A DNA stretch of 54,476 nucleotides from a virus. The notes under the pieces are model-generated. The model was not told where the DNA came from, did no database searches, and saw only the letters and a list, made by a program, of their open reading frames with translations. Shown here piece after piece: positions 1-54,476 of this stretch. Within the stretch, counting starts at the first letter, position 1, and each line of letters opens with the position of its first letter. The translations under genes and the position numbers were made by a program. The stretch covers positions 1 to 54,476 of IMG/VR virus record IMGVR_UViG_3300030450_002076; one strand, given 5' to 3'.

Positions 1-28
1 TCAGGAGCCCAATTTATTGTGTCAGTTG
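1..28. repeat. End repeat, left copy
   Basis: These 28 bases recur at 54449-54476 with one mismatch (G at 21, T at 54469). Joining the two ends at this repeat restores an open gene across the junction, so the repeat most likely marks the closure point of a circular or circularly permuted assembly rather than a biological terminal repeat. Confidence 0.85.
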
Positions 29-98
29 CAGTTGGACCAGTAAATCCTTGTTGCCACCAAGCATTAGGGTCAAACGGGTCATAAGGTGATTCCCACAT
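1..98 (-). CDS. Virion-cluster protein, N-terminal part (continues at 54448)
   Basis: This is the 5' part of a 222-aa gene that crosses the window ends. It starts at the ATG at 98-96, preceded by a GGAAGGA ribosome binding site, and reads MWESPYDPFD with a Trp/Pro-rich start. At position 1 it passes in frame into the reading frame ending at 53878. The stop of the upstream gene (111) is 12 bases away, so it belongs to the late minus-strand unit. I recognise no family. Its place next to large virion proteins suggests a structural role, which is inference. Confidence 0.8.
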   Translation of the reverse strand, partial: MWESPYDPFDPNAWWQQGFTGPTATDTINWAP

Positions 99-110
99 AA
101 TTATTCCTTC

Positions 111-1091
111 CTATTTTGTTGCAAATCCTGGTGGGTTAGCACCAGCATATTTTGATATTTGATTCCATAAACTATTTTGAGGATTTTGAAAGCTCTTCAT
201 AAAATCTATATATAAAGGATTCATTCCCCATGTACCTTCTTTTACTAAATCTCCTGCTGCATTATAAAATGGTTGAGTATAAACAAATTTATTAATACCT
301 TGACCATAAGCCATTTTTTCCATTTGGTTAGATGCAAACATGTCTTTAAAATTATCTGCAAAATCTTGAAATGGAGTAAAATCTCCACCCCATGCATTTG
401 TAAAATCATCTGAATTTAATACTACACCTGGTGTAGCTGGTTGACCATCTAGCAGCATATTACCACTATTAGGGTCTACAGTCCATTCCCCGCCTTGTGT
501 TCCAGGTATATCATATTTACCATAATTTTGTGCAAGACCTGCAGTAGCTATTTTAGTTGCAAAGCTTTCAGCAAATGTAGGTAAAAAATCTTCATCTAAC
601 TGATAGCTGCTTAAGTCACTTAGATAGTCTTCTATGTCTGTTTGTTGTCTTAAAATTTGTTCAGCTGTTCTATTTGCATGTACCCACTTGCCTGTTTCAC
701 CTTCCCAGTTACCTTCTCCAGATATTTGATCTCTCACTTGCGAAGCATAAGTCTCAGGAGCATATGAAGCTACATCAATTCCTAATTGGTCAGAAACACC
801 ACCTTCAATAAGATCGTGCAAGCTATGACCTACAAAATCTCCTAATCCAGATAATGCTGCATAAGTTGCGGAACCTGCCACTACCCCCATACTTCCTAAA
901 GCTGGAAAGAACATAAAAGCAAGAGCAGGGAGTAATACAGAAGCTATCGACTCCCAGAAACTTTGGCTTTCTGCCTCTTCCATTGCCTTGTCATATGCAA
1001 CTTGCACATCTTCTTGTAAACTGGAAATAGCTTCCCATTCTTTATCTAGGTCAGATTTTCTAGCTGCTGTAGACCATCTTCCGTATGACAT
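111..1091 (-). CDS. Putative virion-associated protein with hydrophobic N-terminal region
   Basis: The product is 326 aa. Residues 1-45 are charged and helical. Residues about 47-90 are hydrophobic and Gly/Ala-rich, enough for one or two membrane-active segments. The rest is polar, with many aromatic and Asn/Gly residues. The ATG at 1091 has a clear AAGGAG site. I do not recognise a family. It lies between tail-hub/fibre genes and the block of large internal proteins, so an internal or ejected virion protein that contacts membrane is a reasonable inference. Function is otherwise unknown. Confidence 0.75.
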   Translation of the reverse strand: MSYGRWSTAARKSDLDKEWEAISSLQEDVQVAYDKAMEEAESQSFWESIASVLLPALAFMFFPALGSMGVVAGSATYAALSGLGDFVGHSLHDLIEGGVSDQLGIDVASYAPETYASQVRDQISGEGNWEGETGKWVHANRTAEQILRQQTDIEDYLSDLSSYQLDEDFLPTFAESFATKIATAGLAQNYGKYDIPGTQGGEWTVDPNSGNMLLDGQPATPGVVLNSDDFTNAWGGDFTPFQDFADNFKDMFASNQMEKMAYGQGINKFVYTQPFYNAAGDLVKEGTWGMNPLYIDFMKSFQNPQNSLWNQISKYAGANPPGFATK

Positions 1092-1113
1092 ATTGTTCTC
1101 CTTCTTAAATTTA

Positions 1114-1146
1114 AGGATATTCTAACTTTATAAGATATTATATCCT
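1114..1146 (-). other. Intergenic hairpin
   Basis: A 7-bp inverted repeat (AGGATAT at 1114-1120, ATATCCT at 1140-1146) lies in the 90-base gap between two late genes. There is no U-run on either side in the transcribed direction, so an RNA-processing or spacer hairpin is more likely than an intrinsic terminator. Confidence 0.3.
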
Positions 1147-1181
1147 CTCTTTATATTCAAATAAATTTGATTTTACTGTTA

Positions 1182-1403
1182 TTAATACATGCTATCAGGT
1201 TCATTTTTAACTTTCCAAGGCTTTGGTCTTGGGGGATCCTGATTAGGTAACCATATATTTTGATACCAATCAGAAAAATTTTCACCTGCCTGACCTTCCT
1301 CTAAGTAATTAGCTCCTTCTTCTTCGATAGGAGCCCATTGGAAAATCAAATCCCATAAACTTAAAGCTGGTTTATCTTTTTTATTTTTGTATTGCTTATT
1401 CAT
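1182..1403 (-). CDS. Small hypothetical late protein
   Basis: The product is 73 aa from the ATG at 1403, chosen because AAGGAG lies 7 bases upstream. An in-frame ATG at 1427 would overlap the previous gene and lacks a site. The N-terminus is Lys-rich (MNKQYKNKKDKP) and the rest is acidic with several Trp and Pro residues near the C-terminus. There are no membrane segments and no family that I recognise. Its position 10 bases after a fibre-like gene suggests a virion accessory or tail component, but nothing in the sequence proves it. Confidence 0.65.
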   Translation of the reverse strand: MNKQYKNKKDKPALSLWDLIFQWAPIEEEGANYLEEGQAGENFSDWYQNIWLPNQDPPRPKPWKVKNEPDSMY

Positions 1404-1413
1404 CACTCTCTCC

Positions 1414-2130
1414 TTATAAATATTCACCTGCTATATATAGATTAAAATTTACATTACCTGTTGACAAATGTACTCCTCTTTTATATATAAGTCTTATACC
1501 GTCACCAGCGTTTAATTTTACTTCTGAAAAAGCAGAACCTTTTGCTACAGCTAATACTGGAAAATCAGTAAAGTAATGTGTACCTGAATTAAAACTATTA
1601 TCACTAACAACACATCCATTGATGGTGTGTAGTAAAGTCGTAGAGCCACCAGAACTTCCACTAGCTATGCCTCTCACTATCTGAGCTTTCCAATCGTGCT
1701 GTATACTGTTCCAATTAGATTGATCATGATTCCACGCTAACGAAGCATGAGTGACAACACAATCTCTAGGAGCTATAAAAGGTAATCTTGCAAATCTTTC
1801 AAATGCTAATCCAGTATCATTATTCTCTTGCATCATAGAATCATCATTTGCTCTCCACCACCATTTAGTTGCATTTGTTACTCTCATACCTCCTGCAATA
1901 TTAATCATAAAAGCTTTAACTAATTCTTGAGATTTCTTTCTTAATATCTTTGTAGCTTCTTCTTTTTCTGTTATTCTATCATCAGCTTCAAGCTGTGAAA
2001 ACTTAGTTTTAAATAACTTAGCATTATTTCTTGTATAAAGATATAGATCATTTCCCTCTTGTATAAAAGATAACTTGCCTTCTTTAACATCAGACAAATC
2101 TCTTCTTCTTTTATTAACTAAAAAGCTCAT
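1414..2130 (-). CDS. Putative tail fibre or spike-associated structural protein
   Basis: The product is 238 aa. Residues 1-75 are charged and predicted helical, including a Lys/Glu-rich stretch. The rest is Gly/Ser/Asn-rich and beta-like, ending in a VNFNLYIAGEYL strand pattern typical of phage fibre or receptor-binding C-termini. The start overlaps the stop of the hub gene in a TAATG arrangement at 2128-2132, implying coupled translation. No specific receptor-binding fold can be named. The call rests on composition and on its place directly after the hub protein. Confidence 0.6.
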   Translation of the reverse strand: MSFLVNKRRRDLSDVKEGKLSFIQEGNDLYLYTRNNAKLFKTKFSQLEADDRITEKEEATKILRKKSQELVKAFMINIAGGMRVTNATKWWWRANDDSMMQENNDTGLAFERFARLPFIAPRDCVVTHASLAWNHDQSNWNSIQHDWKAQIVRGIASGSSGGSTTLLHTINGCVVSDNSFNSGTHYFTDFPVLAVAKGSAFSEVKLNAGDGIRLIYKRGVHLSTGNVNFNLYIAGEYL

Positions 2131-4604
2131 TATTTAATAGTCTTTCTTTTAAACGATATACTAATACTTCCAAGTTCAAAATCAGAAGGAATATCTTTAG
2201 CTGATGTACCGTCATTACCTTGTACCATTATCTGCAGTAAATAAACATTTGCAAGAGATAGAGTATAATAATTTGTAAATTCTTGTCTAGTGTAATCACT
2301 ATAATCAGCCATAGCATCCAATCTTTGCCAACCACTCCAAGTTGCACTTTCTTTAGATATACATCTAACCCATGGGTAAACTTTATCACTTCCTGCATTT
2401 TTATGTATAATACTAATTGATTTTATTTTCTTTCTTTGTCCTTTTTGTCCAAAGTCAAATGCTTTAGATTTCCAAAGTCCATTATTTTGTTCTTTACCAG
2501 TCGTAGCTAAAATAGTAAATAACTCATTATTAGAGCCAATCATAATGCGAGAGTCTTGAGTCCCTAAAGCTAATACCATATTTGTTTTTTCATAACTATT
2601 GCTTCTATCTAAATTGTGTGTACCATCTGTCCCTCTTGACCATGATTGCAATTTGACATTAAACATATAAATATCAGGAGCGGTTCCACCTGATTTATCT
2701 ACAACATACAATACTCTATTATGAGGAGAAAACTGACACATAGGCTTATTCATAGCAGATGCCCAACCTGCTGTACTATATCTGCTTTTACCTTCAAATT
2801 CTAATACATTTGAAATTTTTTGAGAATCGTAATAATAACATCCATTCTCATTAACCCAAAATATCCCGTAATCAGATGTACATACTGCTGCTTGACTCCA
2901 TACACCTAATCCTTTATAAGTGCTTTCTAAAAATTCTGAATCCTCAGATACATTAATTATATATACTGTATCGTTTTTAAATTGAATTAACCTATCATTA
3001 AATACAGCTAATGCTGTAATCTCTTCTCCGTCTTCTTTCACTACATCTAAATATCTATGTACAGGGTATTTGGATAATTGATTTACAGGGCTTTTTATCA
3101 TTCTATCTGCATAATGTCTACCTTCCATAAAAACATTGCCGATATAAGCTATTCTATTAGCTACAACCCTTGTTTTATAAGGCATACCTAATGAAGTAAA
3201 TGGTAACCCTGTTGAAGGGTTTTCAGATAAATGACCTGTCTCTGCTTCATATGTAGATACCAATGAAGGATCGTCTATATCTCCACCATCACACACTACA
3301 AATTTACTACTACTAGCACCTGAAATCTCACCCCATATAGCACCTTGAGTATCAGCATGAGTATCTCTTCCTCCAGTAGCTATATCAAAAGTTCCTAATA
3401 AATACCAATTTCTTGTACCGAAGCCAACACTTCCTTCCTTTTGAGCATAAACTTTTACAGACCTAATTCTTTTATTAAAAGCCACACTACTAGTGCCGCC
3501 TACTGTACCACATCCTATTCCAACTTGAACAGTAACTTTTTTATCATTTCCTATAACGACACCTGTATTTGGATTAGCATCTGAAGAAAGATAATATAAT
3601 AAAGACTCTTGATTATCTTCATATAAATAAGATACAGCAACATGCCATGTACCTTCCCATAAGCTATTTGTAATGTTACCTGCTTCTTCAAATAAAGAAA
3701 CTCTTATATCTCCATCACCCCAAGTTAATCCCGTTAAATTAGCTAAAGTTGTTTTATATAACCTTGTATTACCAGTACTTGAGCCATCATATTTTTCAGG
3801 GCTGTGAATTTCATCATCTTGAGTATACCATCCATTAGCACCATATCCTACATTTGTTCCCTGAAACCATATTTGCTCAACGTAACCTCTCCACTTACTC
3901 TTACTATTACCAGTTTGAGCATTAGTAAAATTACCATCTGCAATTTTAAAAGCACCATTGTCATAAGACATTACAGGCTTAGGTGCGCTTCCATTACCTA
4001 TATCTATAACATTAGCTGTATTTGTACCTGCGCTATCATTTGTATTATCTGTTATATCTACCTGAGAATTAGTCTTATCAAATCCAGCAATATAATGTTT
4101 ATTTGTAGTTACAGCACCTACAGAGATAGTTTGACCTGAGATAGTGCCAGAACCAGTGTCAGAGCCTGTATTAATTGTAAATCCAGTTACATTAACACCT
4201 GCTGTTCCAGCAGTTATAGCAGTTACATAATGTTCACCACTATAGAAATATACAGGATGCATAATTTTACAACCTATAAAAATACGAGCTGATGAAGCAC
4301 ATGTTATAGCTGTTGCTCCACCAGTAAATCCGACACTTGTAGCTTCTGCTGCAGTTTGTTCAAAATCGTCATGTTCTGTTCCAAAAACAAATAGACCTTC
4401 TCCTTGTGAAGTAGAACTTCCAAAATCAGGATGATTAGTGGGATTAGCAGTAGTATTAATTTCTCCGCTAGTTACAACTCTTCCAATATTACTTACATCC
4501 AAACCTCTTAATTCTGCACCTTCTCCTTCCATTAAATCTGAAGGATCTGTAGAATGATTTTCTCCTTTTTCAAAAGTATTTATTTCTAATAATTCTCTTG
4601 GCAT
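2130..4604 (-). CDS. Tail hub/stabilisation protein, propeller-like
   Basis: The product is 824 aa from the ATG at 4604. A GTG at 4613 is an alternative start. Neither has a strong ribosome binding site. The N-terminus (PRELLEINTFEKGEN) and the repeated beta patterns across residues ~460-720, such as RLIQFKNDTVYIINV, GIFWVNENGCYYYD and RVLYVVDKSGG, resemble the propeller-containing stabilisation or hub proteins of short-tailed phages (P22 gp10-like, and the stabilisation protein of crAss-like phages). It would close the portal-adaptor channel and anchor fibres. Residues ~90-200 are Gly/Thr/Ala-rich, perhaps an inserted domain. Confidence 0.7.
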   Translation of the reverse strand: MPRELLEINTFEKGENHSTDPSDLMEGEGAELRGLDVSNIGRVVTSGEINTTANPTNHPDFGSSTSQGEGLFVFGTEHDDFEQTAAEATSVGFTGGATAITCASSARIFIGCKIMHPVYFYSGEHYVTAITAGTAGVNVTGFTINTGSDTGSGTISGQTISVGAVTTNKHYIAGFDKTNSQVDITDNTNDSAGTNTANVIDIGNGSAPKPVMSYDNGAFKIADGNFTNAQTGNSKSKWRGYVEQIWFQGTNVGYGANGWYTQDDEIHSPEKYDGSSTGNTRLYKTTLANLTGLTWGDGDIRVSLFEEAGNITNSLWEGTWHVAVSYLYEDNQESLLYYLSSDANPNTGVVIGNDKKVTVQVGIGCGTVGGTSSVAFNKRIRSVKVYAQKEGSVGFGTRNWYLLGTFDIATGGRDTHADTQGAIWGEISGASSSKFVVCDGGDIDDPSLVSTYEAETGHLSENPSTGLPFTSLGMPYKTRVVANRIAYIGNVFMEGRHYADRMIKSPVNQLSKYPVHRYLDVVKEDGEEITALAVFNDRLIQFKNDTVYIINVSEDSEFLESTYKGLGVWSQAAVCTSDYGIFWVNENGCYYYDSQKISNVLEFEGKSRYSTAGWASAMNKPMCQFSPHNRVLYVVDKSGGTAPDIYMFNVKLQSWSRGTDGTHNLDRSNSYEKTNMVLALGTQDSRIMIGSNNELFTILATTGKEQNNGLWKSKAFDFGQKGQRKKIKSISIIHKNAGSDKVYPWVRCISKESATWSGWQRLDAMADYSDYTRQEFTNYYTLSLANVYLLQIMVQGNDGTSAKDIPSDFELGSISISFKRKTIK

Positions 4605-4621
4605 ATTATACACTTTCTTTT

Positions 4622-4701
4622 ATTATTGGGGAGAACATCCTTATAGCAAGGCGTGTCAGAGTAGAACGTAGTTATAGGAGTGGCTGTAACTCCCCAATAA
4701 T
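4622..4701 (-). ncRNA. Candidate structured RNA, closed four-way junction
   Basis: Perfect 12-bp arms (4622-4633 and 4690-4701, ending in GGGGAG/CTCCCC) enclose 56 bases that can form three short hairpins. These include CCTT-loop-AAGG at 4639-4651, a GTTA/TAAC arm at 4671-4690 and a CGT/ACG arm between. It occupies most of the 130-base gap between the hub gene and the next small gene. It lacks a TPsiC loop and a 7-base anticodon loop, so it is not a normal tRNA. Orientation is assumed from the late genes. Confidence 0.5.
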
Positions 4702-4734
4702 CTTTACTTAATATTATGTCACCATAATGTTTCA

Positions 4735-4881
4735 CTATTTTTTAATTTTATCAATAATAGGTTTTAATATCATATCAAAAATTAAATCATCCTTCTTAGA
4801 GGGACTTAATTTAATACCTTTCTCTAAAACATATAGAGCAAGTAAAAAATATTCCCAATTTGATGTAATTAGTTCTAACAT
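4735..4881 (-). CDS. Small hypothetical late protein
   Basis: The product is 48 aa (MLELITSNWEYFLLALYVLE...). It starts at the ATG at 4881 with AGGAG about 6 bases upstream, and that ATG shares its A with the TAA of the preceding gene (TAATG coupling). The N-terminal half is amphipathic to hydrophobic (WEYFLLALYVL). The C-terminal half is Lys/Asp-rich and ends in DKIKK. It may associate with membrane. I recognise no family. It lies in a block of very small genes together with the holin candidate, so a lysis or membrane role is possible but unproven. Confidence 0.65.
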   Translation of the reverse strand: MLELITSNWEYFLLALYVLEKGIKLSPSKKDDLIFDMILKPIIDKIKK

Positions 4882-5090
4882 TATTTTCTCCTTTTCTTAG
4901 TTACTTTTTCAACTCTCTTAGCTTTGCAACCGCATTTCATGCAAATAAAATCCGCACGTGGGTGTGCAATCTTTTCTAACGCTTTAATTCTTTTTTCATG
5001 ACCGCTAGCAATTTGTTTATCTGATGCTTTTTCTATAGCTTTCATAACTTGTTTAATAATAAAGCTAACTAACATTTTTTGACCTATCAT
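4881..5090 (-). CDS. Small basic protein with a Cys cluster
   Basis: The product is 69 aa. The N-terminus is hydrophobic and helical (residues 6-20), followed by a Lys/Glu-rich helix. A CxxCxC cluster (C50, C53, C55) precedes a Lys/Arg-rich tail ending in KKRRK. The cluster could bind zinc, but only three cysteines are present. The ATG at 5090 has AAGGAGGAG just upstream and overlaps the previous stop as ATGA. It is probably translated together with the MscS-like gene before it. Function is unknown. Confidence 0.65.
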   Translation of the reverse strand: MIGQKMLVSFIIKQVMKAIEKASDKQIASGHEKRIKALEKIAHPRADFICMKCGCKAKRVEKVTKKRRK

Positions 5091-5452
5091 TTCTCCTCCT
5101 TACAATTTTCCCATTTTTTTAAATCTAACATTGGTAGAGGTTTTTCTATTAAATGATCTTTTAGTTTATCATTTTGTATAGCAACCTTATTACCTCCTTT
5201 AATAAAAGGTTTACCATCTGCACATCCAATATCATATACAAAGAGGATTGTTTTCCATAAGCCACATCGAACTACTCTAGCTGGTCTTCCATCAAAAATA
5301 ATAACATCATCAGTATTTAAATCATCTCCAGCAAAAACTTTAATAGCTTCAATTGCTGTTTCTATAGTATTCCTACCTATTAGAAAAATAAAAGCAGCAA
5401 TAGCCATCCAGCCATACTGACCTATAAAATGCTCTATTGCTTGCTGATCCAT
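5087..5452 (-). CDS. Membrane protein with an MscS-like beta domain
   Basis: The product is 121 aa. Residues ~14-30 (WMAIAAFIFLIG) form a membrane segment, and residues ~31-45 an amphipathic helix. The rest has the pattern of the MscS beta domain: GDDLNTDD, a strand with an internal Gly, RVVRCGLWKTIL, then KVAIQNDKL, which resembles the usual iPN-x-L ending. It is far shorter than a true mechanosensitive channel. The GAGG site precedes the ATG at 5452. A pore-forming, lysis-related or envelope role is inference. It could also be a membrane-anchored OB-like protein. Confidence 0.5.
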   Translation of the reverse strand: MDQQAIEHFIGQYGWMAIAAFIFLIGRNTIETAIEAIKVFAGDDLNTDDVIIFDGRPARVVRCGLWKTILFVYDIGCADGKPFIKGGNKVAIQNDKLKDHLIEKPLPMLDLKKWENCKEEK

Positions 5453-5461
5453 AATACCTCA

Positions 5462-6244
5462 TTATTTATTACCGTCTATCAGTTCTCCCCATAAAGAAGT
5501 TTTACCATTTATTATTTGTATGATATGAACTGTAAACAATCCATTTTTATAAAAATCTACAATCGCAAAAGCGTGCGACCAGTTAATGTTTCTATGATCT
5601 AACCAATCATTCGCTTTAGGACTCATATCTTTTAAGCATCCAATACTCCAGGCTGATTTAGGTCCATCCATATGTGTCATTGAATGTTGTTGTAAGTCAT
5701 GCCAATGTCCGTACATTATATTGCATCCCATTTTTCTGAGATGGTTTGCCGTATGGTATTGACCGCCAAATTGATGTCCGTGATAAAAATAAAGCTTACC
5801 AATCTTTAAATGCTTACCAAAAGGATAGTATGTATAACCTCTCCCTTTTAAGTCAACAGCATTCGCAAATCTATACTGAGGTATATAAGGATACTTATCA
5901 ACTGCATAATTAAGCCAGTTATCATGATTACCTTCCGTAATATACCTTTCCTTGCAGTTAGCTTTATCAAGGGATTCATCAACCATGTCCATGCCTTCAT
6001 TAACATCTTTGACATCTTTATCGAACCCTTCTATAAGATACTCAAGTGGTGGAGCTTTCTTTCTTTTAAACTTCCATGCTGAAAATGCTCCCCATTCACC
6101 TACATCTCCCAAATCAACATAAGCATCAGGCTTTACAATTTCTATTGTTCTTTTTAAAACGTTTATCGCCTTTTGATCATGTAAGGGAAAGTGTTTATCA
6201 GGTGTTACTACTACTCTTTTAACAACGCCTTTATCTACTTTCAA
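5462..6244 (-). CDS. Calcineurin-like metallophosphoesterase
   Basis: The product is 260 aa and carries the full metal-binding set of the family: PDKH (D16, H18), GD-x-GE (D47), GNHD (106-109), HGH (156-158) and GHWH (180-183). These ligands hold a two-metal centre that hydrolyses phosphoesters. The substrate cannot be read from sequence, and nucleic-acid ends, cyclic nucleotides or small phosphates are all possible. The start is a TTG at 6244, supported by GGAG about 7 bases upstream, since the first internal ATG lies far downstream. It sits in the late unit right after the holin candidate. Confidence 0.85.
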   Translation of the reverse strand: MKVDKGVVKRVVVTPDKHFPLHDQKAINVLKRTIEIVKPDAYVDLGDVGEWGAFSAWKFKRKKAPPLEYLIEGFDKDVKDVNEGMDMVDESLDKANCKERYITEGNHDNWLNYAVDKYPYIPQYRFANAVDLKGRGYTYYPFGKHLKIGKLYFYHGHQFGGQYHTANHLRKMGCNIMYGHWHDLQQHSMTHMDGPKSAWSIGCLKDMSPKANDWLDHRNINWSHAFAIVDFYKNGLFTVHIIQIINGKTSLWGELIDGNK

Positions 6245-6254
6245 GATAGATCTC

Positions 6255-6401
6255 CTATTTTAGTTCCTTATAAATTTTAATAGCCATATATACAGCTGTT
6301 AAAATACCGCCAATCAAACCTACAGTTTGTGGTAACCAGGTCATCAATGGTAATGATGACCCAGTAATACCTACTGTAACTGTTTTTAAAGAATCTGCCA
6401 T
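6255..6401 (-). CDS. Candidate holin, single membrane segment
   Basis: The product is 48 aa (MADSLKTVTVGITGSS...). A short polar N-terminus is followed by one hydrophobic segment (residues ~20-42, PQTVGLIGGILTAVYMAI) and a Lys-rich end (KIYKELK). This size and layout match the small holin-like proteins common in short-tailed phages, which form membrane lesions that release endolysin. The ATG at 6401 overlaps the TAA of the preceding gene (TAATG). The endolysin gene lies 12 kb away, so the assignment rests only on topology and size. Confidence 0.6.
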   Translation of the reverse strand: MADSLKTVTVGITGSSLPLMTWLPQTVGLIGGILTAVYMAIKIYKELK

Positions 6402-6700
6402 TATGGTTTTTTCTTTAAAGGTAATTGAGGTTTTTTCTTTATTGGTAACTCAGGTTTTTTTCCTATTGAAGCAGCAGTACCTGGTTTAGCAGCAACGTTG
6501 TTTGATATTGACTGGTTACCCTTCTTTGTAGGACTATCACTTGATTTTGAAGCATATTTACCATAACTTTTGCTTTTTAGAGTATTTTTTCTCTGTCCAG
6601 CATGATGTGAATGACCTTTCTTTGAAGAAGACTTTCTTTTTCTTTTTACACCAAGTCCTCTAAGACCTACTATTTTACCGCCTGATTTTTCAATTGCCAT
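6401..6700 (-). CDS. Small polycationic late protein (Lys/Ser-rich)
   Basis: The product is 99 aa and low in complexity, with about a third Lys or Arg (KRKRKSSSKKGHSHH and several KKKP repeats near the C-terminus). It starts with a short ordered motif, GGKIVGLRGLG, that resembles the start of the next upstream gene. AAAGGAG precedes the ATG at 6700. A DNA-condensing or capsid-filling protein is the natural inference for a histone-like polycation in a late unit. A role as disordered tether is also possible. No enzyme domain is visible. Confidence 0.65.
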   Translation of the reverse strand: MAIEKSGGKIVGLRGLGVKRKRKSSSKKGHSHHAGQRKNTLKSKSYGKYASKSSDSPTKKGNQSISNNVAAKPGTAASIGKKPELPIKKKPQLPLKKKP

Positions 6701-6730
6701 TGCAATTTCTCCTTTTTTGATTAATTAAAT

Positions 6731-6934
6731 TTATTGTGCACCGCCACCTTGAGTTGTTCTAGTCGTTGGTCCTTGTGTCTTTGTGTGATGAACAGCTTTA
6801 GCATGCGTTTTTCTCTTTATATGTTTTCTGCTATGCTTAACATGTTTACTAGAAGCTACCTTCTTCTTTACTTTTTTACCTCCATTAAGCAAGCCATCTA
6901 AACCAATCGCTATATGTTCTGATTTCTCTAACAT
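6731..6934 (-). CDS. Small polycationic late protein (Lys/His-rich)
   Basis: The product is 67 aa. The N-terminal motif IAIGLDGLLNGG resembles the start of the neighbouring 99-aa basic protein. The rest is Lys, His and Arg (KKVKKKVASSKHVKHSRKH) followed by a Gly/Gln-rich tail. AAGGAGGG precedes the ATG at 6934. It looks like a duplicated or diverged partner of the 99-aa protein. Nucleic-acid binding in the virion is likely from charge alone, but that is inference, and nothing is known about specificity. Confidence 0.65.
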   Translation of the reverse strand: MLEKSEHIAIGLDGLLNGGKKVKKKVASSKHVKHSRKHIKRKTHAKAVHHTKTQGPTTRTTQGGGAQ

Positions 6935-7252
6935 TTAGCCCTCCTTTCCGTAATAACAAATTACTCTTAATGTTGTTGTTGACAAACTTGAGATAGTTAT
7001 ATTTTTAAAAGGTCCATATACCATTTCCCCAGTAAGTACATCATTAACTATTAAATCATCCCCAACCCACGTTGTAGCATTAACATTTAAATTTGCTGCG
7101 GAACTAGACCCTATAACTTTAAATGCAACAAAATGTCCATCTCCTGTTGATAATGTAGTATTTGTTAATAATTTAAATCCACTTTGACCTAAAGAAATGT
7201 TTGAAGCTTCTAAGCCTGTGAATTGTCCTAATCCTTTATGATCTATCGCCAT
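6935..7252 (-). CDS. Small structural protein, related to the product of 20359-20706
   Basis: The product is 105 aa, beta-rich and Gly/Ser/Thr-rich. Its layout matches the 115-aa protein at 20359-20706: an NISLGQ motif near residue 18, a hydrophobic VAFKVI strand, GEMVYGPF, then NITISSL and an ICYYG end. This pattern fits small head-decoration, head-fibre or collar proteins that form beta barrels or trimers. AAGGAG precedes the ATG at 7252. The paralogy was judged by eye. The exact place in the virion is unknown. Confidence 0.6.
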   Translation of the reverse strand: MAIDHKGLGQFTGLEASNISLGQSGFKLLTNTTLSTGDGHFVAFKVIGSSSAANLNVNATTWVGDDLIVNDVLTGEMVYGPFKNITISSLSTTTLRVICYYGKEG

Positions 7253-7253
7253 T

Positions 7254-7934
7254 TTATCTCCTTGATATTATATTAAAACCTTGAACAAATTTAGCACCGC
7301 CATGTTTAGAAGCCATACTACGTTCTATTAATTTTTTAAATTCTCTCATGAAATACTCTTTTAATTCAAGATTACCAGTATCTTCTGACAATCTTGCTTT
7401 TACATAATAGACTATTGCTTGAGCTTGAGTTCTAGATATGTCTAAGTCAAATGATTCATCCAATAAAGCACTTATACTATAATACAATTTAGGAGAAGTA
7501 TTAAAGGCAGTCCAAGTACTACTACCATAATATTTAGTTTTTAATTGAATTACATCATTTGTTCCATTATCATCGCTTTTTGTATTTGTTTGATGCAAAC
7601 CTGCAAATTCATTAGCATCTCTTAATACTATATAACTTCCATCAGTAATGTTATCTCCGCTCATATTACCATAATTTGTATATGTTGAAGTTCTATCACT
7701 TATTTCTAACAAACCTCCATTAGATCTGTAGTGAGTTATATTTTGGTCTAATTTAGCTACATCATTAATTATATAATGAGGTGAATAAGCATATTCTATC
7801 TCTAATCCACTATCAACGCTTTCATTAGGGCTTTTATACTCTAAATAGTCATTACTGACCATATTACTAGTCTGCTGTTGAATTAAAGCTAATTTATTAC
7901 CTTTATTAAAGTATGCATATTTTTTAGACGCCAT
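7254..7934 (-). CDS. Structural protein of unknown family
   Basis: The product is 226 aa from the ATG at 7934, chosen because GGAGG lies 6 bases upstream. A longer frame reaching 8021 would run deep into the preceding gene. The N-terminus is polar, with several Tyr and Asn residues. The middle (residues ~90-160) is Ser/Thr/Asp-rich and beta-like. The C-terminal ~60 residues are helical (QAQAIVYYVKARLSEDTGN, then LKEYFMREFKKLIERS). A helical C-terminus of this type is common in head-completion or adaptor-binding proteins. Placement beside the connector-like gene supports this. Confidence 0.6.
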   Translation of the reverse strand: MASKKYAYFNKGNKLALIQQQTSNMVSNDYLEYKSPNESVDSGLEIEYAYSPHYIINDVAKLDQNITHYRSNGGLLEISDRTSTYTNYGNMSGDNITDGSYIVLRDANEFAGLHQTNTKSDDNGTNDVIQLKTKYYGSSTWTAFNTSPKLYYSISALLDESFDLDISRTQAQAIVYYVKARLSEDTGNLELKEYFMREFKKLIERSMASKHGGAKFVQGFNIISRR

Positions 7935-8205
7935 CAGTATCCTCCGTAGCTGGTTCATAAATAGATCTTGGTATACTTCTATATACACCATCCTCGTTAT
8001 CATGATCTTTACATCTAACATCTAAAACATTTAAAGCTTCTTTAGGTAAATCGTAAAATCTTTTACCATCAACTATATTAATTTTAGATGTAGCTACATG
8101 TGTTTCAGAAGTGATAGCTATCTCTTCTAATGCATCTTTTATGTAAGCAATAATCAGTCCAGTAGAGTCTGAGCCGCATCGCTCCATGATCTCTTTTACT
8201 TTCAT
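7924..8205 (-). CDS. Head-tail connector-like protein
   Basis: The product is 93 aa. It has an N-terminal helix (IAYIKDALEEIAI) followed by beta strands including KRFYDLPKEALNVLDVRCKD and YRSIPRSIYEP. This helix-then-YDLP pattern is typical of small head-tail connector or adaptor proteins of short-tailed phages that bind under the portal. AAGGAG precedes the ATG at 8205, and the gene overlaps the next by 11 bases. The call is by pattern only. The N-terminal part of the 1363-aa protein looks like a second adaptor-type domain. Confidence 0.5.
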   Translation of the reverse strand: MKVKEIMERCGSDSTGLIIAYIKDALEEIAITSETHVATSKINIVDGKRFYDLPKEALNVLDVRCKDHDNEDGVYRSIPRSIYEPATEDTDGV

Positions 8206-8214
8206 ATTATCTCC

Positions 8215-8679
8215 TTAAAGAAATACTATTTCTGCATATACATTGTTAGCTGTACTAGATCTTAATTTATAATCATCGGTATTATCAAGGTCAGTTCCCA
8301 TTCCATGTAGACATATAGACTCACCTGACTCTAATGATATTTTAGTTGCTGATGGTGTTCCACCTAAAGCGACTTCTAATATACCATCGGAAGTTGTAGC
8401 TTTTGTACTACTTGTATACCCAGTATTTTTAATGAATATAAATTTACTGATTGCATTTGATGCTAATGCAGTACCACCTGCAGTATTATCAAAATGGGTA
8501 GATAAAGCTACATTATACGTCACATTAGAATCAGCTTCTAATTCGAAATCTCCGCTACCACCTAATCCTGAAACGTTACCATCGTTTGTTCCTATATCAT
8601 GTTGTCCCATATCATTATCTTCAGCGATCCTATGATATACTTGCACCGAGTTTGAAACTCTCATTCTTGTTGATGCCAT
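8215..8679 (-). CDS. Beta-rich structural protein, decoration-like
   Basis: The product is 154 aa. It is Gly/Ser/Thr/Asn-rich with alternating hydrophobic strands (VTYNVALSTHF, KFIFIKNTGYTSS, ISLESGESICLHGMG, VYAEIVFL). The FIFIKNTG and SGESICL pattern is common in small phage head-decoration and fibre proteins with a jelly-roll or immunoglobulin-like fold. AAGGAG precedes the ATG at 8679. It lies right after the 1363-aa gene. No charged catalytic motif is visible. Its place in the virion is unknown. Confidence 0.6.
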   Translation of the reverse strand: MASTRMRVSNSVQVYHRIAEDNDMGQHDIGTNDGNVSGLGGSGDFELEADSNVTYNVALSTHFDNTAGGTALASNAISKFIFIKNTGYTSSTKATTSDGILEVALGGTPSATKISLESGESICLHGMGTDLDNTDDYKLRSSTANNVYAEIVFL

Positions 8680-8691
8680 TTTTACTTCTCC

Positions 8692-11600
8692 TTATTGTTT
8701 TTGTTGTTGTTGTTGTACTTGTTTAGGAGCCATTGTTACAAAAGCTCCATTATATTCGCCCTTTAATTGGACTAATCTTCCAGCTATAAATTGATAGTCT
8801 GCTTGTGTTGCTTGCATTTTTAATCCAAACTCTTGTAAGTATTGATTAGAGTCTGTTTGATATTTAACTATCTCAGCTTGATATTTAGCTATCTTAGATT
8901 GATTTACCTGAGTTATATTAGATAAATCCCCTTGATACTTTTGCATATTAGAATTAAAAGCTTGAGTTTTTTCTTGCAACTCACTACTAAATCTTCCTAA
9001 TTCTTTTTGAACATTTGCTTGTAATTCTGCTATATCTGCACCTGTTTCTGATTTATAAGTTTCTAAAGCTTTCATTAAAGTGTCTTTATAATTATTTACT
9101 TTAATTTGTGTTTTTTCAGATTCTGCTTGAACTTTTGTTTGAAACTCTTGTATTCTTACATTATGAAGAGATACCCATTCTTGTATCTTAGCATTGTTTT
9201 GCTGTACTTCATTATTAATCTTAGCAGTATTATCTTGTATCTCGGCTTGAAATTTTTGTATTTCTAATGAATCGAGATTGATTTTATCACCTTCTCTTTT
9301 AGAATGTAACTCAGCATTCTTTAATATTTTTTGCATTTTAGCTGCATACACTGCATTATCTCTTTGATATTTAGATTGAGCATCTTGTATTTCAGCAGTA
9401 TATACTTGCAATTTATTATTGTTTTCTCTTGTCCATAATTCTAATTCTTTTGTTAAATTCTGCTGATATTCTTGAACTTTTTGATTTATATCATTTTGTC
9501 TATCTTGTATTTTTGATTGTATTCTTTGACTATTAACAGATTGTTTTTCTAAACCTAAATTTTGATTTTCAATAGAAACCTGCAATTGTGCTTGGTATGC
9601 TACATTTTCAGCATTAAACTTTTGTGTTTCTGCCTGCACCTTAGCACCATATCTTTGCATTTCTAAAGCTTCTCTATCAACCCATTCTTTAATTTTAGCA
9701 CTATTTTCATTAATATGAGAAGTTACAGCAGTTTGATATGCTTGAACCTCAGATTGAAATTTTTGTATTTCTTGTATCTCAACTTGATTATCTAATTGAG
9801 CTTGTTGCAAAGATATTTGCAATTGAGCTTGATACGCTGCATTCTCTTTATTAAACTCAGATACCTCGTTTTGAATATCAGATTGATATTGCTGTAATTG
9901 AGTATTTCTTTCAGCTCTCCATAACTCTAAATCTTTTGTATAGCTAAGTTGCCATTCTTGAACTTTTGAATTAACATCTGCTTGATATTTTTGTACTCTA
10001 TTTTGATATCTTTGTATTTCATGTACATTAGAATTATCTGACAATTGAGCTTCTTGAGTAGCTACTTGCAAATCAGCTTGGTATACCACATTGTTTTTAT
10101 TAAAGTCATTTAAATTATTTTGTATATCAGATTGATATTTTTGTAACTCAGTTTGTCTAGCAGTAGTCCATTTAGTTAGTTCTGTTTGAGTGTTTGCTTG
10201 CCAAACTTCTATTTCTTTATTTACATCAGCTTGATATTTAGCAACTTCTGCTTGAAACTTTTGAATTTTTTGAACATCATCTTGACTGGACAGTTGGGCA
10301 TTTTGTATAGCTATCTGTAATTTCGCTTGATACTCTGTATTTTCAGTGTTAAATCTATTTAGAAGGTCTGTACCCTCCACTTGATATTTGTTGAAATAAA
10401 GTGTATTTTCTTTATTCCAAGCATCTACTTTAGTAGAGTTCTTTTGTAAAGTAGCATTAATTTGAGCTTGATAAGCTTGTATCTGTGATTGATATGCAGT
10501 ACTTTCTGCATTAACTATTGTTTGTACTTCAGCTAACTGAGCTTGTCTAATTTGTAATTTTTGTTGATACTCTTCTTTATTTTTTTCTACATTCCCTGCA
10601 TTTAATTGCACTTGAGCTTGTACTACTGCAGTATATTTCTGCAGTCTTACATTCATTTCATTTCCCCAAGCACTTAATAACGCTTGATTTTTATTGACTG
10701 TAGCAGAAATTTTAGAAGTAAACCCTTGAACTACAGCTTGGAAATTTGCAATTTCAGCTTGATTAGTTTGTACTACTTTTTGAACCTGAGCATTTAAAGT
10801 TGCAACCTGAGCATTTACTATAGATTGTTTACCTTGACTTTCATCTCTGTATTTCGCAGATAAAGCTTGCATTGATGATGAAAATACTTGAACTCTTGAA
10901 TTTTGTTCTGCAGCCCAATTTTCAATTAAACCTCTATTTTTAGTTAACTGTGCTTCAATTTCGGCAGAGTATCCTTGAACTTGATCTCTATAAGTACTAG
11001 CTTGTACTTGTGCAGCATTAATTCTTGCAGCTGCCATTTCAGCATCTTCTTCAACTGTAATCCAATTCTCTAAATCTCCCCAGTCAATATTCTTCATTAA
11101 AGGTTGAGCAGGGAAGTTATAAGTCACAGTTGGTGGATCTGGAATCGAAATCATTGTAGGTAATACAACATCAGCTGGTAATTGTATAGCATCAATACTT
11201 TGTGTAATACCACTCCAATCTAAACGTGGAGGCATTGGATCAGCTGGAAAAGACCACTCTAAAGCAGGTGGCTCTGAAAAAGCTACATCTGGTAATACAG
11301 CATCTGCAGGCATTGCTATTTCATGTAAAGCCTGTGTTACTGGACTCATATCTAAAATTGGAGCCATGGGTATAGCAGGCATACTCCACTCTATATCACT
11401 TGGAAAAGCTGTATAAGTAAGAGTAGGACTTACGTATGTTGGAGCAGGTTCTGTAAAACTAACTGAACTATCCGAAACAGAAGGTACTGTAGGCGCTGTC
11501 GCACCTACAACTAAACTGCTTATATTAGGCATACTTGTCATCGAAAGATCAGGCTGAATATACAGAGGTGCCGCAGAAGTAAAATTAATTGCAGCGCTTG

Positions 11601-12783
11601 AAATTTGCATATTAGCTATACTACTTTCAGGTAAAATTAAAGAAGCGATACTAGGCACAGATGCTAAACTAATAGTTGGTTTAGTATATCCAGGCGCACT
11701 AGTTGAAAAACTAATAGCTGTAGTATTTAAAATAGGAGCTATTGGTATATTAAAATTCTTCCATACTATAGATGGGTATGCAACAGTATTCATTGCAGGT
11801 TCTATAAAACTTGGAGGAACATGCCCGTATACAATATCATCTACCGATATATTATCATTTACCGTTATTGATGCTGTTGATAAAGATAAACTACTTATAG
11901 TGGGTGGAGATGTTAAAGTAATGCTTGGCGAAGTATATATAGGTTCTGATGGAAGTAACCCATCTTCTATAAAAGTGTTCCCTGTTAGCCAGTCTTCTAA
12001 TGCTTCAAGTATAGGTGCATTTAAAGAAACTGCTGGACTCCAAGAAATAGCAGGAAAAGAATCTATAACTAAGTTTGGAGTAATGTAGTCTGGATATTGA
12101 GATAGTCCAGAAAAATCTATGTTTGTATATGCTAAATCCGAAGGTAAATTCAAAGGATTAGGACTTAAAAATACAGGTAAAGTCTCTGTTATAGCACTTA
12201 ATATAATTTCATCAGGTGGAGTAGATATATTAATAATATTATCAGGTTCAGCTTTCAATGAAGCTAACTGACTTTCAATAGCTCTACATGCCGCAAATAA
12301 AGGAACTAACCGTATGTATTCTCTTGGAAAATGTTGCATATCATCAGATCCTTGTGTAATAGTTTCGTCATAATGTACTTGTGAAACTTTTAAAGCATTA
12401 TTACTTCCTGCGGATGCAGGTATAGAATATATCTTTTTATCTAAAACATAATAAGCTGGATTAAATTTAGATCTATATCTTAAACTATCCACATCTGAAG
12501 CATCATACCTAGATTCAGCAGGTATTGGAGTACATTCTCTTAATATAGAAGCACTATCATGCTCTCTTACTACAGAATATATTTTACCTGTTAAAGTTAT
12601 CCCGTCATTACTATCATCACTAATAGTATTAACAAATTTAGATAATTCTCCAGGATTAAGATCTTTAATCTTGTTTATAACATCAATAACACCATCTCTC
12701 AACCATTGAGTAAGTGCATTATCCGATGGAAGAGGAACGACATTAGAGCCTATTAAGTTTGATATTTGTGTTTTAAAGTCCAT
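8692..12783 (-). CDS. Giant adaptor/coiled-coil structural protein
   Basis: The product is 1363 aa with three zones. Residues ~1-180 resemble a head-tail adaptor (helix, EHDSASILRECTPIP, FPREYIRLVPLFAACRAIE). Residues ~190-570 are Pro/Ser/Thr/Ile-rich repeats with recurring P-x-L and S-x-P turns. Residues ~577-1350 are one long Gln/Asn/Ala-rich coiled coil made of about ten copies of a unit containing YQAxLQ and an Asn-x-Lys-x-x-x-W segment, ending in poly-Gln. A very long fibrous appendage or an internal spool attached to the connector is a reasonable inference. No ribosome binding site is visible, but a strong hairpin lies just upstream. Confidence 0.7.
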   Translation of the reverse strand: MDFKTQISNLIGSNVVPLPSDNALTQWLRDGVIDVINKIKDLNPGELSKFVNTISDDSNDGITLTGKIYSVVREHDSASILRECTPIPAESRYDASDVDSLRYRSKFNPAYYVLDKKIYSIPASAGSNNALKVSQVHYDETITQGSDDMQHFPREYIRLVPLFAACRAIESQLASLKAEPDNIINISTPPDEIILSAITETLPVFLSPNPLNLPSDLAYTNIDFSGLSQYPDYITPNLVIDSFPAISWSPAVSLNAPILEALEDWLTGNTFIEDGLLPSEPIYTSPSITLTSPPTISSLSLSTASITVNDNISVDDIVYGHVPPSFIEPAMNTVAYPSIVWKNFNIPIAPILNTTAISFSTSAPGYTKPTISLASVPSIASLILPESSIANMQISSAAINFTSAAPLYIQPDLSMTSMPNISSLVVGATAPTVPSVSDSSVSFTEPAPTYVSPTLTYTAFPSDIEWSMPAIPMAPILDMSPVTQALHEIAMPADAVLPDVAFSEPPALEWSFPADPMPPRLDWSGITQSIDAIQLPADVVLPTMISIPDPPTVTYNFPAQPLMKNIDWGDLENWITVEEDAEMAAARINAAQVQASTYRDQVQGYSAEIEAQLTKNRGLIENWAAEQNSRVQVFSSSMQALSAKYRDESQGKQSIVNAQVATLNAQVQKVVQTNQAEIANFQAVVQGFTSKISATVNKNQALLSAWGNEMNVRLQKYTAVVQAQVQLNAGNVEKNKEEYQQKLQIRQAQLAEVQTIVNAESTAYQSQIQAYQAQINATLQKNSTKVDAWNKENTLYFNKYQVEGTDLLNRFNTENTEYQAKLQIAIQNAQLSSQDDVQKIQKFQAEVAKYQADVNKEIEVWQANTQTELTKWTTARQTELQKYQSDIQNNLNDFNKNNVVYQADLQVATQEAQLSDNSNVHEIQRYQNRVQKYQADVNSKVQEWQLSYTKDLELWRAERNTQLQQYQSDIQNEVSEFNKENAAYQAQLQISLQQAQLDNQVEIQEIQKFQSEVQAYQTAVTSHINENSAKIKEWVDREALEMQRYGAKVQAETQKFNAENVAYQAQLQVSIENQNLGLEKQSVNSQRIQSKIQDRQNDINQKVQEYQQNLTKELELWTRENNNKLQVYTAEIQDAQSKYQRDNAVYAAKMQKILKNAELHSKREGDKINLDSLEIQKFQAEIQDNTAKINNEVQQNNAKIQEWVSLHNVRIQEFQTKVQAESEKTQIKVNNYKDTLMKALETYKSETGADIAELQANVQKELGRFSSELQEKTQAFNSNMQKYQGDLSNITQVNQSKIAKYQAEIVKYQTDSNQYLQEFGLKMQATQADYQFIAGRLVQLKGEYNGAFVTMAPKQVQQQQQKQ

Positions 12784-12794
12784 AATTTTTAATC

Positions 12795-12827
12795 GTGGTA
12801 ACCCCCTGCAAGCACAGGGGGAACCAC
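12795..12827 (-). promoter_or_regulatory. Strong hairpin upstream of the 1363-aa gene
   Basis: Arms GTGGT/ACCAC and CCCCCTG/CAGGGGG stack across a small internal loop and close a 6-base loop at 809-814 of this 12-kb block. On the minus strand the 3' side is A-rich rather than U-rich, so it is not an intrinsic terminator. It sits about 12 bases before an ATG that has no Shine-Dalgarno sequence. It may stabilise or process the abundant capsid transcripts, or set translation of the next gene. Confidence 0.6.
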
Positions 12828-12846
12828 ATTGTTAACTGTTTACTAC

Positions 12847-13299
12847 CTACGATGGTATCACGGGTGTAGAACACTGTATAAGCAACCTACAACTACCTGC
12901 AGTAGAACTTTCAGCGACAACTGTCATTGAAATTCTATCAGCAGCAGAGTAAAACTTGCCTAAAGTGTTAGCACCTGCAGGTAAAGCTATTATAGTACCA
13001 GCAGCATTACCTAGTCCTGAACTATCCGCAGCTCCATCTATATCATCAAAGTATAGATCAGCATCTCCAGAATCTCCAACATCTATTTCAGTAGTTCCAG
13101 GAGTACCGCCAGAGGCAGGGACTATTGTTTCTACTTGAACTTTATGTACGAAGGTTCCAGCTGGAATATTCACACCACCTATAACATCACCATCTGCTAC
13201 ATCAGCTGCAGCAATTGATACTGTTGGACCAACTAATAGATACATTCCGTTATCTACTTTTTCGTCCGCTTTATTTTGTCCGTATAATGGATTTGCCAT
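12847..13299 (-). CDS. Head decoration or capsid-stabilising protein
   Basis: The product is 150 aa, rich in Ala, Gly and Asp, with beta-strand patterning (YLLVGPTVSIAAADV, GTFVHKVQVETIV, ISMTVVAESSTAG, CRLLIQC). It has few charged residues. It directly follows the major capsid gene in transcription order with a GGAGG-type site, which is the usual place for a decoration protein. The sequence GVNIPAGTFVHKVQV is typical of small beta-barrel capsid-binding proteins in metagenomic phages. The call combines position and composition. Confidence 0.65.
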   Translation of the reverse strand: MANPLYGQNKADEKVDNGMYLLVGPTVSIAAADVADGDVIGGVNIPAGTFVHKVQVETIVPASGGTPGTTEIDVGDSGDADLYFDDIDGAADSSGLGNAAGTIIALPAGANTLGKFYSAADRISMTVVAESSTAGSCRLLIQCSTPVIPS

Positions 13300-13312
13300 T
13301 TAACTATCCTCC

Positions 13313-14854
13313 TTATACCCAAAGGGCGTGTGTTTCAGGGCAGCACCATTCCATACCAGCTTCGGTAAGGATTTGGTCAACTCTACGATCGACACCAGAG
13401 TTCTCTAAAGTTTGAACTCCTACGTAGACACCTGTGTCTCTGTTAATACCATTACCAACTAATGGACGATAAGAACAATATTTCATATTAATACCTAATA
13501 TTTTAATATTTGTTCCATCTAAGTGAACGTTTCTTACAACATTCATATCACCATAGATAGTTGAAATAGTTGTTACATCAATTCCAAACACTTTTTTCTT
13601 TCCTGCTAATGCCATATCAGCTCTTGCAGCAGACATCTCATTATGTTTATAAGATGTTGTTGCAGGTGTACCACCTGTAAATGGTTGAACTGAACCAAGA
13701 TTATTAGCAAAGTATCCAGATAATTTATGCAACCAATTGTATACTGCTGTTGAACAGAAGAATACAGTTGCTTGTGCATTGTTGTATCTTGGATCTAATA
13801 ATGATGACATATCATCAAGGAATGAGTCCTGTGTTTTTTTAGCTAAATCAAGGCTAAATGAGTTACCATAAGTTGAAATAAAGTCAACCGCACCTTGTGT
13901 TGTGTTAACAGGACTTGTAGCCTGTGAACCAAACAATAGTGATTGTTCAATATCCCATTTATGCTCAATTAACTTTTCTTTCCAGATTCTTGCCCACTCA
14001 TTTCCTTCATACTTAAGAACTGTTGCTCTATCAGTATTATTCATCACTGCTGATGTTTTCCAGATTTGAGTTTGACCTGAACCTGTGCTGAAAGGTTGAT
14101 CAGCCCATGTTTCAGGATAACCAGTTCCAGCCGCAAACGCAGAACCAACAACATAACATTTGTATGGTTCTAAAGCTTCTGCTGAAAGTGTTTTAGTTGA
14201 AGCAGCTATTGCACCAGTACCTACTACCGCGTCCACATTAGGATCCATAAATTCAACAGCTGATCCAGCACTTTTTACGCAAGTTGCATTAACTACTGCA
14301 TAATTAGATACTGATAAATCAACTGAATTTACTTTCCATAACTCATAATCAGTTGGTGTACCACTTGTATCACCTACGTTTAATTTGATTATTTGTCCTG
14401 GAACGAAGAACTTAGGTTGTGTTCCTGTTGAACCAGCAGCATAATCTAAAGTCTGACCAACTATGTTTTGAAGATTACCTTCAAAGTTATAGTCAGTAAA
14501 GAATTTAAATGAATATACGCTTGATCCAGCTACTGCTGTATGATCTGTATCTGATTGAGTATTTGGAACTGCTGCTCCATTTGCATCAAACTTCAACATA
14601 TATGCATACCTTTTACTATAAGATGATCTTCTTTCTGTAAATTTGAAAGTAGGGTCATCTGTTGGCTTTTTTGAAACCATGCTCACGAATCTGAAAAACG
14701 GATCTTGTGCTAATGCTAGTTCTGAGACTCTGTCACCAAAGTTATACTTACGTCTCAATGCACCAGTATTAATACCAGTCACTGTTCCAGTTAGGGAGCT
14801 ATGGTCTTGCTCGGAATATAAATCATTTCCGATGATTTCATTGCTATCTGCCAT
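13313..14854 (-). CDS. Major capsid protein
   Basis: The product is 513 aa. The order scaffold, capsid, decoration and the position downstream of the portal make it the major capsid protein, presumably HK97-fold. Visible features are the N-terminal arm with RRKYNFGDRVSELALAQDPFF, the central long-helix region (EWARIWKEKLIEHKWDIEQ, then SLLFGSQ) and a C-terminal part with NVVRNVHLDGTNIKILG. The size is larger than a minimal HK97 capsid protein, and residues ~120-250 may be an inserted or extended domain. AAGGAG precedes the ATG at 14854. No prohead protease gene is apparent. Confidence 0.85.
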   Translation of the reverse strand: MADSNEIIGNDLYSEQDHSSLTGTVTGINTGALRRKYNFGDRVSELALAQDPFFRFVSMVSKKPTDDPTFKFTERRSSYSKRYAYMLKFDANGAAVPNTQSDTDHTAVAGSSVYSFKFFTDYNFEGNLQNIVGQTLDYAAGSTGTQPKFFVPGQIIKLNVGDTSGTPTDYELWKVNSVDLSVSNYAVVNATCVKSAGSAVEFMDPNVDAVVGTGAIAASTKTLSAEALEPYKCYVVGSAFAAGTGYPETWADQPFSTGSGQTQIWKTSAVMNNTDRATVLKYEGNEWARIWKEKLIEHKWDIEQSLLFGSQATSPVNTTQGAVDFISTYGNSFSLDLAKKTQDSFLDDMSSLLDPRYNNAQATVFFCSTAVYNWLHKLSGYFANNLGSVQPFTGGTPATTSYKHNEMSAARADMALAGKKKVFGIDVTTISTIYGDMNVVRNVHLDGTNIKILGINMKYCSYRPLVGNGINRDTGVYVGVQTLENSGVDRRVDQILTEAGMEWCCPETHALWV

Positions 14855-14913
14855 TGCCTATCTCCTTACTTATTTTAAGTTAAGTTTAGATAGACCTTAA
14901 AAAAATGTTAAGC

Positions 14914-15834
14914 CTATCCAAACAGGTTATCAACGCCCTCGTCAAGACCTAAAATCCCATCAAATATATCACTATCTGGGTTTGGAGGTCCTGCTTGACT
15001 ATTTGCTCCAGACGCGGATGCAGGCATACTTCGTACATTTTTCATTTGATTCAACATATCTGTTTTTGTAGCATTAGCAACATTCTGGTTAGCTTTTTCT
15101 TTATTTAATAAATGATATACATCATCCATCGTAAGCTTTCTAGTTTTTGCTTGTTCTACAAAATCTTGCCATTGTTCATCAGTCATATTGTGTTTCTTTT
15201 TAAAAGCTGCTGCTTCTCTCATTTTAGCCATTTTAAATTGAGTTTTTTGAGCTTCTTGCTTTTCAGAAGAAATCATTTGACTAACTCTATTTTTGACAAG
15301 ACCATCAACATGTGAATTTAAAACTTTAGCACTATTAGAGTCTGGATCAGTCATTGCTTCATTCTGATCAAACTGAAAATCCTCAGGTAAATTTAATTTA
15401 TCCTGAATAGATTTAGCTGGAGCGCCTCCGTTCATTAAATAATCTCGTACGTGTTGCACTAATCCACTGTCCTTCTTCATTGCATCCAGTACAGGAATAA
15501 ACGGCTTGAGTTCATTCAACTGTCCTTTCAGCTTAACGGCTTCTTTGCTACTGCTTTGGTAGCGTGTCTTCCAGTCGGAGCCGTTTTCCGCTGGTGGTTG
15601 CACATTATTGGAGCCTCGGTCGTTTACTGGGCGGGTTACCTGATTGGAGCCGCTATTTTGACTTTGGGTTACCTGTGTGTCTTGTATTTGTCCATTTACA
15701 CTCTGATCTAACTTCTCGAAGAAATCTGAGGAGTCTGCCTGACGATTTGGAGCTGCGACTCTAGCACTTGCTGCTTCTAATGAGTCTCCTTGCATTCCAA
15801 TCTCAGGAGAGTTACCTGCTCTTTCTGCTGCCAT
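14914..15834 (-). CDS. Capsid scaffolding protein
   Basis: The product is 306 aa and hydrophilic. Residues 1-90 are Gln/Asn/Ser-rich and probably disordered. Residues ~95-230 contain charged helices with SSKEAVKLKGQLNELKPF and an ARTRKL-like basic helix region, and the C-terminus is acidic (GILGLDEGVDNLFG). Position between portal and capsid genes and a coiled, charged composition are the standard signature of scaffolding proteins, which guide prohead assembly and then leave. Part of the 5' third (about 15560-15800) is richer in G and C than its surroundings. Confidence 0.75.
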   Translation of the reverse strand: MAAERAGNSPEIGMQGDSLEAASARVAAPNRQADSSDFFEKLDQSVNGQIQDTQVTQSQNSGSNQVTRPVNDRGSNNVQPPAENGSDWKTRYQSSSKEAVKLKGQLNELKPFIPVLDAMKKDSGLVQHVRDYLMNGGAPAKSIQDKLNLPEDFQFDQNEAMTDPDSNSAKVLNSHVDGLVKNRVSQMISSEKQEAQKTQFKMAKMREAAAFKKKHNMTDEQWQDFVEQAKTRKLTMDDVYHLLNKEKANQNVANATKTDMLNQMKNVRSMPASASGANSQAGPPNPDSDIFDGILGLDEGVDNLFG

Positions 15835-15869
15835 GTTATCTCCTTTATTACGTTATCAATGTTTCAAAG

Positions 15870-18185
15870 TTATTCTTTTTCTTTGGTTTTATCCAAATTC
15901 TTTTGAAAATCCTGTAATATCTTTTCTCTTTTAAGCTGTTGTTCCTTTTGTTTAACAAGAGCATCATTCTGCATAACATTTTGAAGAAGTTTCTGTTTAG
16001 CTTCAGTTTCTAGATATTTTTTATCCATACTTTGTTTAACTTCTTCTTTCTTTTTATTAATCTCAATAGATGCTTGGTCTACTTTAGCTTTAATACCTGC
16101 TTGTACTAATTGTCTTTCTAAAGTCTCTATAGTACCATTAAGGTCTTTAATTTGCTCATCCATAGATCCAATCCTGCCTTGCATTTGAGAGTACATACTT
16201 TTTCTTTTAGCAATATTGTTTTTATTTTTAATATCAGTTTCAGCCAATACAGCTATATCATCAACAACTCCCATTTGCATCAAGGATTTTAATTCTTCTA
16301 AATAAGCCCACCTATTAACAGGTAGAGTAGATCCTGCTACAATTCTAATATCGTAATTTAATTCTTGAATATTCATACTCTTACCAATAGCTTCTCCCAT
16401 GTCATTGTAAATTGGAACATTCATTTCTTGCTCTTTACCTTCTTGTAATTCATTTGGTTGTACTATTCTAAACTTTTTATATGCTTGATATGTAGCTTGA
16501 CAAAACTGCATAATAAGAGTTCCAGTTTGTTTTAATCCTGGTTCAATAGAAGTATTCATCCATTGTTTAATTCTTCTAGTTCCATATTCATCTAAAGCTA
16601 ACATACCTTTATATGTTTCATGTCCTTCACCAGTATCTCCCATCATAGAGCTATATATACCTGCTAAATACTCCATGTCACTTTTGCCCATTTGGACAAT
16701 TTGAAAGAAAGCATTTGATAATGGTGCTGGTACTACTGGGGTAGGTCTTTCAACACCAGGTCTAATAGGCAGTAATGCTCCAGGACTTGATGAATACTTT
16801 TCCCACAAATCAGCATCTATACTTCCTTCTTCATACATCCATCTTAATGAAGAACCTAATGAAGCATTATGCACCATAATTTGATGTGCTTTGTTTATTT
16901 CTTGCTGTTTACCTATTAAAGGTGCTACAGCACTAATAGGATAAGGAGTACCAGTCCACTTGTAATGAAATGGTATTAATGGGTATTCTTTAATGTTTTC
17001 AGGTAATACTTTCTCATAGATAACTTTATCGCCCACCACACATGTTTGCTTTAATCTAGCGCCATAAAATGGTACAGCTTCTACAATATTTTTAGCAAAT
17101 GATTCATTAGCACTTAATATCTTAAATTCTTTAGCACTAATAATTTTATTCTCTATTTGAGAAGCTTCTGCTTGTAACATACTCATGCATTCTTGCTCGT
17201 ATGATTGTAATTGTTGCTGCATCATTTTTTGAGCTTTCTCCATTTCAAGTTGATACCTTTCTTGAATCATCTCACCCTTTTGAACAGCTTCCATCATTTG
17301 TTTTTCTTGCTCTAATAATTTAACACCCATTTCAGACTCGGCTTCTTGAACCATTACTTCACATTGCTTTTTAATATTTTTAAGTGTTTCTTGATCAGGT
17401 GGTACTCTATAAAACAAGTTTACATATTCTACTTTAATCTTTTCATATACTTCAAAAAACTCACATAATTGATCTTGTTCTCCTTGAGCAGTAATTCCCA
17501 TAGAACTTTGTTCACTGCTATCATTGTGCATAAATAGCTTTTGGTCTTTATCTCCAGAAGATCGTTCACTCCAAGATTTTAAGCTGTTTTCATCACTATT
17601 AGCATTATCAATTTTCCTTTTAGCATCTGGAAATAATTTCTTTAAATGATTTTTAGGTAAAACTTTTCTAATCATAATAAATGCTGCATCTTTATATAGC
17701 ATATCTCTTGATTTAGGATCTATATAAACATCAAATGGATCTGGTTGCTGTAAAACAACTTCACCCATTCCATTATCAGCATCAGGGTCTACGGACACTA
17801 AAAGATAACCAACACCTTTTGTAACGCAATCATTAATTGCATTTGCATATAAAGTTTGTCCATTAGAATTATGAAAAATATAATCAGATAAATCTGAAAT
17901 AACTGCTGCAACATCTGTATCACTTCCTTCAGCACCTATAGCTTGCCACCTAGGATTGTTAGCTGTAGCGTAAAAGTTTAACATCTCTACAACAGGTAAA
18001 ATTCTATTAATAGTAAAAGTAGGCATACCTTGATCTTCTAAGGCTTTTTTCTCCTCTTTTTGAAGTTGTTCATCGTGAGCAAATTCATAACCTTTTTGAT
18101 TAATAAACTCCCATTGCTTTCTAGTCCAACTGTTAGCTAAATTAAATAATTGCCTTACTTCATCTACTCTTTTTTTCTTAGCCAT
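15870..18185 (-). CDS. Portal protein, P22-type
   Basis: The product is 771 aa. It has the family's N-terminal pattern (NSWTRKQWEFINQKGYEF, then PTFTINRILPVVEMLNFYA), the NPRW motif, GVGYLLVSVD, QPDPFDVYIDP and a long C-terminal helical barrel from ~residue 640 with many Lys/Gln/Glu residues. Residues ~265-350 carry an inserted coiled coil (VQEAESEMGVKLLEQEKQ). The portal forms the dodecameric ring at one capsid vertex through which DNA is packaged and ejected. Length fits the large portals of P22-like and related short-tailed phages. The stop is one base from the start of this gene's upstream neighbour. Confidence 0.9.
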   Translation of the reverse strand: MAKKKRVDEVRQLFNLANSWTRKQWEFINQKGYEFAHDEQLQKEEKKALEDQGMPTFTINRILPVVEMLNFYATANNPRWQAIGAEGSDTDVAAVISDLSDYIFHNSNGQTLYANAINDCVTKGVGYLLVSVDPDADNGMGEVVLQQPDPFDVYIDPKSRDMLYKDAAFIMIRKVLPKNHLKKLFPDAKRKIDNANSDENSLKSWSERSSGDKDQKLFMHNDSSEQSSMGITAQGEQDQLCEFFEVYEKIKVEYVNLFYRVPPDQETLKNIKKQCEVMVQEAESEMGVKLLEQEKQMMEAVQKGEMIQERYQLEMEKAQKMMQQQLQSYEQECMSMLQAEASQIENKIISAKEFKILSANESFAKNIVEAVPFYGARLKQTCVVGDKVIYEKVLPENIKEYPLIPFHYKWTGTPYPISAVAPLIGKQQEINKAHQIMVHNASLGSSLRWMYEEGSIDADLWEKYSSSPGALLPIRPGVERPTPVVPAPLSNAFFQIVQMGKSDMEYLAGIYSSMMGDTGEGHETYKGMLALDEYGTRRIKQWMNTSIEPGLKQTGTLIMQFCQATYQAYKKFRIVQPNELQEGKEQEMNVPIYNDMGEAIGKSMNIQELNYDIRIVAGSTLPVNRWAYLEELKSLMQMGVVDDIAVLAETDIKNKNNIAKRKSMYSQMQGRIGSMDEQIKDLNGTIETLERQLVQAGIKAKVDQASIEINKKKEEVKQSMDKKYLETEAKQKLLQNVMQNDALVKQKEQQLKREKILQDFQKNLDKTKEKE

Positions 18186-18587
18186 TTATTGTTCCTTTTG
18201 TTTTATCCATTGATTATATTCATTCATTGATTGATTAATTTGTTTATTTTTACCCAACCATTGAGACATTCTGTGAGATAATACAACACCTTGCTCTAAA
18301 GAACTAACAGGCATGTAATCACCTTTTTCTAATGCATAAGATACTGCTTCATCTACATCCATTTTTTCTAATTGATCTGTTACTGTCTCTCTCACTGTGG
18401 GAACTATTATCCAACCTATATCTGGTACTTTCTCAACTGTTGTTAATAAGGATTCATCATTTGCTGTATGTAGGAAAGGCTTTTCATATGCTCTATTTAA
18501 CCATGAATATTGCATTCTAAGTGCATTTAATTCCTTATCGTCAATATCATGCATAGCCATATCTTCTTCTGTTATTAATCTATCCAT
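18186..18587 (-). CDS. Hypothetical late protein upstream of portal
   Basis: The product is 133 aa, acidic and helical. It contains no transmembrane segment and no Cys pair. GGGAGAAG precedes the ATG at 18587. It ends immediately before the portal start and follows the M15 endolysin with almost no gap, so all three are probably translated from one message. I recognise no family. Candidates include a portal-assembly helper or an endolysin-associated factor, neither supported by a motif. Confidence 0.65.
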   Translation of the reverse strand: MDRLITEEDMAMHDIDDKELNALRMQYSWLNRAYEKPFLHTANDESLLTTVEKVPDIGWIIVPTVRETVTDQLEKMDVDEAVSYALEKGDYMPVSSLEQGVVLSHRMSQWLGKNKQINQSMNEYNQWIKQKEQ

Positions 18588-18983
18588 TTACTTCTCCCTT
18601 ATTTCAAAATGCGGAAAGTCGTCAAACTTATTATCATCTACTTCAAAATTCATATTCCAGTCTCCTCCCCAGCGAAGAGTAATACCCATCCTACGAGCCA
18701 CCCCAAGGACGAACCCAGCAAAAAGGTGGAAACGTTCTCTATCATTCCAGTCCACAGGGTAAGGCACGACATCAACAGCGAGAGAAGGGCTAGCATTATG
18801 CCTACCTTTTGGGTAACGTACTTTAGTCTTTCCCTCTTTGTATAATTTGTTTTGCCTTTTTTCACTTCTATGCCCTTCAATGACTGAACAATCTACATAT
18901 TTAATTACTTCATTAAATACGTCTTGCAACCTTTGGTCGCATGTCGCTAGTCTTTCTTTTGATCTTTTTCCAAATCTAAACAT
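18588..18983 (-). CDS. Endolysin, M15-type L-alanyl-D-glutamate peptidase
   Basis: The product is 131 aa from the ATG at 18983, which shares its A with the TAA of the preceding gene (TAATG). A longer frame to 19049 would add 22 residues inside that gene and is unlikely. The N-terminus FRFGKRSKERL is typical of T5-type endolysins. Zinc ligands fit H62, D71 and H125 (PHFE), with the EGHRS motif at 36-40. Such enzymes cut the peptide stem of peptidoglycan. The segment 18640-18800 is visibly richer in G and C than its neighbours and is also open in a second frame on the same strand. Confidence 0.85.
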   Translation of the reverse strand: MFRFGKRSKERLATCDQRLQDVFNEVIKYVDCSVIEGHRSEKRQNKLYKEGKTKVRYPKGRHNASPSLAVDVVPYPVDWNDRERFHLFAGFVLGVARRMGITLRWGGDWNMNFEVDDNKFDDFPHFEIREK

Positions 18984-20359
18984 TATGTCTGTGGGTTCAA
19001 TCCAGTTATTTTTGCTCCACCAGTCCAATAAAATTCTTGCAACCAACACTCACCTGGTCTTTTATAAGGAGTTTTTGGTCCTTCATTTGTATGCCCAGTA
19101 CCTAAATAACTATAATAAGTATTTAAATCACCTATTTCTTTAAAGTCAGAAGATTTTACACTATCACCTCTTTGAACAGCTCCATGTAAAGTACCTTGAT
19201 GTTCATTGGCACCAGAACCATTTTCATTATATCTAATTGCTGATTTAGCGTGATTATATAACTTACCATTCTCTCTATCATCTCCATCGCCAAATCTCCA
19301 CCATCCTGTTAAATTGTCTTTCATCGGACCTTTGTTATGGTTTCTAGGTTTTCCTTGATTGTATAATATTGGAGCTTCATAATCAAATAACATCCTACCA
19401 TCTCCATTACCGTCAACAAAATGAAATTCAGCTATCTCAGCAAATAACATAGGGATACTTCTGGTATAAGCCATAGTACTATAAGTATTCCCGCTAGTAC
19501 TAGGAGATAAGCTAGAACTAGTGCTATTAAAATTCACTGCATGAAAACCCATTCTCCAAAATCCCTCGGCGCTTGAGTCACCAAGAACAGTAGTTACGGT
19601 AGTATCTACAAATTTTAGACCATTTATCCACATTTTCATTCCTATATCACCTGCTGCTGAACCACCATTAGCGTCTGTAGATATAATAAGCTGATACCAA
19701 CTTTGATCTTCTTCATTATAGTAATCATTACCGCCAGAATCAATCGAGTTTAAAACTTTTTCTACCCAATCAGCACCGTTACCAGCACTACCTATAGATA
19801 ACCAATCACTTTTAAATTCAAATTTCTCTTCACTAGTCGTGTTAGTAGTCCATACAACTCGCATTCTATGTAATTTAGCTTTATTAGAACTTGCACTATT
19901 GCTAAATTCTAAAGTTAATTGCTGTCCAGTAGCATTACCAGCAGAATTTTCTAAATGGAATAAACAAAAAGAAGTTGATGTATTTATATTGGTACTACGT
20001 CCAGTATAACCTTTACCTTGACCGCCATCATTACGAGTTCCTTGAGGTGTTGATACACCCCAACTAAATCTTGGTTTAAACTTATAAACCCAAGTTATTC
20101 CTTTGTTGCCATTTCCATCCGTATTAAACACAGGATGAAATCCTTGTATAGCTTGTGTGTTTCTTCCAGCAATAACTCCACCACCTACATAATTACCTGT
20201 TTCAAAAGTTTTCATTCTATAATGTGTTTGCAGAGTTCCTGCACCAACATAAGCATCATGTTGATTCCCGTCAAAATCAAAAGCCCAATAGTCTCTAGGC
20301 TCTACTATAGCAATATCATTAGTATTGCCTATTTTATGAGTTAATCCTAAACTTGGCAT
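18983..20359 (-). CDS. Concanavalin-like (LamG-type) structural protein
   Basis: The product is 458 aa. The composition and strands fit a lectin/LamG jelly roll: DYWAFDFDGNQHDAYVG, ITWVYKFKPRFSWG, WYQLIISTDANGG, IGMKMWINGLKFVDTT and the late WWRFGDGDDRENG motif. These domains bind sugars or act as virion surface adhesins, so a head fibre or receptor-binding accessory is likely. The ATG at 20359 overlaps the stop of the small 115-aa gene as TAATG. Sugar-binding residues cannot be assigned from sequence alone. Confidence 0.7.
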   Translation of the reverse strand: MPSLGLTHKIGNTNDIAIVEPRDYWAFDFDGNQHDAYVGAGTLQTHYRMKTFETGNYVGGGVIAGRNTQAIQGFHPVFNTDGNGNKGITWVYKFKPRFSWGVSTPQGTRNDGGQGKGYTGRSTNINTSTSFCLFHLENSAGNATGQQLTLEFSNSASSNKAKLHRMRVVWTTNTTSEEKFEFKSDWLSIGSAGNGADWVEKVLNSIDSGGNDYYNEEDQSWYQLIISTDANGGSAAGDIGMKMWINGLKFVDTTVTTVLGDSSAEGFWRMGFHAVNFNSTSSSLSPSTSGNTYSTMAYTRSIPMLFAEIAEFHFVDGNGDGRMLFDYEAPILYNQGKPRNHNKGPMKDNLTGWWRFGDGDDRENGKLYNHAKSAIRYNENGSGANEHQGTLHGAVQRGDSVKSSDFKEIGDLNTYYSYLGTGHTNEGPKTPYKRPGECWLQEFYWTGGAKITGLNPQT

Positions 20360-20706
20360 TAGCTACCTATATAACACATAATTTTTCCTGCAGAAACATT
20401 TACATTAGTCCATCTTCCGTAAATAGTTATTCCTTGAGGAAGTTCATCAGTAGCTGCAAACGTATCTCCAGAATTTTCATAACCTTTATCTGATACACTA
20501 ATGTACATTTGACTACTACCTAGAGTTTTTTCTGCTGTTAAAACACTAAACTTACATGCTTCAATAACAGTAATAGCGCAAACAACTGCCCCATTAACTA
20601 AATCTTTTACTTCTGTTCCATCACAGTAAGTATTTCCACCTTGCCCTATAGATAAATTCTGAGCTTCTCTCTCAGTATATTCATATAGTCCTTTTAATTT
20701 ACTCAT
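20359..20706 (-). CDS. Small structural protein, related to the product of 6935-7252
   Basis: The product is 115 aa and beta-rich, with NLSIGQGG near residue 17, VVCAITVIEACKFSVL, then QGITIYGRWTNVNVS and a final KIMCYIG. The same order of motifs appears in the 105-aa protein at 6935-7252, so the two are probably paralogues. AAGGAG precedes the ATG at 20706. It is coupled to the lectin-like gene by TAATG, so it may form the shaft or attachment base of that surface protein. That link is inference from gene order. Confidence 0.6.
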   Translation of the reverse strand: MSKLKGLYEYTEREAQNLSIGQGGNTYCDGTEVKDLVNGAVVCAITVIEACKFSVLTAEKTLGSSQMYISVSDKGYENSGDTFAATDELPQGITIYGRWTNVNVSAGKIMCYIGS

Positions 20707-20722
20707 TTATGTCTCCTTAACT

Positions 20723-21679
20723 TTAACCTTGATCTGCTAACCATTCTTCTATATCTATATCAGAGTCTCCTACATGTAGTACATTTTCACCATACTCATT
20801 AGGCATCTGCGCTAGTATAGCAGCTAATGCTTCTTCCTGTAATTGCTGTTGATGCTCTTCGCTACCTGGTATTGTAAACTGACTCCAGTAGATAGATTGA
20901 GGGTCAGGCATCATTTGAACTCCATATCTTTTCCTGCTCCACTCAAGTTGCTCTCTCATTTTCCCAACGTTCCAATCTGGATTTAAATCTCTAACTTGGT
21001 TCCAATATTCTCTTTCAGATAAATTTTGCTGTTCTGATAAAAATGCTGAGTCTACGGTTTCTCCATCTGGTGTCATCCATCGATCAACATCATCTATGTC
21101 TCGCTCTAAACCTAAATTAGTCATCCAATCTTCAAAATGTTGCTTTTCGCCTTGAGTAAAAATGCTCTTTCCTTTATTAGGAAATTCATAAGCTCCTCTA
21201 CCTTTACCCCATCTATGTTCTATTTTGTAATTTTCACTAGCATCTACCCATTTTTTTAAATCATAATATGGTGCTGCTGTTTCTGCAAATAAATCCATAT
21301 TAGCTTTTTTTCTATCATCATATGTTCCTAATGCAGTTTTATCTCCATGTTTGTAATACATAGATACTGCATCTGAAATTCCTCTTCGTCTATGGTCATC
21401 TTCACGCGGATCATTCCAATGTTTATTCCATGGATTTTGACTCCATCTATTCATTTGACGACCTATAGAATGTTTATCTTGGAATATTTTAGGAGCTCTG
21501 TCAGGAGATGATAATCTATGAGCTGGATCTAATGTCCCTTTAACTGGGTCTGGAGATTTAGAAGAATCCTCAAATCTTGCAGGAGAACCTTTTAATTTAG
21601 TGAATGTATCAAGGTTTATTAAATAATCCATAATGTTCGAACTGTACTCTCTTATTTGTTTATCACTTGTTTTTATCAT
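20723..21679 (-). CDS. Hypothetical late protein next to terminase
   Basis: The product is 318 aa, strongly charged and rich in Trp, Asp, Arg and Tyr. Residues ~50-110 are Pro/Asp/Arg/His-rich and probably disordered. The C-terminal 25 residues are acidic (DSDIDIEEWLADQG). GGGAG precedes the ATG at 21679. No catalytic motif, membrane segment or repeat is clear. It lies between the terminase large subunit and surface-protein genes, so packaging or virion assembly are both possible. Confidence 0.65.
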   Translation of the reverse strand: MIKTSDKQIREYSSNIMDYLINLDTFTKLKGSPARFEDSSKSPDPVKGTLDPAHRLSSPDRAPKIFQDKHSIGRQMNRWSQNPWNKHWNDPREDDHRRRGISDAVSMYYKHGDKTALGTYDDRKKANMDLFAETAAPYYDLKKWVDASENYKIEHRWGKGRGAYEFPNKGKSIFTQGEKQHFEDWMTNLGLERDIDDVDRWMTPDGETVDSAFLSEQQNLSEREYWNQVRDLNPDWNVGKMREQLEWSRKRYGVQMMPDPQSIYWSQFTIPGSEEHQQQLQEEALAAILAQMPNEYGENVLHVGDSDIDIEEWLADQG

Positions 21680-21688
21680 TTTATCTCC

Positions 21689-23242
21689 CTAAGCCGTTAC
21701 CCAACTTTTTGCTCTCCTTTTATTTTTATACCAGCCACTTTTACTTTCTTGTAATCCATGTGGCGGATTTGCATATTTGCATGCATATGCCAAAGCATCT
21801 ATCGTATCATCATGAGCCATACGTGGTCCAAATGTAATAATTTCACGTTGTAAATCATAGTGAGTTTTTTTTAAATGTATTTGCCCAACAGCAAATCGTT
21901 GTGCTAAAATTTCTTGTATCCTATCTCTTTTACTCATTCTATTCCCAGGCTTTTCTTCTTTAAAAGGAATAATAAATTCATTTCTTCTTTTCATCTCAGC
22001 TCTTATAGCTTGAAAGACTGGTTTAGACATTGTTGTATCTTCTATAGTAAAAAGCATAGGTTTATAAAACTTTGCTTGTTCAAATATATGGTCTACAATA
22101 CCTTTCTGATCTGTACCAGGCATACCAAGAACAGGCAGAGTTCTATTCCTAACATAGTCCAAAACGTATATGTTATTATCGGGTGTAACAGCAATAACCA
22201 ATAAAACAGAGAAATCCGAATTGCGCCTAGCTGAATCAGTTGCTGGATCAACCCCGACATAAACACTACATGGTTGTGGATCTTGCCCATCGGGAATGAC
22301 GAAAGTAATTCCTGATTCTTCATCTCTAGTAAAACTTCCTTCCCAATATTTAATATGATCTCTTGTAAAAAGCGAATCCTCTTCTGATTGAACTTCCATC
22401 ATATATTCTTGATAAAACTTATGAGGAGTTCCACTATCTTGATAGAACTTCTTTTTTCTTTCCATCTCTTTATGACCGAACCAAGAAGCCCATAGAGGAG
22501 TTCCGTCAGTTTGTAAAGCTTTGTGGGTTATAACCTTCCAACTATAATCTTCTTTAGTTTTTTTAGAATGCTCATAACCTACTAAAATTTTCTGTATAAA
22601 TGAATCAAAATGAACTGGTGTTCCATTGATTCTTAATCTACCTGTCTTCGGTTCCAAGGCAGGAAAGACGACCGCTGTAACAAGGTTTGATATCTTTGCT
22701 CTTGATTCTGGTGTGACGGTATTATTTTCATCTTCAAAATCGTCAAGAACAATAAGATCGTAACGCTTATGAAGCTTAGCACCACCACGAATACCAGAAA
22801 GATTAGACTTACTAATAAGCTTAGTACCATTTTTAAGCTCGATATCATCTTCGGTCCATTTCTTCCCTTTTAAATCACCAAAGTAATACTTAATTCTATC
22901 ATTGTATTCTATGTGATATTTAATATAATCTAAGTTAGGAACTGATATTTTAGATGATGCAGCTACCCATCCGTAAAACAAAGGGTCTTTAGTAAAAAGA
23001 AAGTCATGCATAATATTGCATTTAGTGAGTACTGTCTTTCCGTGACCTCTAGGTAAAATAACTGCTAACTGTCTTATGCTTAAATCACTACAAGCATCAG
23101 CTACTTCGTAATGAAAGAAAGGTGTTTCAGATCTCATAAAGTCATCAGGTAGAAATAATTTTCCAAACGCTATTAAGTCTTGATGAGCTAATTGTAGTTC
23201 TTCTTCAGCCTTACTTACATTATTTAGATTTATATTTGACAT
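21689..23242 (-). CDS. terL: Terminase large subunit (packaging ATPase and nuclease)
   Basis: The product is 517 aa, a usual length for the family. The ATPase half shows Walker A PRGHGKT (64-70), Walker B LIVLDDFEDE (163-172) and the coupling motif INGTPVH (205-211). The RNase H-like nuclease half shows VGVDPA (D332), IEDT (E401) and AHDDTIDA (D478/D479). It docks on the portal, pumps DNA into the prohead and cuts the concatemer. The start has only a weak ribosome binding site. The 80-base gap upstream holds no gene. Confidence 0.95.
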   Translation of the reverse strand: MSNINLNNVSKAEEELQLAHQDLIAFGKLFLPDDFMRSETPFFHYEVADACSDLSIRQLAVILPRGHGKTVLTKCNIMHDFLFTKDPLFYGWVAASSKISVPNLDYIKYHIEYNDRIKYYFGDLKGKKWTEDDIELKNGTKLISKSNLSGIRGGAKLHKRYDLIVLDDFEDENNTVTPESRAKISNLVTAVVFPALEPKTGRLRINGTPVHFDSFIQKILVGYEHSKKTKEDYSWKVITHKALQTDGTPLWASWFGHKEMERKKKFYQDSGTPHKFYQEYMMEVQSEEDSLFTRDHIKYWEGSFTRDEESGITFVIPDGQDPQPCSVYVGVDPATDSARRNSDFSVLLVIAVTPDNNIYVLDYVRNRTLPVLGMPGTDQKGIVDHIFEQAKFYKPMLFTIEDTTMSKPVFQAIRAEMKRRNEFIIPFKEEKPGNRMSKRDRIQEILAQRFAVGQIHLKKTHYDLQREIITFGPRMAHDDTIDALAYACKYANPPHGLQESKSGWYKNKRRAKSWVTA

Positions 23243-23323
23243 ATAATTACAAAAATCCTTATGATAGCTTACTATTTTGTAACTTAAATACCAAAAACTT
23301 CGTATTTAAGTGTGAAATAAAAT

Positions 23324-23671
23324 CTAATAACGCTTCTTTACAAAAGGCGAAAGCCCTTTTTTAGGCGTAAATTGATTTCTTTGTCCAACTCCTTGTGGAG
23401 TAGGTCTAGGTACTGGCATTGGTCTAGCCATTCTAGATCTTCTCATGCTCCCAGGCATAGGTTGACTCATAGAACCTCCCATAGGACGTTGTCCCATAGG
23501 GCGTCTTCTTCTTTGACCAAAAGCACCAGGCATACCTGCTTGTGGTGGTCTTGGAGAAGGAGCTTGTCTATAGCCAGGTTGCATAGGAGAACCTACTTTT
23601 CTAGCATTTCTCTTTGCAGCCCTTCTACCAGCTGGAGTATAAGGATATTGTTTTCCATTTATGTTAGGCAT
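23324..23671 (-). CDS. Basic Pro/Arg/Gly-rich late protein
   Basis: The product is 115 aa with an ordered start (MPNINGKQYPYTPAGRRAAK) followed by an Arg/Pro/Gly/Met-rich disordered region. The NGKxYPYTPAG start recurs in many phage small basic proteins. It carries a large net positive charge and no acidic patch. It may be a third nucleic-acid-binding protein of the virion, alongside the two Lys-rich proteins near 6.5 kb. The opposite strand is open here by composition only and is not a gene. Confidence 0.65.
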   Translation of the reverse strand: MPNINGKQYPYTPAGRRAAKRNARKVGSPMQPGYRQAPSPRPPQAGMPGAFGQRRRRPMGQRPMGGSMSQPMPGSMRRSRMARPMPVPRPTPQGVGQRNQFTPKKGLSPFVKKRY

Positions 23672-23681
23672 AATAACCTCC

Positions 23682-24368
23682 TTAAAATTTCATTTCAGAA
23701 TTTAATACTTCATCTACCATTGATTGTGAAGATGGTTGCAGTCTGAAAATTCCTGCAATTCTTTCATTAAACCAATATTTTGGATAGTGTTTAATGTCTA
23801 TATCATATCTTGATCCTGGATCGTGTACTGCAATAACAGCATCTTCTGTAGTACCTACAGCTAACATAGAGTGTTTACTCCCGTCTTCATTATTAACTAT
23901 AACCCAATCCCCAGTTGTAATATTAGATGTATCCCAACGCTTTACATTATCATCGCCTGTATGTGTAACTCTCTGCCAATCATCACTTTTAGTCATGTAA
24001 TCTATTGAAAAATTATTATTACTACTTACAACGCCATTAGCCTGAGGTAAAAACTTAGTTAAACCTGCATGTTTAAATACTTTACATACAGTATCCACAC
24101 ACGTATCTGACTTTCTACCTTCAGGTTCGTCTGGTGTTGGATTCATAACAGTATCACTACCTACAAGACCTAGAGCTATATTCTTGAGAACATCCGCATA
24201 GGGACCTTGCTGTGTATTGTCCTCTAAGACTTGTAGGTGGTAATTTGCTAATACATCTGCTTTATCCCAAATTGATTGATTTTTTATAGCTGTTGCTGTA
24301 TCTACGTGAAGATTATCTTCATCATTCCACCATTTTACTATTGAATTGATCATGTTGTTCCCTGGCAT
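23682..24368 (-). CDS. CHAP/NlpC-like peptidoglycan hydrolase candidate
   Basis: The product is 228 aa. Residues ~86-100 contain a candidate nucleophile (SDTCVDTVCKVFKHAG, C90 or C95 at the start of a helix). Residues ~153-172 carry GDWVIVNNEDGSKHSMLAVG with H166, followed by a VHDPG turn. Cys-helix, then G-D-W-V-x-x, then His in a strand is the layout of papain-like CHAP/NlpC amidases or endopeptidases. Next to it sits a protein with a peptidoglycan-binding-like repeat. It may be a virion-associated lysin. The ATG at 24368 is coupled by TAATG. Confidence 0.6.
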   Translation of the reverse strand: MPGNNMINSIVKWWNDEDNLHVDTATAIKNQSIWDKADVLANYHLQVLEDNTQQGPYADVLKNIALGLVGSDTVMNPTPDEPEGRKSDTCVDTVCKVFKHAGLTKFLPQANGVVSSNNNFSIDYMTKSDDWQRVTHTGDDNVKRWDTSNITTGDWVIVNNEDGSKHSMLAVGTTEDAVIAVHDPGSRYDIDIKHYPKYWFNERIAGIFRLQPSSQSMVDEVLNSEMKF

Positions 24369-24685
24369 TATAACATATCCTCCATCTCATCTATAGCATC
24401 TCTCATAAGATTCATTACTAGACCTTCATCGTTCACATTTGTAATATATCTTTTTAATGCTCCATCTAATTCAGTGCTATAATTACCATCAATAGGACCG
24501 TCCCAATAATTTATTTCAGATAATAGTTCTTGAGCTCTTGAAGCGTTTTCAGTTGTTCTATCTAAATCACTATACATCTTAACTAGAAAATCATAATTAG
24601 CATCCGCTAATTCGAATACTTCTGTTCCTGCCTTTCCCTTAGGTGTATCATCACTGAAATACAAACCTCCTGATTTTTTTCCCAT
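24368..24685 (-). CDS. Small protein with a peptidoglycan-binding-like motif
   Basis: The product is 105 aa. Residues ~38-72 (RAQELLSEINYWDGPIDGNY) match the PG_binding_1 pattern: a helix with Leu spacing, Y-W/Y-x-G-P-I-D-G, then a second helix. The N-terminus is short and polar and the C-terminus is acidic and helical. GGAG precedes the ATG at 24685, which overlaps the previous stop as TAATG. It is likely the cell-wall-binding partner of the CHAP-like protein that follows. This rests on one motif. Confidence 0.55.
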   Translation of the reverse strand: MGKKSGGLYFSDDTPKGKAGTEVFELADANYDFLVKMYSDLDRTTENASRAQELLSEINYWDGPIDGNYSTELDGALKRYITNVNDEGLVMNLMRDAIDEMEDML

Positions 24686-24966
24686 TAGTAACTCCTTTTC
24701 TTAGGCTTCATGAAAGAATCCCACAAACTAGAGCCACCTTGTTTCATTCCAAAATTAGGAGAAGGTACGCCTTGTCCTGGAGGAGAGGGTTCTGGTGTAG
24801 ATTGTCCAAACTTATGCTCCCAACCAGCTAAGTAATCATTATAGGCTTCTTGCCAATAATCACCACCTTGAGGCGTGTTTGGAAAAATACTTCCTGCTCC
24901 TGATCCTTGAGATCTTAACCATGAATTGAAATCTAGTGGAGTATTATTGCTAATTGCATCTGGCAT
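24685..24966 (-). CDS. Small hypothetical late protein
   Basis: The product is 93 aa, rich in Gly, Pro, Ser and Trp, and probably disordered with a short helical N-terminus (NTPLDFNSWLRSQGSG). It ends in a basic KPKKRSY tail. AAGGAGG precedes the ATG at 24966. It is coupled to the peptidoglycan-binding-like gene that follows. I recognise no family. Aromatic residues spaced in a Gly/Pro-rich chain are common in virion linker peptides. Confidence 0.6.
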   Translation of the reverse strand: MPDAISNNTPLDFNSWLRSQGSGAGSIFPNTPQGGDYWQEAYNDYLAGWEHKFGQSTPEPSPPGQGVPSPNFGMKQGGSSLWDSFMKPKKRSY

Positions 24967-24967
24967 A

Positions 24968-25705
24968 TTATTTACCTCCTTTTATTTCTTTTGGTCTTTC
25001 TGCAGCTTCCAACTTATCTTTTGAGAACCCCTGAAATACTGCTCCAGATATTTGTGTTACTTGTGTTTTGTTTTTATCTTCCATATCCATTATATCGGAT
25101 AATTTAAATAATGCTTTCAATCTTGTATCTGCCTTATCGGCTAAATCAGCTTCTCTTTTTATACCGCTGATAATATAAGTCTCATCAACTCCTAATTCTT
25201 CCATTACAGGTTTTAATTCTTCTTTCATTGCTGTCCTCACTCTTGTTGTTTTAACTAATTTACCAGCCCTCATATTTGCATAATGAGGATCATTGGTAGG
25301 AAAAGCTTTTAAATAGGCTTGCTGCACATTCATTCCAGATACAACATACCCAACAAAAAGACTTTCCTTGCTAGATAGCTGATCCCTATCATCTAACCTT
25401 TGATCTCTATCTATATTGCCTCCAATAGAGTATATGTTAACTCTTCTTGAAGCGTCCATTTTATTGTTTTCTGAGATAACAAACGTACCTGTGCAAGTGC
25501 CTACATAGTAAACTATGCGCTTCTTTCCCTTCGGTTTTTGCATCTTCCCAGAACGAATAATTTGAAGCACACAACCGTCATCTGTCTTTACCCAATCGTT
25601 AAGACGACCATCCCTCCAATCCTTCAAATAGTGTATATCTGTAGGAACTTCCTCAACAGAATCAAATACTGTGTGCTCTATATTGTTTACTTTATATATT
25701 CTCAT
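24968..25705 (-). CDS. terS: Terminase small subunit
   Basis: The product is 245 aa. Residues ~110-155 show the small-terminase signature: LSSKESLFVGYVVSGMNVQQA, AYLKAFP, then a helix and KLVKTTRVRTAMKEELK. This resembles the helix-turn-helix DNA-recognition domain that picks the packaging site and feeds DNA to the large subunit. Residues 1-100 form an extra N-terminal domain of unknown type. The large subunit lies 1.7 kb downstream. The start has only a weak site (GCAGG) that is inside a hairpin. Confidence 0.75.
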   Translation of the reverse strand: MRIYKVNNIEHTVFDSVEEVPTDIHYLKDWRDGRLNDWVKTDDGCVLQIIRSGKMQKPKGKKRIVYYVGTCTGTFVISENNKMDASRRVNIYSIGGNIDRDQRLDDRDQLSSKESLFVGYVVSGMNVQQAYLKAFPTNDPHYANMRAGKLVKTTRVRTAMKEELKPVMEELGVDETYIISGIKREADLADKADTRLKALFKLSDIMDMEDKNKTQVTQISGAVFQGFSKDKLEAAERPKEIKGGK

Positions 25706-25707
25706 AG

Positions 25708-25731
25708 TTCAATACCTGCCAAGGTATTGGG
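25708..25731 (-). promoter_or_regulatory. Hairpin at the terminase small subunit start
   Basis: CAATACC (25710-25716) pairs with GGTATTG (25723-25729) around a 6-base loop, extendable by wobble pairs. On the minus strand the 3' arm holds the only AGG near the start codon at 25705, so pairing would hide the ribosome binding site. This could limit terminase small subunit synthesis. Confidence 0.5.
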
Positions 25732-25734
25732 AAC

Positions 25735-25920
25735 TTAAGATAGTCCCAGTATCCCATCATGGCAGTATTTAATTATCATTTTAATCATTGAATTTGGAGC
25801 TTTTAAGTCTTCATCATCAATCATTAGTTTTAAACTTGACTCTTCTTCTATGTATTCCTGTATAGATTCTATTTCTTCAGTTTCTGGGTTATACTTAATT
25901 TTAAGATAGTATTCTTTCAT
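25735..25920 (-). CDS. First gene of the late unit, small acidic protein
   Basis: The product is 61 aa and acidic (EIESIQEYIEEESS). Most residues fit one beta hairpin and two helices, with a C-terminal IIKYCHDGILGLS. GCGGAGGAG precedes the ATG at 25920. It is the most upstream gene of the minus-strand unit, so it lies right after the intergenic control region. I recognise no family. Confidence 0.65.
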   Translation of the reverse strand: MKEYYLKIKYNPETEEIESIQEYIEEESSLKLMIDDEDLKAPNSMIKMIIKYCHDGILGLS

Positions 25921-25946
25921 AGCTCCTCCGCATATAGGTATCCCCT

Positions 25947-25969
25947 GAGAGTCCGTGAACTCTTTTTTT
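25947..25969 (+). terminator. Intrinsic terminator reading rightward
   Basis: AGAGT (25948-25952) and ACTCT (25959-25963) form a 5-bp stem with a 6-base loop followed directly by a run of six T. It would stop plus-strand transcripts. No plus-strand gene lies to its left, so it may stop antisense reading from the late region into the early arm. Confidence 0.5.
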
Positions 25970-25993
25970 AAAGACTTTAACCTTAAACTTCGT

Positions 25994-26339
25994 TAGAGCC
26001 AGTCATTTTCTCCCATACTCTAATTTATATTAAGGCAATTTTTATCAACTATTGGGGACAATCCTGAACTCTATTTGAGGGGCAACCCAACTTCTGATCC
26101 AATAAGCAGAACCATTACAGGGGTACTTACTGGATGATAGTTAAAACTTCTAACTGCTGATACCGAAATATAATATAGTGAAAAAGTAAATACAAGAAGT
26201 TTCAAAAATTGTGTAATTTTAGTGCTCCCTCTTTTATATATTGGTACCTCCCTATCGGGAGATTTTCGCAAAGCGAATTACGTTATAAATGATTTCATTT
26301 ATTTTGATTATAGATTAATTTTTAATTAAGGAGAAACTA
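25994..26339. promoter_or_regulatory. Divergent control region between late and early arms
   Basis: This 420-base gap between the minus-strand unit (starting 25920) and the plus-strand arm (starting 26340) holds no gene I can support. It must contain promoters for both arms, but I see no well-matched sigma-70 pair. It contains the TTAGAG/CTCTAA hairpin at ~25994-26029, the RNA module listed next, a CTCCC-TATC-GGGAG hairpin at 26248-26261 and an AT-rich stretch before the ribosome binding site at 26330. Confidence 0.5.
26047..26142 (+). ncRNA. Candidate structured RNA module
   Basis: AACTAT (26047-26052) pairs with ATAGTT (26137-26142). Inside are ATTG-GGGA-CAAT with a GNRA tetraloop, a CTC-TATTT-GAG hairpin and an ATCCA/TGGAT arm. 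A closing stem enclosing several small hairpins repeats in other gaps of the plus arm. Plus strand is assumed because the GNRA loop forms only in that sense. Confidence 0.4.
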
Positions 26340-26612
26340 ATGAGTAAATTAATGGCAATAGTAAAGAAACTTCAAGCTACGTATGTTACAAGAATGTTAA
26401 AGGCTCCTACTAAAGGTAGTGACGCTTGGAACTTTGGAATTAAGTCAGCTACTAAGAGTGAGCTACGTAAAGCATATATGACTGACTTACGTAACATAGT
26501 TGAAGTAGCAGTACAGAATAATGATCAAGATGTTATAGATTTCTGTAAAGGTTGTGTAGAAGATGATGAGAGTGTTGAGGACTTACAAGCACAAATTAAA
26601 GGAGCTAAGTAG
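26340..26612 (+). CDS. First early-arm protein, unknown
   Basis: The product is 90 aa. The N-terminal half is basic (MSKLMAIVKKLQATYVTRML), with an ATKSELRKAY helix in the middle. The C-terminal part is acidic (GCVEDDESVEDLQAQ). AAGGAG precedes the ATG. It is the first protein gene of the plus-strand arm and is followed directly by an intrinsic terminator, so it may be expressed alone and early. Small early phage proteins often disable host functions, but no target is visible here. Confidence 0.7.
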   Translation: MSKLMAIVKKLQATYVTRMLKAPTKGSDAWNFGIKSATKSELRKAYMTDLRNIVEVAVQNNDQDVIDFCKGCVEDDESVEDLQAQIKGAK

Positions 26613-26629
26613 AAATACTTAGTTCTTTT
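26603..26629 (+). terminator. Intrinsic terminator overlapping the stop codon
   Basis: AGCTAAGTA and TACTTAGTT pair over 9 bp (one wobble) around a GAAA tetraloop, followed by CTTTT. The stem includes the TAG stop of the 90-aa gene, so termination and translation are tightly linked. Confidence 0.6.
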
Positions 26630-26743
26630 AGTTAATAACAGTTAGTTGTTGATATGTACAAGTGACTATGAATGTAGACCACAGTACACACACATCATGC
26701 ACGAGTATATATATACCAACTTATACCACACTTAGAAGGAGTG

Positions 26744-26920
26744 ATGATGATTAAGAAAACTATATATAAACACAGTATCAGAGAGTTGATAGGTAGTAAT
26801 AACCCTATGTATATGATAGGTGGTTATTTAGTAATAGTATTACATGCAGGGTTAATGGCAAGTACATTTGTTACAGTAAGATATTGTTTAGAGGTATGCT
26901 TCTCAGTCTTCAAGCCTTAG
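26744..26920 (+). CDS. Small membrane protein
   Basis: The product is 58 aa from ATGATG at 26744 (the second ATG is also possible). AGAAGGAG lies just upstream. It starts with a basic segment (KKTIYKHSIRE). The middle is hydrophobic (YMIGGYLVIVLHAGLMAS), and a second hydrophobic stretch contains two Cys residues (YCLEVCFSVF). One or two membrane spans are likely. No family is recognised. Small early membrane proteins may interfere with the host envelope or with a second phage entering. Confidence 0.55.
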   Translation: MMIKKTIYKHSIRELIGSNNPMYMIGGYLVIVLHAGLMASTFVTVRYCLEVCFSVFKP

Positions 26921-26950
26921 TAACAGATTTACTGCTTCTACCCTGAAGTG

Positions 26951-27021
26951 ACCTCGGGACTAGGTTGTAGAGTTATGAACTACCGAGGGTGTCAGTGTGC
27001 TGGCATAATCTAGTCCTACCA
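26951..27021 (+). ncRNA. Candidate pseudoknotted RNA with tRNA-like CCA end
   Basis: GGACTAG (26957-26963) pairs with CTAGTCC (27010-27016). CCTCGG (26952-26957) pairs with CCGAGG (26983-26988), which lies inside that loop, giving a pseudoknot or two alternative folds. A third hairpin is TGTCAG-TGTG-CTGGCA. Read one base out, the outer stem becomes 7 bp followed by A and CCA, like a tRNA acceptor, but no T-arm fits. It is probably a structured RNA, not a functional tRNA. Confidence 0.45.
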
Positions 27022-27030
27022 TTTAAAGAC

Positions 27031-27101
27031 TATGTAAGTGAATAAATTATCAAGATATTGGCAGTCATTATGACGTAAGAATTAACCAAGCCACTTATAT
27101 A
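27031..27101 (+). ncRNA. Candidate structured RNA module
   Basis: TATGTAAGTG (27031-27040) pairs with CACTTATATA (27092-27101) over 10 bp with one wobble. Inside, TTGG/CCAA closes a region with a GTCA-TTA-TGAC hairpin. It lies directly between the pseudoknot candidate and the tRNA, so the three RNAs may be cut from one transcript. Confidence 0.45.
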
Positions 27102-27118
27102 GCAAATAAAGTATCAAT

Positions 27119-27193
27119 AGCGGAGACAAGCCTGGGTAGGCTAGCCTGGCTCATAACCAGGAAGCATTGTTAGTTCGAGTCTAACCTCCGCAA
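27119..27193 (+). tRNA. tRNA(CAT), initiator-like
   Basis: The anticodon arm is CCTGG-CTCATAA-CCAGG with anticodon CAT at 27152-27154. The T-arm is GTTAG-TTCGAGT-CTAAC. Acceptor pairs 2-7 are GCGGAG/CTCCGC. Bases 1 and 72 are both A and do not pair, a mismatch that is the hallmark of bacterial initiator tRNA. The D-loop AGCCTGGGTAG and the CCGCAAC 3' end also look like tRNA-fMet. The D-stem is AGCC/GGCT. The CCA is not encoded (CTA follows). Position 8 is A and the 29-41 pair is T-A, both atypical. Confidence 0.8.
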
Positions 27194-27216
27194 CTAAAAT
27201 AAGAAGGAGAAGTATA

Positions 27217-27360
27217 ATGTGGGATATAAATGTAGGTATAGAGCTAATGTTAATGATGTTAGCAATTCCAGTAGGTATACTAGTACTATCATACTTAATA
27301 GTTAGTTTGTTAGTAGTTGTAGAAGATTATAGAATAAAGAGACAAGAACGTAAATTTTAA
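27217..27360 (+). CDS. Small single-span membrane protein
   Basis: The product is 47 aa (MWDINVGIELMLMMLAIPV...). Residues ~7-36 are strongly hydrophobic, one long membrane helix, followed by an acidic-basic tail (EDYRIKRQERKF). AAGGAG lies just upstream. The gene starts 24 bases after the tRNA, so it may share its transcript. Topology is N-out or N-in with a cytoplasmic basic tail. No family is recognised. Confidence 0.6.
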   Translation: MWDINVGIELMLMMLAIPVGILVLSYLIVSLLVVVEDYRIKRQERKF

Positions 27361-27380
27361 CTAATTAAGGAGGACACACA

Positions 27381-27521
27381 ATGTCAAATGTATTATTAGA
27401 TATTGATTGGGGTAAAGCAAAGAAGTATTTAACGAAATATGACCTTGAAGACATTCGGAGTCATAATCGTTGTAGTATTAAAACTCTTGAAGTATTAGAT
27501 AGAGTTTATAGGAAATTGTAG
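27381..27521 (+). CDS. Small hypothetical early protein
   Basis: The product is 46 aa (MSNVLLDIDWGKAKKYLTKY...), soluble, mixed charge and helical. AAGGAGG precedes the ATG at 27381, spaced 20 bases after the previous gene. No motif is visible. It is the last coding region before the 740-base noncoding stretch. Confidence 0.6.
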   Translation: MSNVLLDIDWGKAKKYLTKYDLEDIRSHNRCSIKTLEVLDRVYRKL

Positions 27522-28260
27522 CAATACAATCGGCAGTATCATGTCGTTAGGATAAGCATAGCAATATGCCCAAAGCTATATGTTATACGAGTAACATTGG
27601 CGCCAGCAATGGTCCACAGATACAAGCCTCTATGCGTACGATCTCGAAGGCAAAGAGATTGTGGTGTCACTAAGATGGTAATTAGTGTGAGTATGGTAAC
27701 ATACAATAAGATAAGGGGTAGGAATTTAGTCTGAGTGTGAGAGCGAGGGCGTGTTCCAGTATTATGGTTAATCCTTTAGTGATAAAGGGCGACACCAGAA
27801 ATACCATAGTTTATAATATCTCAGTTATAAATTGTAGTTGTAAGCGTAGTATTTACTATCTTAATAGGATAGCAAGCTACTCCGTGAGCGACTTATGACA
27901 TGTGCCGTTATCGATTAACAAAAAAGATAACTAGGGGTTAGTAGCCTCATGAAAAACAGCCACGGCGATTAGGAGCAAAGGGTTCTAGTGCTTAATTCTC
28001 TTGAAATACCAGAGAGCATACATAATCTCAAGTTATGTGTGTGTTGTGACAAAAGTACTGTAAGGGTGGGCACATTCTTATAGATATAAGTAGTCGCTGA
28101 GATAACCTAATCGATAAGAGTGATAGTCTATAACTATTGAACCTGCTAGGATACTATTCGCAAGGGTAGTGGATAAGGACAAAACCAACCTGAGGGGAGG
28201 AACATAGTCCGAAAGTCTTAGCTAATAGAGTATAATCTCAACTCTACTAATTTTCACACA
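27522..28260 (+). ncRNA. Candidate large ornate noncoding RNA
   Basis: No frame stays open here. Many local stems can be seen. They include GCATA-GCAA-TATGC (27556-27569), TGTTAT/GTAACA, CATTG/CAATG, ATCTC/GAGAT, CACTAA/TTAGTG, GTATG-GTAA-CATAC (27691-27704), ATTATGGT/ACCATAGT enclosing CCTTTA-GTGA-TAAAGG (27761-27810), GTAG(CTATC/GATAG)CTAC, GTTATC/GATAAC, CATACATAA/TTATGTGTG (28017-28041), CTTAT-AGAT-ATAAG, ACTATTC-GCAA-GGGTAGT (28153-28170) and TAGAGT/ACTCTA. Four have GNRA tetraloops. Size, density and nearness to a tRNA recall the GOLLD/ROOL class of large phage RNAs, or a tandem set of smaller RNAs. Confidence 0.65.
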
Positions 28261-28275
28261 AATTTTGGAGGTATT

Positions 28276-28734
28276 ATGAGTAAAGTAATATTATGTGATG
28301 TAGATGGTACAATAGCCCTTATGATGGGTAAAAGAACACCATTTGAATATATTAAGGCTGATCAAGATGAGCCTAATATGCCAGTTATTAATGCAGTTAA
28401 ACAACTAGCTGAAATTAATAAATATGATATAGTATTTTTATCAGCCAGAGAGAATGTAACATTTGCTACTGGTAGAAGTAAATACGATAATGCATATGAT
28501 CTAACAAAAGATTGGATTATAAGGCATGTATATGATAGACAAGCAGAACCTCTTGATATCAACCTTATATTAAGACAAAAAGGTGATTGGAGAACTGATT
28601 GGGTAGTAAAGTATGAGATTTATAGAAAGAATGCCTGGGATGTTGCATATGTATTTGATGACAGAGATCAGGTAGTTAAAATGTGGAGAGATATAGGTTT
28701 AACCTGTTTTCAGGTAGCCAATGGTAATTTCTAG
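28276..28734 (+). CDS. Polynucleotide kinase-type 3'-phosphatase (HAD family)
   Basis: The product is 152 aa. HAD motif I is DVDGT (D8, D10), motif II is LSAR (S56), motif III includes K112, and motif IV is FDDRDQ (127-132). The RQKGDWRTDW and DDRDQVVKMWRDIGLTCFQV parts match the 3'-phosphatase domain of T4 polynucleotide kinase, which removes 3' phosphates from nicked RNA or DNA. The kinase half is absent. TTTTGGAGG precedes the ATG. Its place between two noncoding RNA regions suggests RNA-end repair or processing. Confidence 0.8.
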   Translation: MSKVILCDVDGTIALMMGKRTPFEYIKADQDEPNMPVINAVKQLAEINKYDIVFLSARENVTFATGRSKYDNAYDLTKDWIIRHVYDRQAEPLDINLILRQKGDWRTDWVVKYEIYRKNAWDVAYVFDDRDQVVKMWRDIGLTCFQVANGNF

Positions 28735-28760
28735 ACTTAAGCTCAACGTGCATGGGCAAT

Positions 28761-28993
28761 GTGGAGAGTATAATAGGATGATTACCTTGCGCCTCAATAA
28801 TAACAGTAGTTATACTCACTATCCACGGGGGACGACATAGCTGACCACTTAACAGGCTCGAAAGTAACAGATGGTTCGCCCCAAAGAATTATATGTGATT
28901 AGCGTCACATTGATAGTTAACCTTATGGACCGATTTAACGGGAATTGATGACGTCTATACATTCCGTCTGCATTCTATGTGATAAGGTTTAAC
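28761..28993 (+). ncRNA. Candidate structured RNA region
   Basis: Stems seen include GTGGA/TCCAC plus GAGTATAA/TTATACTC (28761-28826), GGGG/CCCC with CGA/TCG (28827-28882), ATGTGA-TTAGCG-TCACAT (28893-28910) and an 11-bp GTTAACCTTAT arm with one bulge (28916-28926 with 28982-28993). This last arm encloses ACG-G-GAAT/ATTCCGT. No frame is open. It follows the 3'-phosphatase gene and is not an intrinsic terminator, since no T-run follows the stems. Confidence 0.55.
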
Positions 28994-29027
28994 AGGGTAG
29001 ATAAAAAATAAAAGAAATAAAGCTTAG

Positions 29028-29151
29028 GGCTGTTACGTATAATCCGAAGCCAAAGAGTATTTTAAATAATATTTGTAGTAATACAAGCTGTAATCGCAGA
29101 CACTCACAGAGAATTTATAATGATTTCTGCTGCGGTTAAGGTGAATTACAG
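29028..29151 (+). ncRNA. Candidate structured RNA module with GNRA hairpin
   Basis: GGCT/AGCC (29028-29051) and TTGTA-GTAA-TACAA with a GNRA tetraloop (29073-29086) precede CTGTAAT/ATTACAG (29088-29094 with 29145-29151). That stem is stacked on CGCAG/CTGCG (29095-29099 with 29130-29134). Together they make a long interrupted arm of 12 bp. No frame is open in the region. Confidence 0.5.
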
Positions 29152-29168
29152 TTATGTAATATATATAT

Positions 29169-29202
29169 TGTGTGGATATACCCTTCATTACTACACCACA
29201 CA
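29169..29202 (+). promoter_or_regulatory. Hairpin in the leader of the 51-aa gene
   Basis: TGTGTGG and CCACACA pair over 7 bp around a 20-base loop. The stem ends 12 bases before the GGAGG of the next gene. It may shield or expose that site, but the sequence does not prove it. Confidence 0.4.
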
Positions 29203-29226
29203 CTAGTTTATATAAGGAGGAGCGCA

Positions 29227-29382
29227 ATGATAGCGATAGGAAATGATGAACCATGTCCTTTCTGTAAAGGTAAAGATAAATTTGTAAATGATCCAGATGT
29301 TAATTTTATAGATCATTTGATGAAGGAACACCCAGCAGAGATGACTGAGTATCTATTTAAAGGAAAGAACATCGGTTTATAA
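29227..29382 (+). CDS. Small zinc-finger-like protein (C2H2 type)
   Basis: The product is 51 aa from the ATG at 29227, chosen for the GGAGG upstream. A longer frame from 29170 has no site. Ligands fit CPFC (C10, C13) and H30/H35 (IDHLMKEH), a CxxC-16-HxxxxH zinc finger. Such small proteins may bind nucleic acid or host proteins. It follows three RNA regions and precedes a fourth. No family name can be given. Confidence 0.65.
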   Translation: MIAIGNDEPCPFCKGKDKFVNDPDVNFIDHLMKEHPAEMTEYLFKGKNIGL

Positions 29383-29385
29383 GAC

Positions 29386-29464
29386 TTGTCTGGCATATGC
29401 AAGGTCGGGTCTACAAAGCGCATTGCGGGATCTGAGGTGGTAGAACCTCTATTTGAAAAGACAA
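29386..29464 (+). ncRNA. Candidate structured RNA module
   Basis: TTGTCT (29386-29391) pairs with AGACAA (29459-29464). Inside are GCATATGC, a short GCG/GCG-flanked loop (CGCATTGCG) and GAGGT-GGTAGA-ACCTC (29434-29449). It also carries a GCGGG...GGTGGT order shared with the module at 33653-33714 and, more loosely, the one at 38718-38795. Confidence 0.45.
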
Positions 29465-29491
29465 TATATGCCAACAATTCAAGGAGATAGT

Positions 29492-29665
29492 ATGAAATAT
29501 AATAGTATAGAAGATGATTTAGATAAATTAGTAGATATGTATTGGCAGCAAGAAAAAGATCATTGGGAAGAAGCTAATAATCCCGATGACCATATATTTC
29601 ACGCTTTTAACAATGTTAAGAACTATTTAATAGGGAGGAAAAATGGAAATAGAGATTCCCTGTGA
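29492..29665 (+). CDS. Small acidic early protein
   Basis: The product is 57 aa from the ATG at 29492, supported by AAGGAG. An upstream start at 29453 would lie inside the RNA module. It is acidic and helical (IEDDLDKLVDMYWQQEKDHW). The gene overlaps the next by 23 bases. It contains no Cys or membrane segment. Function is unknown. Confidence 0.6.
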   Translation: MKYNSIEDDLDKLVDMYWQQEKDHWEEANNPDDHIFHAFNNVKNYLIGRKNGNRDSL

Positions 29666-29834
29666 TGCAATAGAAGATTATTTAAAATGTATGGAGGAAA
29701 TAAATATGTGGATAAGTGAATGTTGTGATGCACATCCTTTATATGATTTACATATAGAAGATGAATTAACACCAATAGGTATATGTTCTCATTGTAGAGA
29801 TAATACTGGATTTGAGGAGTATGAAGATGAGTAA
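29643..29834 (+). CDS. Small zinc-ribbon-like protein, possible dual start
   Basis: The product is 63 aa from the ATG at 29643 (GGGAGG upstream). A second in-frame ATG at 29706 has its own GGAGG and gives 42 aa starting MWISECC. Cys residues ECC (27-28) and CSHC (48, 51) form a zinc-ribbon pattern seen in many small phage proteins. The shorter product would keep all ligands, so the N-terminal 21 residues may be optional. Function is unknown. Confidence 0.6.
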   Translation: MEIEIPCDAIEDYLKCMEEINMWISECCDAHPLYDLHIEDELTPIGICSHCRDNTGFEEYEDE

Positions 29835-30105
29835 AATGAAACAACATGTGCAAAATTGGTTAGATGATATAGGGTATTCTTTAGGTTATCATGATAGTAT
29901 GATGCCTGATATAGCTCATTTAGACATTGTAAAAGAAAATGCAATACAAGTCTGGGAGTATTTTGGGTATAAAACTGAAAGAGGATTCTATTCACACACT
30001 GGTAAAGTCAAACCTTATAGATCTATTAAAGAAGTAATAGAACAATATGGTATGGACAAGAAGAAATATTGGGAAAAGGATGAACTTGGAGGTATAATTC
30101 TATGA
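29827..30105 (+). CDS. Small hypothetical early protein
   Basis: The product is 92 aa from the ATG at 29827, spaced 7 bases after GAGGAG. ATGs at 29812 and 29821 are worse placed. It has charged helices and several aromatic residues (WEYFGYKTERGFYS), with Lys-rich parts near the end (MDKKKYWEKDEL). It overlaps the preceding stop. No motif is recognised. It resembles other small early phage proteins in size and charge only. Confidence 0.6.
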   Translation: MSKMKQHVQNWLDDIGYSLGYHDSMMPDIAHLDIVKENAIQVWEYFGYKTERGFYSHTGKVKPYRSIKEVIEQYGMDKKKYWEKDELGGIIL

Positions 30106-30263
30106 AATGTAGGTCATGTGAGGAAGAAGCAAAAGTTTTAGAAGATAAAGCCCCATATTGTGTTAAATGTTATAGAGTTGAAATATTAAAGGAGAAAAAT
30201 GGAAACAAAGATTACAGAGAATCAAAGAAAGTATATGGCAAGACGAGTAAACGAAGAGTTTGA
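30102..30263 (+). CDS. Small CxxC-CxxC zinc-binding protein
   Basis: The product is 53 aa. Two CxxC pairs (C3/C6 and C20/C23) 13 residues apart form a compact zinc ribbon, followed by a Lys/Arg-rich tail. The ATG at 30102 overlaps the previous TGA (ATGA), with GGAGG 9 bases upstream. Its last 65 bases overlap the next gene in another frame, so it was easy to miss. Nucleic-acid binding is likely from charge but unproven. Confidence 0.55.
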   Translation: MKCRSCEEEAKVLEDKAPYCVKCYRVEILKEKNGNKDYRESKKVYGKTSKRRV

Positions 30264-30738
30264 TCAAGCAGTATCATTTATTAAGCAGCAGGAAGCTGTT
30301 AAGATTAGTAAAATATCTAAGAAAGCTGAAACTCAGTATAAGAAAACATTAGGTATTTCTAAACAAGTTATTGCATTTCATAAAGCTGAAAAAGCTCTTG
30401 AAAAAGCCAGGAAAGAATGTCAAGAAATTGTAAGTGCTATGGAATCACATAATCCTAGTGATGATAAAGTAAAGAAACAACATTTAAGTCATTATTATGG
30501 TCCAGATATTAATATTCATAATGCAAAAGATATGGATCAATATGTGTCTATGAGATGTATTCACTTAGCATTAACTAATTTTGGTAAAACTCCAGAAGGT
30601 GAAGAGATGGCTAAACTTGAGAAGAAAAGAAAAGAAGCTGTTGATTATATTTATGGTATTACCAAATCTAATGGTATTGCGGTTGGATTATCGAAAGTAT
30701 TAAAAGGAACTAACATTAAACTTAAGTTAGGAGAGTAA
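30199..30738 (+). CDS. Hypothetical coiled-coil early protein
   Basis: The product is 179 aa. Residues ~10-90 are Lys/Glu-rich coiled coil (VKISKISKKAETQYKKTL, then KAEKALEKARKECQEIV). The rest is mixed, ending in a basic KLKLGE. AAGGAG precedes the ATG. No enzyme motif is visible. It lies among small early genes that are probably nonessential host-interaction factors, which is inference from size and position only. Confidence 0.7.
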   Translation: METKITENQRKYMARRVNEEFDQAVSFIKQQEAVKISKISKKAETQYKKTLGISKQVIAFHKAEKALEKARKECQEIVSAMESHNPSDDKVKKQHLSHYYGPDINIHNAKDMDQYVSMRCIHLALTNFGKTPEGEEMAKLEKKRKEAVDYIYGITKSNGIAVGLSKVLKGTNIKLKLGE

Positions 30739-30739
30739 T

Positions 30740-31348
30740 ATGGAACTAAGAACTGATTTTATAGATACTAGTAAAATAGATACTAGTAAAAACTGGAATG
30801 AATGGAGCGAGGCATATGCTCATAATGGTAAGATCAAAAGAATAAATACAGGTATTATGTTAGAAGCTTTTGGTAAATTCTTATTAGATAGAGGGTTTAC
30901 ACATATACTTGTATCTTATGAAGGGGCTGGTGATTCTGGTGAATGTTATTATGCTGAAGGCTTTAAGGATGATGAATATACTGAAGCATTAAGAAATACC
31001 AGATATGGTACTATTGGTGAACATTTAGGTCAATATCATACTGAATCTAAAATAGATGAAGGCAAACATAGACAAAAAGAAGTAAGAGAATTATTTGATA
31101 CTTATAAAAGTCTAAATCCTGAATGGAAACCTGCTAGAGATATGGATGGTATTGATTATGTATTAACAGAACTTATATCATATGATTGGTATAATAATGA
31201 AGGTGGTCAAGGTGATGTTATTTGGGACTTACATAGAAATAAAGTAACAGTTGAAGGATATCAAAACTATAGAGGAGAATATGAATGTAAAGAAGAATAT
31301 TTCCTTGATGGTAGAGATCCAAAGCAAAAGTACAAAGACATAAGATGA
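30740..31348 (+). CDS. Phage protein with a GAGDSGE motif
   Basis: The product is 202 aa. A central SYEGAGDSGECYYAEGF segment near residues 60-76, then LISYDWYNNEGGQGDVIWDL, match a family of phage and plasmid proteins of unknown function that share this Gly-Ala-Gly-Asp-Ser-Gly core (DUF6878-like, by memory). No catalytic role is known. GGAG precedes the ATG. It overlaps the next gene by 4 bases (ATGA), so the two are co-translated. Confidence 0.6.
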   Translation: MELRTDFIDTSKIDTSKNWNEWSEAYAHNGKIKRINTGIMLEAFGKFLLDRGFTHILVSYEGAGDSGECYYAEGFKDDEYTEALRNTRYGTIGEHLGQYHTESKIDEGKHRQKEVRELFDTYKSLNPEWKPARDMDGIDYVLTELISYDWYNNEGGQGDVIWDLHRNKVTVEGYQNYRGEYECKEEYFLDGRDPKQKYKDIR

Positions 31349-31695
31349 AGGCTTTTAATCATTGCAAATCAAGCGTGAAGTATTTTGGTGGATCTGAGGA
31401 GGACTATCATGATATTCATGCTTGGTTTGATGAGTCTAAATCTCATTGGGCTGATCATCGTCATAGAGCATTGAGACATCACACTATTGGTGTAGTTTTA
31501 TGTGAAAAAGAATTTGGTATATATATTATAAACTCTAATAACAAAAAAGTTCCTGTAAAAAGTATAGCAGAGCAACATATAAGAGAGGATTTAGGATTTA
31601 TACCAAGTTTGCAGGATTGGTTTAAAGAAATAACACCAAGAAGCTGGATGGCAAGTAATAGAAGAGTAGTAAAACGTAAAATGAATCTTTATTAG
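31345..31695 (+). CDS. Conserved phage protein, DUF6915-like
   Basis: The product is 116 aa. The motif HWADHRHRALRHHTIGVVL, then FGIYIINSNNKKVPVKSIAEQ and EDLGFIPSLQDW, match a widespread phage family of unknown function that I recall as DUF6915. The many His residues (HWADHRHRALRHH) look metal-binding. The ATG is coupled to the preceding stop. It is commonly found near replication genes. The number of the domain family is from memory. Confidence 0.65.
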   Translation: MKAFNHCKSSVKYFGGSEEDYHDIHAWFDESKSHWADHRHRALRHHTIGVVLCEKEFGIYIINSNNKKVPVKSIAEQHIREDLGFIPSLQDWFKEITPRSWMASNRRVVKRKMNLY

Positions 31696-31703
31696 GAGAA
31701 AAT

Positions 31704-31982
31704 ATGAGTGAAATAACTAAAGAAGATGTAATAGACTATATATTAACATGTGATCACAATGAATTAAATGATATTAAAGATTGTGTTAGAGATAGAAGTA
31801 AAACTTTATCTAGTAAATTAAAATATAGTTTACAAGTAGGACAACACGTAAAAATCACAGGGACAGGTAAATTCGAAGAAGGAATTGTTGAAAAAGTTAA
31901 TAAAACACGTGCTGTAGTAAAAGTTGATATTAATGGGACTAATTATTCTTATAATGTGCCTTTTTCTATGATAAAACCTTGA
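31704..31982 (+). CDS. KOW/SH3-like small protein
   Basis: The product is 92 aa. The N-terminal 40 residues are helical (ITKEDVIDYILTCDHNELND). The C-terminal half is a small beta barrel with LQVGQHVKITGTGKFEEGIV and RAVVKVDINGTNYSYNVP, the pattern of KOW or SH3-like domains that bind RNA or the ribosome. AGGAG precedes the ATG. In a genome full of noncoding RNA modules an RNA-binding role is attractive but unproven. Confidence 0.6.
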   Translation: MSEITKEDVIDYILTCDHNELNDIKDCVRDRSKTLSSKLKYSLQVGQHVKITGTGKFEEGIVEKVNKTRAVVKVDINGTNYSYNVPFSMIKP

Positions 31983-32059
31983 TTATATAATATGTAAGTG
32001 TTATATTTTAGTATGGATTTCCTCAAAAATCCTACTAATTCACAAATAACAAGGTCAAA

Positions 32060-32221
32060 ATGGTAGAAGAATCTAAGATAGAAGATACGGTTATCAAAGT
32101 TTACATGGAAATGTATTTAACTGGCATAACTGATGAGAGGTCTGATCGCTATTTAAATAACATTATGAATAGAATGCAAACTCTTATAGAACGTAAAAAA
32201 CTTCGCAAACAAATAAAATAA
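32060..32221 (+). CDS. Small hypothetical protein upstream of the ATPase
   Basis: The product is 53 aa (MVEESKIEDTVIKVYMEMYL...), helical, with a basic end (IERKKLRKQIK). AAGG lies a few bases before the ATG at 32060. It stops 10 bases before the permuted ATPase gene. I checked this region for an ATPase Walker A motif and found none. Function is unknown. Confidence 0.55.
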   Translation: MVEESKIEDTVIKVYMEMYLTGITDERSDRYLNNIMNRMQTLIERKKLRKQIK

Positions 32222-32231
32222 AGGAGAGTCA

Positions 32232-33056
32232 ATGAATATATTATTATTCGACCTGGAGAATGGTTCCAAAACTCTAGGCGGGAGGGATCTTATTCAAAAA
32301 AAATTCAATTTCCCTGTATTATCGCCTGCTTCATTTGATGAGTTTCAGAACACTATTGTTCAATTATATCAAGTGAAAAAAGAAGAGGTTACTGTAGATG
32401 TAGGTGGTATTAAAATTAAAGAAAATAGACTTACTACTACAACAAGAGATGATTTAGAGATTGATGCTGTAGTTATAGATACTTTCTCAGAATTATCTAA
32501 GAAGTTTCAAAGAAGTTTATTAAACAAAGAAGGTGTAATGCAATTACAATCTTGGGGAAAACTTAAGAATAAGTTAGATGGATTATTAGAATATTTAGTA
32601 AGAATACCTGGTATTGTAATTTGTAATTGTCATGGGAAAATACAAACTATGGATAATGGTGAAAATAAAATTCTACCATATATTGATGGTTCAACCAAAG
32701 AAGATATTTCTAAATGGTTTGATTTCGTGATATATACAAAAACAGTTAATTATCCTGATGGCACTAATAAATATGTTTGGCAAACAAATCATACATCTAC
32801 ATATGATCACGCTAAAGATAGAACACAACTATTAGATGCAGAAATACCCCAAGATTATACTACAATTATTAAAGCTGCAAAAGAAAGAGGATTTGATGGA
32901 GCTAAAATATTAGTAGTTGGATCACCAGGAACAGGTAAGACTTATTCTCTTAATACTTTGGTAGATAAACCTAAGGAAGAGAAAAAAGAAGAAAAAGTAA
33001 GTAAAACTCTAAATAACGGTGTACAAGCAAATGGCGCCGCAACGATTAATCAATAA
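32232..33056 (+). CDS. Sak4-like recombination ATPase, circularly permuted order
   Basis: The product is 274 aa. It begins with the strand that normally follows Walker A in Sak4/RecA-like ATPases (MNILLFDLENGSKTLGG), then Walker B EIDAVVIDT (D83), a sensor-like IPGIVICNCHGK (~125-136), and KWFDFVIYTK. It ends with the Walker A loop GSPGTGKT at 230-237. A short Lys/Glu-rich tail follows. In Sak4 proteins Walker A is N-terminal, so the order here fits a circular permutation. Next door is an SSB-like gene, the usual partner. A role in recombination or replication is likely. AAGGAG precedes the ATG. Confidence 0.75.
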   Translation: MNILLFDLENGSKTLGGRDLIQKKFNFPVLSPASFDEFQNTIVQLYQVKKEEVTVDVGGIKIKENRLTTTTRDDLEIDAVVIDTFSELSKKFQRSLLNKEGVMQLQSWGKLKNKLDGLLEYLVRIPGIVICNCHGKIQTMDNGENKILPYIDGSTKEDISKWFDFVIYTKTVNYPDGTNKYVWQTNHTSTYDHAKDRTQLLDAEIPQDYTTIIKAAKERGFDGAKILVVGSPGTGKTYSLNTLVDKPKEEKKEEKVSKTLNNGVQANGAATINQ

Positions 33057-33065
33057 GGAGTCAAT

Positions 33066-33638
33066 ATGGCAATAAAAACAATGTCAATGTCAACTGGAAA
33101 TGGACAATACAATGAAGGTTGGCACACAGTAACAGTAAGTAAAGCAGAATATGGAGTATGGAAATCACCTGATGGTAATTCTAAACGATATATAGATGTT
33201 TGGTTTACTGATTACCCTGAAAATTTTAATTTAAGGGTATATGAAACATTCACAAAAGAGACTAAAGAAGAATTTAAAATCGCTAATCTCTTTAAGAATG
33301 CTAATGCAGGTATAATGTCTGTATTAAAAGATCCAACAGGTAAAAGACCAGTTATTCAATATGATGATGAAGCTACTGGTTTAGTAGGTAAAACTATTAA
33401 TGTTTACTTCTATAAAGAAGAAGGCAAAGATGGAAATCAGTATTCAAAAGCTTTTGATGATACTGCGCCTATTGAACAAGAAGGTGAGCATTTATCTTGG
33501 ACAACAGAACAAGTAGCAGGTATCAAATCTGGAGTAGAGAAAAGGGTAGCTAAGAAATTATCTAACACTTCGAACTCAGCAGGATTTGCAACTACAACTA
33601 CAACTTCTGATGATCCATTCGCTGGAATGCCTTCATAG
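33066..33638 (+). CDS. Single-stranded DNA-binding-like protein (DUF669 type)
   Basis: The product is 190 aa. Residues ~15-125 have a beta-barrel pattern (HTVTVSKAEYGVWKSPDG, RYIDVWFTDYPENFNLRVYETF, GKTINVYFYKEEGKDG). The tail is Ser/Thr/Asn-rich and ends in DDPFAGMPS, an acidic tip like those of SSBs that recruit partners. It directly follows the Sak4-like gene, as DUF669-type proteins do in many phages. The OB fold is inferred from pattern and context. AAGGAG precedes the ATG. Confidence 0.65.
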   Translation: MAIKTMSMSTGNGQYNEGWHTVTVSKAEYGVWKSPDGNSKRYIDVWFTDYPENFNLRVYETFTKETKEEFKIANLFKNANAGIMSVLKDPTGKRPVIQYDDEATGLVGKTINVYFYKEEGKDGNQYSKAFDDTAPIEQEGEHLSWTTEQVAGIKSGVEKRVAKKLSNTSNSAGFATTTTTSDDPFAGMPS

Positions 33639-33652
33639 TAATTGTGTGGAGA

Positions 33653-33714
33653 TAATCTGTTGGGAATCGGTAGCGAAATGCGGGTAGTACAACACGGGTG
33701 GTCGTGTCAGATTA
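33653..33714 (+). ncRNA. Candidate structured RNA module
   Basis: TAATCTG (33653-33659) pairs with CAGATTA (33708-33714). The 3' arm is ACACG-GGTGGT-CGTGT (33692-33707), stacked directly on the closing stem. Between lies a GGTAGCG...GCGGGTA segment. It fills the gap between the SSB-like gene and the winged-helix gene and ends 7 bases before the ribosome binding site of the latter. Confidence 0.5.
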
Positions 33715-33733
33715 AAATTAAATAGGAGGTAAA

Positions 33734-34024
33734 ATGTTTTATAATACAACAAATGAGACAGGGTCAGAGTTAATGAGTAGATGGATCAAAACAGCAAAAC
33801 AGGAAGAAATTATAATGACAGCTTTTGATGCATTTCCAAATGATCAATTTACACCATTTGAGATTCAAACAATGGTAAAAGAAAACTTCAAAAAAGATTT
33901 TCCTATTACAAGTATAAGAAGAGCTATAACTGATCTAACTGAGCAAGGCAAGATAGTTAAGACTAAAGAAACTAAAAAAGGTAAATATGGAAAATTAAAC
34001 TATACATGGAGAAAAAATGATTAA
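33734..34024 (+). CDS. Winged-helix DNA-binding protein
   Basis: The product is 96 aa. Residues ~30-90 fit a winged helix: EIQTMVKENF, PITSIRRAITDLTEQGKIVK (recognition helix and wing) and KGKYGKLNYTW. AGGAGG precedes the ATG. It overlaps the primase-helicase by 8 bases. It could regulate early transcription or help load the helicase. The DNA target is unknown. Confidence 0.6.
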   Translation: MFYNTTNETGSELMSRWIKTAKQEEIIMTAFDAFPNDQFTPFEIQTMVKENFKKDFPITSIRRAITDLTEQGKIVKTKETKKGKYGKLNYTWRKND

Positions 34025-35753
34025 AGAGTTTGCTTTTGGATTAAATAACAGACATCATTTCGGTGATGTTAATGAGGTAGAAAAATGGGTTGGTATGGCA
34101 CAAGATACATTTATGTCTTTATGGGATTACGATGGTTATGTATCAGATTATGTTAAGAAAAAGGGTACTTTATCTAGTTATGATGGTATATTATATATGC
34201 CAGATAGATTTATATTAGATGTTGATGGTACTAATCCCACACACGCTCAAGAAATGTGTATAGGTTTAACAATATTATTAGATGACTATTGTATACCTTA
34301 TCAAGTATTCTTTTCTGGAACAGGATTTCATGTAGAAATACCAAGCACAGCATTTAGATGGAAACCATGCCCTGATTTACATTTAAAAGTAAAAGAAAGA
34401 CTTAAAGAAGCTGAAATATATAAGTTTGCTGATTCTAGTGTATCAGATAAAACAAGGCTTATAAGAGTGACTAATACTTTAAATGGAAAATCTAAATTAT
34501 GGAAAGTGCCTATAACTAATAATGAACTAAATAGCACTATAGAATCAATACAAAAAATAGCATCTAGTCCTAGAAAAGATTTTGAATTTCCAGAATTAGA
34601 ATGTGAACCAGTATTTGATGTACAAGAAAGATTAGTACCAACAGAAGGTGACAAAACTTTTGAAAAAGTAACTCTTGGCAGGAATCCTGATCCTATATGG
34701 TATCCATGTGTTCAAACGATGATGGAAGGCTGCTCAGCAGGTTCTAGACATCAAACAGCACTCAGGATTGCTGCACATTTAAGATGGAGATATCCTGAAC
34801 AAATGGTAAGAATTGCTTTAGAGGATTGGAGACAAAGAGTAGATACTACAAATAGTCCTTTTAATAAATCAGAGATGGATAAAATAGTTACAGATTGCTA
34901 TGAAGGACATAATGGTAATGGTTATAGTTATGGTTGCTCTGATACTATAATGGACACACATTGTAAGTCTACCTGTATATTGTATAAGTCTAAGAAGGGT
35001 CAACAAACTATGGATGCTGAATCTATGGAAAAAGAATTAGTTGATTTTCTGAGTACTAATCATAATCCTGTAAATATAGGTGAATTATATGGTGGAGATT
35101 TCCCTGTATATCCAGGAGAAGTAGTAGTATTGCAAGCTCCTCCTAAATCTATGAAAACTATGTTATTGCAAAATTGGATTACACAGTTAAAGAGACCTAC
35201 ATACTTTATTGAAATGGAAATGTCTCCAAGACAAATGTGGTCTAGGTTTGTAATGATAGAAGAGGGATGGAATGAAGAAGAACTCAAACAGTATTATAGC
35301 AAGTATGCTAATGGTATTAGTGAAAAGTTTGACTGGCTTACTGTAGACTATAATGCATGTTATTCTCATGAATTAAGAAAGAGAATAATGTTATTACCAC
35401 GTAAACCTGAAATAGTTGTTGTAGATCATATGGGATTATTTAAATCTCAAAGAACTGACAACAATATGAAAGTAGAAGAAGTATCACAAGCTTTAATGGA
35501 ATTGGCTATACAACAAAATGTAATCGTATTGACGGTTAGTGAAATCACAAAACAAGCATTCCACGAAGGTATGGATATAACATCTGCTAAAGGTTCATTT
35601 AGAATAGGATATAATGCTAACAAAGTAATATCTGTAACTCCTTTTAAAGACGAGCATAATTTAATACAAGCTTTACATGTTAAATGCACTGCTAATCGAG
35701 AAAGAGAAAATATAGATGTTAGATTAAACGTAGAAGGAGCAAGGATAAGATGA
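34017..35753 (+). CDS. AEP-type primase fused to a DnaB/RecA-like helicase
   Basis: The product is 578 aa. The N-terminal part is an archaeo-eukaryotic-type primase: FILDVDG (D68, D70), then FFSGTGFHVEIP (~98-109) and DKTRLIRV. Cys residues near 307, 316 and 320 may hold zinc. The C-terminal part is a RecA-like ATPase with Walker A APPKSMKT (374-381) and Walker B EIVVVDH (D470). Such primase-helicases unwind DNA and make primers, and some also polymerise DNA. It would be the core replication enzyme here. GGAG precedes the ATG. Confidence 0.8.
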   Translation: MIKEFAFGLNNRHHFGDVNEVEKWVGMAQDTFMSLWDYDGYVSDYVKKKGTLSSYDGILYMPDRFILDVDGTNPTHAQEMCIGLTILLDDYCIPYQVFFSGTGFHVEIPSTAFRWKPCPDLHLKVKERLKEAEIYKFADSSVSDKTRLIRVTNTLNGKSKLWKVPITNNELNSTIESIQKIASSPRKDFEFPELECEPVFDVQERLVPTEGDKTFEKVTLGRNPDPIWYPCVQTMMEGCSAGSRHQTALRIAAHLRWRYPEQMVRIALEDWRQRVDTTNSPFNKSEMDKIVTDCYEGHNGNGYSYGCSDTIMDTHCKSTCILYKSKKGQQTMDAESMEKELVDFLSTNHNPVNIGELYGGDFPVYPGEVVVLQAPPKSMKTMLLQNWITQLKRPTYFIEMEMSPRQMWSRFVMIEEGWNEEELKQYYSKYANGISEKFDWLTVDYNACYSHELRKRIMLLPRKPEIVVVDHMGLFKSQRTDNNMKVEEVSQALMELAIQQNVIVLTVSEITKQAFHEGMDITSAKGSFRIGYNANKVISVTPFKDEHNLIQALHVKCTANRERENIDVRLNVEGARIR

Positions 35754-35935
35754 TACAAATTACAAAATGGTTAAACCCAGTAGAATACACATATCATAAA
35801 GGTGAATTTATCACTCAAAGAGAATGGTTAGAAGAATTAAGAGATGATTTGAAAACTAAAGTTGATGTTGATGTATTTATAGAAACAAACACTGCAGATC
35901 AAAGTCAAGCAGTATTTAGAGAAAAGCTAAAATAA
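35750..35935 (+). CDS. Small hypothetical protein downstream of primase-helicase
   Basis: The product is 61 aa, mixed charge, with one strand-helix pattern and DVDVFIETNTADQSQAVF near the end. The ATG overlaps the stop of the primase-helicase (ATGA), so it is probably co-translated with it. It may be an accessory factor of replication. No motif is recognised. Confidence 0.55.
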   Translation: MIQITKWLNPVEYTYHKGEFITQREWLEELRDDLKTKVDVDVFIETNTADQSQAVFREKLK

Positions 35936-35945
35936 GGAGTAGAAC

Positions 35946-36737
35946 ATGAATCCATATCAGGAAATTAGAAAAGTTCCATTAGATTTTAATGGAGTTAAGT
36001 CATCTGCTTATGCAGTTCAAAGATTAGATGAAGAAAAAGGATGGAAAGAAGCAGGTGTAGTTAGAGAGAACTATTTATTAGTTCCTAATGAAGAAGTTAC
36101 AGAAGCAGCAGAGAAAATTGCACAAGAAACAGATATTAAATTTGAATTTGATAGAGAGTTCTTTAATGGACATAGCTTTATCTATTCTATGAAATCTTCT
36201 GATTCTATAGGTGAAATTAAAGTTGGAGATGATGTAGCGCTAGGATTACAATTCTGGAATAGTTATGATGGTTCTAGATCATTCGGATTTTCTATGATGT
36301 TGTATAGATTATTATGTACAAATGGTATGATGAGTAAAAAAGTATTTGATACATATAGATTTAAACATACACCAGGACAAGACGAAGGTTGGCAGGAATC
36401 ATTAGATAAAGTTGTAACCAAGATCAATACTATAAGTAGTGGTGATGAGAAGATAGATAACTTTATACTAAATTTACAAAAACTTGAAGATTATAGAATT
36501 ACTTCAAAGAATTTAGGACAAGTTAGACACAATCATTTAAAAGATATACCGACTAGTTTATGGGGACAAATTCTAGATAGATTTCTAGATCCTGCAGGTC
36601 AGTATCATTCAGAAACAAATGGTTGGGGACTATTAAATTCAGCTACAGATATATTATGGCACAAAGATAAACCTAATCTTGCAGGGTACAATCAAAATGC
36701 TAAAATAGTAGATGGATTGATTGAGGCAGTAGCGTGA
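35946..36737 (+). CDS. DUF932-like phage protein
   Basis: The product is 263 aa. Residues ~97-140 contain FWNSYDGSRSFGFSMMLYRL then LCTNGMMS, and later a FKHTPGQ motif. The NSYDGS, C-T-N-G-M and H-T order is the signature of the DUF932 (phage/plasmid-like) family, whose role is unknown though it often sits in replication modules. Length fits. AAGGAG precedes the ATG. It overlaps the next gene by 4 bases. Confidence 0.7.
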   Translation: MNPYQEIRKVPLDFNGVKSSAYAVQRLDEEKGWKEAGVVRENYLLVPNEEVTEAAEKIAQETDIKFEFDREFFNGHSFIYSMKSSDSIGEIKVGDDVALGLQFWNSYDGSRSFGFSMMLYRLLCTNGMMSKKVFDTYRFKHTPGQDEGWQESLDKVVTKINTISSGDEKIDNFILNLQKLEDYRITSKNLGQVRHNHLKDIPTSLWGQILDRFLDPAGQYHSETNGWGLLNSATDILWHKDKPNLAGYNQNAKIVDGLIEAVA

Positions 36738-37111
36738 AACACAGCGAAATGTTAAACTTGATGAAGAGTATCCACGAGAAGATTGTGGGTACTCATACTC
36801 AAGGACAAAAAGAGTATGCAAGAGACGAAGATAATGTATTCGCTAATTTTGAAAGAATAGCTAATGATATGAATATGAAAAAAGAACTTGTTCTTTGGAT
36901 ATATTTATATAAACATATAGATGGTATAAAAGCACATATAAACGGACATACTTCTCAAAGAGAAAATGTAAAAGGAAGAATAACTGATGCTATAGTATAC
37001 TTGAATATATTGTGGGCTATGATTGAAGAAAGAGAAAGTGAATTAATGGAAAAACATTATCCAGGTAAATCAAAATATTATTATAGGAGAAACAATGGCG
37101 AATCTAAATGA
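36734..37111 (+). CDS. MazG/dUTPase-fold-like phage protein
   Basis: The product is 125 aa starting at GTG 36734, which overlaps the previous stop. The sequence THTQGQKEYARDEDNVFANF, then YLYKHIDGIKAHINGHTSQRE and ITDAIVYLNILWAMIEE, fits all-alpha nucleotide-associated phage proteins with conserved Glu, Asp and Lys residues. Relatives are found beside nucleotide-metabolism genes. NTP pyrophosphohydrolase activity is possible but not shown. Confidence 0.55.
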   Translation: MKHSEMLNLMKSIHEKIVGTHTQGQKEYARDEDNVFANFERIANDMNMKKELVLWIYLYKHIDGIKAHINGHTSQRENVKGRITDAIVYLNILWAMIEERESELMEKHYPGKSKYYYRRNNGESK

Positions 37112-37415
37112 TCCAAAAGAACGTACTAAATATTGGACAGAACATGCAGCTAAAATATTAGTTGGTAAAACAATAACAAAAGTAGAATATCTAAACAATA
37201 AAGATTGTAAAGATGCTTTTGGTTGGTATAAAAGACCAATAACTTTCACATTAAATACTGGTGAAGTTGTTATTGCTCAGATGGATGATGAAGGAAATGA
37301 TGGTGGAGTTTTATTAGTTGAGTATCCAGGACAAACCACTACTAGTAAACATTTTCCAGGAAAAGTGTTTCAGAAAACTGATACATTACCTGTATTAACT
37401 GTGGAGGATGAATGA
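37095..37415 (+). CDS. Conserved small phage protein, beta-rich
   Basis: The product is 106 aa. Residues ~20-85 have the pattern LVGKTITKVEYLNN, GWYKRPITFTLNTGEVV, then QMDDEGNDGGVLLV. The GKTIxxVxY and DDEGNDGG motifs recur in phage proteins of unknown function. The C-terminus is a short TLPVLTVEDE. AGGAG precedes the ATG. It overlaps the next gene as ATGA. Confidence 0.6.
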   Translation: MANLNDPKERTKYWTEHAAKILVGKTITKVEYLNNKDCKDAFGWYKRPITFTLNTGEVVIAQMDDEGNDGGVLLVEYPGQTTTSKHFPGKVFQKTDTLPVLTVEDE

Positions 37416-37579
37416 GAACTGAAGCTCTAATTAAACATACTATTAAAGAACTTGAGCTTAATGCTGAGGAAATGGAATTATGGGATGGAGAACCAGACCT
37501 TTATATAAATAATGGTTGGATTGAAGCATTAAATTGGGTTTTAGGTAACAGGAAAAAAAGAGATAAATGGGGGTCTTAA
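37412..37579 (+). CDS. Small hypothetical protein
   Basis: The product is 55 aa (MRTEALIKHTIKELELNAEE...), acidic and helical in the first half and basic at the end (GNRKKRDKWGS). The GTGGAGG lies just upstream of the ATG, which is coupled to the preceding stop. Its own stop overlaps the next start as TAATG. No family is recognised. Confidence 0.55.
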   Translation: MRTEALIKHTIKELELNAEEMELWDGEPDLYINNGWIEALNWVLGNRKKRDKWGS

Positions 37580-37842
37580 TGAAAAAGCAAACAGGTCGTA
37601 GGAAGAAACCTACAATGATGGAAGTTAAAGATGCTATAAATGGTTTAATATTAAGAGTAAATGAATTACAACAATATCAAACTAATATGGATCGTATACT
37701 AACATCTTACATAAACTTCAATAAGCATGAAGATGGTTTTAAAGAATATTTAATTAAAATAAGGGAGGAAATAGAAAATGTCAAAAACAACCCAGAAGAG
37801 CAAGACGTTGAAAGATTTAAGCAGCGAATTGCAGAGCGTTAA
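37579..37842 (+). CDS. Coiled-coil small protein
   Basis: The product is 87 aa from the ATG at 37579, which overlaps the previous stop (TAATG). A start at 37567 would extend into the preceding gene. It begins basic (KKQTGRRKKPTMMEVK) and continues as a helix with heptad-like spacing (LILRVNELQQYQTNMDRIL). The last 65 bases overlap the next gene. Function is unknown. Confidence 0.55.
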   Translation: MKKQTGRRKKPTMMEVKDAINGLILRVNELQQYQTNMDRILTSYINFNKHEDGFKEYLIKIREEIENVKNNPEEQDVERFKQRIAER

Positions 37843-37957
37843 AGCTGAAATAGACAATATTGATAGTGTAATGAATAATTTCGTTGAAGAATTTGACGAA
37901 CTTAAACAATATATCAAAATCGTTTGTTCAAAACTAGGCGTAGAAAATGAGCTATAA
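37778..37957 (+). CDS. Small coiled-coil protein, overlapping gene
   Basis: The product is 59 aa (MSKTTQKSKTLKDLSSELQS...), helical with Lys/Ser at the start and acidic coil in the middle. GGGAGG precedes the ATG at 37778. It overlaps both neighbours in different frames (65 bases upstream, 11 downstream), typical of tightly packed early phage genes. No motif is recognised. Confidence 0.5.
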   Translation: MSKTTQKSKTLKDLSSELQSVKAEIDNIDSVMNNFVEEFDELKQYIKIVCSKLGVENEL

Positions 37958-38165
37958 AGAAGTTATTGTATTATTAGAACAGGCTATCGAAATTTTAAAA
38001 AAAGAAGATGGTCCAGAAGGTGCAATGAGAAGATATACAGCTAAATTAAAAGAGGAGTTACACTATGCCAAGCAAGAACAAAGCGAGGGGGAACAGACTA
38101 GAGAGACTAGTAGTGAACGAAGCGAAATCCTTAGGGATCAAAGCAATTCGAGCATATGCAAGTAA
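37947..38165 (+). CDS. Small hypothetical protein overlapping the resolvase
   Basis: The product is 72 aa. Residues 1-40 are a clean helix (SYKEVIVLLEQAIEILKKED). The C-terminal ~33 residues overlap the resolvase gene and are Ser/Glu/Arg-rich, so they may be constrained by that gene. It overlaps the previous stop. It is weaker than its neighbours because no strong ribosome binding site is visible. Confidence 0.45.
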   Translation: MSYKEVIVLLEQAIEILKKEDGPEGAMRRYTAKLKEELHYAKQEQSEGEQTRETSSERSEILRDQSNSSICK

Positions 38166-38376
38166 TGGTCTTTCCTTAGGAGAAGCCGAAGATGTTGATG
38201 TTAAAATAGGAACTTTTAAAGGTCAATGTAAAATGCGTAAAAAGATTGCGTCATTTATGAAACCACCTGAAAGTTGTGATATAGCATTAATAAAAGAAGA
38301 TAGAGAAGAAACTTTAGTAGTAATAAGATACCAAGATTTTCTTAATATGATTTTAAAAGAAATGGGGAGGTTATAA
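38065..38376 (+). CDS. Holliday junction resolvase-like nuclease (PD-(D/E)xK fold)
   Basis: The product is 103 aa. The family pattern is visible: an N-terminal Glu in a helix (GNRLERLV, E13), AEDVDV (D43/D45) and a strand GQCKMRK with K56, then ETLVVIRYQDFL. In archaeal Hjc-type resolvases the last motif is E-x-K. Here the Glu is Gln (Q54), an oddity that some relatives share. It would cut branched replication or recombination DNA. GAGGAG precedes the ATG. Confidence 0.6.
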   Translation: MPSKNKARGNRLERLVVNEAKSLGIKAIRAYASNGLSLGEAEDVDVKIGTFKGQCKMRKKIASFMKPPESCDIALIKEDREETLVVIRYQDFLNMILKEMGRL

Positions 38377-38378
38377 CT

Positions 38379-38600
38379 ATGAATATAAAGTTTCAAAAAG
38401 CTAAAATACACTTTGAACTAGAGAAAATGATGTTAGCAGCACTAAAGATTTTAGATAGCTCTAATGTTAAAGAAGAAACACTTGAGGGAATGTTGCTGCA
38501 AATGGCTTTAATTAGTCAAATAAAAACAATATTTCAACAATCAGAAAATAAGATTAAAGCTCTGATAGAACAAAGTATGATAGCAGAAGAAAAAAATTAG
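38379..38600 (+). CDS. Last early-arm protein, small helical
   Basis: The product is 73 aa, helical and mixed charge (KIHFELEKMMLAALKILDSS, then QIKTIFQQSENKIKALIEQ). GGGGAGG precedes the ATG. Its TAG stop is part of the closing stem of the RNA module that follows. No family is recognised. It is the last plus-strand gene before the convergent region. Confidence 0.6.
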   Translation: MNIKFQKAKIHFELEKMMLAALKILDSSNVKEETLEGMLLQMALISQIKTIFQQSENKIKALIEQSMIAEEKN

Positions 38601-38699
38601 GGATAAACGTTAATTGAAAAGTAACAAAATAAGTTGTTTAGAGATTAGTGGTAGTCGGATACCAGAAAACAAGTAATGTCATTTGCTAGTTTATCCCTA
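38598..38699 (+). ncRNA. Candidate structured RNA module at the end of the early arm
   Basis: TAGGGATAAAC (38598-38608) pairs perfectly with GTTTATCCCTA (38689-38699). Inside are GTTA/TAAC (38609-38625) and TTGTTT/AAACAA (38634-38672), which encloses TGGTA-GTCGGA-TACCA. The closing stem includes the stop codon of the last early gene. No T-run follows, so it is not a simple terminator. Confidence 0.55.
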
Positions 38700-38717
38700 G
38701 TAATTAGGTAGAAATAA

Positions 38718-38795
38718 ATCTGATGTAGTCCAAGCTGAGACATGTCTAAATGCGGATATAAGCAAACTGCAAAGGTGGTTCCGTCAACATCAGAT
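38718..38795 (+). ncRNA. Candidate structured RNA module
   Basis: ATCTGATGT (38718-38726) pairs perfectly with ACATCAGAT (38787-38795). The 60 enclosed bases include a GAC/GTC palindrome (GACATGTC) and an ATGCGG...GGTGGTTCC segment that recalls the modules at 29386 and 33653. It is immediately downstream of the previous module. Confidence 0.5.
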
Positions 38796-38970
38796 AAATT
38801 TAATGTAGTCATGTTAGTCACGGAAATAAACAGGTGAGCCTCAAGGACGAACGATCTAGGCGATTTATCGACTAAAGTGTAAGCCCCTGGACAATATTCC
38901 TGATTTCTAAGAGAACCTGTATGGCGCTACTTCGAGCTTTAGACCTAGGCTAGTAGTTGCATTGACTGCA
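38796..38970 (+). other. Convergent noncoding region between early and late arms
   Basis: No gene is visible in these 175 bases. TTAGTC (38814-38819) pairs with GACTAA (38870-38875) around an AGG-TGAG-CCT hairpin. CTACT (38927-38931) pairs with AGTAG (38952-38956). No canonical terminator with a T-run is seen on either strand, although transcripts from both arms must end here. Confidence 0.45.
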
Positions 38971-41697
38971 TTATCTACCTTGTTTTTGAAGGTAATCTAA
39001 AGAGTCATAAATACTTTTGGATAGTTTCATCTTTTTAAGTTCTTTTTGTTTTTCCTGCCAACGTGAACTAGGATTCATTCCAAGTTCTGATTGAGCAACC
39101 CAACCAAGGTTACCTTCAGCAAGTTGAGGTAAATGTCTAAATCCAAGTCTTCCAAAAAAAGCATTGCCTAATCTTACCATATTATACAAGCTAGGGTCAC
39201 CTGAAATATCATAATGATCCTGAAGACCTCCCAAATAAGATAGCATACTATCATCATCAACATTAATGACATTAAACATATGACCTAAATTAATCCATGT
39301 AGATAAATGAGGAATACCTATATTACCTCTAATAGGACCTGAACCATGAAAAACTTTCTTTTTATCTTCTTCATCACCAACAATAGCAGTTGCAGTATCT
39401 TGTAATCTTGCTAAAGGATCAAGTTCAATTAATCCAGTAAAATCAAGACCAGTCATAGCAGAAGCAAAAGTAGGAGCTAATCCATATATTAAACCTAATT
39501 TATATAATCTCCATTGATTTTCAGTGGTCATTTTCTTGTCAGCTAATAAATCATTTTTTGCCTTATCCCAGTATTCTTTAGTTCTTTCAAAGATTTTAAA
39601 GGAGTATTGTTGGAATTGAAATACTAATTGACCTCCACCTTCTCTCATAACTTTAGATTTAGAAAATTTACTATAATCAAAATGTAAAGCTACAGTCATA
39701 TTAACAGCATAATTCTTAGCATAATTTGCTCTTTTTTGCTCTATTAAATTTGCCCATCCTTTTTTAGGTTCTTCTTTATGAGAAGCTAAATATCTATCTT
39801 TCACCATTTTATCAAAGTTAGGATTCTCTAAGCTTTTATACATTTGAGAATAAGCAATTTTATATGTCCACTTTCTATTTACATTCTCAGCCTTAGCCAT
39901 CCATTTACCAGATTTAGATGCAACACCAGACACAGCATTTAAAATCTTCTCTGATGCAGATATAGGAACATGCTCTAATTTTTTAGTTGTTTTATTATAT
40001 TGTACAGTAGTAAATCCATTAGGATTATTACCTATAGATTCTTCTAATTCCCTTGCTTCAGAAAACAAAATACCCAAACTTTCCATTTGAAGAGTAACTT
40101 CAGCATCCTTAACGGGATCTCTATAAAAATCAGCAGCTTGTCTTCTAGCTGTATTGTCCCAATGAACATAATTTAATAAAGCCTGAGACATATTTCTAAC
40201 AGCACTTCTAGGATTAAATCCAATCTTACTAATAAACTCTAATCCAAGTATAGTTCTCATCATATTATTAACTACTGGATTTTTTATTTCATTATAACCA
40301 GTAGCAGATCTGTGTAAATCATGTATAAATTCTAACACTGATTCACCATAGCCTCTAGAATCTTTCCCTGTTTTGTACATTTTTTCTAAATGAGATATAA
40401 CATCTTTTGTGTTTTTGTTTATAGTATTAATATAGTTAAACCTGTCTACATTTTGTGAATATTGAGCAATAACTGCAGGAAAATCTAATGAATATTTCAT
40501 TGATTCTGGACCTTGTTTAGCTCTTGACTTTGTATGTCCTGAAACATAACCTTCCATATTTTTAACAGCTTGATCTAAAGTCATTGAAGTATTGAAATAT
40601 TTGTTAGAAGCTAAAACCATATCCTCCATTCTTCCCATTAATCCATCCATAAAATCAACATTTAAATCAGTAGAAAAATGAGGAAAGTATCCTTTTTCAA
40701 AATTAGGCATTAACTTTTCTTCTAATAATGTACCAAGTCTATCCAAATTTTCTTTACTTTGATTTGATTGACCAAGCTTTACATTATCTATATAGGCTTG
40801 CATACCAGATGAAAGCGTATTATATAAATCATTAGTAAGAACCGTATATTCATATAAAGCATTTCTCATAGCAGGACTAATTAAATTGCCTTCTGCATCA
40901 ACTAACTCATTTAACTCATCTTTACTAAGGAAGGGATCTTTTCTTTTAACATCCCATTTTAACCACTTCTTAGGCTCATTAGGGAATTTCTTTTTAGAAT
41001 TTTCTAACTTTTTATTTATTAATTGTGGTAAACCATTTTCTATAAAACCAATAAACTCTCCATATACTTGTAGTTCAGAGTCAACAATTAAAGCTTCTTC
41101 TCTTTGCTCTATCAATCTGTATTGCTTTTGAGCTTCAATATCTCCAGTGTTTTCTGCCTTTAAATGTAATTTAATTTTATCTTCTCTATATTTTCTCGCT
41201 TGAGTAAGAGCATCACTTTTCGTAATCTTTTTTCCTATCTTAGATAAAGAATCTCTTCTAAATCCTCGAGCAATCATCTCTTCATCTAAAGCAGCATTAA
41301 TTTTATACTGCATTTCTTTATGTTTTGTCTCATTACCCTTATAGTAATGTGATGTATGAATATAACCATCTAATAACTTGCCTATCATAGGATCTTTTCT
41401 AGCAAATGCCTCAGGAGTATAGAATAAAGATGCCATTTTACCAGACAAGATGCCTGATTCAGCAGCTTCTTTAATATTTTGTAATCTATCTTTAAATCCT
41501 TTTATATCTCCTTTAGATAATTTCTGATTAAACTTTAATACCTCTAATGGCATTTTAAACTCTGATTGAATAAGGTTATAAAAAGCTTCATCAGGATCCA
41601 TTATGTTTTTAGTAACGTTTTTATCTTTCGTAAATTCATTATATGCTTTATATAAATCACTGAAGTGCGGGTTAAAATCACAATTTATTCTACTCAT
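38971..41697 (-). CDS. Large internal virion protein candidate (908 aa)
   Basis: The product is 908 aa and mostly helical. The C-terminal part includes YAVNMTVALHFDYSKFSKSK, QLVFQFQQYSFKIFERTKEYW and a hydrophobic YGLAPTFASAMTGLDFTGLI (~residue 740). These resemble the helical C-terminal regions of very large phage proteins that travel inside the capsid and are injected with the DNA. It is the last gene of the late unit, 8 bases after the 2776-aa gene. Its distance from the hub and its size suggest an ejection protein. No enzyme motif is clear. Confidence 0.6.
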   Translation of the reverse strand: MSRINCDFNPHFSDLYKAYNEFTKDKNVTKNIMDPDEAFYNLIQSEFKMPLEVLKFNQKLSKGDIKGFKDRLQNIKEAAESGILSGKMASLFYTPEAFARKDPMIGKLLDGYIHTSHYYKGNETKHKEMQYKINAALDEEMIARGFRRDSLSKIGKKITKSDALTQARKYREDKIKLHLKAENTGDIEAQKQYRLIEQREEALIVDSELQVYGEFIGFIENGLPQLINKKLENSKKKFPNEPKKWLKWDVKRKDPFLSKDELNELVDAEGNLISPAMRNALYEYTVLTNDLYNTLSSGMQAYIDNVKLGQSNQSKENLDRLGTLLEEKLMPNFEKGYFPHFSTDLNVDFMDGLMGRMEDMVLASNKYFNTSMTLDQAVKNMEGYVSGHTKSRAKQGPESMKYSLDFPAVIAQYSQNVDRFNYINTINKNTKDVISHLEKMYKTGKDSRGYGESVLEFIHDLHRSATGYNEIKNPVVNNMMRTILGLEFISKIGFNPRSAVRNMSQALLNYVHWDNTARRQAADFYRDPVKDAEVTLQMESLGILFSEARELEESIGNNPNGFTTVQYNKTTKKLEHVPISASEKILNAVSGVASKSGKWMAKAENVNRKWTYKIAYSQMYKSLENPNFDKMVKDRYLASHKEEPKKGWANLIEQKRANYAKNYAVNMTVALHFDYSKFSKSKVMREGGGQLVFQFQQYSFKIFERTKEYWDKAKNDLLADKKMTTENQWRLYKLGLIYGLAPTFASAMTGLDFTGLIELDPLARLQDTATAIVGDEEDKKKVFHGSGPIRGNIGIPHLSTWINLGHMFNVINVDDDSMLSYLGGLQDHYDISGDPSLYNMVRLGNAFFGRLGFRHLPQLAEGNLGWVAQSELGMNPSSRWQEKQKELKKMKLSKSIYDSLDYLQKQGR

Positions 41698-41705
41698 TTA
41701 TTCTC

Positions 41706-44700
41706 CTATTTCTTTACTAATCCACAGTTAAACATTTCATCAAAAACTCTTTTTGTCTTACCTTGAGATACACTGCCTTCTACAATTGATCTAGATTGTT
41801 TTGTATATTCTTTTAAACTACTTAAGTCAAATGAATCAAGCATAGATGGTAGCTTTAATGTTAAACCTTTAAAATGCTTATCACCTCCATAAAGAGCGTA
41901 CAAACTATTACCTCTTAATGCTTTTCTAGCATCACCCATAGATGAAATATCCCAATATTTCCCATCACTATCTCTTGTTCCTTGTAGAGACTTGTTAGCA
42001 AACTTAGTTATATTAGCCTCCATATTAGATATATGTGCCAAATAACTCATTGGATTATATAAACCAGTAGATTCTATTGATCTTCTAACATGACTCATTT
42101 GGTCTATAAATTTACCAAATTCTTCATCTTGTCCAAATATCTTAAAAAACCTATGATAGAAGTCTAAAGATTCTTCATACTGTAATTTAAAATTATCAAC
42201 AGGTTTGGTTTGCATTGACCATCTATAGCTTTTATATGATTCGAAGGCGTTTTGTAAATTGGCTCCAAATTTAGGGAATGATAATTGTTCCATAGTTATA
42301 TCTGTATCACCTATTTTACCTGAAACAGGGTCAGTAGAGATTAATCTATGGTCTTTATTATAGTAATGCCCATAAACACCTCTTATATCAGCAAGAGCTT
42401 TTAATGCTCTACCCATATCAGGATCATCTGCTGATGCTTTAGCCATAAATCTTAAAATTCTTTCAAATCGTTTACTAGGTTTATAGGGCATAGCTACAGC
42501 AGTACCAGCAAATATACCCACTCTATTATTAGCAGCGCTTTGATTTGCATAGTTGTATAGAAAATGCAATCCATGGTCTTTAACACCTTTCATTAAAGAC
42601 ATTTCAATAATATCATTAGCAGTAGCCATATCAGGCAAGTTGCCTAACCATTTTCTCATTCTATTGTTTAATAAAGTCTTTGCATCATATCTTAGAGTAG
42701 TACCTAATGTGTTTAAGTCACCAAAAATTCTTCTTTCAAACTGATGCAATGTTTCTATATCCCTTTTCATTTTAGGAGTTGTTCCACTATGTCGTAATAT
42801 TTCATTTAATGTAGCCATCTCAGACTGAGTTTTAATATATTCAGGCTTTCCATCAATAGGAACAACTTCTATGAAACTATCTTTTAAATTTTCAATACTA
42901 GGTTGTTTTGCATATGCAGGATTAGCTTTTAATAACTCAGAATTTTTTAATTCAATTTCTTTTATCTGATCATTAATCTTATCCTTAAGTTCGTTTTTTC
43001 TCCTAACTGATATCGGTTGTTTATCTATGTATCCCCACTTCTTTTTTAGAAACTTAATAGTGTTTAGTCCATCATTTGTTGATTTAATAAAGCTCATTAC
43101 TTGAGAACTAAATTCAGAGAAATAATCAGGATCACTAACAAATCTACTCATAGATTGTTCCATCATTTTTACAGCATCACCAGTCAAACCTTCGTAATGT
43201 CTTTGTCTAGTAGGGTCAGCATCTCTGATTTGCCACATCAATCTATCAAACATTTGACCATGAGAACCAAACTCTGCTTCCTGTTTCATATTTGCTATTA
43301 AACCATCTTCAAAAGGATTTTGAGTAGGATTTGCATATACATCGCTTTCTTCTATATCAGCTTGTTTTTTCCATTGAGATTTTTTCTTAACTTTTTGCTC
43401 TGGTCTAAAGTAGCTTTCAAATACTCTACTATTACCATATCTCCTCTTTAATGCTGCGAAAGTATTCCATTGAGGGTTATCTAAATGAGTAAAGAAATCG
43501 TCAGTAAAATCTAAAATATCGTCATATGAAGGCTTTTTTCCTCTACCCTGTGCATCATATACATCAGTCCCTAAATTGAGCAATCTATTGTATTTTTGGA
43601 GCTGAAGATCAATTAAAGCTATGTCTTCAGGCATTAAATTCTCTTCTTTTTTAGTTTTTAGATTAAATCTTCTAAATAATCTTGGTCTTTCTGTAGATTT
43701 TCCTTGAGCCATTTTTCTTAAGAATCCAATGCTATAATTTTCACTTGTAGTTGATGGGTTGTTAGGGTCATTCATTCTTGTAAAGAGTAAGTTATGTCTA
43801 GCTTCTTTTTTCATACCAAACAAACTACCGTCAACTTCTTTTGCTGCATCTATAATATACTGACCTTCAACAACTGATCTGTGACGCCAATCATTAGTAT
43901 CATAATCCATAGTAACTACCCATTCACCACTATTTTTACCATCAACATCCTTACTTTCCATTATAACTCGCTGACCTTCATGTACTTTTGTAGTTTTATC
44001 AGCTAACCATCCTAATGCACGTGGTATTTTTTGAACTACACCTATATTTCCTCTAAATGTAGTTGAATTAGCCATAGAAGCAAGAAAGTTTTGATTTAAA
44101 TTTCTGTCCGTAAAACCTTTTCCACCAGTCAAATACAAACCTTGAGTCTTAGCTTTAAATTTACTGACATCAATACCTTGCATAAAGCTCCATGTATTCA
44201 CCCTATCTATATGGTCAAACATAGTTTTGCTATGAGCCCAGTAATAATCATTTTTATCTACATCATAATCACCTTCAAATATATTTAAAACATCTAATTT
44301 ACTTGCTATCATAGAGTTTCCATAATCCTTATGAAGGAAATCTTTTAAACCTACAATCATTTTATCATTAGGTCTAGTGCTAGGATAACGAGTAGTAATA
44401 ATAGCTACTTGGTAACTTCCGTTCCATTGGTCTTTTATTATATCATGAAGCTCACCTAAATTTTTTGATAACATTAAATCATAAGATTTTTCATCCTTAT
44501 AAATGTCCTTTAATTCTAGTAATTTATTATCATCTTTGTTTACAATTCTAACCTGAAAATCGTCTCTAGCTCCAGTAAAATTACTAACTTTTGAATTTCT
44601 TTCATGATCTGGGAGAAAAACTTCTCCATATTGTTTAATCTCACCTTGATCGTAGATAGTTCCTCTAGCTTGTAAGTTTGGGTCTAAAGATTGTATAAGA

Positions 44701-47700
44701 ACAGCCTTACCTCCAAATCGTCTACCTCCTATTCTAGCAGATTGATTAATAATTGGATCAATTAACTTTTTATAAAACTGAGATAAAACCGCTTTCTCAC
44801 TTATATGAGATGGGTCTCCAAATTGTGAATAAGTTTTTAAAGCACCTAAAGCTTGTGTTGCTCCACTATTAGACTGCACCATAGATTCTAACGATTGATT
44901 GTCTAAAGTCTCATCATTAAAGAAAGCTTGTCTTTTTAAAGGATCCCCGTACAAATCTCGAAAATCATTTAATGCATTTGTTAATCTGTTTCCATAAAGC
45001 TCACCAAACATTAATTGAGCTTCTGCGCTAGTTAAATAATTATAAGAACTGATAGATAGCTTAGCTACATCTTTATGATGTATTCTATCTTGCTTTATAA
45101 CAATGGCATCATTAGGAATTTCTCTATAGCCAGAGCTTTTTAAAGGGTCAGCACTAAGAACATCATTCCAACCACTATCAAAACCTTTCATAGCGGAAGT
45201 AGTAGTAAGCATATCAGATTCACTTTTGCTAAAGTAATCATTTAAAAATTTATCATAAACGAAAACTGTTTTTCCATATACGACTACATCTCCATCTGAT
45301 TGAATAATAGGTTTAAAGAGTTCAGTTTCACCACTTGCTGCTCTACCATATTTTAATTGTAAATATCTCATATATTCTTTAGAGATATAAGTGATACTAT
45401 CATAACCACTTTCATCAGCTCTATCATGCAGCTCTCTTTTCCACCACGCTTCAAATTCAGCATCTGAATTAAAAGATTCTCTTACTGCCTGCTTAACTGA
45501 AGAACCATTATTACCATCTTTTTCATCCCAAGCACTAATACGAGTAGTCCCTCTATTTTCAAACTTATTAATAATTTCTACATCATCTGCATTCCTAGCA
45601 GATTGTTTAGTTATTTCAGAAATACCTCTTTTAAAATTTGGAGTATGAAGCAAGTTTAATCTTTTTGTTAAGTTGTCTACATCTTTTTGCTGAGATAAAT
45701 AAGGTAAAAAATCATCAGTCTTTCTTCCTGAGCCTGCAACAAATCTTTCATAAACTATTGTTCTTAATGCCATTTCATGCGCAGATGTTTTAGTAGTAGG
45801 ATTATCAATCATTCTATTATATCTTGATAGCATATCTTGGTAATGAACCCCGTTATCAATCTTACTTAAATTATCTTTATAATGATCTATCATAGATTTA
45901 TAAGTCTTGGCTATATTAATTAATTCAGTATTTTTAACAACTAAAGGTTGCATAGACTCAGATATTCTAAATATTCTACCACCATTTGTTATGCCATCTC
46001 CCATAGTTTCAGAGCCAAAATCAAGGTCTGTACCAAATTCTCTTACTGGTATATTCCCTGCTACATCTAAAGAAGTATCAAACTCATCTAGTTGAGCTTT
46101 TAATATAGATTTCTCATCTCCACTTAAATAATTAGTTTCAGCTTCAAATAAACTAAATTGTCTTTTGTGATACTTACCTCTATTGTCGTAAGTAAATAAA
46201 TCTGTATTACCTTGAGCTAATATGACTGATAATTCCATCTCATCAAATAAATCAAACATTTTAGTTTTTTGCATTCTTACTCTTCTAGCAACAGGTTTAC
46301 CTAAATTATATTGAACTAATAATCTTTCTTGAGAATTAGCTTTACCTATCAATAAACTAGTCAAGTGATCTTTTGCTTCATTAAAAGATAAAGCATGTTC
46401 AGGATTATTTAAATCAAAATTTACTATTCTTTTATTGTTAGCATCAGGCAATCTCATATCTCTTTTAATTAAGTCATCAAGATAAGTATCTCCTCCAGTT
46501 TTAATTCCATCGTTTATAGAATTTAAAGCTATTGCTTGAGTTTCTGCATCCGCATACTCCACAACACCTGATGTACTAAAATATCTTTTGAAAAATTCAT
46601 CTTGAGATAAACTATTTTTATCGGTAGGTGCTTCATATACAGCTTGTATCATATCATTTACTTCATCTTGTGCAGCTTTCTTTTGAGCATCAATAGTATT
46701 AAAGTCCATACCTAATTGTTGAAATTCATATTTAATTAAAGCTGCCTTCGTAACAGTTTTACCATTTAAAGTGACTTCTTCAGATAAGCCATCTTCATTA
46801 AATTTATACTTTATATAACCTTCTGCACGATCTTTTTGAATAATCTCATTACTTTCCAACATGCTAATTAAATGCTTAGCGTATGTAGGATTTGCTGTTA
46901 ATATATTATCAAGTGTGTTTTTAAAACCTTGATGGTCTTTAGTAGAAACAGACATAAAATCTGTAATTACTCTTCGAGCGCTTATTTGCGCATCTACAGT
47001 AGCATAATCAAGTATGTTGTCTATTAAATTCATAGTACTTTTATCTACTAAAACTTTTTCATCTCCAAGAGAAAACAGTCTACCTGAAGGAGTATCGCTT
47101 CTACCTTCTAAATCTTTAGCCCAAGTATTATAACGAGAAACTTTTAAATTAAAATCAGTATCTGTTGCATCGATAGGTGCATCTATTAATTTTAATTGCC
47201 ATCCACGATTCATTCCTGAACTTTTTGCAACTAAATCAGCATCTTTTACTGATCTCATAGAAGTCACTGCTGTAACATCCTCTATAGAAACATTGCTTTG
47301 CCTTATAATATCTTGTAAAATATAATTCTGTGTAAATGCAGCCCATTTGCCCATTGCAGGACCTCTAGTCATCATTCCTTGCTTTCCTAAATATGATTGC
47401 AGTTCTCTTATTTGCTGAACATCTACTTCAATAGGCTTTGTATATTCATACCCACTATAATCATTTTTAGCTCCTAATAAATCAATAAAGTTATTAAGGA
47501 ATAATCTTTCACCAGAAACATCATCTGCTCCCTGAATAATAAATTGTTTTTCTTTAGCGTGAGGAATAAGTCTATCTAATCCATTATCATCTACTTGGAA
47601 TATACCAGCTCTCCTTGCAAATTGTATCATTTCCTGATGGCTTTGATGAATAGGAGATAATAAATCACTAACACGTTTAGCAGAATCTTTTGCTCTATTT

Positions 47701-50036
47701 GTTTGCATGATATAAACCATATCATCTAAATGTTTATTAACATCAAAAGAGAAATCACTTCTTGCTTCTAATCCTGAATTAATGTTTTCTTCAAATCTAT
47801 CTATTACTAGTTTAAGCTTGTCATAACCTTCTAAAGTGCTTATTGTGTATGTTTTAGATTTATCATTAGGATCTAATTTAATTGGGTCTAAAGCATCCAT
47901 ATCCGTAAAAGCTTTAATAATCTTATTGGCTTTATTAATAGTGCCTTGAAGTTCTTTGTTAGCAGCATTACCACTTAAACCCTCTATTAACTGACCATCC
48001 ATAGCTAATTTTTTTAATGATGGAGTACCATCATCTAAGTCTAATGTAGACGCTAGAATCATTTCTGGAAACTCACCCATATGAAGTTCATCTATATTTA
48101 AATCAGTTCTAATACCTAATTCTGGTATAGCTTTTAGCTCACTTAAAGTAACTTTCATATTTCTATCAAATATTGTAGATGCACTTTCATTTATATTATC
48201 AAACACTCTAAAGGCATCTTGTCCATCTTTAATTTTACCGCCATCTATACCTTCCCATGTAGCATCTGTTAATATTTTTTGTATTTCTCCTGCATCCTTT
48301 TCACTAATTCTGCTTAATTCTTTTGTGTGTTTTCTTTGACCACCAAGAAGTCTGTAAAAAGATCTAAATACTTCATAGTCTCCAGTCATTTGGTCAGCAA
48401 TTAAAACACTTCTTTGACCTTCATCTATATCTGATTTACTTACATCATAATCATCTGTAATAATATTCTTTTCAATAGCCAAATCTCTTGCTTTCTTTAA
48501 AGTTTCATTATGACTAATTGGATTTTGATGCAAACTATTATAAGGATTGAATGTAGGTATATCTATTAGGTTTTTAGTTTGAACACCTAAAACACGTAAG
48601 TTCTTACGAATATCATTTACTCTATCATTTAAATCCCAATCTTTAGGAGTTCCTCTTCTTTGTAGGAAGGCACCTATTAAAAATGTAGGTAACATGTCAT
48701 TGACAGTTATTTCCTGATCATTGACTGCAATATCAAATAAACTACGAGCATTAAATATAGTACCACCCATAGTCATTCTAAACCAATTTTTCTTTAAAGA
48801 TTCTGCTTCTTCTTTAACAGCCCATTTAACTAATGAACGACCATGTTTCCTGGTTTGTTCATCTAAACCTTTTCTAACAACCTCTTCACCTACCTTGTCA
48901 CCGTATTCAGCAATAGCTTTAGTTGGATTAATTAAATCTAAATCATATTGTTTACCATTAAGATTAACTGGTATTATAGTGTCTTCGCCTTCAACTTTAC
49001 TTCTTTTTAACTGATCACCTAGATTCCTAGCTCTAGACATAACTTGATTGAGAGTTTTTCCTTTAGTTACGCTTGTTCTAAAAGAACCCTTAATACCATC
49101 TATTAAATCATTTTTAAAGGATGCAGATTTACCAATAGGTTTCAACCAACCTAATGCACCAAATCCCATACCAATAGCACCACCCCATATAGGCTCAGTC
49201 CAATTATATGAATAGTCCATATTATGAACTTTTTTATTAATTGTAGTATGCATTGCTTCTCTAAAGGTATCAATAGTTAAAAACGTTACTATTTCATCTG
49301 CCATATATCCTATGTATTTAGCTTTACTAGGGTCACCTTTTGCTAAATAAAGCTCTTTAAAACTATTAATAGGTCTCTTTGTAAGGTCTGTTTTTAAGAC
49401 ATTCTTGACAATATCAAATTCTTTTTTACCAATCAATCCTTTTGCTGCATAATCTCCTACAACTTCATCTATCACTTTTCCAGATTTTCTACCAAAAGCT
49501 CCCGCTAGATCTGCTCCCATTTGACCTCTTCTAGCAAGATTAATATAACTTTGACCTACGTCTTCAGCTATCTCTCTTTTTAATCCAGCATCTACGGCAT
49601 TTTTAACACTTTTTCTAGCAACGCTTTCTGCACTACCTAATACAAATTTTTCACCACCTGCTTTGATTAATTGTTCTGCTACTCCACTTTTCTTGACAGC
49701 CATACTAATAGCTTTACGACCTAACTTTAAAGGTGCGCCAGCTGCATAACCTGCAATACCACCGATACCTGCAGACATTTGTCCTAAGAAAGTTTCAGGA
49801 GCCATGTCTTGTTGAAATTCTTGACCTCCAATCATTCCAGGAACACCAAATAATCCTTCATCCATAAATGCCCATAAACCAGAACCTACTAATTCATAGA
49901 GCATACTATTATTTCTTTCGACTTCTATATCATCAGGGGTAGTCCAATCTGCATATATAGGACCTTCTTGTGTGGGTATGTAGTTCTGATTACTACCTGC
50001 GCCTTGCAAGTATTGTAAATATGGGTTTTCTGGCAT
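41706..50036 (-). CDS. Giant virion protein with an RNA polymerase-like DxDxD region
   Basis: The product is 2776 aa. Residues ~48-110 and ~285-305 are Gly/Ala-rich and hydrophobic, possibly membrane-active. Around 1770-1800, GGRRFGGKAVLIQS (K1777) and a GEVFLPD strand are followed at 1880-1890 by ITTRYPSTRPND, then MIVGLKDFL and finally EGDYDVDKNDYYW with D1923, D1925 and D1927. This order resembles the two double-psi beta barrels of crAss-like virion RNA polymerases, where DxDxD binds the catalytic Mg. I infer an injected RNA polymerase. Much of the protein could not be assigned. A purely structural ejection protein is the alternative. Confidence 0.6.
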   Translation of the reverse strand: MPENPYLQYLQGAGSNQNYIPTQEGPIYADWTTPDDIEVERNNSMLYELVGSGLWAFMDEGLFGVPGMIGGQEFQQDMAPETFLGQMSAGIGGIAGYAAGAPLKLGRKAISMAVKKSGVAEQLIKAGGEKFVLGSAESVARKSVKNAVDAGLKREIAEDVGQSYINLARRGQMGADLAGAFGRKSGKVIDEVVGDYAAKGLIGKKEFDIVKNVLKTDLTKRPINSFKELYLAKGDPSKAKYIGYMADEIVTFLTIDTFREAMHTTINKKVHNMDYSYNWTEPIWGGAIGMGFGALGWLKPIGKSASFKNDLIDGIKGSFRTSVTKGKTLNQVMSRARNLGDQLKRSKVEGEDTIIPVNLNGKQYDLDLINPTKAIAEYGDKVGEEVVRKGLDEQTRKHGRSLVKWAVKEEAESLKKNWFRMTMGGTIFNARSLFDIAVNDQEITVNDMLPTFLIGAFLQRRGTPKDWDLNDRVNDIRKNLRVLGVQTKNLIDIPTFNPYNSLHQNPISHNETLKKARDLAIEKNIITDDYDVSKSDIDEGQRSVLIADQMTGDYEVFRSFYRLLGGQRKHTKELSRISEKDAGEIQKILTDATWEGIDGGKIKDGQDAFRVFDNINESASTIFDRNMKVTLSELKAIPELGIRTDLNIDELHMGEFPEMILASTLDLDDGTPSLKKLAMDGQLIEGLSGNAANKELQGTINKANKIIKAFTDMDALDPIKLDPNDKSKTYTISTLEGYDKLKLVIDRFEENINSGLEARSDFSFDVNKHLDDMVYIMQTNRAKDSAKRVSDLLSPIHQSHQEMIQFARRAGIFQVDDNGLDRLIPHAKEKQFIIQGADDVSGERLFLNNFIDLLGAKNDYSGYEYTKPIEVDVQQIRELQSYLGKQGMMTRGPAMGKWAAFTQNYILQDIIRQSNVSIEDVTAVTSMRSVKDADLVAKSSGMNRGWQLKLIDAPIDATDTDFNLKVSRYNTWAKDLEGRSDTPSGRLFSLGDEKVLVDKSTMNLIDNILDYATVDAQISARRVITDFMSVSTKDHQGFKNTLDNILTANPTYAKHLISMLESNEIIQKDRAEGYIKYKFNEDGLSEEVTLNGKTVTKAALIKYEFQQLGMDFNTIDAQKKAAQDEVNDMIQAVYEAPTDKNSLSQDEFFKRYFSTSGVVEYADAETQAIALNSINDGIKTGGDTYLDDLIKRDMRLPDANNKRIVNFDLNNPEHALSFNEAKDHLTSLLIGKANSQERLLVQYNLGKPVARRVRMQKTKMFDLFDEMELSVILAQGNTDLFTYDNRGKYHKRQFSLFEAETNYLSGDEKSILKAQLDEFDTSLDVAGNIPVREFGTDLDFGSETMGDGITNGGRIFRISESMQPLVVKNTELINIAKTYKSMIDHYKDNLSKIDNGVHYQDMLSRYNRMIDNPTTKTSAHEMALRTIVYERFVAGSGRKTDDFLPYLSQQKDVDNLTKRLNLLHTPNFKRGISEITKQSARNADDVEIINKFENRGTTRISAWDEKDGNNGSSVKQAVRESFNSDAEFEAWWKRELHDRADESGYDSITYISKEYMRYLQLKYGRAASGETELFKPIIQSDGDVVVYGKTVFVYDKFLNDYFSKSESDMLTTTSAMKGFDSGWNDVLSADPLKSSGYREIPNDAIVIKQDRIHHKDVAKLSISSYNYLTSAEAQLMFGELYGNRLTNALNDFRDLYGDPLKRQAFFNDETLDNQSLESMVQSNSGATQALGALKTYSQFGDPSHISEKAVLSQFYKKLIDPIINQSARIGGRRFGGKAVLIQSLDPNLQARGTIYDQGEIKQYGEVFLPDHERNSKVSNFTGARDDFQVRIVNKDDNKLLELKDIYKDEKSYDLMLSKNLGELHDIIKDQWNGSYQVAIITTRYPSTRPNDKMIVGLKDFLHKDYGNSMIASKLDVLNIFEGDYDVDKNDYYWAHSKTMFDHIDRVNTWSFMQGIDVSKFKAKTQGLYLTGGKGFTDRNLNQNFLASMANSTTFRGNIGVVQKIPRALGWLADKTTKVHEGQRVIMESKDVDGKNSGEWVVTMDYDTNDWRHRSVVEGQYIIDAAKEVDGSLFGMKKEARHNLLFTRMNDPNNPSTTSENYSIGFLRKMAQGKSTERPRLFRRFNLKTKKEENLMPEDIALIDLQLQKYNRLLNLGTDVYDAQGRGKKPSYDDILDFTDDFFTHLDNPQWNTFAALKRRYGNSRVFESYFRPEQKVKKKSQWKKQADIEESDVYANPTQNPFEDGLIANMKQEAEFGSHGQMFDRLMWQIRDADPTRQRHYEGLTGDAVKMMEQSMSRFVSDPDYFSEFSSQVMSFIKSTNDGLNTIKFLKKKWGYIDKQPISVRRKNELKDKINDQIKEIELKNSELLKANPAYAKQPSIENLKDSFIEVVPIDGKPEYIKTQSEMATLNEILRHSGTTPKMKRDIETLHQFERRIFGDLNTLGTTLRYDAKTLLNNRMRKWLGNLPDMATANDIIEMSLMKGVKDHGLHFLYNYANQSAANNRVGIFAGTAVAMPYKPSKRFERILRFMAKASADDPDMGRALKALADIRGVYGHYYNKDHRLISTDPVSGKIGDTDITMEQLSFPKFGANLQNAFESYKSYRWSMQTKPVDNFKLQYEESLDFYHRFFKIFGQDEEFGKFIDQMSHVRRSIESTGLYNPMSYLAHISNMEANITKFANKSLQGTRDSDGKYWDISSMGDARKALRGNSLYALYGGDKHFKGLTLKLPSMLDSFDLSSLKEYTKQSRSIVEGSVSQGKTKRVFDEMFNCGLVKK

Positions 50037-50043
50037 AATACTC

Positions 50044-51684
50044 CTATTTTGCTAATGCATCGTAATATCGCATTAATTCATCTATTTTTCGTTGATATAA
50101 AACATTCTCAGAGATATAATTTTGATAAGTATACAAATCTCCTTTAGGTGTACTAGAAATATTTTGAGTTGAAAGAAGATTATTTAAACCATTTAAAATT
50201 GCATTACTTGTTGCATCTCCACTTAACATATGCCCAGGATCTACTTGGCTTACAAAATTAGCTCCTGCGCCAGGTCTCACGTCTGGGCTTTCGTAAGCAG
50301 ATAATGTTGGTTCTCTACCTTGTTCAGTGTAAATATTGTTTAAGTCTAATAATAAAGCATTATCTTCATTATATTGGTCTTGAACTCTATCAAATTGATC
50401 TAAAGCATTTGTGTAGAAACTTACAATATGTTTATTATTTCCATACTTTTTAGACACTCTTGCTATTTTTTCTTCCCTAGTACCATCCATAAATATATCA
50501 TCTTGAGCACCACTCATCCAACGTTCATCTCCTGATTCTGATAATATACTTTCATAATCTATCAAAGCTGATTTAAAATCAGCATCATTCATCATATATC
50601 TTTTTCTCATATTATCTTTAGGTTCACTCCAAAAATGCCAAGAGTTAACTTTAGGAAATTTATTATTCTTAATGCTTGATTCTTGAGCTAAATAGAAAGG
50701 ATCTGAAGGGTCAACTTGCTCTCTACCTGTTCCAGTGACATTGTCTACTGTCATTATATTGTTTTTATTAGGATTAAGAGGATCATCTACTTGTAAGTTA
50801 GATGGTAAAGCTCCATACATTCTATAATAAGCATCTAAGTATTGATCTAACCCTGCTACATTACTTTTTAAATCATTCATTGAATTTAAATTAGATTGTA
50901 TTTTATCATTTAATACAGAAATGTCATGTGACAATCCTGCTTGATAACTATTAAAAACTAACTTACCATCTTGAATTTGAAACTTATCTCCACTCTTATT
51001 CTTGTAAACTTTGTTTGATGTTGTATCAATAGGAGCTTTAACATTGCTTTGATGGCTTGTATCTACAGCAGGAACTTCAGATATATAACTTACATTATCT
51101 CCAATCGTAGCTTTGACATTTTTATTCTTATTAACAGCATTTTTATCTTGCACACTATGAAGCATATCTGTATATAGCGCAGGAAAATGGTCTGGTTTTA
51201 AATTTTTATCTATTGATTTTTTCATTAAAGAAGACACTATAAAACTATCAAGTTCTGCATCTGACTTATTTCTCCATTCATCAGTTCTTTTTACTAAGTC
51301 TCTTTTTTCAATAATTTTCATTATAGTTGTTGAGTCTTTAGCAGTATAATTAGATATTATAGGATTCATAGTAGAGGTAGGCGGTATAGTATCTTTTACA
51401 GCCACCTTAGCACTGTCAGCTTTAATCTGCATGTCTTTTAGTTTTTCTAATTCTTGCAAATAAGTACCAGGAACAATATTTAAACTGTCTCCTGATTCTT
51501 CAATTTGTTCATTTAAAGAGGCAATAGACGATAGTATAGTTTCACCTGTTTCAGTAATATACATCTCATCTCCATATTCAAAAAAATCAGCTTGGCTTCT
51601 TTGAGCCATTCCCATGATTTCATCAAATGTAACTCCTGGAAAAAATCTTCCTTCTACTGCACCTCCTAATCTTTCATCTGCCAT
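50044..51684 (-). CDS. Virion-cluster protein, 546 aa
   Basis: The product is 546 aa, hydrophilic, rich in Asp, Ser, Asn and Lys. It mixes short helices with Pro-rich linkers, and the C-terminus is YQNYISENVLYQRKIDELMRYYD. No catalytic motif is visible. It lies between the 513-aa protein and the giant protein and is read from the same message. Proteins in this position are usually internal virion components. Confidence 0.55.
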   Translation of the reverse strand: MADERLGGAVEGRFFPGVTFDEIMGMAQRSQADFFEYGDEMYITETGETILSSIASLNEQIEESGDSLNIVPGTYLQELEKLKDMQIKADSAKVAVKDTIPPTSTMNPIISNYTAKDSTTIMKIIEKRDLVKRTDEWRNKSDAELDSFIVSSLMKKSIDKNLKPDHFPALYTDMLHSVQDKNAVNKNKNVKATIGDNVSYISEVPAVDTSHQSNVKAPIDTTSNKVYKNKSGDKFQIQDGKLVFNSYQAGLSHDISVLNDKIQSNLNSMNDLKSNVAGLDQYLDAYYRMYGALPSNLQVDDPLNPNKNNIMTVDNVTGTGREQVDPSDPFYLAQESSIKNNKFPKVNSWHFWSEPKDNMRKRYMMNDADFKSALIDYESILSESGDERWMSGAQDDIFMDGTREEKIARVSKKYGNNKHIVSFYTNALDQFDRVQDQYNEDNALLLDLNNIYTEQGREPTLSAYESPDVRPGAGANFVSQVDPGHMLSGDATSNAILNGLNNLLSTQNISSTPKGDLYTYQNYISENVLYQRKIDELMRYYDALAK

Positions 51685-51692
51685 ATATTCTC

Positions 51693-53234
51693 CTATAAAT
51701 CATCTATTAAACTATTTAATGCATCTACTTCATTTGAACCTGCTTTAACTTGTGGTGTATATGAACCCATCATAACATGTACCTTTGAAGGTAATATAGT
51801 ATTTAAATATTCATTTAAAAATTCATCACCTCCAGGTATTACTTGTAATATAGCTTTAACATTAGGATTGCCCATCAATGTTGGTAAACCTATTGCAGAT
51901 GATGTTGCTAATGTACTTAATATTGCTTCTACGTCTGACTTCGGTACACTCATACCTTTTTTCTTTAAAGCTTTTACAATATCATTAGGACTTACTCTGT
52001 ACTCTGGATCATCTTCATCAGAAGTATCAATTAATATAGAATTTAATTGTGTAGGAGCGTTTTTATAAGCCTCTAATATATCTTGATTCTTTAAACTTAA
52101 TCCACTTAATTCAGCTGATTCTGCCTGCTGTATTGCAGCTTGATCTCTAAACCTGTAATTTTTATTATCAGTTAATCCTAATTTAACATTATGTTGGAAA
52201 TTTCTTTCAAATTGGATATACTTAGGTGTTAATTTACTGCCGTCTTCTCCTGCATAATAATCTTCCGCTGCTGTTAAATCAGCTTGAGATAATCCTAAAG
52301 CTTTTGCATTAATCTTAGCTAGTTCGAGAGCATCACGTTTACTTACTTCTAATAAATTTTCTACATCACTATAGTCAAATTGATTAGGTGCTTGGTCTGT
52401 ATATGTCATTAAAGGTTCTCTTACTATATTATGCAAACTAGAAGCATCTAAATATTGATACTTTTCTTTTATTGTTTTACCCATTAAATAACTTGGACTT
52501 AAATAATGCGCATCGTCTCCCATATTTACTTTTACGCCTTTTGACAAAGGGACTATATTAGTTACTGATCTTCTTTCAGCTTTACTTTGCAATCTTGTCA
52601 TTGTGTTTTCGTTAGCTATTGACCTACCGAAAGTAAGAGCATCTTTTTGCCATTGCTCTAAACCTTGATTCCCTGGTAAGTAAGGGGAGTTTGCATCATA
52701 TTTATTTTTTAAGTTAGCTAATTCTTCATCTTGTAAACCAGGCATTAAATTTGTTTCGTAATCTTTAGATTCCAACATACCTCTTTTAATTAAAGCTATT
52801 TCTTGGGTTACGTTTTGTATTCCAGTATTTATACTTCCTATCTCATCTTTAATACTTGTAGTTCTTTTTTCAATATCTTCTGATGTCATTGACAAGATGT
52901 CGCCTGCTCCAGAAGTTTTATTTTTAGCATCAACAGGTTTAGAAGAAGTATAACCTAGGTTTTTTGCTTCACCAATTAAGTTTTCATATTCTTTTATTTT
53001 ATTTCTTTTCTCTGATTGTAAAGCTGATAATTGATTTACTTTATTGTTATATTCACGATCTTCTATTTGCCAACTTCTAGTTTCTTGCCTATTGTAATTT
53101 TGTTGATTCATTTGCTGCATTTGCATCATTAAATAAGGAAGGTCTGCTATTAACTTCCTTAATTCAGCTTTACCATCATCTTGAGGTCTGTTGAATGTAG
53201 GTACTTGAAAATTTCGAAATTCGTATGATGACAT
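51693..53234 (-). CDS. Virion-cluster protein with N-terminal coiled coil, 513 aa
   Basis: The product is 513 aa. Residues ~30-170 form a coiled coil (PYLMMQMQQMNQQNYNRQE, then QLSALQSEKRNKIKEYENL). The rest is mixed, with DALELAKINAKALGLSQADL and a PNPxVKAIL-like region. It overlaps the stop of the preceding gene. It is probably an internal core or ejection protein by context. No enzymatic motif is recognised. Confidence 0.55.
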   Translation of the reverse strand: MSSYEFRNFQVPTFNRPQDDGKAELRKLIADLPYLMMQMQQMNQQNYNRQETRSWQIEDREYNNKVNQLSALQSEKRNKIKEYENLIGEAKNLGYTSSKPVDAKNKTSGAGDILSMTSEDIEKRTTSIKDEIGSINTGIQNVTQEIALIKRGMLESKDYETNLMPGLQDEELANLKNKYDANSPYLPGNQGLEQWQKDALTFGRSIANENTMTRLQSKAERRSVTNIVPLSKGVKVNMGDDAHYLSPSYLMGKTIKEKYQYLDASSLHNIVREPLMTYTDQAPNQFDYSDVENLLEVSKRDALELAKINAKALGLSQADLTAAEDYYAGEDGSKLTPKYIQFERNFQHNVKLGLTDNKNYRFRDQAAIQQAESAELSGLSLKNQDILEAYKNAPTQLNSILIDTSDEDDPEYRVSPNDIVKALKKKGMSVPKSDVEAILSTLATSSAIGLPTLMGNPNVKAILQVIPGGDEFLNEYLNTILPSKVHVMMGSYTPQVKAGSNEVDALNSLIDDL

Positions 53235-53878
53235 TAATATCTTCCTTTCCTTGATTTAATTTTAATAGGTTTTTGTGTATAAACATGGAAACTATCATCT
53301 TCTAAGCTTTTAATTAGCTTTGCATAAGGTAATTCTCCCCATATCTTGGACATATTATTACCTACACTAGCAACCTTACCACGACCTCCATTAACCATCT
53401 TTAAACCCCTGCTTCTGTCTTTAAACAGCCTGTCATTAACATACCATTTATCTCCTGGTAAAAAGGCTGTTACAGGTACAGTTTCTTTAGTTTTTAACCA
53501 ATGATTCATATAGCTGTCAAATGAATTTATTTTTTGATCATGAAACCCTAAGTCTGCTAAAAAATTTCTGTCTCTAATACTTTTATCAAAAGCAGCATAA
53601 GATAAGCTTTCCATTTCTTCTGGGTCCAAAGGAACCCCTTCACCTTTAGTTAGAATAAAGTCTATATCCTTAGTTCTTCTATCAGGAAAAGCTCCATGCA
53701 TCCATACTTCCCAATCATCTAAAGCTTTATTTTCGATAAAGTCTTTACGAAACCCTCTAAACTTTTCAAGAGTAGGGTAGTCAATTTTAACATTCTCTCC
53801 TACCCAATCGCCTATTTGCATTTTAACTTCTGTATTCCTAGGCAATAAACCTTTACCTGAAGATTTGAAAGGGTTCAT
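53234..53878 (-). CDS. Nucleotidyltransferase-like protein in the virion cluster
   Basis: The product is 214 aa from the ATG at 53878, coupled to the preceding stop by TAATG. A longer frame to 53911 would overlap that gene. Residues 57-76 read WEVWMHGAFPDRRTKDIDFI, close to the hG[G/S]-x-D-h-D motif of MNT-type nucleotidyltransferases (HGAF 61-64, D71 and D73). A third catalytic acid is not clear. It may modify DNA, RNA or a protein, or be a structural remnant of the fold. Confidence 0.5.
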   Translation of the reverse strand: MNPFKSSGKGLLPRNTEVKMQIGDWVGENVKIDYPTLEKFRGFRKDFIENKALDDWEVWMHGAFPDRRTKDIDFILTKGEGVPLDPEEMESLSYAAFDKSIRDRNFLADLGFHDQKINSFDSYMNHWLKTKETVPVTAFLPGDKWYVNDRLFKDRSRGLKMVNGGRGKVASVGNNMSKIWGELPYAKLIKSLEDDSFHVYTQKPIKIKSRKGRY

Positions 53879-54476
53879 TAGGAGTAGCCGTCCATTCCAC
53901 CGAAGTCCCAATCATCTTGATCGTATATTGTATCATCTATAATATCATCATCATCTTCACCGTCTGGGTCATTATAGTCTTCATCATCACCTCCTACCCA
54001 ACCGCCTGATACCTCTCCTGATACTGGAGGGTCAAATGTAAATGCATTTTCTTGAGATAGTAGTATTTCCCACCAGCTATCCATAAATTCATCATGAGCA
54101 TCGTCAATATCAGCTTCCATTTGATTTTGAGCTGTAAATTGACCAGTGAGCCAAGTGTTTTCAAAAGTTCTTTTAGCAGCGTCTCTATTATATTGGTCTC
54201 CACTACCTGCAAAACCTCTAGATGCTGCTAAATTTTGTTGATCAGAAAACTGCTTATATAATTGGTCTGACATTTGATTTGTCATTGTTCCTACATTTTG
54301 ATGGTAAGTTGATATAGCATTTAACTCATCTGTTGGATCATAAGGATTTAAAGCTAAATAACCAGCTAAAACTTCTGATGGTCCTTCATCGCTTACCTGC
54401 CATGCATTTTCAAGCCAACTAGCCATGTCTCCTAACATATCTGCTGATTCAGGAGCCCAATTTATTGTTTCAGTTG
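53878..54476 (-). CDS. Virion-cluster protein, C-terminal part (continues from 98)
   Basis: This is the 3' part of the 222-aa gene that starts at 98 and crosses the window ends. It has a helical Gln/Asn-rich middle (MTNQMSDQLYKQFSDQQNLA) and a very acidic C-terminal tail of ~35 residues rich in Asp and Glu. Such a tail may bind a basic partner, for example the polycationic proteins. The in-frame match at the join is the best evidence for genome closure. The function is unknown. Confidence 0.8.
   Translation of the reverse strand, partial: TETINWAPESADMLGDMASWLENAWQVSDEGPSEVLAGYLALNPYDPTDELNAISTYHQNVGTMTNQMSDQLYKQFSDQQNLAASRGFAGSGDQYNRDAAKRTFENTWLTGQFTAQNQMEADIDDAHDEFMDSWWEILLSQENAFTFDPPVSGEVSGGWVGGDDEDYNDPDGEDDDDIIDDTIYDQDDWDFGGMDGYS
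54449..54476. repeat. End repeat, right copy
   Basis: This is the second copy of the 28-base end repeat. Position 54469 (T) differs from position 21 (G), which changes one codon of the crossing gene from Asp to Glu. Confidence 0.85.

What the first reader, a model, noticed from the sequence alone, without database searches (positions are those of the whole stretch)
27522..28260. A ~740-nt noncoding stretch that looks like a large ornate RNA or tandem RNA array
No frame is open, yet about 15 hairpins of 5-9 bp can be drawn by eye, four with GNRA tetraloops (27556-27569, 27691-27704, 27773-27788, 28153-28170), one nested (ATTATGGT/ACCATAGT) and one of 9 bp (28017-28041). Random AT-rich DNA rarely gives so many closed GNRA hairpins. 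A tRNA lies ~330 bp upstream and a 3'-phosphatase gene follows. Large ornate RNAs such as GOLLD and ROOL are known from phages near tRNAs, but I cannot say whether this is one of them or a new class.
Basis: partly seen in the sequence, partly recalled or inferred. Interest (0 to 1): 0.82.

Follow-up and report, generated by a model that had tools for sequence, protein, structure and literature searches.

The report
Divergent GOLLD nanocage RNA in phage
The non-coding stretch is a phage GOLLD RNA, a known class of very large structured RNA that assembles into hollow RNA-only cages; this one belongs to a divergent branch that the standard Rfam cut-off misses.

Summary
With the usual Rfam cut-off nothing is found. 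With E-values listed, the whole GOLLD model (RF02032, 1-416) matches window 27837-28244, + strand, at 137 bits, E=1.8e-37, against a gathering score of 150. Related virus contigs carry the same RNA, and several exceed the cut-off. The first ~310 nt (27528-27836) are the GOLLD 5' domain: 27 of 63 pairs show compensatory changes. A loop-to-strand pairing there (27536-27540 with 27619-27623) covaries across distant GOLLDs. In the 3' domain 50 of 86 pairs are compensated. So this is one ~718-nt RNA, not a tandem array. It lies near a tRNA-Met and before a PNKP-type phosphatase gene. What is unusual: the branch has one P21 arm (loop GGCA) instead of the two self-kissing arms that join the half-cages in the solved structure; other GOLLDs also show this. 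Some close relatives lack the RNA and the phosphatase together. Expression, cage formation and cargo are inferred from published GOLLDs, not shown here. New member of a known kind.

The parts
27528..28245 (+). GOLLD RNA gene, ~718 nt (ends set by conservation among relatives, not by transcript mapping)
   Evidence: GOLLD model match, alignments A1-A3; conservation begins at 27527-27528 and ends after the terminal hairpin
27528..27836 (+). 5' domain (the cap of the half-shell in the solved GOLLD)
   Evidence: 12-sequence alignment, 27 of 63 pairs compensated, 97.5% of cells paired
27531..27546 (+). first hairpin CGGCA-GUAUCA-UGUCG, followed by UUAG-AUAA; shared with distant GOLLDs
27536..27540 (+). 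GUAUC of the first loop, pairs with GAUAC 27619-27623 (within one chain or between chains not decided)
   Evidence: covarying pairing GUAUC/GAUAC, GUCUC/GAGAC, GCAUU/AAUGC, GUUUA/UAAAC
27619..27623 (+). GAUAC, partner of 27536-27540, followed by AAGC
27556..27569 (+). GNRA (GCAA) hairpin
   Evidence: 4 of 5 pairs compensated (helix 2)
27669..27688 (+). hairpin CACUAA / UUAGUG, loop GAUGGUAA
   Evidence: 5 of 6 pairs compensated (helix 5)
27691..27704 (+). GNRA (GUAA) hairpin
   Evidence: helix 6
27772..27789 (+). GNRA (GUGA) hairpin inside nested helices
   Evidence: helices 8-10
27837..28245 (+). 3' domain (the part that Rfam models; ring of the half-shell)
   Evidence: cmscan 137 bits, E=1.8e-37, model 1-416; 50 of 86 pairs compensated
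27900..27965 (+). variable linker, disordered inside the cage in the solved GOLLD; no tRNA in it here
   Evidence: position from the model alignment; no tRNA by ARAGORN
28017..28041 (+). 9-bp hairpin (P19/P20, numbering provisional)
   Evidence: helix 7; weakest helix, 77% of cells paired
28058..28083 (+). single P21 arm, 11 bp, apical loop GGCA; the other P21 arm of the model is missing
   Evidence: 8 of 11 pairs compensated (helix 9); gap in the model alignment; same in relatives
28117..28129 (+). AGA (28117-28119) and UCU (28127-28129): the L22 to J17/22 pseudoknot of the solved GOLLD
   Evidence: 11 of 11 sequences can pair; nearly invariant, so little covariation (helix 10)
28152..28171 (+). 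GNRA (GCAA) hairpin before GUGGAUAAG
   Evidence: helix 13
28227..28245 (+). terminal hairpin (P27) with the hallmark loop UAAUCUCA
   Evidence: 4 of 5 pairs compensated (helix 16)
28276..28734 (+). HAD_PNKP phosphatase gene directly downstream; often, not always, next to the RNA in relatives
   Evidence: Pfam PF25109 E=8e-38; tblastn in relatives
27119..27194 (+). tRNA-Met(CAT) upstream

Best explanation
It is a GOLLD RNA of a double-stranded DNA phage, transcribed on the + strand, about 718 nt. Shown by sequence comparison: it has the two GOLLD domains, a 5' domain (27528-27836) and a 3' domain (27837-28245) with a ~66-nt variable linker in the 3' domain, and both domains are kept by compensatory base changes. 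Inferred from the solved GOLLD (PMC12286853): the 5' domains form caps and the 3' domains form rings, many copies of the same RNA assemble into a hollow cage, and the linkers hang inside. In this branch the two half-cages would be held by one self-kissing P21 loop (GGCA) per chain instead of two. Most likely use, inferred and weak: an RNA compartment made late in infection that holds or sequesters a part of the translation machinery (tRNA or ribosome). Confidence by step: GOLLD membership 0.97; cage formation about 0.75; cargo from translation about 0.25.
For: Full-length match to RF02032, E=1.8e-37 and 8.2e-40; the 14 control genomes gave none. Relatives with the same 5' motif: all that are not cut by a contig end have the GOLLD 3' domain ~300 nt downstream, and eight of those contigs, some of them near copies of each other, are over the curated cut-off. 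Covariation in the 5' domain, the 3' domain and in a loop-strand pairing shared with distant GOLLDs, all far above slid and shuffled controls. Shared start element with other GOLLDs. Phage gene context and tRNA-Met nearby, as for GOLLD env-38 (PMC12286853).
Against: The score is below Rfam's curated cut-off (137 against 150). One P21 arm of the model is missing. The L20 to J13/15 kissing contact could not be identified. No transcript, assembly or cargo data exist for this phage; a promoter scan gave no more than chance and no terminator. A GOLLD RNA of an L. brevis prophage was dispensable for phage production, as cited in PMC7567579.
Confidence: 0.95

Rival explanations
1. A new class of large ornate RNA that only resembles GOLLD in its 3' half.
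For: The 5' domain has no profile match among ~90 other GOLLD loci beyond one weak hit, and Rfam models only the 3' part.
Against: The 5' domain starts with the same element as other GOLLDs, and its first-loop pairing covaries with the same geometry in distant GOLLDs. Weak full-length profile hits to other GOLLDs exist (L076, E=6e-11). The 3' domain match is full length.
Confidence: 0.03
2. A tandem array of several small RNAs.
For: About 15 hairpins in a row.
Against: Helices that join distant parts, such as helix 4 of the 5' domain and P13, P17 and P23 of the 3' domain, are compensated; the order and spacing are kept in all relatives.
Confidence: 0.01
3. A decayed, non-functional GOLLD remnant.
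For: Score below cut-off; one P21 arm missing; relatives without the RNA exist.
Against: All named pairs of the window's 3' domain are standard and the 5' helices are intact; the missing arm is missing in the whole branch, which keeps compensatory changes.
Confidence: 0.02
4. Untranslated leader region of the phosphatase gene, with structure that acts only in cis.
For: It lies directly before the gene's ribosome-binding site; the gene follows in many relatives.
Against: The RNA also occurs without that gene (no tblastn match in L084, L132, L134, L138) and amid tRNA and tmRNA genes in other GOLLD loci.
Confidence: 0.02

Closest known systems
GOLLD RNA (Rfam RF02032); solved example GOLLD env-38, homo-14-mer nanocage (PMC12286853)
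   Same: 3' domain matches over its whole length; terminal UAAUCUCA hairpin; GUGGAUAAG after a hairpin; L22 to J17/22 pseudoknot possible; separate structured 5' domain; variable linker; phage genome; Met-tRNA upstream.
   Different: ~718 nt instead of 833; 5' domain ~310 instead of 420 nt and hardly recognisable by sequence profile; one P21 arm (GGCA loop) instead of P21a and P21b; score below the Rfam cut-off; no tRNA in the linker; assembly not tested.
ROOL RNA (nanocage, homo-octamer)
   Same: Large phage RNA near tRNAs; may work alike.
   Different: No Rfam match at E<=5; sequence and secondary structure are of another kind.
OLE RNA; group I and II introns
   Same: Large structured RNAs of bacteria or phages.
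   Different: No Rfam match at E<=5.

Membership tests
GOLLD (RF02032) | Match of the conserved 3' region to the family model | tested here: met
   Model 1-416 at 27837-28244, 137 bits, E=1.8e-37; below the curated 150 bits, but relatives of the same branch score up to 176
GOLLD (RF02032) | 3' region helices kept by covariation | tested here: met
   86 pairs, 94.7% of cells paired, 50 pairs with change on both sides against 24 in shuffles and 6-11 when slid
GOLLD (RF02032) | Structured, less conserved 5' region directly upstream | tested here: met
   27 of 63 pairs compensated, 97.5% paired; first-loop pairing shared with other GOLLDs
GOLLD (RF02032) | L22 to J17/22 pseudoknot | tested here: inconclusive
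   AGA/UCU can pair in all 11 distinct sequences, but is almost invariant within the branch
GOLLD (RF02032) | Encoded in phage or prophage, often near tRNAs | tested here: met
   Terminase, portal, endolysin, head proteins in the window; tRNA-Met 330 bp upstream
GOLLD, variable feature (not defining) | Two P21 arms (L21a, L21b) | tested here: not met
   Only one arm, loop GGCA; also single in L033 and L028 types, which score 280 and 256 bits, so it does not exclude membership
GOLLD (RF02032) | L20 to J13/15 intermolecular kissing (bridge B7) | tested here: inconclusive
   L20 and J13/15 could not be placed with confidence without the published figure; a UGAG/CUCA match in the window is not kept in L084 and L136 (read by eye)
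GOLLD (RF02032) | Assembles into a 14-mer cage; transcribed at lysis | not testable with these tools
   Needs experiment
ROOL, OLE, group I/II introns (Rfam) | Match to the family model | tested here: not met
   No match at E<=5 in 26500-29300, both strands

The most novel reading that the evidence does not exclude
This branch makes GOLLD cages whose two halves are joined by one self-kissing loop per chain (GGCA, P21b-like) instead of two, around a smaller cap domain, so that the cage may open more easily or have another number of subunits; the RNA and a PNKP-type phosphatase travel together as an optional module of this phage group.
Probability: 0.35. Interest if true: 0.5.

Novelty: new member of a known kind. 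Interest (0 to 1): 0.36.

Why it matters
GOLLD RNAs are among the few natural RNAs known to form cages without protein, and their function is unknown. A divergent branch with a reduced set of contacts between half-cages gives a natural mutant series for asking which contacts the cage needs. It also shows that the Rfam cut-off loses true GOLLDs. Close relatives with and without the RNA give a natural comparison for function.

Tried and rejected
Rfam at gathering scores: nothing in the window, which would have wrongly suggested a new class. blastn in 50,697 phage records: no match. Synteny through the phosphatase gene: the first 14 of 26 contigs checked carry no GOLLD at the cut-off. Search of bacterial genome contigs for the 5' motif: none, so no host or prophage clue. 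Nearest terminase in named phages only 25% identical, from unrelated hosts. The L20 to J13/15 kissing contact: a 4-bp match (UGAG/CUCA) in the window fails in L084 and L136; dropped. Promoter and terminator scan: no more than chance.

Full report
OBSERVATION. The box 27522-28260 holds no reading frame over 55 aa. Four GNRA hairpins with stems of 5 bp or more are present as described; shuffles give 0.21 on average and none of 2000 reaches four; 2 of 292 windows of equal length in this genome do. The stretch folds at z = -4.5 (20 shuffles).

IDENTITY. cmscan with curated cut-offs finds nothing in the window. With E-values shown, GOLLD (RF02032) matches 27837-28244 over model positions 1-416, 137 bits, E=1.8e-37; the curated cut-off is 150 bits. 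A separate search of the record gives the same single place at E=8.2e-40 and none in 14 control genomes. A pattern from the conserved 3' end found 103 virus contigs. Six of them match the window's RNA closely, at 72-83% identity, five of them with the same 5' domain; the neighbouring phage genes also match, and those five pass the curated cut-off with 167-176 bits.

THE 5' DOMAIN. Conservation begins at 27527-27528. A 19-nt motif of this start occurs in 14 virus contigs. All but two, which are cut by contig ends, have the GOLLD 3' domain about 300 nt downstream, further in L132, which has an insert. In a 12-sequence alignment the consensus structure has 63 pairs; 27 have changes on both sides that keep the pair, 97.5% of cells are paired, against 12 such pairs in shuffles and 2-7 when one strand is slid. 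The structure was derived from the same sequences, so the slid control flatters it somewhat; the number of compensated pairs is nevertheless large. A sequence profile of this domain finds no clear match in the other ~90 GOLLD loci, and their 5' regions fall into several sequence groups. Even so, other GOLLDs start with the same element, CGGC-loop-GUCGUUAG-AUAA followed by a GNRA hairpin.

A COVARYING LONG-RANGE PAIRING. The loop of the first hairpin (GUAUC, 27536-27540) is complementary to GAUAC at 27619-27623. In L141 and L150 it reads GUCUC/GAGAC, in L151 GCAUU/AAUGC, in L030, L044, L050, L066 and L076 GUUUA/UAAAC, in L109 and L149 GUAUC/GAUAU, always 85-109 nt downstream and followed by AA. 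Formal count: 100% of cells paired, 3 of these 5 pairs with changes on both sides; for the hairpin and this pairing together, no slid version exceeds 44% paired. I chose the rows and put them in register by hand, and a 5-bp match with G-U allowed is common in 140 nt, so the weight lies in the constant place and flank. This ties the 5' domain to GOLLD as a whole. Whether it is a pseudoknot within one chain or a contact between chains is not decided. The parts of the structure paper that I read do not name it.

THE 3' DOMAIN. With helices drawn on the window and counted in 11 distinct relatives, 94.7% of cells pair and 50 of 86 pairs are compensated (24 in shuffles, 6-11 slid). P13, P17, P20, P22, P23, P24 and P27 hold well; the 28017-28041 hairpin is the weakest (77% of cells). 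Helix names follow Rfam order and the text of PMC12286853 and are provisional. Where the model and env-38 have two P21 arms, the window has one, 28058-28083, 11 bp with loop GGCA; 8 of its 11 pairs are compensated. Other GOLLDs that score far above the cut-off (L033, L028) also seem to have one arm, while L043, L077 and L085 have two, the second with a GGCA loop. The window has therefore probably kept P21b (bridge B9) and lost P21a (bridge B8); this homology is inferred from the loop.

CONTEXT. The record is a 54,476-base virus contig with terminase, portal, head protein and endolysin on the - strand and replication genes on the + strand. tRNA-Met lies 330 bp upstream; in L135 a tRNA-Met ends about 12 nt before the RNA. 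The next gene is a PNKP-type phosphatase (PF25109, E=8e-38), present behind the RNA in L046, L047, L116, L129, L133, L135, L136, L147 and L148, without a match in L084, L132, L134 and L138. Relatives L144 and L146 keep the flanking elements but have neither the RNA nor the phosphatase between them, so the module comes and goes.

MECHANISM. From PMC12286853: GOLLD env-38 forms a closed 14-mer of 380 A, 5' domains as caps, 3' domains as rings, linkers inside; expression rises during lysis; ribosomes were pulled down with GOLLD; function unknown. PMC7567579 cites that an L. brevis GOLLD was dispensable for phage production. I take it as most likely that the window's RNA forms a similar cage with fewer contacts between halves, and as a weak guess that its cargo belongs to the translation machinery. 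Nothing here shows expression, assembly or cargo.

VERDICT. A divergent member of a known RNA class. Interest is moderate: the class is striking and its function open, but membership is clear and the differences are those of a lineage.

Noticed in passing
window 27025-27105: An ~80-nt non-coding element with an 11-bp closing stem, 96-97% identical in L144-L148 and 86% in L132, although protein genes there are much less alike; directly behind a tRNA in L144-L148 (and just before the GOLLD in L147/L148), before the tRNA in the window. No Rfam match.
   Followed up: partly
window 28752-28895: Conserved non-coding element of ~140 nt (core CGGGGGACGACAU...AACAGAUGGUUCGCCCC), 73-77% identical in L132 and L134, where it sits just before a ribosome-binding site; here it has no gene behind it. 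Low folding z-score.
   Followed up: partly
window 28914-29226: Conserved non-coding stretch of ~300 nt in L132, L134, L138, L144, L146, in swapped order relative to the 28752-28895 element; ends in a UGUGUGG/CCACACA inverted repeat before the ribosome-binding site of a small zinc-ribbon-like gene at 29227.
   Followed up: partly
L144, L145, L146 (record of L144: 52,245 bases): Close relatives of this phage without a GOLLD match and without the neighbouring phosphatase: a natural comparison for the effect of the module.
   Followed up: partly
L141:1335-2070: A still more divergent GOLLD that nhmmer finds with this branch's profile (E=3e-93) but the RF02032 genome search missed.
   Followed up: no
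window 26501-26711: Strong local folding (z about -4) at the end of ORF 26340-26612 and just behind it; not examined.
   Followed up: no
L133:7760-7836, L136:3313-3389: tRNA-like gene with an odd four-base anticodon call (tata), 79% identical to the window's tRNA-Met region.
   Followed up: no
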